NCBI GenBank assembly: GCA_022508705.1
Contig: JAFLUO010000004.1
Location: forward strand, 1 to 32,988
Reading direction: 5' to 3'
DNA: 32,988 nt
Source of the DNA: Oscillospiraceae bacterium
GTDB lineage: Bacteria; Bacillota; Clostridia; Oscillospirales; Acutalibacteraceae
Part shown: positions 1 to 32,988 of the stretch, in pieces
Numbering within the stretch: position 1 is the stretch's first letter
Layout: each line of letters begins with the position of its first letter
The notes under the pieces: generated by a model
The model's input: only the letters and a program-made list of their open reading frames with translations
What the model was told of the DNA's origin: nothing
The model's database searches: none
Position numbers and translations under genes: made by a program

Positions 1-446
1 GGAGTCATAAAGTTTGCAACCATATTAAGACAACCGCAGAAGTTAGTTGCTATTGCCCAGCCGAGTGCTACTATTAAAAGATATGCAAAAAGCATATTGT
101 CGGAAAGCCCTTTGGGTGCTATAAAGCTAAGAACTAAAAGAACACCTGCCGGAATAGTTGCGAATGTTATAAGCGGACGAAATTTGCCTGACTTTGAAGG
201 CTTTCTTCCGTCAATATACATTGAAATAAAGAAGTTAATAATAAATCCTGCAACAGGAAGAATACTGTTGAAAAGAGAAATATAATCTTTGTGTATTTGC
301 AATACATCGGACAGATAAATACTCCTGTAATTACCTATCATACCTGTCATCATGGTGTAGAAGAAAACCGATGCAACATACATAACGAATTCAGGCTTTT
401 TAACGTGCTTTTGAGTATTAGAGGTTGTTATTACGTTTTCTGACAT
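1..446 (-). CDS. MFS/GPH-type sugar transporter, N-terminal part (3' end of gene lies outside the window)
   Basis: Reverse-strand frame open from ATG at 446..444 to the window edge: MSENVITTSNTQKHVKKPEFVMYVASVFFYTMMTGMIGNYRSIYLSDVLQIHKDYISLFNSILPVAGFIINFFISMYIDGRKPSKSGKFRPLITFATIPAGVLLV... Hydrophobic and similar in style to the 9950 transporter. SD-like ggtgagg just upstream. Not in the ORF track because it has no stop inside the window. Confidence 0.75.
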   Translation of the reverse strand, partial: MSENVITTSNTQKHVKKPEFVMYVASVFFYTMMTGMIGNYRSIYLSDVLQIHKDYISLFNSILPVAGFIINFFISMYIDGRKPSKSGKFRPLITFATIPAGVLLVLSFIAPKGLSDNMLFAYLLIVALGWAIATNFCGCLNMVANFMT

Positions 447-618
447 AACCCTCACCTTTCAATATATAATATTTCTATTTTACAATACCACTTTTGCGTT
501 TGTTTTTCTATTGACGCAGAAGTAGAATAAAGCGACGAATAATAGTGCAAATGGTACAACGCAGTATTTAATAGCCATTATGACGGAATATAAGACTTGA
601 GTTTGAACATTTCATCAA

Positions 619-647
619 TTTACAAAGCAAGAAAATAATGTTAATAT
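619..647 (+). promoter_or_regulatory. Putative sigma-A promoter for the GH3 gene: TTTACA-N17-TAATAT
   Basis: -35 at 619-624, -10 at 642-647, spacer exactly 17 nt, followed by SD GGAGG and ATG. Confidence 0.5.
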
Positions 648-673
648 AAAATGTAAACTTATTTTGGAGGGTT

Positions 674-3460
674 ATGTTTATGAAAAAGCATGTAAGAAGC
701 ACTGTTGCGGTTATTCTTGCGCTTGTTTTGGCCGTTTTAGCCGCTGTGGGAACGTTTGCCGTTTCCGATATGATAGCAGACGGCACAAAAGAGGACGCAG
801 TAAGAATTGCAAAGCAAATTCAGGCTGAAGGTACTGTCTTAATTGAAAATAAAGACGGTCTTTTGCCTCTTGCAAATAAAAAAGTAAGTGTTTTCGGCGT
901 TACATCATACAATCCCAATTTGGGCGGCGGCGGAAGCGGAAGCATTGAGACCGATGAAGCAATTGACCTTTTTGAAGGTCTTACTGCCGCAGGCATTGAA
1001 TACAACAGCATGGTTTATGACGTTTATAAGAGCTATATTGCAGATAAAACGTCGTCAAGCTTTGATAATCCGCTTTTAAGTATGGTAGCAGGTCTTCTCG
1101 GCTCATCTATTGACGAGCTTCCCGTTGAAGAAATCGGTCAGAGTGCTTTTAACAGCGCAAAGAGCTTTTCAGACACCGCCATAATTACATTTGGTAAAGC
1201 AGGCAGTGAAATGTCAGATCTTTCTGCAGACGATCTTCGCCTTTCAGCCGTTGAAAAAGAATTGCTTGAAAAGGTTTGCGCTGAATTTTCCAATGTTATT
1301 GTAATTTTCAACAGCTCAAATATCTACGAAATGGATTGGATTGAGGACTACCCCAGCATTAAAGCTGTTCTTCTTACCTGGCTTACGGGTGAGGTAGGGC
1401 TGGACTCCGTAGCAAAGATTATTTCAGGCGACGTTAACCCTTCGGGCAAGCTTCCCGATTCAATAGCTTACAAAATCGAAGATTACCCCACAACTCCAAA
1501 CTTCGGCTCGTTCAAATACAAAAATACTTTAGTTAAGAGCTTTGTAAATTATGCTGAAGATATTTATTTGGGTTACAGATATTTTGAGACCTTTGCCCCT
1601 GAAAAGGTAATGTACCCCTTCGGCTACGGTCTTTCATATACTACATTTGACTGGGAGCCCGTAAGTTATTCCGATTCGGGAGATAACATTACCGTAAAGG
1701 TTAAGGTTACAAACACAGGCTCAGTTGCAGGCAAAGACGTGGTTGAGGTCTATTTTTCAGCACCGTACACCAAGGGCGGAATTGAAAAGAGCGCCGTTGA
1801 GCTTGCAGGCTACGCAAAAACGGGCGAGCTTGACCCTGGAAAGAGCGAAATGGTAACTGTAACATTCGCTAAGAGAGATATGTCGTCTTATTCCGAAAAA
1901 GAGCAGGCTTATGTTCTGGAAAAGGGTAACTATGAAATAAAAATCGGCCATTCCTGCCGTGATTTTGAGGCGGTATATAACTATAAAGCCGCATCAACAA
2001 AGATTTACAAGACAGACGACGTAACAGGTAAGGAAATCAAAAATCTTTTCGGAGATATTAGAGGGGATTTCCCGCTTCTTTCAAGAGCAGGCACAGAGAC
2101 TATGCCCCTTGCTCCCACAAATTTTGTTGCTCCCGATGAGGTTTTGAACTGCGACGTAAGACCCGACGCCATTGAGGGCGAGGTTCCCAAAACAGGCGTA
2201 AATTATGAATCCGGCGTTATCAAGCTTGCAGACGTTTATGCAGACGAATCCCTTTGGGATGCTTACCTTGACCAATTCACGCTTCAGGAAATGATTGACC
2301 TTATTTGCGAGGGCGGCTACAGAACAGAAGCGGTTGAACGTCTCGGACTTCCTGCTACTGTTGACAATGACGGCCCCGGTGCAGTTAAAGGCGACGGCGG
2401 ACTTCTTTACAGTGACACAGGTCTTGGCTTCCCTGCTGAAACCGTTATTGCGGCAACATGGAATGATGCGTTGGCAGAAGAGTACGGCGAGGTTATGGGT
2501 CAGCAGGCAGCAGAGCTTGGGGTTCACGTTTGGTATGCGCCGGGCTGTAACCTTCACCGTCATCCCTGCGGCGGCAGAAACTTTGAGTATTTTTCAGAAG
2601 ATCCGCTTCTTTCGGGCAAAATGGCTGCCGCTGTTATCAGAGGCGCACAGTCAAAGGGCATAATTCCAACGGTTAAGCATTTTGTTTGCGACGAGCAGGA
2701 AACAAATAAGCTTTCTTACGGTATTTTTACTTGGCTTTCAGAGCAAGCACTTCGTGAGCTTTACCTTCGCCCCTTTGAAATAGCAGTTAAAGAGGGTCAT
2801 GCAAAGGGAATTATGACAGCATATAACCGTATAGGACCGTACTGGTGCAGCGGTTACAAAACTCTTGTTACGGATCTTCTTTGCGACGAATGGGGATATG
2901 ACGGATTTATTGTAACAGACGCTTACATCAATGTTACGGGCAGCGGATATATGGACCCTGTTCTTGCAATTTACGCCGGCAACGATGCACTTCTTACGTC
3001 GCTTTGGTATTTTGCAGAAAAGATTCAGTTCCAGATAAATATTAAAGCAACCTATCAGAAAGACCCCGTAGGCTTCGGTCAGGCGCTCAGAAACAGCACC
3101 TACGGCATTTGTAAAATGGTTATGCAAACTGCGGCATTTGACCCGACAGATACCACAGGAAACAAGGGCGGTGCAATTCTCGACTATGAAAACGAGGATA
3201 TTGTAAATTCTCACAACCCGTTAACACCCGATAATGAACCGACAAATCCCGCAAATCCCGAAAATCCGACAGATACTGAAAATCCAAGCAATGTGGGTGA
3301 TCCGAATACACCCAACACAGCAGTCGGAACAAATAATAAATTTACAGCTAAAAAGGTGGTAACGGTGGCAGCAGTTGCGGCTTCGGTTGCGGCAATTGCA
3401 GGCGTAACAGTGTTTGCTGTAAAACGCAAAAAAGAAGAGGAAGAAATTCCGCAGAAATAA
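674..3460 (+). CDS. Glycoside hydrolase family 3 (beta-glucosidase-like), inverted domain order, with N-terminal signal/TM and C-terminal TM anchor
   Basis: 928 aa. The (alpha/beta)6 GH3 C domain and Fn3-like domain (YPFGYGLSYTTF) come first. The TIM-barrel GH3 N domain motifs follow (CNLHRHPCGGRNFEYFSEDP, KHFVCDEQETNK, GFIVTDAY). C-terminal Pro/Asn-rich linker, then VVTVAAVAASVAAIAGVTVFAVKRKKEEEE. SD ggagg at about 665-669. Confidence 0.93.
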   Translation: MFMKKHVRSTVAVILALVLAVLAAVGTFAVSDMIADGTKEDAVRIAKQIQAEGTVLIENKDGLLPLANKKVSVFGVTSYNPNLGGGGSGSIETDEAIDLFEGLTAAGIEYNSMVYDVYKSYIADKTSSSFDNPLLSMVAGLLGSSIDELPVEEIGQSAFNSAKSFSDTAIITFGKAGSEMSDLSADDLRLSAVEKELLEKVCAEFSNVIVIFNSSNIYEMDWIEDYPSIKAVLLTWLTGEVGLDSVAKIISGDVNPSGKLPDSIAYKIEDYPTTPNFGSFKYKNTLVKSFVNYAEDIYLGYRYFETFAPEKVMYPFGYGLSYTTFDWEPVSYSDSGDNITVKVKVTNTGSVAGKDVVEVYFSAPYTKGGIEKSAVELAGYAKTGELDPGKSEMVTVTFAKRDMSSYSEKEQAYVLEKGNYEIKIGHSCRDFEAVYNYKAASTKIYKTDDVTGKEIKNLFGDIRGDFPLLSRAGTETMPLAPTNFVAPDEVLNCDVRPDAIEGEVPKTGVNYESGVIKLADVYADESLWDAYLDQFTLQEMIDLICEGGYRTEAVERLGLPATVDNDGPGAVKGDGGLLYSDTGLGFPAETVIAATWNDALAEEYGEVMGQQAAELGVHVWYAPGCNLHRHPCGGRNFEYFSEDPLLSGKMAAAVIRGAQSKGIIPTVKHFVCDEQETNKLSYGIFTWLSEQALRELYLRPFEIAVKEGHAKGIMTAYNRIGPYWCSGYKTLVTDLLCDEWGYDGFIVTDAYINVTGSGYMDPVLAIYAGNDALLTSLWYFAEKIQFQINIKATYQKDPVGFGQALRNSTYGICKMVMQTAAFDPTDTTGNKGGAILDYENEDIVNSHNPLTPDNEPTNPANPENPTDTENPSNVGDPNTPNTAVGTNNKFTAKKVVTVAAVAASVAAIAGVTVFAVKRKKEEEEIPQK

Positions 3461-3495
3461 AAAGTAAACAATAACAAACTAAAAGGGGTGGCATT

Positions 3496-5172
3496 ATGTA
3501 TAATTTTTACGCAGAAATCAGCAAAGAGGGCGCAATTAGCGGTCACAGCACTTTGGAGAACGAAGATTTTGTTTTTGATTTTTCTGAAAGCGACGGCAAA
3601 ATTAAAGGAACGGTTACGGCTCTTACGGACTTTACCTTCCGTTCAATTTCACTTACAACAGAGCGTGAATTCGGCTTTGATGATTTGTTTTACGCTAACG
3701 GTTATCAGTCCTGGACAACGTCAAGGGAATTTTGCCAAAGCGATTATCTTCACGGCATAATTAAGTTTAGTAAAATTTCAAAATTTACAGAGGATTTAGC
3801 GTCTGTCACAGGGGATTATAAATTTGCTTCCTATGGAGAAACAGGCGTATTCCATTCTTATACGTATTGCTATTTCAGAAAGCGTGGACAAAGGGGAATA
3901 ACTCTTTACGGCTCAAAAACCGAAAGAAAAGGATTTACGGTTTTTGAAACCGATATGAACAAAAATACGTTCAAGATTTATAAGGATATAGAGGGCGTTT
4001 CCCTTAAAGCAGGGGAAACCTATGAGGTGTTTGACATTATCGAGCTTACGGGCGATTTTGACAATGTAATGGACGATTATTTCTTCGGATTTGTAGGTTG
4101 CAAAAAGCCGAGAGAAAGGCACTTGGCAGGCTATACATCTTGGTATAACTATTTCCAAAAAATCAACGAGCAAATAATCTTGCGTGACCTTAACGGAATG
4201 GACAGAGCCCAAGAAGAGGTTAACATTTTCCAGATTGACGACGGTTATGAATCTGCTGTGGGCGATTGGCTCAGGGTAGATGCTGAAAAATTCCCCAACG
4301 GAATGAAATATATTGCAGATAAAATTCACGAAAAAGGCTATAAAGCAGGAATTTGGCTGGCGCCCTTTAATGCACAAAGAAGCTCTGCCATTTTAGCCGC
4401 CCACCCAGATTGGGTAATTCATGATAATGAAACGGGCAAACCGCTCTTAGGGTGCCCGGGCTGGGGCGGCGCTTATACCTTTGATATTTACAATGAGGAA
4501 TTCAAAGCCTATCTTAAAACTGTATTTGACACATATCTTAACGATTGGGGTTATGATATGGTCAAACTCGATTTCCTTTATTCACAGTGTATGCAGCCAC
4601 GAAACGGCAAATCAAGAGGCGAAATAATGTGCGATGCAGTCGATTTGCTTCGTGAGCTTGTGGGCGATAAGCTCATTCTCGGCTGCGGTGTTCCGCTGGG
4701 CGCATGCATAGGTATATTTGATGCCTGCCGAATAGGCTGTGACGCAAACAAGAATTTTGTAGAGCCATTTTACAATAAACTCGGTTTAAACTGTGAGCTT
4801 CCGTCATGTCAGAATGCAATAAATAACGCGATTTTCCGCAGTCATCTTGACGGCAGAGCATTCACCAGCGACCCTGACGTTTTCTTCCTTCGTAACACGA
4901 ATATTAAATTCAATTTACAGCAAAAACTGCTCCTCGGCAAAATCAATGCAGTTTGCGGAAATGTTCTTTTCGTATCTGACAATGCAGGCGATTACGATGA
5001 ACAAACAGTCGCTTATTTAAAGGATTTCTTTAAGGATAAGGATTATAAAATTAAGATGGCGGAGTATGTGAGCCGAGATGTTATCTTGCTTGAATTTTCC
5101 GAGGACGGAGTAGAAAAACAGCTTAAATTCAACATTAAAAACGGCAACAGCAATATAGGAAAAGTTTTGTAA
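3496..5172 (+). CDS. GH36-type alpha-galactosidase-like glycoside hydrolase
   Basis: 558 aa with NGYQSWT, GYTSWYNYF, FQIDDGYE, GDWLRVDAEKFPNGMKYIADKIHEKGYKAGIWLAPF and the nucleophile motif KLDFLY. SD aagggg upstream. Confidence 0.9.
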   Translation: MYNFYAEISKEGAISGHSTLENEDFVFDFSESDGKIKGTVTALTDFTFRSISLTTEREFGFDDLFYANGYQSWTTSREFCQSDYLHGIIKFSKISKFTEDLASVTGDYKFASYGETGVFHSYTYCYFRKRGQRGITLYGSKTERKGFTVFETDMNKNTFKIYKDIEGVSLKAGETYEVFDIIELTGDFDNVMDDYFFGFVGCKKPRERHLAGYTSWYNYFQKINEQIILRDLNGMDRAQEEVNIFQIDDGYESAVGDWLRVDAEKFPNGMKYIADKIHEKGYKAGIWLAPFNAQRSSAILAAHPDWVIHDNETGKPLLGCPGWGGAYTFDIYNEEFKAYLKTVFDTYLNDWGYDMVKLDFLYSQCMQPRNGKSRGEIMCDAVDLLRELVGDKLILGCGVPLGACIGIFDACRIGCDANKNFVEPFYNKLGLNCELPSCQNAINNAIFRSHLDGRAFTSDPDVFFLRNTNIKFNLQQKLLLGKINAVCGNVLFVSDNAGDYDEQTVAYLKDFFKDKDYKIKMAEYVSRDVILLEFSEDGVEKQLKFNIKNGNSNIGKVL

Positions 5173-5173
5173 A

Positions 5174-6544
5174 ATGATTAAAATTGCGGTAATCGGCGGC
5201 GGTGGAGTTCGCTCAATGTTCTTGGCAAAAAGCATAGCCAACAGAGCAAAAGATTTAAACATAACGGAGCTTGTCTTTATGGACAACGATTCCGAAAAAT
5301 TAAATATTTACGGCAAAATGGCTAAAGAAGTTGCAAAAAGGCTTGCACCCTATATGAAATTTTCTTTGACGGAAGACCCCATTGAAGCCGTAAGCGGTGC
5401 GGATTATGTAATAACCACCATTCGTGCAGGCGGCGACAAAATGCGGTGCCGTGATGAGCGAATCGCACTTGATATGGGATGTTTAGGGCAGGAAACAACG
5501 GGTGCGGCAGGTTTTTCCTTTGCCATGCGCAGTATTCCCGCGTTGGCGCAGTATTGTGAATATGTCAAAAAATACGCGAAGCCTGCTTGCAAGGTTTTCA
5601 ATTTTACCAATCCTGCCGGGGTGGTGTCGCAAACCCTTCGTGATATGGGCTATGATTTCACCTTCGGTATATGCGACGCCCCCTCGGGTATGCTTCGCTC
5701 ATTTGAGGAGTTTTTGGGTTTGCCTTTAGGCTCAACTGAGGCTTTTTGCTACGGGCTTAACCACCTTTCATTTTTTAATGAGATAATTTCTAACGGCGAA
5801 AATGTTGTTCCGAAGCTAATAGACAGTGACGGTGCTTATAAACAAACCGATTTAAGATATTTCAAAAAAGAGGATTTACTCAAAAAGCAGTTTATCCCCA
5901 ATGAATATCTGTACTATTTTTATGAGCCTGAAAAATCTGTTCAAAATATTTTGAATGCGCCAATGACCCGCGGCGAGCAGATAGAAAAAATCAACCGTGC
6001 AATGACGGCGGCGCTTAAAAATATTGATATTGAAAATGATTTTCAAAAGGCGCTGGAGATTTTTGAGCATTATTACGGCATGCGTGAAAACTCCTATATG
6101 GCAAGCGAAACGGGCGAAAAGCGTGACAAAAATTATAAATTTGACATTTACGCTCCCGATGACGGCGGTTATGCAGGCGTGGCTTTGGGAATAGTTGACG
6201 CACTTATTTCAAAAACCGAGAAAACCGTTATTGCCTGCGTGCCTAATAAAAATAAGGCGCTTGATTTTCTTTGTGAAACAGATACAGTTGAAATATCCTG
6301 TAAGATAATAGACGGGGAAGCAGTACCGCTTTCGCCAAAGATAGTTTCCGACGAAAACAAAGAGCTGATTTTAGCAGTCAAAGAATACGAAAGACTGGCG
6401 TCAAAGGCAATTCGCTTGCACGATAGACAGTCGGCAATAGAGGCACTGACGGTTCATCCGCTGGTCCACAACAGAGAAGCGGCGGAAAAGCTTACGGAAA
6501 AATACGGCGAACTCAATAAAGATTATTTCGGAGAATGGATATGA
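5174..6544 (+). CDS. GH4 family (NAD-dependent) 6-phospho-glycosidase/alpha-glycosidase-like enzyme
   Basis: 456 aa. N-terminal Rossmann motif IAVIGGGGVRS, LGQETTGAAGF, NFTNPAGVVSQ, metal-ligand type ICDAPSGM and GLNHLSFF. Starts 1 nt after the GH36 stop. Confidence 0.88.
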   Translation: MIKIAVIGGGGVRSMFLAKSIANRAKDLNITELVFMDNDSEKLNIYGKMAKEVAKRLAPYMKFSLTEDPIEAVSGADYVITTIRAGGDKMRCRDERIALDMGCLGQETTGAAGFSFAMRSIPALAQYCEYVKKYAKPACKVFNFTNPAGVVSQTLRDMGYDFTFGICDAPSGMLRSFEEFLGLPLGSTEAFCYGLNHLSFFNEIISNGENVVPKLIDSDGAYKQTDLRYFKKEDLLKKQFIPNEYLYYFYEPEKSVQNILNAPMTRGEQIEKINRAMTAALKNIDIENDFQKALEIFEHYYGMRENSYMASETGEKRDKNYKFDIYAPDDGGYAGVALGIVDALISKTEKTVIACVPNKNKALDFLCETDTVEISCKIIDGEAVPLSPKIVSDENKELILAVKEYERLASKAIRLHDRQSAIEALTVHPLVHNREAAEKLTEKYGELNKDYFGEWI

Positions 6545-7449
6545 AAGATTTTGTTGCGGCATTCGGAAAACTGAATTGCGATTTGCTTTTTGCAGGCATG
6601 CCACGCATCCCAAACGAGGGAGAAGAGATATATTCAAAGGATTTTAAAGTGTGCCTTGGCGGCGGACTGCCTGCCACCATGATAAACTGCGCAAGGCTGG
6701 GCGTTCCTGCAAAGCTTGGCACGTTTTTAGGGGAAGATATGTTCTCCGATTTTGCAAAGGGTGAGCTTTTGAAATACGGCGTAGAATATGTGCCCTTTAA
6801 AAGCAATTCTTATCCCCTTAACATTACGTCTGCAATTATCACCGAACGGGACAGAACCTTTGTGTCCTATGGCGGAACGGAAAATTACAGCGATGAGATG
6901 CTTGAAAAGATTTACGGGGTATTAAAGGGCGCAAAAATTGTTGCCATGCAGGAGAAAATCCTGCCCGTTTATGAACAGCTGAAAAAAGACGGAACTGTTT
7001 TAGTGCTGGATACTGGCTATTCAGAAGATATGTCAATTGATAATTTGCGTGACTACATAAAGATTGCCGACTATTACACGCCGAATATTGACGAAACTGA
7101 AAAAATCACGGGAACAAGAGATTACAAAAAAGCTCTCGACTTTCTCCGTGATTATTTTGAAAAGCCCATAGTAAAGCTTGGCCGTGAGGGCTGTGCGGGC
7201 TTTGACGGCGATTATTTTGTTGTTCCCGAAATTGAAGAGTTTTCATGTGTTGATGCAACGGGCGCAGGAGATGCTTTTCTTTCAGGGTTTATTACTGGGC
7301 TTTATAATGGTGATGATTTTCGCAAATGTATTCTTATGGGCAATATTACAGGCGGAAAGTGCGTAACCGGAGTGGGCTGTCTTACGGAATATTTAACAAA
7401 AGACGAGCTAAATCATTATATAAAAAGATACTTTACTAAAATATTGTGA
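6541..7449 (+). CDS. PfkB/ribokinase-family carbohydrate kinase
   Basis: PfkB signature CVDATGAGDAFLSGF and N-terminal CLGGGLPATMINCARLG. The ORF track starts at 6535. ATG 6541 overlaps the GH4 stop (ATGA) and has GGAG at 6530-6533 with better spacing. Confidence 0.88.
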   Translation: MKDFVAAFGKLNCDLLFAGMPRIPNEGEEIYSKDFKVCLGGGLPATMINCARLGVPAKLGTFLGEDMFSDFAKGELLKYGVEYVPFKSNSYPLNITSAIITERDRTFVSYGGTENYSDEMLEKIYGVLKGAKIVAMQEKILPVYEQLKKDGTVLVLDTGYSEDMSIDNLRDYIKIADYYTPNIDETEKITGTRDYKKALDFLRDYFEKPIVKLGREGCAGFDGDYFVVPEIEEFSCVDATGAGDAFLSGFITGLYNGDDFRKCILMGNITGGKCVTGVGCLTEYLTKDELNHYIKRYFTKIL

Positions 7450-7503
7450 TATGATAAAATTATTTAAATAAATGTTTGAGGAGGAATTGTTCTGGACCTC
7501 AAA

Positions 7504-8145
7504 ATGCATCATAAACTGACATTTGACAATATTCCGCCTGAAAAGCGTGCAAGGGTAATTGATGCGGCAACTAAGGAATTTGCAAAAAAAGGTTATCACG
7601 ACGCCTCTGTCAGCAGTATTGCGGCGAAAGCCGGAATTAGTGTCGGGGCAATTTACAAGTATTTTGAAAACAAACAGGATTTGTTTTTGACAATAATTGA
7701 CGAGAGCATTGTCCGTATCGAAAATCTTTTGTTGGGTCTTGCCAAAACAGACGAAGACGTAATGATAAAGGTTGAGAAAATTCTCCGTGAAATAATATCT
7801 GTTTCACGGGAGGACGGAGTTTTAATAAACCTTTACAATTCAATGACATCAATAAACGACAAAAAGCTTGCAAGTCAGTTTGCCAAGGAAATGGAGCAGA
7901 TTACCGCCGAAATTTACACCCGTGCCATTATTGAGGGGCAGGCAAACGGAGAGATACGCAAAGATATTGACCCAAAGGTTGCCGCGTTTTTAATTGACGA
8001 TTTATTTATGTCGTTACAATTTTCATTTGCAAACGATTATTATATTCAGCGTTTTAAGATTTATTGCGGGGAAAACGCAATAGACAAAGACGAGTTTATA
8101 ATTCACGAAGTTCTTAAATTTGTTAAATCCGCACTTAAAGTATAA
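7504..8145 (+). CDS. TetR/AcrR-family transcriptional regulator
   Basis: 213 aa. Canonical TetR HTH: RARVIDAATKEFAKKGYHDASVSSIAAKAGISVGAIYKYFENKQDLF. Start codon uncertain (see findings). Confidence 0.9.
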   Translation: MHHKLTFDNIPPEKRARVIDAATKEFAKKGYHDASVSSIAAKAGISVGAIYKYFENKQDLFLTIIDESIVRIENLLLGLAKTDEDVMIKVEKILREIISVSREDGVLINLYNSMTSINDKKLASQFAKEMEQITAEIYTRAIIEGQANGEIRKDIDPKVAAFLIDDLFMSLQFSFANDYYIQRFKIYCGENAIDKDEFIIHEVLKFVKSALKV

Positions 8146-8158
8146 AGGAGAATGTGAT

Positions 8159-9772
8159 ATGTCAGAGCCAAAGTATGTAATTGCCTATGATATAGGCACA
8201 ACAGGTGTTAAAACCTGTATTTTTTCAATTTCCGACACAATAGAGCTTCTTGCGGCTGCAAGCGAAGGCTATAAGCTTTACGTTATGCCCGCCGGCGGTG
8301 CGGAGCAGGACCCCGAAGAATGGTGGGCTGCAATGCGCAACAGCACAAATGTTGTTATGAAAAAGTCGAAAATCAAAAAAGAAGACATTTCGGGCATTTC
8401 GTTCTGTTCGCAAATGCAGGGTGTTGTTCTTGTTGATAAAGATGCAAATGCTGTTCGCCGTGCATTCAGTTACATGGATCAGCGTGCAACACAGGAGCTT
8501 AAAGACGGAATGGGCGGCGGCGTTCAGATTGCAGGCGGTAACGCGGTTAAGGTTGTAAAATCGCTTATGTACACAGGTGCGGCGCCTCTTTCGGTAAAAG
8601 ACCCTATCTGGAAATATAAGTGGACTCAGAAAAATGAGCCGGAAAACTTTAAAAAGGTACATAAATGGCTTGACGTTAAGGAATATCTTATTGCAAGAAT
8701 GACGGGCGAGTTCGTTATGACTCACGACTCCGCATTCTCAACAATGATTTACGATATTAAAAAGAAGACCTGGAGCAAGGAAATGTGCGATATGCTCGGT
8801 GTTGATATGAAGCACCTTGCAAAAATCGTTAAGTCAACAGACAAAGTAGGCGAGCTTACGGAAAAGGCTGCCGAGGAATTAGGTCTTGCCGTTGGTACGG
8901 CGGTATTCGGCGGCGGCGGTGACGCTTCCCTTATCGGCGTAGGCGCAGGCGCAGTTGCCCTTGGAGACACTCATATTTATCAGGGTACGTCAGGCTGGGC
9001 TTCAACGGTTGTTGACAAGTCTATTGTAGATACAAGTTCAATGATTGCGGCTATTGTAGGCGCAAAGGACGGTTATTATAACTACTTTGCAGAGCTTGAA
9101 ACAGCAGGTAAGTGCGTTGAATGGGTTAAAGACCACTTAGCACTTGATGAAATTGATGTTTATCTGGATAAGAGTCATAACCTCAGGCGCTCAAAGGGTG
9201 ATATGGAAACCGTATATACAAACCTTTTCGAGTATATGGCAGCAGTAATAAGTGAGGTTCCTGCAGGCTCAAACGGCGTTATTTTCACTCCGTGGCTTCA
9301 CGGTAACCGTTGCCCCTTTGAAGACCCGAATTCAAGAGGTATGTTTTTCAATATAAGCCTTGATACAGGCAAATCAGAAATGATTCGCGCTGTGTACGAA
9401 GGCGTTTGCTTCCATCTTCGCTGGTTCTTGGAAACACAGGATAAGAAGATAAAAACATCTGATACAATCAGATTTGTAGGCGGCGGAGCTCTTTCCGATA
9501 TTACCTGTCAGATTTTGGCAGACTGCACGGGCAGAACGGTTGAAACCGTTGACAGTCCGCAGAATATCGGCGCAGTTGGCGCGGCTATCGTTATTGCGGT
9601 AGGCACAGGGATAATAGGCGATATTACAGATGCCAAAAAGTTTATTCCTGCATCAAAAACCTTTAAACCGAATTTTGCACACAAGTCAGTTTACGACCGC
9701 AACTTCAAGGTATATAAAAATCTTTATAAATCAAACAAAGAAAACTTTGCCATCCTGAACGGGCAAGAGTAA
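8159..9772 (+). CDS. FGGY-family carbohydrate kinase (xylulokinase/gluconokinase-like)
   Basis: YVIAYDIGTTGVKTCIF, GGGGDASLIGVGAGA, FVGGGALSDITCQILADCTGRTVETV. The track starts at 8120. ATG 8159 is in frame with SD aaaggag at 8144-8150, so the true start is likely 8159. Confidence 0.9.
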   Translation: MSEPKYVIAYDIGTTGVKTCIFSISDTIELLAAASEGYKLYVMPAGGAEQDPEEWWAAMRNSTNVVMKKSKIKKEDISGISFCSQMQGVVLVDKDANAVRRAFSYMDQRATQELKDGMGGGVQIAGGNAVKVVKSLMYTGAAPLSVKDPIWKYKWTQKNEPENFKKVHKWLDVKEYLIARMTGEFVMTHDSAFSTMIYDIKKKTWSKEMCDMLGVDMKHLAKIVKSTDKVGELTEKAAEELGLAVGTAVFGGGGDASLIGVGAGAVALGDTHIYQGTSGWASTVVDKSIVDTSSMIAAIVGAKDGYYNYFAELETAGKCVEWVKDHLALDEIDVYLDKSHNLRRSKGDMETVYTNLFEYMAAVISEVPAGSNGVIFTPWLHGNRCPFEDPNSRGMFFNISLDTGKSEMIRAVYEGVCFHLRWFLETQDKKIKTSDTIRFVGGGALSDITCQILADCTGRTVETVDSPQNIGAVGAAIVIAVGTGIIGDITDAKKFIPASKTFKPNFAHKSVYDRNFKVYKNLYKSNKENFAILNGQE

Positions 9773-9775
9773 TGT

Positions 9776-9890
9776 AACGGGGCGAGGCAGTGCACCGCTT
9801 CCGGTGGAAGATGAAGGTGTGCTGTCGAGGTGAAAAAATAAGGAGTAATGCGCAGCGCTCCAAGCAAGCAGTACGACTACATTTTTGAGG
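9776..9890 (+). ncRNA. Candidate structured RNA / 5' leader between FGGY kinase and MFS gene (family unidentified)
   Basis: GC-rich island in an AT-rich background. Perfect 9-bp stem CAGUGCACC (9788-9796)/GGUGUGCUG (9816-9824) with inner CUUCC-GGU-GGAAG (9798-9810). Competing hairpin CACCG-CUUC-CGGUG (9793-9806). GGAG(U)/(G)CUCC stem (9842-9861). No convincing ORF. Confidence 0.45.
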
Positions 9891-9919
9891 GGGCGGTTAA
9901 TTCCGCCCTTTGCTGTTTT
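9891..9919 (+). terminator. Intrinsic terminator/attenuator-like hairpin GGGCGG-UUAAUU-CCGCCC followed by UUUGCUGUUUU
   Basis: 6-bp GC stem 9891-9896/9903-9908 and imperfect U-tract, about 30 nt before the transporter ATG. Confidence 0.5.
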
Positions 9920-9949
9920 AACAGATAAAAAGTATACAAGGGGAAAAAT

Positions 9950-11617
9950 ATGAATATTGGGGAAATCAAGGCAAAGGTAAAGGGTGCGCCTGCCTACATT
10001 AAGCGTTATTGGAAAACTCCCAACGAGGGGGAATACCTTTCACTTTCCGAAATGGTTGCGTACACGTTAATGCAGGGCGGAACGTATATTTTTATGACGT
10101 TTTCCGCCATAATGACCTTTGCGGCAACTTATTTTACGGGTTCAATAATGGGGATTTCGAATCTCGATTTTACCATTATCGGAATTATGGGTACTGTCAT
10201 AGGCTATGCGCTCATTTTCTTTAACCCCATAGGCGTTCTAATTTATGAAAATCACGGCAGACTCTCGCCGAAAATGAAAGTTTTTGCGCATATTGCATAT
10301 TCGGCGGAAATAATTGTGGGCATTTGCTGTTATTTTATTCCATCGCAGGGCTTTGAGTTTATAATTAAAGGCTTTCCGCAATTGGTGGGCAACAATTTGC
10401 TGATAGCCGGTCTAACAAATTATTTGACTTGGGGAATCAGGCGTGCTTTCAGCGCAAAATACGGAAGACTTAAACCCATTCTTCTCATTTGCGGATTTCC
10501 GTCGGCAATAATTATGTCGATCATTCCGTATTTACCGCTTCTTGAAATGAGCTATACCAAAAGGCTTATCGTTTTAAATTTTGCATTTTCGCTGTTAAAC
10601 TTTTTCTATCAGAACTGGATAAACGTAGGCGGACTTGTTGCATTTATGACGCCCAATTCACAGGAGCGCCAGCGGCTTTATTCAATAGTGCCGATTATTA
10701 CCGGCTTTTTCCCATCGATAATCGGTTTATTCCTGCCGATGCTCATTTCCGTTACGGGCGGCTATCTTAATCTTAAAACCTATAAGGTGTTCGTTCCTAT
10801 TTTTGCATTTCTCGGAGCATTTGTGTCATTAGCGGTAGTCAAATGCAAAGAAAGAGTTATTGAAGCGCCTATCGAAAAAAGAGCGAAGGTTACATTCTTT
10901 AAAGGCGCTAAAAACGTACTTAAAAACAAATATTTTTGGATAATCAACATTTCAAACGTGCTCGGTCAGTACCAATGGCATATCGGTAACCTTCTTTCAT
11001 GGTGGTTTATTTATTCACTGCGTATGGAATGGTTCTCAGGCGTAGCGGCAAATATTGTCGTACTCGGAATGACCCTCGGAAACCTTGCCTGCCCTGTGCT
11101 TACAAGAAAATTTGAGAAGAGAAATATATTGCTCTTCTCCCGTGCAGTGATTATTTTAATGACGCTTGGCATTGTGCTTGCAGTAAAAATGGGTAATATT
11201 TATGTATTCCTCATAGCGCTGACCCTCAAAAATACTATTTCACCCGTAGTTGACGGAGTAAACTCTGGTTTCGGCGCAGACGTGCAGATTTACCATCAAT
11301 GGAAATACGGCGAGCGGGCGGACTCGATGTCGGGCTTGTTTACATGGTTCTTAAATCCCGTATCAATGGTTATAAGCTATATAGTTCCTTATCTTCTTAA
11401 GCTTTCGGGCTTTACGTCTGACTGGGATGTTCTTTATGACTCTGCAATTTTAACAAAAGTATTTTCAATATACGGCTGGGCAACCATAGCCTCGCTGGCT
11501 CTTGCCACCTTGCCTTATATTTTCTATGATCTTACCAAAGAAAAATACGATATTTGTGTTGAAGAATTGCAAGCAAGGCTTAAAGAATCCGAAGAAGCAG
11601 AGGAGGCGGCAGTATGA
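9950..11617 (+). CDS. MFS/GPH-family (glycoside-pentoside-hexuronide-like) transporter
   Basis: 555 aa, about 12 hydrophobic segments. 'GGLVAFMTPNSQERQRLYSI' resembles the GPH loop motif. SD aagggg upstream. Confidence 0.82.
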   Translation: MNIGEIKAKVKGAPAYIKRYWKTPNEGEYLSLSEMVAYTLMQGGTYIFMTFSAIMTFAATYFTGSIMGISNLDFTIIGIMGTVIGYALIFFNPIGVLIYENHGRLSPKMKVFAHIAYSAEIIVGICCYFIPSQGFEFIIKGFPQLVGNNLLIAGLTNYLTWGIRRAFSAKYGRLKPILLICGFPSAIIMSIIPYLPLLEMSYTKRLIVLNFAFSLLNFFYQNWINVGGLVAFMTPNSQERQRLYSIVPIITGFFPSIIGLFLPMLISVTGGYLNLKTYKVFVPIFAFLGAFVSLAVVKCKERVIEAPIEKRAKVTFFKGAKNVLKNKYFWIINISNVLGQYQWHIGNLLSWWFIYSLRMEWFSGVAANIVVLGMTLGNLACPVLTRKFEKRNILLFSRAVIILMTLGIVLAVKMGNIYVFLIALTLKNTISPVVDGVNSGFGADVQIYHQWKYGERADSMSGLFTWFLNPVSMVISYIVPYLLKLSGFTSDWDVLYDSAILTKVFSIYGWATIASLALATLPYIFYDLTKEKYDICVEELQARLKESEEAEEAAV

Positions 11618-12468
11618 AAAAGAAAACAGCTTTATTTTTAGCGCTCCTTTTTGTAATTTCTGTTTTATTCAGCGGCTGCGGCGAAGAGCTTGGGCTCGGC
11701 AACGATGATGTTAAAATTAAAATTTTCGACGGAAAAGCTGTTGTAACGGAGCTTCCCAACAAAACGGGAATCACGGAAATTACCATACCTGATGAATTTG
11801 AAAATGTACCTGTTACCGAAATTGCGGATTTTGCAGGCTGTAACCTTGAAAGTGCAGAAAAAATTAACATAGGCAAAAACATTGAAAAAATCGGCGTTTG
11901 GGCGTTTGAGAACAACCAAAATCTTAAAGCTTTTACTGTTGACCCTGAAAATAAATATTTCTGCTCGGTGGACGGAGTGCTTTTCACAAAGGACATGAAA
12001 GAATTGCTCTTCTATCCTCTTGCAAAAGGCATTGAAACGACAGAGCAAAAAACCGATGACGGCAAAACGGAAGAGATAAAAAGAATTACATACAGCGTTC
12101 CCGACGGAGTAGAAAAAATCAGGTCTAAAGCGTTTTACAAGTGCGAAAAGCTTTATTCTCTTTCTCTCCCTGAAACGGTGACTCAAATTGAGGAAAAAGC
12201 ATTTTTTAAATGCACATCCCTTGAAAATATAAACCTTCCGTCTTCCGTTACGAGTATAGAAAAAGACGCTTTCGGCTATTGCGGTGCATTAAAGGAAATT
12301 ACTGTTCCTGCGTCTGTAACTAATATCGGCGATTATGCGTTTTATAATTGCACCTCGCTAATAAAAATAAAAATGCAGTGCAAAAAGGAAAACGTAACTT
12401 TAGGCGAGAAATGGCAGCCCACGAACAACGGAATTGAAATTAAAGAGGTTAATATTATTTGGGAATAA
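11614..12468 (+). CDS. BspA-type leucine-rich-repeat (LRR_5) lipoprotein
   Basis: 284 aa. Lipobox LFSGC and repeats such as VEKIRSKAFYKCEKLYSLSLPETVTQIEEKAFFKCTSLENINLPSSVTSIEKDAFGYCGALKEITVP. ATGA overlap with the transporter stop. Confidence 0.88.
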   Translation: MKKKTALFLALLFVISVLFSGCGEELGLGNDDVKIKIFDGKAVVTELPNKTGITEITIPDEFENVPVTEIADFAGCNLESAEKINIGKNIEKIGVWAFENNQNLKAFTVDPENKYFCSVDGVLFTKDMKELLFYPLAKGIETTEQKTDDGKTEEIKRITYSVPDGVEKIRSKAFYKCEKLYSLSLPETVTQIEEKAFFKCTSLENINLPSSVTSIEKDAFGYCGALKEITVPASVTNIGDYAFYNCTSLIKIKMQCKKENVTLGEKWQPTNNGIEIKEVNIIWE

Positions 12469-12484
12469 TGAAAAAATAAGTTAA

Positions 12485-12514
12485 AAATCGGCGGTTTTGA
12501 CTGCCGATTTTTTT
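12485..12514 (+). terminator. Intrinsic terminator after LRR lipoprotein
   Basis: AAATCGGCgg-ttttga-ctGCCGATTT followed by a T run. Confidence 0.8.
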
Positions 12515-12594
12515 GTGCCTTTCAATATTTCCCGTCAAACTAACGAAATTTATCGCAATATATTACATAATTTTTATATTTTGAATAATAAAAC

Positions 12595-12623
12595 TTGACA
12601 TAATACAGTTTTTTTATTAAAAT
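12595..12623 (+). promoter_or_regulatory. Putative sigma-A promoter for rny: TTGACA-N17-TAAAAT
   Basis: TTGACA at 12595-12600, TAAAAT at 12618-12623, 17-nt spacer. Confidence 0.6.
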
Positions 12624-12731
12624 ATAATGGATAGTGGAAGAGAACTGTCTTTTTCCGTTATTACTATAATTTCAATACATTTTTTCCGATATATTTGAAA
12701 TTAAATATTATTATTTAGAGGAGGTACGGCA

Positions 12732-14285
12732 ATGAATCCCGTAGTATTCATTATCGCTGTCGTAGCCTCTGCCATTGTGTTTGGAGCATTGGGCTTTGTT
12801 TTCGGCAATCTTTACCGCAAAAAGGTTGCTGAAGCAAAGATAGGCTCTGCCAACGAAGAAGCATTGAGAATTGTTAATCAGGCGGTTCAAACTGCCGAGA
12901 GCAAGAAAAAAGAATCTATTCTTGAAGCTAAAGACGAAATACACAAGTTAAGAAGCGAAGCCGATAAGGAAATTCGCGAAAGACGTGCAGAGGTTCAAAG
13001 ACAGGAAAAACGCATTGACCAGAAAGAAGAGGCTCTTGATAAGAAATCCGCAAACATAGAGAAAAAAGAAGAAGCTCTTGCGGAAAAACACAAGGAAGCT
13101 GACGAAAAGGCCGAAGAGCTTGAAAGGCTTAAAAGAAGCCAGCTTGAAATTCTTGAGCGAATCAGCGGCTACACGAAAGAGCAGGCAAAAGAACTTCTTC
13201 TCAAAGAACTTGAAGAGTCTCTTACTCATGAAAAAGCCCTTAAGGTTATGGAGTATGAGCAGAAAACACGTGACGAGAGCGAGTCTATTGCCCGTGAAAT
13301 CATCACAACGGCAATTCAGCGTTGCGCGGCTGACCACGCTGCGGAGACTACCGTTTCCGTTGTAAATCTTCCTAACGATGAAATGAAAGGAAGAATTATC
13401 GGCCGTGAGGGCAGAAACATCAGAACCCTTGAGCAGATTACAGGTGTTGACCTTATTATTGACGACACGCCTGAGGCGATAACAGTTTCAAGCTTTGACC
13501 CTGTTCGCCGTGAAATCGCAAGGCTTACTCTTGAAAAGCTTATTCAAGACGGCAGAATTCACCCGACACGCATTGAAGAAATGTATGCAAAAGCAACCCG
13601 TGAGGTTGAAATGACAATTAAGCAGACGGGTGACCGTGCCGCTATTGACGCAGGTGTTAACAACATTGACCCCGAACTTAAAAAGCTTCTCGGTAAGCTT
13701 CGTTACCGCACAAGCTACGGTCAAAATGTTCTTAACCATTCACTTGAGGTTTCTTACATTGCAGGTCTTATGGCGGCTGAACTTGGCGCTGATGTTAAAA
13801 CAGCAAAGCGCGCAGGTCTTCTTCACGACATCGGCAAGGCTCTTGACCATGAAATGGAAGGAACGCATATTGAGCTGGGCGTTGAATATGCCAAGAAGCA
13901 CAGAGAAAATGACGCTGTTGTTCACGCTATTGCCGCTCACCACGGCGACATTGAGGCACAGACAGTAGTTGCTGTTCTGGTACAGGCGGCGGACGCAATT
14001 TCCGCAGCAAGACCGGGAGCAAGGCGTGAAAACATTCAGAACTACATAAAACGTCTTGAAAAGCTTGAAGAAATTGCTTCTTCATTTGAAGGCGTTGAAA
14101 AATCATTTGCTATTCAGGCAGGCAGAGAAATCAGAATTATGGTTGACCCTGTTTCCGTAACTGATGAAAAAATGGTTCTTGTGGCTCGTGATATTGCCAA
14201 GAAGATAGAAGAAGAGCTTGAATATCCGGGTCAGATAAAGGTTAATATTGTTCGTGAAAGCAGAGCAATAGATTTTGCAAAATAA
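12732..14285 (+). CDS. rny: Ribonuclease Y
   Basis: 517 aa. N-terminal TM, long charged coiled coil, KH domain ([46 protein letters not shown]) and HD domain ([23 protein letters not shown]). SD gaggagg. Confidence 0.97.
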
Positions 14286-14290
14286 AACAA

Positions 14291-14317
14291 AGCCCCGAGC
14301 ATTTTTGCATCGGGGCT
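14291..14317 (+). terminator. Stable hairpin between rny and ymdB-like gene without a good U-tract (terminator or RNA-processing element)
   Basis: AGCCCCGA-gcatttttgca-TCGGGGCT, followed by gaaattt. Confidence 0.45.
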
Positions 14318-14345
14318 GAAATTTAGATATAGAAACGGTGCTTAA

Positions 14346-15131
14346 ATGGCTGAAACTGTCAAAGTTCTTTGCATAGGAGACGTTGTAAGAAATCCCGGGT
14401 GCAATTTTTTAATGAACACGCTCCCAAAATTTAAAAAAGACAATAATATTGATGTATGTATTGTCAACGGTGAAAATTCCGCCAACGGCGACGGTATGCT
14501 CAAAGTGTCATGCGAAAATCTTTTTGCCGCAGGTGCAGATTTCATCACGGGCGGAGACCATTCTCTTCGCCGCCGCGAGTTTTATGATTATATTGACAAT
14601 TCATTGTCGGTTATACGCCCTGCAAATTACGGCGAAGGCGCACCGGGCTGTGGCTTTGGAATAATAGATAAAGGCGCTTATAAAATAGGTGTAGTAAATC
14701 TGCTCGGTACGGTGTGGATAGACGGATTTGACAGTCCGTTTAAGGTAATAGATGATATTTTGGGCGAGCTTAAAAAAGAAACAAATATAATATTTGTGGA
14801 TTTTCACGCCGAGGCTACCAGCGAGAAAAAGGCATTTGGATATTTTGTTGACGGTAAGGTGTCCGCAGTGTTCGGAACCCATACTCACGTTCAAACCTCA
14901 GATGCCTGCGTGCTTGCGGGCGGCACGGGGTACATTACCGATGTTGGCATGACAGGGCCTGAGGATTCGGTTATCGGAATAAAGAAAGAAATAATTATAA
15001 GAAAATTTTGCACGGGATTTACAACAATGTTTGAGCCTGCCGATACACCTTGTTTTTTCCAAGGGTGCATTTTTACGGTTGACCGTGCAAGCGGTAAGTG
15101 TTTAAGGGCAGAGGCTGTAACCGTGAGGTGA
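14346..15131 (+). CDS. YmdB-family (TIGR00282-type) metallophosphoesterase
   Basis: 261 aa. VLCIGDVVRNPGCNFL, NGENSANGDGM, GGDHSLRRREFYDYI, VDFHAEATSEKKAFGYFVDGKVSAVFGTHTHVQTSD. Downstream of rny, the common arrangement. Confidence 0.95.
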   Translation: MAETVKVLCIGDVVRNPGCNFLMNTLPKFKKDNNIDVCIVNGENSANGDGMLKVSCENLFAAGADFITGGDHSLRRREFYDYIDNSLSVIRPANYGEGAPGCGFGIIDKGAYKIGVVNLLGTVWIDGFDSPFKVIDDILGELKKETNIIFVDFHAEATSEKKAFGYFVDGKVSAVFGTHTHVQTSDACVLAGGTGYITDVGMTGPEDSVIGIKKEIIIRKFCTGFTTMFEPADTPCFFQGCIFTVDRASGKCLRAEAVTVR

Positions 15132-15135
15132 TAAA

Positions 15136-16656
15136 ATGAAAAAAGCGATTAAAGTTATATCTGTTTTTTTATCTTTAGCGTTACTTCTTTGCGCCTGCGG
15201 CAAGCAGACCGAACCAGAATCGTCGAATAATACAAACGAAGAAAACATTCAAAGCGAAGATAATACACAAACAGAAACAGAAAAAACCGCAACGGTGCGC
15301 CTGCCCTTTAATGAGACGGACGGAATAAACCCGTTTTTTGCAAAAAGCTATGAGAATCTTTATCTTGTAAGGCTTCTTTATTCAGCGCTTTTTTCTGTCT
15401 CATCATCTTATGAGGCTGAGCCTTTAGTTGCCGATTCAATAAATATTAACGGTAAAAATGCAACTGTAACAGTTAAAAACGGATTGGAGAGTCACGGAGC
15501 AGCGAATATAACCCCTGCCGATGTAGTATATTCATTTAACATGGCGAAAAACTCTTACGCCTATTCCGACTCCCTTAAAAGCATTGATTCTGCCGCTGTT
15601 TCAGGAAACAGCGTAGTATTTACGTCAAATTTTGCGGACAGCTTAATCGCCTTAAAGCTGACTTTTCCGATTGTCAAAGAAAACACCGCAGATCTTCAGT
15701 CTGACATTCCCATAGGCTTTGGTGAATATTATTTTTATGAGAACACACTTGTAAGCACAAACGGAGCAAAACCGACAATCAATTTAACTTTCGTCAATAC
15801 TGCCGAGTCGTCATCAAATGCTTACAAAATTGGCAATACAGACATACTTTTCAACGATTTGTCCGACTGTAATTATACTCAGCTTCACGGCAATTTCCTG
15901 CCGGCCGATATAAATAATATGGTTTATTTGGGTTTCAACGGAAGCTTAGGCGGACTTAATAAAAATATTCGCTCTGCCATTGCGGTGCTTTTGGATTCAG
16001 AAAGTATTGCGCAGGAAAGCTATCAGGGCCATGCCATGGCGTGCAAAGCGCCGTGTAATCCAAATTCGTTAATGTTTAAAGAGTGTGGTACTGTTGGAAT
16101 TTCTCTTTCGGGAGATAAAGTAAGTGCTGCGCAGATTATTGACCGAAGCGGTTTCACAAGATATGCAGGCAAGGCGCTTACAAACGGCGCGTATGTACTT
16201 TCCTTTTCGCTGATAGTTAATGCAGATAACAAATACCGTGTTGCTGCAGCTTACGCCATAGCCGACACGCTCAATCAAGCAGGCTTTTTAATTGAGGTTA
16301 AACCCCTTTCCTTTGCCGATTACAGCGAAAGAATAGCATCGGGAAATTATGAAATGTACATCAGTGAAACAAAGCTTGACTATTCAATGGATTTGTCAGA
16401 GTTTTTCACGGAAAACGGTACTCTTTCAAGCGGAATTGACATTGAGAAAACGGCTAAAAGCTATTTCAATATGCGTTCCGGCAAAATCTCATATGAGGAT
16501 TTTTACAAAACCTTTGTTGAGGAGTTCCCGTTTGTACCGATAGCATTCAGAACGGGAGCCGTTTTCAGTTCAAATAATTTTGACGGGGATTTTTCACATT
16601 TTCCGTATGATTTGTATTATGGGGTTGAACTTGACTCCGTTAAATCTAATGTTTGA
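15136..16656 (+). CDS. SBP_bac_5-type (oligo/dipeptide) ABC substrate-binding lipoprotein
   Basis: 506 aa. Lipobox LLLCACGK, low-complexity linker, then ADVVYSFNMAKNSYAYSDSLKSIDSA and IADTLNQAGFLIEVKPLSFADYSERIASGNYEMYISE. Confidence 0.85.
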   Translation: MKKAIKVISVFLSLALLLCACGKQTEPESSNNTNEENIQSEDNTQTETEKTATVRLPFNETDGINPFFAKSYENLYLVRLLYSALFSVSSSYEAEPLVADSININGKNATVTVKNGLESHGAANITPADVVYSFNMAKNSYAYSDSLKSIDSAAVSGNSVVFTSNFADSLIALKLTFPIVKENTADLQSDIPIGFGEYYFYENTLVSTNGAKPTINLTFVNTAESSSNAYKIGNTDILFNDLSDCNYTQLHGNFLPADINNMVYLGFNGSLGGLNKNIRSAIAVLLDSESIAQESYQGHAMACKAPCNPNSLMFKECGTVGISLSGDKVSAAQIIDRSGFTRYAGKALTNGAYVLSFSLIVNADNKYRVAAAYAIADTLNQAGFLIEVKPLSFADYSERIASGNYEMYISETKLDYSMDLSEFFTENGTLSSGIDIEKTAKSYFNMRSGKISYEDFYKTFVEEFPFVPIAFRTGAVFSSNNFDGDFSHFPYDLYYGVELDSVKSNV

Positions 16657-16667
16657 GAAATAGCGTG

Positions 16668-16753
16668 AAAAATAATAAGAAAGGAACGGCACCGTGCACG
16701 GAAAGATAATTTTTATGACTTTTTGTGCGAATGCTGTGTCGCTTGCGCGATTT
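16668..16753 (+). repeat. Dispersed leader element, copy A (upstream of recG)
   Basis: aagaaaggaacggcaccgtgcacggaaagataatttttatgactttttgtgcgaatgctgtgtcgcttgcgcgattt, about 87% identical by hand count to copy B at 29480..29563 (- strand). Core 16677-16753, with similarity extending to about 16668. Contains SD + GTG mini-ORF and two hairpins. Confidence 0.85.
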
Positions 16754-18808
16754 ATGAACTTTTTGGCTGACATTGGAACAGTTAAAGGCGTGGGCAAGGT
16801 TCGTGTCGAATCTTTTCGCGCGCTGGGCGTTGCCACGGTAGGCGAATTATTGCGCTTTTATCCCCGTGCTTATGAGGATTGGAGCAATATTTTGCCCATT
16901 GAACGCTGCCCCATAGGTGAAAATGTTTGCATTAAAGGAACGCTTCTCTATCCTCTTAAAAACGAGAGAGTGCGCGGCGGAATGCTTATTGCCAAAGGGT
17001 CTGTCAGCGACGGGGACAATATTGTTTCAGTTACGTTCTTTAACAATAAGTATATTACGTCAATGTTAAAATCCGGTGAGGAATATCTTTTTTACGGAAA
17101 GATTACCCTCGGTAAATATTCGGCACGGGAAATGGTTTCGCCAATGTTTATTTCGGTGAAACAGTCGAAAGCAATTCTCCCGATTTATCCTCAAAATCAA
17201 AAAATTACTTCAAGACAAATTCGCTCGGCAGTGGAAGCGGTGCTTGCCGATAAAACCGAAATCCCCGAAATTTTACCAACATATATATTAGAAAAATATT
17301 CTCTTGTGTCCCTTGATACGGCAATTCGGCAAATTCATTTTCCCGAAAGTTCCCTTGCCCTTCAAGACGCACGGAACAGACTGATTTTTGACGAGTTATT
17401 TATATTGCAGCTAAGTCTTTTACGGCTAAAGGACGCAAACTCAATTGTTAAAACAGAAAATAAAATTAAAATTGACTACACAGAAGAATTTTTTGGACTT
17501 CTTCCCTTTAAGCCTACAAATGCTCAAATAAAAGCCGTAAACGCCGCAATTTCTGATATGAAAAGCGGAAAACAGATGAATAGACTTTTGCAGGGCGATG
17601 TTGGCAGCGGAAAAACGGCAGTAGCCGCGGCTTTGGTTTACACTTGTGCTAAAAACGGAATGCAGTCAGCACTCATGGCACCAACTGAGGTTTTGGCAGT
17701 CCAGCATTTTGAAACATTTACAAAGCTTTTTGATTTGTCGGGAATTACCTGTAAGCTTTTAACGGGCAGTACAAAACAGGCTGAAAAAAATCAGATTAAA
17801 GAGAGCCTTAAAAACGGCGAGATCGACTTAATTATCGGTACTCACGCGCTCATACAAGATGACGTTGAATTTGTAAAACTTGGTTTGGTAATTACCGACG
17901 AACAGCATCGGTTCGGAGTAAAGCAAAGAACTGGCCTTTGCTCAAAAGGCGAAAACCCACACGTTTACGTTATGTCCGCAACACCTATTCCAAGGACACT
18001 TGCCCTTATAATGTTCGGCGACCTTGATGTTTCGGTATTAGACGAACTGCCGCCGGGCAGGCAGAAAACCGTGACCTATGCAATTTCATCAAAAAAGCGC
18101 GCCGGAATGTTTGATTATATAAAATCGCATCTCGACAAAGGCTTTCAAGGGTATATCGTTTGCCCGCTTGTTGAGGAAAGCGACGCTGTTTCAGGCGTTC
18201 AGAATGTGGAAGAATATTACGAAAAAGCAAAAAATACTGTTTTTAAAGATTACAGCGTAGGGCTTTTGCACGGTAAAATGACGCCTAAGAAAAAAGACGA
18301 AATAATGGCAGATTTTAAAAACGGAAAAATTCAGTTACTCATTTCCACGGTTGTTATTGAGGTTGGCGTTGACGTTCTCAATGCCGTAATAATGGCAATT
18401 GAAAATGCAGAGCGCTTTGGGCTTTCACAGCTTCATCAGTTAAGGGGACGAGTGGGCAGAGGCACGCAGACGTCAACTTGTATTCTTGTCACCGATTCTC
18501 AAGGTGAGGATACCGTAAGGCGCATGAACATTATGTGTTCAACGACTGACGGCTTTAAAATCGCAGATGAAGATTTACGTCTTCGGGGCCCGGGTGACTT
18601 TTTCGGAACGCGCCAGCACGGGCTACCTAAGCTTCATATTGCGGATTTAATGACAGATTCAAAAATTCTTACCGAAACTCAGGAGCTTGCAAGCGAAATT
18701 ATTGCAAGCGATCCCGATTTTAAAAAGACCGAGCATATAAAAATCGGCAGGCAGGTAATAAAAAAGATAAATTCACTTCAAACACCCGCCACCGCAAACA
18801 CAATATAA
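16754..18808 (+). CDS. recG: ATP-dependent DNA helicase RecG
   Basis: MNFLADIGTVKGVGKVRVESFRALGV..., GDVGSGKTAVAAALVY, VITDEQHRFGVKQR, MSATPIPRTLAL, QLRGRVGRG. The track start at GTG 16694 is in frame but lies inside the repeat element. ATG 16754 matches the usual RecG N-terminus. Confidence 0.93.
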   Translation: MNFLADIGTVKGVGKVRVESFRALGVATVGELLRFYPRAYEDWSNILPIERCPIGENVCIKGTLLYPLKNERVRGGMLIAKGSVSDGDNIVSVTFFNNKYITSMLKSGEEYLFYGKITLGKYSAREMVSPMFISVKQSKAILPIYPQNQKITSRQIRSAVEAVLADKTEIPEILPTYILEKYSLVSLDTAIRQIHFPESSLALQDARNRLIFDELFILQLSLLRLKDANSIVKTENKIKIDYTEEFFGLLPFKPTNAQIKAVNAAISDMKSGKQMNRLLQGDVGSGKTAVAAALVYTCAKNGMQSALMAPTEVLAVQHFETFTKLFDLSGITCKLLTGSTKQAEKNQIKESLKNGEIDLIIGTHALIQDDVEFVKLGLVITDEQHRFGVKQRTGLCSKGENPHVYVMSATPIPRTLALIMFGDLDVSVLDELPPGRQKTVTYAISSKKRAGMFDYIKSHLDKGFQGYIVCPLVEESDAVSGVQNVEEYYEKAKNTVFKDYSVGLLHGKMTPKKKDEIMADFKNGKIQLLISTVVIEVGVDVLNAVIMAIENAERFGLSQLHQLRGRVGRGTQTSTCILVTDSQGEDTVRRMNIMCSTTDGFKIADEDLRLRGPGDFFGTRQHGLPKLHIADLMTDSKILTETQELASEIIASDPDFKKTEHIKIGRQVIKKINSLQTPATANTI

Positions 18809-18821
18809 GGGGAGAATATTT

Positions 18822-19229
18822 ATGATTAAAAAGCCGGACAAAACTTTCAGGGTACTCAGTATCAGCGACAGGCTTCTTGACGGAAGTGAGCTGAGCATTG
18901 AAACGCTTGCAAAGGAATTTGGCGTTTCAATTAGAACGGTACGAAGGGACATTAACGCTCTTAGGGAGTACATTGCCGAATCAGACAATGCAACGCAAAA
19001 TGCCGTTGCATACAATGAATCGAAAAATACATATTTTTTAATAAAGCCGGAGCGTGAATGGGTTACGGCAGAGGAAGCTATTGACGTTACTGAAATTTTG
19101 CTTGAAAGCGACAAATTCAGTAAAGAGCAAGCAGCGGGTATCCTTCATAAAATCATTACACAGGTTGACCCTGCTGAGCGTGACACGGCAAGAAAAGCAA
19201 TCACAAAAGCTTACGAAAGCTATAAATAA
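18822..19229 (+). CDS. HTH (DeoR/HTH_11-type) protein resembling the N-terminal part of WYL regulators but lacking a WYL domain
   Basis: 135 aa: RVLSISDRLLDGSELSIETLAKEFGVSIRTVRRDINALREYI...; ends at ITKAYESYK. The next gene starts about 20 nt later. Confidence 0.75.
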   Translation: MIKKPDKTFRVLSISDRLLDGSELSIETLAKEFGVSIRTVRRDINALREYIAESDNATQNAVAYNESKNTYFLIKPEREWVTAEEAIDVTEILLESDKFSKEQAAGILHKIITQVDPAERDTARKAITKAYESYK

Positions 19230-19249
19230 TAAGAGGGGTGTGTTATTTT

Positions 19250-20311
19250 ATGGGCGAGTGGATAAAAGAGAATAAAGGTAAATTCATAGGAATAATTGCA
19301 GGCGTTGTTGTTCTTGCTATTGCAATAGCAAGTGTATGTGCAATGTCGGCTAAAGGAATGTTTGATAAAAAAGGTAATCCTTCGGAGAAACCTGCTCAAT
19401 CGGTGGGAAATTCAGTTGATAATGAAACTCCGTCGGAAGATAACAACGCAGACTTGTCATCGGAACCCTCTGAAACCGAGTCACAGGTAGAGTCGTCTGA
19501 TGCAACAAATATTACTCCTTCAACAGTTGATCCTACGACTGCTCCGACGACGGAAAAGGAAACGCCGTCAGGTACTCCGTCAACGACGAAGGCAGAGCCC
19601 TCGACAACACCGGTTCCCACAGGCGTTAAATCCTTTACAGACGGCAATAAAAAGGTTTATTATCCTGCCGCATTGGAAGCGGTAAACAAGCAATACCCCG
19701 TAGTTGTCTGGGCAAACGGAACGGGCTGTGCGACTTCCACTTATGACGGGCTTTTAAATAAAATTGCAGAGGGCGGCTACATTGTCGTTGCAGACTCAAG
19801 TGTTATGACCGCCGACGGCACGGCGCAAATTAACTCTATTGACTATATAATCGGTAAAAACAGTGACTCAAACAGCGTTTTCTACGGTAAGGTTGATTCT
19901 GCCAAAATCGGCGCAACGGGTCATTCGCAGGGCGGCAGAAGCTCGGTCAATGCCGCACAAAAAGATGCAAGAATTAAATGTATCGTTTCTATTGCAGGTG
20001 CGTCTTCTGCTGACGAGGCAAACGGCCTTAAAGCCCCTGCACTCTTCTTAACGGGAACGTCGGATATGGTAGTTGTATCTTCACAATGGTGCAAGCCGTC
20101 TTATGATGCGGTTTCTGGCAGAGCGGTTTATGCGTCTTTAAAGGGCGGAGTACATACAACCTGCATGACAAACCCTGAAAAAGTATCAGGTTATGTTGTT
20201 TCGTGGTTTGACGCATATCTTAAAAACGATTCCACGGCAAAGGCTAAATTCCAAAACGGCGGAGAGCTTTCAAAGGACTCTGCCTGGCAGGATTTTGCAA
20301 GCAAAAACTGA
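19250..20311 (+). CDS. Membrane-anchored alpha/beta hydrolase (cutinase/PETase/dienelactone-hydrolase-like)
   Basis: N-terminal TM (FIGIIAGVVVLAIAIASVCA), Ser/Thr/Pro-rich linker, then VVVWANGTGC..., nucleophile elbow GATGHSQGGRSSV, Asp region LFLTGTSDMVV, His region GGVHTTC. Track start GTG 19238. ATG 19250 has SD agagggg at a plausible distance. Confidence 0.8.
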   Translation: MGEWIKENKGKFIGIIAGVVVLAIAIASVCAMSAKGMFDKKGNPSEKPAQSVGNSVDNETPSEDNNADLSSEPSETESQVESSDATNITPSTVDPTTAPTTEKETPSGTPSTTKAEPSTTPVPTGVKSFTDGNKKVYYPAALEAVNKQYPVVVWANGTGCATSTYDGLLNKIAEGGYIVVADSSVMTADGTAQINSIDYIIGKNSDSNSVFYGKVDSAKIGATGHSQGGRSSVNAAQKDARIKCIVSIAGASSADEANGLKAPALFLTGTSDMVVVSSQWCKPSYDAVSGRAVYASLKGGVHTTCMTNPEKVSGYVVSWFDAYLKNDSTAKAKFQNGGELSKDSAWQDFASKN

Positions 20312-20337
20312 TTTAATCTAAATTATAAATACGAAAA

Positions 20338-20373
20338 AACACTCGTTGATTTTATTTTCAGCGGGTGTTTTTT
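20338..20373 (+). terminator. Intrinsic terminator after the hydrolase gene
   Basis: AACACTCGTTGA-ttttattt-TCAGCGGGTGTT (with G-U pairs) plus T run. Confidence 0.75.
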
Positions 20374-20434
20374 ACTGCATATAAAGAAAAAATTTTTTCA
20401 ATAAAAAAATAATTAAAAAACACTTAATTTTTAC

Positions 20435-20463
20435 TTGCCCTAATTCAAAAAGTATGTTAGAAT
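20435..20463 (+). promoter_or_regulatory. Putative promoter of GH51 gene: TTGCCC-N17-TAGAAT
   Basis: 17-nt spacer, about 60 nt upstream of the ATG. Confidence 0.45.
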
Positions 20464-20471
20464 TACTTCCA

Positions 20472-20489
20472 ATTTGATACACGTCAAAT
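20472..20489. promoter_or_regulatory. Inverted repeat ATTTGA-TACACG-TCAAAT just downstream of the GH51 -10 (candidate operator)
   Basis: Perfect 6-bp arms, 6-nt centre, positioned where a repressor would block initiation. Confidence 0.45.
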
Positions 20490-20525
20490 AAAAAAACAGC
20501 TATTTTAATATTCGGAGTTAAAGTT

Positions 20526-22013
20526 ATGGAAAAGTATTTAATCAATCCAAATCAAAAAATCAGCAAAATCAACAAAGACATTTACGGCCATTTTGCAGAG
20601 CACCTGGGGCGGTGCATCTATGACGGAATTTTTGTGGGAGAAGACTCAAAAATCCCCAACGTGAACGGAATGAGATGTGACGTTGTTAACGCACTTCGGG
20701 ATATGGGAATTCCCGTTCTTCGCTGGCCTGGCGGATGCTTTGCGGACGAATACCATTGGAAAGACGGCATAGGCCCGAAGGAAAACAGAAAAAAGATGAT
20801 AAACACCCATTGGGGCGGAGTTGTTGAGGATAATTCATTCGGTACTCACGAATATTTTGAGCTTTGCCGTCAGCTCGGCTGTGATACTTACATAAACGGC
20901 AACGTAGGTTCAGGCACTGTCGAGGAAATGAATGAATGGGTGGAATATATGACCTTTGATGGTGTTTCACCTATGGCAGAGCTCCGCGCGAAAAACGGCC
21001 ACAAAGAGCCGTGGGCAGTTAAATACTTCGGAGTAGGCAACGAAAGCTGGGGCTGCGGCGGAGAAATGGACCCCGAATATTACGGCTGTCTTTTTAAAAG
21101 ATATAACACCTATGTAAGAAACTATGACGGCAACAAGCCCATTTTGCGTATCGCCTGCGGCCCGAACGGAGCCGATTACCATTGGACTAAGCAGGTAATG
21201 GATAAGGTAAAAAATAAGGCTCACGGCATTTCGCTCCATTACTATACTGTTCCAACGGGCGACTGGGGGCACAAGGGCTCTGCTACGGAGTTTGATTTGG
21301 ATGAATACAATTCAACTGTCTGCAAGGCTTACAAAATGGAAGAGCTTGTTACAACGCATCTTAAAATGATGGACAGCGTGAAGCCTGACCATAATGTAAA
21401 GCTCATTATTGACGAGTGGGGTACTTGGTTTGACGTTGAACCTGGCACAAATCCCGGATTCCTCTATCAGCAAAATACTATGCGTGACGCTGTTGTAGCA
21501 GGTCTTACTCTTAATATTTTCAACAAGCACGCAGACAGAATAATGATGGCAAACATTGCGCAGACTGTTAATGTTTTGCAGGCAGTAATTCTTACCGAGG
21601 GCGAAAAAATGGTTCTTACGCCTACATATCATGTGTTTAAGATGTATAAACAGCATCAGGAAAACACTCTTATCGGTTCGTTTATCACTACAAAAGAGCT
21701 TTGCTCAAAGAACGATAACAATAAGAATTATCCTCAGCTCATGGAATCGGCTTCAATTGATGAAAACGGAGTAATTTGTTCAACAGTTACCAATGTTTCC
21801 GCCGATGAAAGCGTAGAAATCAGTTGCCAGATAGCAGATTTCAGCGTAAAAGAAATAAGCGCAGAAATTCTCAGCGGCGAAATTAACGCAAAGAATGATT
21901 TTGAAAATGGCAATAATGTAATTTGCAAGAAATTTACGGATTTCACTAAGACATCTGACGGCTTTACTGCGGTTGTTCCCCCTTGCAGCGTTGTTAAATT
22001 CTCAATAAAATAA
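20526..22013 (+). CDS. GH51 alpha-L-arabinofuranosidase
   Basis: 495 aa. [58 protein letters not shown] (acid/base Glu), [30 protein letters not shown] (nucleophile Glu). Confidence 0.95.
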
Positions 22014-22017
22014 GCGT

Positions 22018-22272
22018 ATGAACGAATGCAAACGCTGTCTTTTGCGTGAGAGCGCAGAAAAAGACGTTTATGAGGATATTCAATCAAGAATTGACAAGCT
22101 GTCCGAAAAGGATAAGACGGACAATGACACTTACCGCTGTCGCCTTGAAAATTGCAAGGAATGCGAACATCTCATATCGGGTATTTGCATGAAATGCGGG
22201 TGTTACGTGGAATTACGTGCGGCGTTTAAAAAACAGCATTGTCCGCTGCCCGGTACGGATAAAAAATGGTAA
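22018..22272 (+). CDS. Small cysteine-rich DUF6171-like protein
   Basis: 84 aa with 9 Cys: CKRC...CRLENCKEC...GICMKCGCYVELRAAFKKQHCPLPGTDKKW. Starts 4 nt after the GH51 stop. Confidence 0.7.
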   Translation: MNECKRCLLRESAEKDVYEDIQSRIDKLSEKDKTDNDTYRCRLENCKECEHLISGICMKCGCYVELRAAFKKQHCPLPGTDKKW

Positions 22273-22276
22273 ACAG

Positions 22277-22309
22277 AAAACCACCGATTTCATTTTTATC
22301 GGTGGTTTT
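22277..22309. terminator. Probable bidirectional terminator between convergent genes
   Basis: AAAACCACCGAT-ttcattttt-ATCGGTGGTTTT, 12-bp perfect stem. Confidence 0.8.
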
Positions 22310-22339
22310 AATTTATGTTTGCAAACTATTTATTTTTTA

Positions 22340-23551
22340 TTATGCGGCTACTGTTTTAGCTTTTGACTTATCAAGAGTTAAATTTCCGCTGACGGAACTG
22401 CTTTTAATAATAACAGACCCGTCACCGTAACGCTCGGAGTTGTCAAAATCTCTTGCACTAAATGAGCCGGAAACAGATTCTCTTGAAACTTTGTATCCCA
22501 AAACATCTTCGGGTAGAGTAATTTTTACGTCTCCGCTTACTGATTCTGTGTCAATTTTGTTTGGGGCAACAGCAAATTCAAAATCACCGTTACCGCTTAC
22601 TGTTTCAAATTCAAGTTCTTTAGTATTGAGCTCGCTTGCATAAACATTAGCGGATACAACGGAAATTTCAATCTCATCTGCCTTAAAGGTTTGCGGAATT
22701 TTCAAGGTTAAATCTTTATTTGGTATATTGCTGAAGATTTTCCAATTATTCTCAAGGTGTTCCTCAATTTTAAGAGTACCGTTTTCGATTTTATAGTACA
22801 TAGGGTACGAATTGTTGCCGCCGCTTTCCTCTGCATAAATGGTTTCACCGTCGTAATATTCAATATTTACGCTTCCGTCTATCCAATCAATGTCAATACT
22901 GTTTATATCATCGGTTGCAAACTCAGCAGAGGTGCTGATTTCAGTATATTCACTATTATATTTGTGGTTTAAATCAAACCATCCGTTGACACTGCCGTTA
23001 AGAAAAGAGAATACTGCAATAATTCCTGCAATACTTATGGCGGTTATTGAAAAAATAACAGAAAGAATTATGGGCAAAGCGTTCGATTTTTTCGGCGGAT
23101 AATAAGCATTTTGCGGATACTGAGGGTATTGTGTATAAGGCGGAGTTTCACCCGACTGAACGAATGGAGGGGGAGTCGGTATATTCGGATTTTGTTCTGC
23201 ATTTTCAAATGCTTTTTCATACGCTTTTTGCTGTCTGTTTTTGTTTACATAATCACAAATTGCATAAAAGGCGGGGATTGTAACAAACAAAACCCAAGTG
23301 GGGTGCCAAATGTGGAAAAGCATTCCCACGGCCAAGAAAACTGCGGTTACAAAAACGGGATACAAAAAGGCGGCAGGATTTTTTGATTTTACTGCCGAAA
23401 CAGCAGATTCAACTATCGGAATAAGTAAAAAGACAATCCATCCTATTGCCCAGCCTTTAGCTTTAAACAAATATCCTAAAAGAACGTAAATAATTACGGC
23501 TGCAACGGGTAAAAGAGCGTGAAGCAGCGGATTTGTATTTTTTGTTTTCAT
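22340..23551 (-). CDS. DUF4097-type beta-strand-repeat membrane protein
   Basis: 403 aa. N-terminal TM helices and Pro-rich segment, another TM, then a DUF4097-like repeat region (ELEFETVSGNGDFEFAVAPNKIDTESVSGDVKITLPEDVLGYKVSRESVSGSFSARDF). Confidence 0.8.
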   Translation of the reverse strand: MKTKNTNPLLHALLPVAAVIIYVLLGYLFKAKGWAIGWIVFLLIPIVESAVSAVKSKNPAAFLYPVFVTAVFLAVGMLFHIWHPTWVLFVTIPAFYAICDYVNKNRQQKAYEKAFENAEQNPNIPTPPPFVQSGETPPYTQYPQYPQNAYYPPKKSNALPIILSVIFSITAISIAGIIAVFSFLNGSVNGWFDLNHKYNSEYTEISTSAEFATDDINSIDIDWIDGSVNIEYYDGETIYAEESGGNNSYPMYYKIENGTLKIEEHLENNWKIFSNIPNKDLTLKIPQTFKADEIEISVVSANVYASELNTKELEFETVSGNGDFEFAVAPNKIDTESVSGDVKITLPEDVLGYKVSRESVSGSFSARDFDNSERYGDGSVIIKSSSVSGNLTLDKSKAKTVAA

Positions 23552-23588
23552 AATAATCCCTTCTAAAAAATAAATATTTATTATAAAA

Positions 23589-23617
23589 ATTATACATCAA
23601 AATTTAATCTTTTTCAA
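23589..23617 (-). promoter_or_regulatory. Putative sigma-A promoter for the DUF4097 gene: TTGAAA-N17-TATAAT (reverse strand)
   Basis: -10 complement ATTATA at 23589-23594, -35 complement TTTCAA at 23612-23617, 17-nt spacer, near-consensus. Confidence 0.65.
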
Positions 23618-23632
23618 TTACAATGTTGTAAT
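23617..23632. promoter_or_regulatory. 16-bp palindrome ATTACAA-TG-TTGTAAT between divergent promoters
   Basis: Perfect 7-bp arms. Abuts the -35 of the DUF4097 promoter. Confidence 0.5.
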
Positions 23633-23687
23633 ATTTCTTAATTTAACGGCAAATATGTGCAAATAGGTGTCAAGATGAATAAATGTA

Positions 23688-23716
23688 TTGAAACTTTCAA
23701 TAATTTATGATACAAT
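23688..23716 (+). promoter_or_regulatory. Putative sigma-A promoter of glf: TTGAAA-N17-TACAAT
   Basis: -35 at 23688-23693, -10 at 23711-23716, 17-nt spacer. Confidence 0.65.
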
Positions 23717-23760
23717 GTGTTAATTATAGATGAATTATATTCTTGCTTTTGGAGTTTTTT

Positions 23761-24861
23761 ATGAAGCAATACGATTATCTTATTGTAGGCTCAGGGCTTT
23801 TTGCGGCAGTTTTTGCCAATGAAGCGAAAAAACACGGTAAGAAGTGTTTTGTAATTGAAAAGCGAAATCATATCGGCGGAAATATTTACTGTGAAAATAT
23901 TGAAGGCATAACCGTGCATAAATACGGAGCTCATATTTTTCACACAAGCAACCGCAGAGTTTGGGAATATGTAAATGAGCTTTGCGAGTTTAACAATTTC
24001 ATAAATTCTCCTGTTTGCAATTTTGAGGGCGAGATATATAATCTTCCCTTTAATATGAACACCTTTTCAAAGATGTTTTCTGTAGCATTGCCGAGCGAGG
24101 CAAAAGCGGTTATAGACTCACAAAGAGCTGAGATTAAAGGCGAGCCTCAGAACCTTGAAGAGCAGGCAATAAGCCTTGTGGGAAGAGTTATTTACGAAAA
24201 GCTTATAAAAGGTTATACCGAAAAACAATGGGGCAGGGATTGTAAGGATTTGCCCGCGTTCATAATAAAGCGCTTGCCCGTTCGTTACACATACAATAAT
24301 AATTATTTTAACGATAAATATCAGGGAATACCCGTGAACGGATACAACGAGCTAATTGAGAAAATGTTTGAGGGAATAGAAATTCGCACAAATACTGACT
24401 TTTTCTCAAACCGTGACGAATATTTGTCCCTTGCCGAAAAATGCGTATTTACAGGGCAGATAGATGAATTTTTTGATTACAAGTTCGGTAGTTTAAGTTA
24501 CAGAAGCCTTCGTTTTGAAACGGAAACTATTGATACTGAAAATTATCAGGGTGTGGCGGTTATGAATTTTTCCGAAAGAAAAATACCCTACACCAGAATA
24601 ATTGAGCATAAGCATTTTGATAGTGATGTAAAAACCTCAAAAACAGTAATTACGAAGGAATATCCAGTGCAATGGTCGGCAGGGAGTGAACCCTATTACC
24701 CTGTTAACGATGAACAGAATAACGCTTTGTATAAAAAATATGAAGAGTTAGCAAAGTCCCAAAAGAATGTTATTTTCGGCGGACGGCTCGGATTGTATAA
24801 ATATTATGATATGGACAAGTGCATAGAAAAAGCGCTTGAAATTTGTGATAAAGAGTTTTGA
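23761..24861 (+). CDS. glf: UDP-galactopyranose mutase
   Basis: MKQYDYLIVGSGLFAAVFANEAKKHGKKCFVIEKRNHIGGNIYCENIEGITVHKYGAHIFHTSNRRVWEYV; KGYTEKQWGRDCKDLP. Track start 23743 (TTG). ATG 23761 has SD ggag at 23751-23754. Confidence 0.96.
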   Translation: MKQYDYLIVGSGLFAAVFANEAKKHGKKCFVIEKRNHIGGNIYCENIEGITVHKYGAHIFHTSNRRVWEYVNELCEFNNFINSPVCNFEGEIYNLPFNMNTFSKMFSVALPSEAKAVIDSQRAEIKGEPQNLEEQAISLVGRVIYEKLIKGYTEKQWGRDCKDLPAFIIKRLPVRYTYNNNYFNDKYQGIPVNGYNELIEKMFEGIEIRTNTDFFSNRDEYLSLAEKCVFTGQIDEFFDYKFGSLSYRSLRFETETIDTENYQGVAVMNFSERKIPYTRIIEHKHFDSDVKTSKTVITKEYPVQWSAGSEPYYPVNDEQNNALYKKYEELAKSQKNVIFGGRLGLYKYYDMDKCIEKALEICDKEF

Positions 24862-24863
24862 AT

Positions 24864-25922
24864 ATGAAGGATGTAAAAATTTCGGTAATAATGCCGGTCT
24901 ACAAGGTTGAAAAGTTCATAAGAAAATGTCTTGACAGCGTTTTGGCGCAGACACTCAGCGAGTGGGAGCTTATTGCCGTTGACGACGGAAGCCCTGACAA
25001 GAGCGGTAAAATTTGCGATGAATACGCCAAAAAAGACAGTCGAATTACAGTAATTCATAAAGAAAACGGCGGCGCGCCCTCGGCAAGAAATGCTGCAATT
25101 CCGAAAGCGCGCGGCGAATACCTTTATTTTATGGATTCTGACGATTGGGCAGAGCCTAATATGTTTGAGGAAATGTATAACCTTGCCAAAGAGCATGACG
25201 CACAGCTTGTTGTGTCCGGTTATTACATTGAGACCTATTTCAGCGACACAAAATATTATTCTCAGCAGCAGGCATTGCCGTCAAGAGTTTTTGAAACTCA
25301 AGAGGATTTTCGCAATTATGCTTATAAAATGTTTGACAAAAATCTTCTTTATGCTCCGTGGAACAAGCTGTTTTTAAGGGAGTATATAATTGATAACTGC
25401 ATTACCTTTAAAAACACATTTTGGGACGATTTTCCATTTAATTTAGACGTCATAAAAGATGTTGAAAGAGTTGTTTTGACAGAAAATAAGTATTATCACT
25501 TTATGCGCGCCCGTCAGGAAAGCGAAACTGCGAAATACAGACCTAATATGTATGAAAAGCGTGAAGAGGAGCATGTTTGGATGCTCACTCTATACAAATA
25601 TTGGGGCATTGAGGATGAAAAGAGCCGTGAAATGATACACCGCCGTTATATTGAGCGGGTCATCGGTTGTATTGAAAATGTGACAAATGAGGCTTGTGCT
25701 TTTACTCCGAAAGAGAAAAGGGCGCAAATTAAAATGATGATTAACGCCAAGCCTACACGCATAGCCTTGAAATACGCAAAGCCAAATACGTTTATGATGA
25801 GGCTCATGCTGTTCCCTGTAAAATTGCGAAGCACATGGCTTACATACCTTGAAGGCAAAATCATTTCAAATGTAAAATCGGGGAATATAAAGCTTTTCGC
25901 AACGCTTAAAGCGAACAGATAA
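24864..25922 (+). CDS. GT2-family glycosyltransferase
   Basis: KISVIMPVYKVEKFIRKCLDSVLAQTLSEWELIAVDDGSPDKSGKICDEYAKKDSRITVIHKENGGAPSARNAAIPKARGEYLYFMDSDDW. Track start 24858 (TTG). ATG 24864 is more likely. Confidence 0.95.
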   Translation: MKDVKISVIMPVYKVEKFIRKCLDSVLAQTLSEWELIAVDDGSPDKSGKICDEYAKKDSRITVIHKENGGAPSARNAAIPKARGEYLYFMDSDDWAEPNMFEEMYNLAKEHDAQLVVSGYYIETYFSDTKYYSQQQALPSRVFETQEDFRNYAYKMFDKNLLYAPWNKLFLREYIIDNCITFKNTFWDDFPFNLDVIKDVERVVLTENKYYHFMRARQESETAKYRPNMYEKREEEHVWMLTLYKYWGIEDEKSREMIHRRYIERVIGCIENVTNEACAFTPKEKRAQIKMMINAKPTRIALKYAKPNTFMMRLMLFPVKLRSTWLTYLEGKIISNVKSGNIKLFATLKANR

Positions 25923-25946
25923 AAATTATATTTTGGATTATAATTA

Positions 25947-25979
25947 AAACTCCTATGAATTTTCATAGGAGTTTTTTCT
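25947..25979. terminator. Terminator (likely bidirectional) between convergent GT2 and CDP-glycerol transferase genes
   Basis: AAAACTCCTATGA-attt-TCATAGGAGTTTT, 13-bp perfect stem plus T-rich tail. Confidence 0.85.
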
Positions 25980-25990
25980 TTAGATTTAAA

Positions 25991-27127
25991 CTAATTTAAA
26001 AGGCCCAGTATTTGACGGCAGGCGGTTCCGTTTTCAAAGGATCCCAAATCCTTATGGTGTTTTTCCATATTTTGTTTAAAAAGCTCTTCATCGAAGTTCA
26101 GTATGCTGTTTTGAAGCTCTACATTATCTCTGCACACAGGGAATCCCCAGGAATAAATATCTTTGTCAAAGCCCCTCATTTTTTCATACTCGTCTAAATC
26201 AGGAGTATAAAGCATGCAGGGCTTTTGTGTGAAGGAAAAATCCCAAATGCCCGAAGAATAGTCGGAAATAAGCATATCGCAGGCGATAAACAGCTCCTGT
26301 ATATCGGGATAATCAGAAATATCAACAGTGCCGTTGAGTGTTTCGCAGTATTTTGAAAATCTGTGCTCACGAATCAAAACAATGGCATCTTTTCCAAAAC
26401 GCTTTTTAACAGATTCAATAAGCCCGTTTATATCTAACGGCTTAGGTGTCGCTCCGTTGTCACGATAAGTGGGCGCATACAAAACTGCAAATTGTTCGGG
26501 GGTTATATTCAATTTCTCACGAACAGACTGACGCATTCCGCTGTCAAAGGAAAACAGTATATCATTTCGCGGCATACCGATACTCAAAACATTTCCGTGA
26601 AAGCCGTATTGGGAATGAATTACTTCATCCGTAAAAAACTGACTGCTTGAAACGTAATGGGTAATGTCATATTTCGACTGCCGTTCCAACACCCAATTGT
26701 GAATTGCTGAGTTGTAACCGATGCCTTTGCCTGTTTTTTTATAGCATCCGCCGCCGTGCCATGTTTGTAAGCGTATTTGGTTTTTTCGTGACGGCATTTC
26801 GTTTGTTCTGTGAAAATTAAAAACGATCATCTGCGCAGTAAAGGAATAAAATTTATGTTTTAAAGAACGGTATTTACAGATTTTCGTGTTTTTATTTTCT
26901 TCCAAAAAAGCAAATTTTTCAGGATGCTGAAATGCCCAGATATATTCAAACTCATCTGAGCCGTTCAGTAGAAAGTATTCATATAAAGACTTTGGGTTGC
27001 AGGAGTACTGCTCACCCAGATAACTGTCAAAAACAATTCTGCCTTTTTTTATCGGAAATAACGGAGCAAGAATATTCCACGAAATCTTAATAATAAAGGC
27101 AATACAATATTTAATTAACTCTGTCAT
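25991..27127 (-). CDS. CDP-glycerol:glycerophosphotransferase-family (TagF/TagB-like) protein
   Basis: MTELIKYCIAFII...GRIVFDSYLGEQYSCNPKSLYEYFLL, QTWHGGGCYKKTGKGIGYN, GMPRNDILF, VLYAPTYRDNG, DYPDIQELFIACDMLISDYSSGIWDFSFTQKPCMLYTPDLDEYEKMRGF. ATG shares the A of the upstream TAA (TAATG). Confidence 0.92.
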   Translation of the reverse strand: MTELIKYCIAFIIKISWNILAPLFPIKKGRIVFDSYLGEQYSCNPKSLYEYFLLNGSDEFEYIWAFQHPEKFAFLEENKNTKICKYRSLKHKFYSFTAQMIVFNFHRTNEMPSRKNQIRLQTWHGGGCYKKTGKGIGYNSAIHNWVLERQSKYDITHYVSSSQFFTDEVIHSQYGFHGNVLSIGMPRNDILFSFDSGMRQSVREKLNITPEQFAVLYAPTYRDNGATPKPLDINGLIESVKKRFGKDAIVLIREHRFSKYCETLNGTVDISDYPDIQELFIACDMLISDYSSGIWDFSFTQKPCMLYTPDLDEYEKMRGFDKDIYSWGFPVCRDNVELQNSILNFDEELFKQNMEKHHKDLGSFENGTACRQILGLLN

Positions 27128-28398
27128 TACTGTGAATTGCAATTTATATATTTCTTTATAAGCTCAACAACCTGCTTTGCAGCAGTTCCTGTTTCTTTAC
27201 AACCGCGAGCCTCAAGAAATTCCTTTGCTTTTATGTCATAAGTTTGAGCGTCAAAATTTTTAATAGAACTAATAAGCTGGCTGTTGTTCTCTGCAATCGG
27301 GAACGGGGTACTGTCTAACGGGTAGTAGAAGCCTCTTTCCTTATCATAATTTTTAAGGTCATTAGCATAAATAAATCCCGGTTTTCCCGTTAAAACAAAA
27401 TCACAAATCCAGCTTGAATAGTCTGTAATGCCAATATCAGAAGCAAGCATAAGCTCCTGAATATCGGGATAAGTATTGCCAGCTAAAATATTGGGATTTT
27501 CACGAATTTCTTTTACATTTTTAAGAGCTTTCGCAACCTTAAAATGATAGCGGTTAAGAATCATCCATTCGCCGCCGAAACGCTCTTTGGCAGCTTCCAT
27601 TACGCCGTTGTAGTCAATGTCATAACACTTGATTGTTTTTTCGTCACGAAAGGTCGGAGCGTATAAAATCAAATGGCAGTTTTCGTCAATATTGTAAAAT
27701 TCGCAAACCTTTTTCTTGATAAGCTTCTGTTCCTCATCATTCGCAAATAATATATCGTTTCTTGGATGACCGTATTCAAGGATTTTAACTTTCTCATTGG
27801 GCCAGTAAGTTGTTCTGTAAACCTCAGTTTCAAAAGCAGAGTTTGAAATCATATAATCTGTAATCTTACTTGCGATTTTTGCGGCTCTTGCCCATTTTTT
27901 AACAACAATTTTATTTGAGTCAATTCTTTTAAGACCCATTGAACCGTGCCAGGTGTTAATGTAAATTTGGTTTTTCTTTTTCGGAACGTATTCCCAAGGG
28001 AAGCAAACTGCGTTGTCAATCCATACCTTTGCGCTTGCGGCTTCATAGAAAAATTCCAATGAATTTCTACGAACAAGTCTGACCTGCTCGGGAAACGGTG
28101 ACGGAAGTAAATCAATAGTTTTTTTATCCGTTGCAAAAACAATATCGCAGTCAATATTTTGCCTAATAAGCTCATCGCAAATATAAGCAGGGTTGCACTG
28201 ATATTTATTTGAATAGTGCATAAACATAATTTTATTGTCTTCGACTTTTGTCCTCATTGAAATTGAGCGCCTGGCAGCCATTGCAATCAATCCGTCAAAA
28301 AACTGCCGAAGTCTTAAGAATAAAAACTTAAAAAAGCCTTTTTCAGCCATTCGTCTTTCAACTTGTGACAACTTCCTGTTTTGATCAATACTTTTCAT
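27127..28398 (-). CDS. CDP-glycerol:glycerophosphotransferase-family (TagF/TagB-like) protein
   Basis: NTWHGSMGLKRIDSNK, YGHPRNDILFAND, LILYAPTFRDEKTIK, TYPDIQELMLASDIGITDYSSWICDFVLTGKPGFIYANDLKNYDKERGFYYPL. Confidence 0.93.
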   Translation of the reverse strand: MKSIDQNRKLSQVERRMAEKGFFKFLFLRLRQFFDGLIAMAARRSISMRTKVEDNKIMFMHYSNKYQCNPAYICDELIRQNIDCDIVFATDKKTIDLLPSPFPEQVRLVRRNSLEFFYEAASAKVWIDNAVCFPWEYVPKKKNQIYINTWHGSMGLKRIDSNKIVVKKWARAAKIASKITDYMISNSAFETEVYRTTYWPNEKVKILEYGHPRNDILFANDEEQKLIKKKVCEFYNIDENCHLILYAPTFRDEKTIKCYDIDYNGVMEAAKERFGGEWMILNRYHFKVAKALKNVKEIRENPNILAGNTYPDIQELMLASDIGITDYSSWICDFVLTGKPGFIYANDLKNYDKERGFYYPLDSTPFPIAENNSQLISSIKNFDAQTYDIKAKEFLEARGCKETGTAAKQVVELIKKYINCNSQ

Positions 28399-28432
28399 AT
28401 TTTAACCCCATATCAACATCAGTTCTTTTTAT

Positions 28433-29479
28433 TTAACACTCTTTATTATAAGACATATCTTCAATTAAATTTTTGAACATACTTTCAAGGTCAACCTTGG
28501 CGTCCCATCCTAAGTTTCGTAGCTTCTCCGTGCCGAGTTTAATCTTAACCGTCGGATTGTAACCCATTTTAGCGGCATTGCCGTTGTCCTCAATTACTAC
28601 TTTAATGTTCTTTTCAGGGTAAAACGAGCAAAGCATTTCTGCCATATCGTAAATTGAAATATCCGAATTTTCATTTGCAATATTATACGCCTGACCGATT
28701 TCGCCCCTTGCGGCAACCGTCATTAAAGCGGTTACAGCATCTGAAAGATAGCAATAATTTCTGACTGTTTCGCCCTTGGTGTGAAGTATTATATCTCTGC
28801 CTTCAATAACACACCGCGCAAAGTCCGCAAATACTCTGCCGTCATTGTAGGCAACGCCGGGGCCGAAGGTTTGCGTAAGACGGACAATCTTAACGGGTAC
28901 GCCGTATTCAGATGCGTAAGACACGCAAAGACATTCAACCATTCTTTTGCCCAGTGAATAGCTGCTGCGGACGTTTAACTGGTCAATATAACCGTAATCG
29001 TTTTCAGTAATAATTTTAAGATCGGGCGGTGTAACGCCGTAAACCTCAAGAGATGACATATAAACAAATGCCTTAAGATTTTTCTGCGCTCTTGCGGCGC
29101 AAAGCATATTTTCCGTTCCCTTAATGGCAATATCAATAGTCTCAACAGGCTTTTCTACCATATCCTTTGAGCTTGTAATGCTTGCCCCGTGGAAAATATA
29201 GTCAACCTCAAAATCAAAAGCAGTAACATTTACAATGTCGCTGACAACAAGAATTACTTCGTCGCCGAAAATTCTCTTTGCCTTCTGCTCATTTCTTACA
29301 AGAGCATAGATTTTAATATTTGCATTCTGCGTTTTATTCAGTTCAATAAGACTTTTAATAAAGAATGAACCGATAAGACCTGTAGCCCCTGTAATCAACA
29401 CAGAAGAATTAAAAAGCTCTTTGCAAACAGGCTCGCTTACAACTGCTTTAATATCATTCAATTCAACCGAACTTTGCAT
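28433..29479 (-). CDS. Extended-SDR NAD-dependent epimerase/dehydratase-like protein
   Basis: SVLITGATGLIGSFFIKSLIELN (GxxGxxG), YIFHGASITSS, active-site type SSYSLGKRMVECLC (YxxxK), VKIVRLTQTFGPG, YNIANENSDISIYDMAEML. Track starts at 29506. ATG 29479 sits directly after the repeat element. Confidence 0.88.
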   Translation of the reverse strand: MQSSVELNDIKAVVSEPVCKELFNSSVLITGATGLIGSFFIKSLIELNKTQNANIKIYALVRNEQKAKRIFGDEVILVVSDIVNVTAFDFEVDYIFHGASITSSKDMVEKPVETIDIAIKGTENMLCAARAQKNLKAFVYMSSLEVYGVTPPDLKIITENDYGYIDQLNVRSSYSLGKRMVECLCVSYASEYGVPVKIVRLTQTFGPGVAYNDGRVFADFARCVIEGRDIILHTKGETVRNYCYLSDAVTALMTVAARGEIGQAYNIANENSDISIYDMAEMLCSFYPEKNIKVVIEDNGNAAKMGYNPTVKIKLGTEKLRNLGWDAKVDLESMFKNLIEDMSYNKEC

Positions 29480-29537
29480 AATCGCCTTGCGATACAGCAT
29501 TCGCACAAAAAGTCATAAAAAGCAACTTTTCGTGCAC
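29463..29537 (-). other. Mini-ORF in copy B: (V/M)HEKLLFMTFCANAVSQGDYAKFG*, overlapping the SDR start
   Basis: GTG at 29537-29535 with AAAGGA upstream, TGA ending at 29463. Shares 'HxKxxFMTFCANAVS' with the in-frame leader of recG in copy A (16694 onward). Confidence 0.45.
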
Positions 29538-29563
29538 GGTATCGTTCCTTTCTTTGTATTTTT
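29480..29563 (-). repeat. Dispersed leader element, copy B (upstream of the SDR gene)
   Basis: Reverse strand reads aagaaaggaacgataccgtgcacgaaaagttgctttttatgactttttgtgcgaatgctgtatcgcaaggcgatt immediately before ATG 29479. Near-identical to copy A at 16668..16753 (+). Confidence 0.85.
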
Positions 29564-29579
29564 GCTCTACATATCCCTT

Positions 29580-30296
29580 TTAAAGAATTTGTGCATTTTC
29601 CCTCGCTTCTGTAATAGCACGGAAAATGTAAAAATCAGACGGAGTAGTGATTTTAATATTTTCAGGCGGGCCCTCAACAACGTGAAGAGTTGCGCCGTAG
29701 TGGGACATAAGCATTGCAGAGTCAATAGCGCTGAAATCTTCGGCATCTGCTTTGTTGTGAGCATCAACAATATCTTGCAAAATAAAGCATTGCGGAGCGC
29801 GTGCCATTCTGCAAATTGAACGGTCCATAACCTCGTTTATTTCATTATTTTCGTTTACGCTGATTATGGTCTCAATAGCGGGAGTAACGGTAACGCTGTT
29901 GCCGTTTGCTTTTACGCACTCAATATTGTCTGTAATAATTTGCTCATTGATAAGCGGACGAACACCGTCGTGAATAAGCACAATAGAATCCTTTGGAACA
30001 CTCTCGTTCTCATAAAGAGCAAAAAGACCGTTTCTGATTGAATGTTGACCTGTATCTCCGCCTTCAACAACTTTAATTACTTTGTTAATGCAGAACTTTT
30101 TGAGAAGAGTGTTCATATAAGGAATCCAATCCTTTAAGCAAACAACAACAATTCCGTCAATCAGCGGATGTTCTTCAAAATGCTCAATAGTGTGAATAAT
30201 GATCGGCTTGCTGTTTAATTCAAGAAACTGTTTGGGCTTGTTTTTTGTGTTCATTCTTTGACCGGTTCCGCCGGCAAAAATTAAAGCATAGTTCAT
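29580..30296 (-). CDS. IspD/TarI-family cytidylyltransferase (MEP or ribitol-5-phosphate cytidylyltransferase-like)
   Basis: MNYALIFAGGTGQRMNTKNKPKQFLELNSKPIIIHTIEHFE, IVLIHDGVRPLI, VTPAIETI, RAPQCFILQDIVDAH, EGPPENIKITTPSDFYIFRA. Confidence 0.93.
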   Translation of the reverse strand: MNYALIFAGGTGQRMNTKNKPKQFLELNSKPIIIHTIEHFEEHPLIDGIVVVCLKDWIPYMNTLLKKFCINKVIKVVEGGDTGQHSIRNGLFALYENESVPKDSIVLIHDGVRPLINEQIITDNIECVKANGNSVTVTPAIETIISVNENNEINEVMDRSICRMARAPQCFILQDIVDAHNKADAEDFSAIDSAMLMSHYGATLHVVEGPPENIKITTPSDFYIFRAITEARENAQIL

Positions 30297-30320
30297 ATTG
30301 ATTTCTCCTTTAATTTTTAA

Positions 30321-31256
30321 CTATTTATTTTCAGGAAATTTTAATTCTGTTACAGCGTGGCGTTCGCGACTGCTTTCGGGCGGTGGAGTCATATAATCCT
30401 CACCGAAAAGCCCCGTAAGGTAAGATTCGTAGCCACACATAATATAAAATTCAGTATCTTCAAAATCTGTCAAAACAGCTTTTTCAAAGGTTTCCCTCGG
30501 CTGCATTTCGCCGAAATAATGCTTTCTGCCCGTGGGAATTGAAACGAAAGAGCTGTTTATATTTTTACATGATGACATTCTTTTTTCTGTAATAAGAAGC
30601 CATTTCCTTAAAGAGAAAAAGGATAAAAGCTTTGCGAGCCGAAGTTTGCGTTCAATTACTGCAATCTGCTTTTTATCGGTAATAAAGGGACGAATAAGCG
30701 GCGCGTTGTTTTTTAGCCTTACGCACGAACAAATAAGGAGCAAAAGCTCACATGTGTAGCCGTGCAGTTTACGAAGAAACGAATTATCGTAAACATTTTC
30801 AAGTGGATTTATATCAATAAAAATTCCTGCATTTTCAGGGTCGCTTTCAAAAATTTCACGGCAAACCGAGCCTTTTAGACGGATTTTCATAAAGTTTGCA
30901 TCATATTTTTCGTTAATGCGTATTTCCTCATAAAAATATTTCTCGGGAAATTCGGCGTTTAAAAGGGCGGGGAATCTGTCGTAATCCTCTCTGGGCATAA
31001 TAACGTCAATGTCGTCATCCCACGGAATAAAACCTTTGTGACGAACTGCGCCAAGGCAAGAACCGCCGCCGAGAAAATATGTCAAAGAATGCTTTTCGCA
31101 AACGAAATGAATATCCTTCATCATTTGCAGCAAAACTTTTTGAAGCTTTGCGGTCTGTTCTTCAGTAATAAACTGAATATCTTTATTATTTGTAATTATC
31201 TGCCGAAACATTACATTGGTTTCAAACAGAGATTTTATTTTATCAATAAAACTCAT
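30321..31256 (-). CDS. LicD-family phosphotransferase
   Basis: MSFIDKIKSLFE... YFLGGGSCLGAVRHKGFIPWDDDIDVIMPREDYDRF. Track starts at GTG 31265. ATG 31256 is the likely start. Confidence 0.92.
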   Translation of the reverse strand: MSFIDKIKSLFETNVMFRQIITNNKDIQFITEEQTAKLQKVLLQMMKDIHFVCEKHSLTYFLGGGSCLGAVRHKGFIPWDDDIDVIMPREDYDRFPALLNAEFPEKYFYEEIRINEKYDANFMKIRLKGSVCREIFESDPENAGIFIDINPLENVYDNSFLRKLHGYTCELLLLICSCVRLKNNAPLIRPFITDKKQIAVIERKLRLAKLLSFFSLRKWLLITEKRMSSCKNINSSFVSIPTGRKHYFGEMQPRETFEKAVLTDFEDTEFYIMCGYESYLTGLFGEDYMTPPPESSRERHAVTELKFPENK

Positions 31257-31261
31257 AATTC

Positions 31262-32467
31262 TCACGCACTTGTGCAGGTACAGTCAATGTACATTATGCC
31301 TGTACCCATAAATGTATCGGATTTAATTTCAAAGGGCTTTTTATTCATAACACCACGCACAAAGCCCGACTGCGGATTCCAGATTTCGCACGTTATGAAA
31401 TAATGCCCTGCAAGGAGTTGTGGCTGGTGAAGAACAACGTGCAGTCTGTGCTTGCCGACACTGTTTTGTAAAACGAACTGTTTGCCCTGCCTGTCAGAAG
31501 AGAAAATTTCCTTTTGCTCGCTGTCGTAAACTGTAATTGCACAGTTAAGGTTATCCGCGGCAACATTTACTTCGTAATTAGCAGAGATTTCAATGTCCTC
31601 GCCTGCGGAAAATACGGTTTGCTCTTCTCCCATGCCGTTCACAAGATGGGCTTTGTTCGGGTGAAGCATATCATCTTTAGTAAGAAGCAAATCTGCGTTC
31701 TCTTTACGCCTGCGCTCGTTTTCTTCTCTGCGTTCTGCTTTCAGATAATCCTGATACATTTGAACGGCGGTTCCCGTTTGACCATAGTACATAAGCTCGC
31801 CGTGCTTTATCCACATACAAGAGGAGCAAAAGGCCTTGATTGTAGAAAGATCGTGGCTTACAAAAAGAATTGTTTTGCCGTTTTTGCGGAACTCTTCCAT
31901 CTTTGCAAGGCATTTTAATTTGAACGACATATCGCCGACGGCAAGAACCTCGTCAACAATTAAAATATCAGGGTCAAGATTTACGCTTACGGCAAATCCA
32001 AGCCTTGATTTCATACCGCTGGAATACGTTCTTACGGGCTGGTCAATAAAATCACCAATGTCGGCAAATTGCAAAATTGCGTCCATTCGGTTGTTGATTT
32101 CCTCTTTTGTAAGGCCTATCGTTCTGCCCTTAATATAGGCATTTTCACGCCCCGTCAGCTCTTTGTCAAATCCGGAGGTCAGCTCTAACATAGCAACTAT
32201 TCTGCCGTTAGTCTGAATTGTGCCGGAGGTCATTTTTGTAACGCCCGTTATCATTTTAAGAAGGGTTGATTTACCGTTTCCGTTTTTGCCGATAATTCCG
32301 ACCGCTTCTCCTTTGGGTATGGTAACGGAAAGGTCCTTCATGGCGTAAAACTCTTTATACGGAACGTGTGAGGAAAAGGCATGAAGCACCCTGTACCACG
32401 GGTGCTTATATTTTTTGTATATTTTTGTAAGATGTTCAACTTTTACAGAATAATTGTTGTTTTCCAT
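31262..32467 (-). CDS. Polysaccharide/teichoic-acid ABC exporter ATPase (TagH/Wzt-like) with C-terminal Wzt-like carbohydrate-binding domain
   Basis: GIIGKNGNGKSTLLKMITG, TYSSGMKSRLGFAVSVNLDPDILIVDEVLAVGD, FVSHDLSTIKAFC. C-terminal beta-rich extension (EDIEISANYEV...HFITCEIWNPQSGFVRGVMNKKPFEI). Confidence 0.93.
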   Translation of the reverse strand: MENNNYSVKVEHLTKIYKKYKHPWYRVLHAFSSHVPYKEFYAMKDLSVTIPKGEAVGIIGKNGNGKSTLLKMITGVTKMTSGTIQTNGRIVAMLELTSGFDKELTGRENAYIKGRTIGLTKEEINNRMDAILQFADIGDFIDQPVRTYSSGMKSRLGFAVSVNLDPDILIVDEVLAVGDMSFKLKCLAKMEEFRKNGKTILFVSHDLSTIKAFCSSCMWIKHGELMYYGQTGTAVQMYQDYLKAERREENERRRKENADLLLTKDDMLHPNKAHLVNGMGEEQTVFSAGEDIEISANYEVNVAADNLNCAITVYDSEQKEIFSSDRQGKQFVLQNSVGKHRLHVVLHQPQLLAGHYFITCEIWNPQSGFVRGVMNKKPFEIKSDTFMGTGIMYIDCTCTSA

Positions 32468-32482
32468 TTATTTAAACACCTC

Positions 32483-32988
32483 TTAAAGAACGTCTGCAAA
32501 TTCGGGAGAAAGCTTTTTATGAAGAGAGGCTGTGAACAGAGCAAAAAGAACAATAAATGCAACTATATATATCGTGTACTTTTGATGCTCCCAAAACCAG
32601 GCCTGTCCCAAATATGCGTCACGGTAACCGGTAATAAAATAGTTAAACGGATTAAGTTTTAACACAAAAGCTATATATTTATTTTTAACATTTGAAAGTT
32701 GCCATAAAACCGGTGACATCCAAAAGAAAACATTTAAAATAGCTTTAATAAACTGCTCAAAATCTCTGCTTATAACTCCCAGCGTTGAAATGAACATTGC
32801 GAGTATGCAACAGAATATGAAAAATAAGAGTAAATAAAACGGAAGCTGAAGCAAATAAACTGTCAACGGATATTTTGCGGCAGCAAAAATAATTATTGAA
32901 ATTGCTATCATAAGAAGATGAGAGAAAAAATAACTTATTGTGCTGAAAACGGGAATTGTGCCCACGGGGAAAAGCATTTTGTTGACAA
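32483..32988 (-). CDS. ABC-2-type polysaccharide/teichoic acid export permease (TagG/Wzm-like), 5' part outside the window
   Basis: Frame stays open to the window edge (…VNKMLFPVGTIPVFSTIS…). ISRDFEQFIKAILNVFFWMSPVLW and LNPFNYFITGYRDAYL are typical. The track's M at 32977 is internal. Confidence 0.9.
   Translation of the reverse strand, partial: VNKMLFPVGTIPVFSTISYFFSHLLMIAISIIIFAAAKYPLTVYLLQLPFYLLLFFIFCCILAMFISTLGVISRDFEQFIKAILNVFFWMSPVLWQLSNVKNKYIAFVLKLNPFNYFITGYRDAYLGQAWFWEHQKYTIYIVAFIVLFALFTASLHKKLSPEFADVL

Follow-up and report, generated by a model that had tools for sequence, protein, structure and literature searches.

A short structured repeat that adjoins the start codons of unrelated genes in an Oscillospiraceae bacterium and its relatives, a candidate mobile translation-initiation element

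The question raised by this locus is why nearly the same stretch of DNA should stand directly in front of two unrelated genes on opposite strands. The window, by which we mean the whole stretch of DNA analyzed here (32,988 nt from a draft genome of an Oscillospiraceae bacterium), carries two copies of this element, which an earlier note on the sequence had placed upstream of recG (copy A, plus strand, core 16677-16753; ATG at 16754) and of an SDR gene (copy B, minus strand, core 29554-29480; ATG at 29479); both were found in these places. Copies A and B align over 76 columns with 87% identity (E 1e-19), which agrees with the hand count of 65 of 75 positions reported earlier, and they have in common a 23-nt core for which zero chance matches are expected within the window. 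The boundaries required adjustment. The previously described core is present, but the conserved element begins approximately 11 nt farther upstream, at 16666 (plus) and 29565 (minus), and while it adjoins the start codon, the model match ends 2 nt (copy A) or 1 nt (copy B) before the ATG rather than exactly at it. The matches to covariance model R1 thus span 16666-16751 on the plus strand for copy A (93.7 bits, E 7e-16) and 29481-29565 on the minus strand for copy B (102.6 bits, E 1e-17). The downstream genes are recG (16754-18808, plus strand), for which 37 of 40 genomes in the genus have an orthologue, and an SDR or NAD-dependent epimerase gene (28433-29479, minus strand; Pfam Epimerase, E 1.5e-38).

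Searches of the genome and its relatives, of the kind that the earlier note had proposed, did return further copies. A covariance model built from 13 copies identified 27 copies at E<0.1 in this draft genome (G000; 85% complete and fragmented) and about 50 in the genome of a sister species (G033; 92% complete). Among the 60 genomes searched, 11, including G000, have a match, and most congeners have none; across 396 sampled genomes of the order, searched with strict filters, matches were confined to one family. The isolate Neglectibacter sp. X58 has 73 copies by the model and 45 by a 16-mer pattern, other Neglectibacter members searched have 0 to 16 (G435 and G428 in this model search being identical contigs), and head-to-tail tandem copies are present in this genus. 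Scaffold gaps of 100 N end beside start codons at L184, L185, L186, and L197 in G000 and at L202 in G033, and at these five gaps the sister species carries an element; the assembly probably broke at the repeat there, and the copy numbers in both drafts are thus likely underestimates. Neither a comparison with Rfam at the gathering score nor searches of viral contigs, phages, and plasmids yielded a match, consistent with the earlier remark that no known family name applies, and an origin from a phage, plasmid, or virus was rejected on the basis of these searches.

The placement described for the two window copies was found again when the matches were tabulated against start codons. A start codon lies between -2 and +9 nt past the element, on the coding strand, in 103 of 108 matches, with a mode of +4 (57 of 108), and copies in Neglectibacter show the same geometry; upstream coding frames often stop within approximately 20 nt of the element. 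The lack of relationship noted for recG and the SDR gene extends across the family of copies, as the genes downstream (named by our reading of Pfam matches) form a mixed and unrelated set that includes epimerase, hisI/E, UDP-GlcNAc 2-epimerase, ABC transporters, Rrf2, RNase III, thiamine pyrophosphokinase, frr, coaX, argF, malQ, fumarase, recG, SMC, mnmA, Jag, and purD, among others. A promoter in the TATAGT-like 5' flank was considered and rejected, since many copies start at the stop codon of the upstream gene, so that the flank does not represent a promoter common to the copies.

Evidence that the element has entered these sites comes from relatives that lack it. At recG, the element is present in G000 and G033 and absent from five relatives with RecG proteins that are 86-87% identical; these five element-free relatives have a short SD-like sequence immediately before the ATG. 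Orthologous sites were compared more broadly by using 32 sites as one DNA query and then targeted stretches. Among 24 species-specific sites compared in G000 or G033, 19 have a readable, element-free orthologue, and at the other five orthologous sites a gap of 100 N stops next to the start codon. The window itself includes an empty site (5150-5180, plus strand, at a gene starting near 5174), the G033 orthologue of which has a copy (L133 versus L201). In the empty and filled pair L188 and L081, the empty site reads GAGGATATATAG followed directly by AAGATG, and in the filled site GAGGATATATAG is followed by TTTGAAAAATA...GGCGATAACA and then by the ATG. A model search of 60 orthologous loci, recG loci included, produced a single clear match, at the L131 gene in G062. 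This copy (L172, 1617-1727, minus strand) is longer and diverged and belongs to the same gene as the L131 copy of G033, and no element match was found at this gene in G000, G005, G009, or G010; we read this locus as a case of repeated insertion or loss.

The sequence upstream of the element is consistent with the same history. SD-like 4-mers occur at -20 to -6 from the element in 59 of 129 copies, compared to 15-27 in other positional intervals, and they peak at -11 to -16, where the native SD would be expected after entry of the element at the old start codon or immediately before it. The empty sites and this fossil SD together indicate that the element inserts between SD and ATG and gives a replacement initiation region. 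Insertion, and its position between SD and ATG, are well supported by these sequence comparisons, and we infer that mobility caused the spread of the element; the many copies at start codons and the orthologous empty sites likewise support the earlier suggestion of a small mobile or recruited 5'-UTR cassette. With regard to how it might move, no terminal inverted repeats are visible, as the ends AGTGTGAAAAATAC and CATGGCGAT are, by direct reading, not mutual inverted repeats. A sign of target duplication was seen only at L130/L195, and spacers have diverged between species at the sites compared. In that pair (L130 1183-1265 versus L195), the filled site has GTGGCG at each end of the element and the empty site has a single GTGGCG; no other site hints at target duplication or at excision between short repeats. 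Mobilization by a Y1/RAYT transposase was rejected, as Y1_Tnp gave no match in copy-rich G033; Y1 transposases do not follow element copy number.

The element also has a conserved structure. In copy A, alignments A1-A4 identify a conserved, SD-like GAAAGGA as the 5' foot of a hairpin (16679-16685, plus strand); it is followed, on the same strand, by the 5' strand of helix P1 as defined by covariation (CGGCAC, 16687-16692), the upper stem and variable loop of the P1 hairpin (16694-16728), a shared strand with either the P1 5' strand or the P2 3' strand as its partner (GTGTCGC, 16736-16742), and the 3' strand of helix P2 (GCGAT, 16747-16751), which adjoins the recG start codon. The P1 5' strand, shared strand, and P2 3' strand of copy B are CGATAC (29539-29544), GTATCGC (29489-29495), and GCGAT (29481-29485), respectively, all on the minus strand. 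For P1 and the upper stem, 90.8% of cells are paired, changes on both sides are found in 11 of 17 pairs, and double-change cells number 27 versus 10.1 +/- 2.7 in shuffled alignments, with every slid version lower, although these covariation counts lean towards P1, to the model of which alignments A4 and A5 were fitted, and all such counts given here are inflated by the relatedness of the copies. Neglectibacter alone (44 matches) gave 24 double-change cells versus 7.7 +/- 2.3 for P1. P1 also agrees with most unconstrained folds of single copies, and folding energies have a mean z of -1.64 versus shuffles; RNAalifold predicted no pairs on the gappy alignment A4, and pairs were counted on a named structure instead.

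In helix P2, AUCGC pairs with the terminal GCGAU and covers the GGYGAU that adjoins the ATG. Exchanges of AU to GC, GC to AU, and CG to UA were observed, double-change cells number 12 versus 2.5 +/- 1.4 in shuffled alignments, and three-way changes in L293, L308, and L063 (ACCGC/GCGGU types) alter P1 as well. The 5' strand of P2 is the 3' strand of P1, so that the two helices exclude each other and cannot both be fully formed, a riboswitch-like arrangement of covarying helices with one over the initiation region. P2 is a short helix, and some copies that are short or diverged lack P1 or P2 or have an imperfect form of it. P1 is the computed fold of most copies; with the 5' strand blocked in silico, the number of copies (of 129) that form P2 rises from 24 to 85, and the last 6 nt become less accessible, their unpaired probability falling from 0.58 to 0.31. 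The overlapping covarying hairpins, the fossil SD upstream, and the insertion point between SD and ATG are features beyond those described in the earlier note.

The reading that we favor, and consider reasonably probable from the sequence comparisons, is that the element is a non-autonomous mobile 5'-UTR cassette that acts as a bistable translation-initiation element. That it is, more specifically, a start-site-invading mobile element with a bistable RNA that both replaces and controls the RBS region of its target gene is put forward tentatively, at somewhat short of an even chance. According to this proposal, an element of approximately 90 nt would enter in coding orientation between SD and start codon, often within operons, and would leave the native SD stranded upstream, displaced by approximately 90 nt, while bringing a new initiation region that consists of GAAAGGA, the hairpin, and GG(C/U)GAU just before the ATG. 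With the native SD so far displaced, initiation should depend on the GAAAGGA of the 5' foot and the GGYGAU of the 3' foot. These two are close to the halves of one long SD, AGAAAGGAGGUGAU, which P1 would bring near each other, if the usual 16S tail is assumed; 16S was not found in the genomes searched, and the anti-SD comparison uses the usual tail. GGCGAU, the commonest form, is a poorer match than GGUGAU to the usual anti-SD, which here takes the place of a reading of the host's own tail. In the mRNA, the middle strand GUAUCGC would pair with either the upstream CGAUAC (P1) or the downstream GCGAU (P2). P1, the larger hairpin, would keep GGYGAU open and draw GAAAGGA nearer to it, and P2 would close GGYGAU. 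The computed gain of P2 and closing of the last six bases upon blocking of the 5' strand lead to the proposal that translation is ON in P1 and OFF in P2. Occupation of the GAAAGGAACGAUAC segment would then favor P2 and lower translation; candidate occupants are a protein, an RNA, a bound 30S, and a ribosome that terminates on the upstream gene. Switching between P1 and P2 is thus suggested by modeled folding, and control of translation by the element, including its direction, is a prediction of the same model.

A further line of evidence is conservation after insertion. Sites common to G000 and G033 number 14, plus one recognized by its upstream flank only; at the 14 sites, the element is 93% identical compared to 82% at third codon positions, and its 5' core is identical at 248 of 252 positions. 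That the element is better kept than third codon positions suggests selection after insertion, and gene conversion, to which the differing upper stems of the orthologous copies L041 and L142 point, could partly explain the high identity. These data bear on the alternative of a selfish, nearly inert MITE- or REP-like element, the hairpins of which serve DNA transposition and which is tolerated beside start codons because of its SD-like end. Such an element would account for patchy bursts (0 to 73 copies within genera), tandem copies, unrelated target genes, and mostly species-specific sites, but not readily for this conservation at common sites or for the strict coding orientation and start-codon distance of nearly all copies, and the invisibility of a terminal inverted repeat and the absence of a Y1 transposase from G033 also speak against it; we consider it unlikely, albeit with appreciable weight. 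A conventional cis-regulatory regulon, in which one protein, small RNA, or small molecule binds P1 and co-regulates all genes, would be consistent with the conserved unpaired foot and internal loop below a variable apical stem and with overlapping covarying helices near the start codon. It appears improbable given targets as mixed as recG, frr, RNase III, coaX, hisI/E, argF, SMC, mnmA, purD, and others, a set that differs between close species, unlike a stable regulon. Control of the downstream gene by a leader peptide translated from the common GTG (VHEKLLFMTFCANAVS...) is highly improbable and was rejected; many copies have GAAAGGA suitably spaced before this GTG, and the open frame runs on into recG, but numerous copies have GCG, GGG, GTA, or another triplet in place of the GTG, and the distance to the ATG does not preserve the frame, so that neither start codon nor frame is kept across copies. 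Finally, a segmental duplication or assembly artifact, which the earlier note had named, next to a lack of further copies, as an outcome that would undo its proposal and to which a fragmented draft with 100-N gaps at some orthologous sites might point, can be dismissed almost outright, as the flanks of the copies share no sequence, clean empty sites exist, and copies in independent assemblies, an isolate genome included, exclude an artifact.

For the mobile 5'-UTR cassette that we favor, literature searches found no description of the element. The nearest precedent found is the SAS and ESAS repeats of Cluster K mycobacteriophages, which are dispersed, lie nearly all immediately upstream of gene starts and mostly in one orientation, and consist of a 13-bp sequence (SAS, consensus GGGATAGGAGCCC) that precedes unrelated genes and partially matches the 16S 3' end and of paired 17-bp imperfect inverted repeats (ESAS), the presence of which follows gene family across phages (PMC3203893). 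The element is likewise a coding-strand repeat directly 5' of the start codons of unrelated genes, but it is approximately 90 nt long and chromosomal, has demonstrable empty sites, combines a covarying hairpin with an overlapping alternative hairpin, is, by direct reading, different in sequence from GGGATAGGAGCCC, and has no phage match. Like the element, the MITE-like repeats BOX, RUP, and SPRITE of Streptococcus pneumoniae are short, dispersed, and hairpin-forming, and they can be transcribed (PMC3049150). They differ in that they are not fixed to start codons and in that both terminal inverted repeats and target duplications occur in BOX and RUP (PMC3049150). Conserved RNA-like folding is also found in the bacterial stem-loop repeat families, which are intergenic repeats (PMC2267715). 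With MITEs in general the element has in common that it is short, gene-free, dispersed in many copies, and associated with empty orthologous sites, but it lacks terminal inverted repeats, and it differs from REP and RAYT-associated repeats in that copy-rich G033 has no Y1-family transposase. ERIC is an example of a stem-loop repeat family; repeats such as ERIC are not known to keep a fixed distance to start codons or to supply an SD region. Translation-initiation riboswitches have overlapping exclusive helices, one of which covers the initiation region, as does the element, but the targets of the element are unrelated, its sites turn over between sister species, and it has no Rfam match. We class the element among dispersed structured repeats, as a variant of them; that a mobile RNA switch directed to start codons constitutes a new kind is possible, although we lean slightly against it. 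Known small dispersed repeats are only loosely near genes, whereas this element is almost always between SD and ATG. An element that restores the initiation region and is conserved afterwards would offer a natural means of rewiring the translation of numerous genes together, and would turn the interval between SD and start codon into a safe harbor for insertion. This hypothesis can be tested in the isolate Neglectibacter sp. X58, which has approximately 73 copies.

Two minor observations concern individual copies. Orthologous copies before the RNase III gene (L041 1501-1585 and L142 1232-1315) have the same feet and different upper stems, which suggests copy-to-copy conversion. In addition, an in-frame GTG inside the element, at 16694 (plus strand) for recG and at 29506 (minus strand) for the SDR gene, lengthens the open frame in both cases, and automated gene calls of recG and the SDR gene may include spurious N-terminal residues from this GTG.
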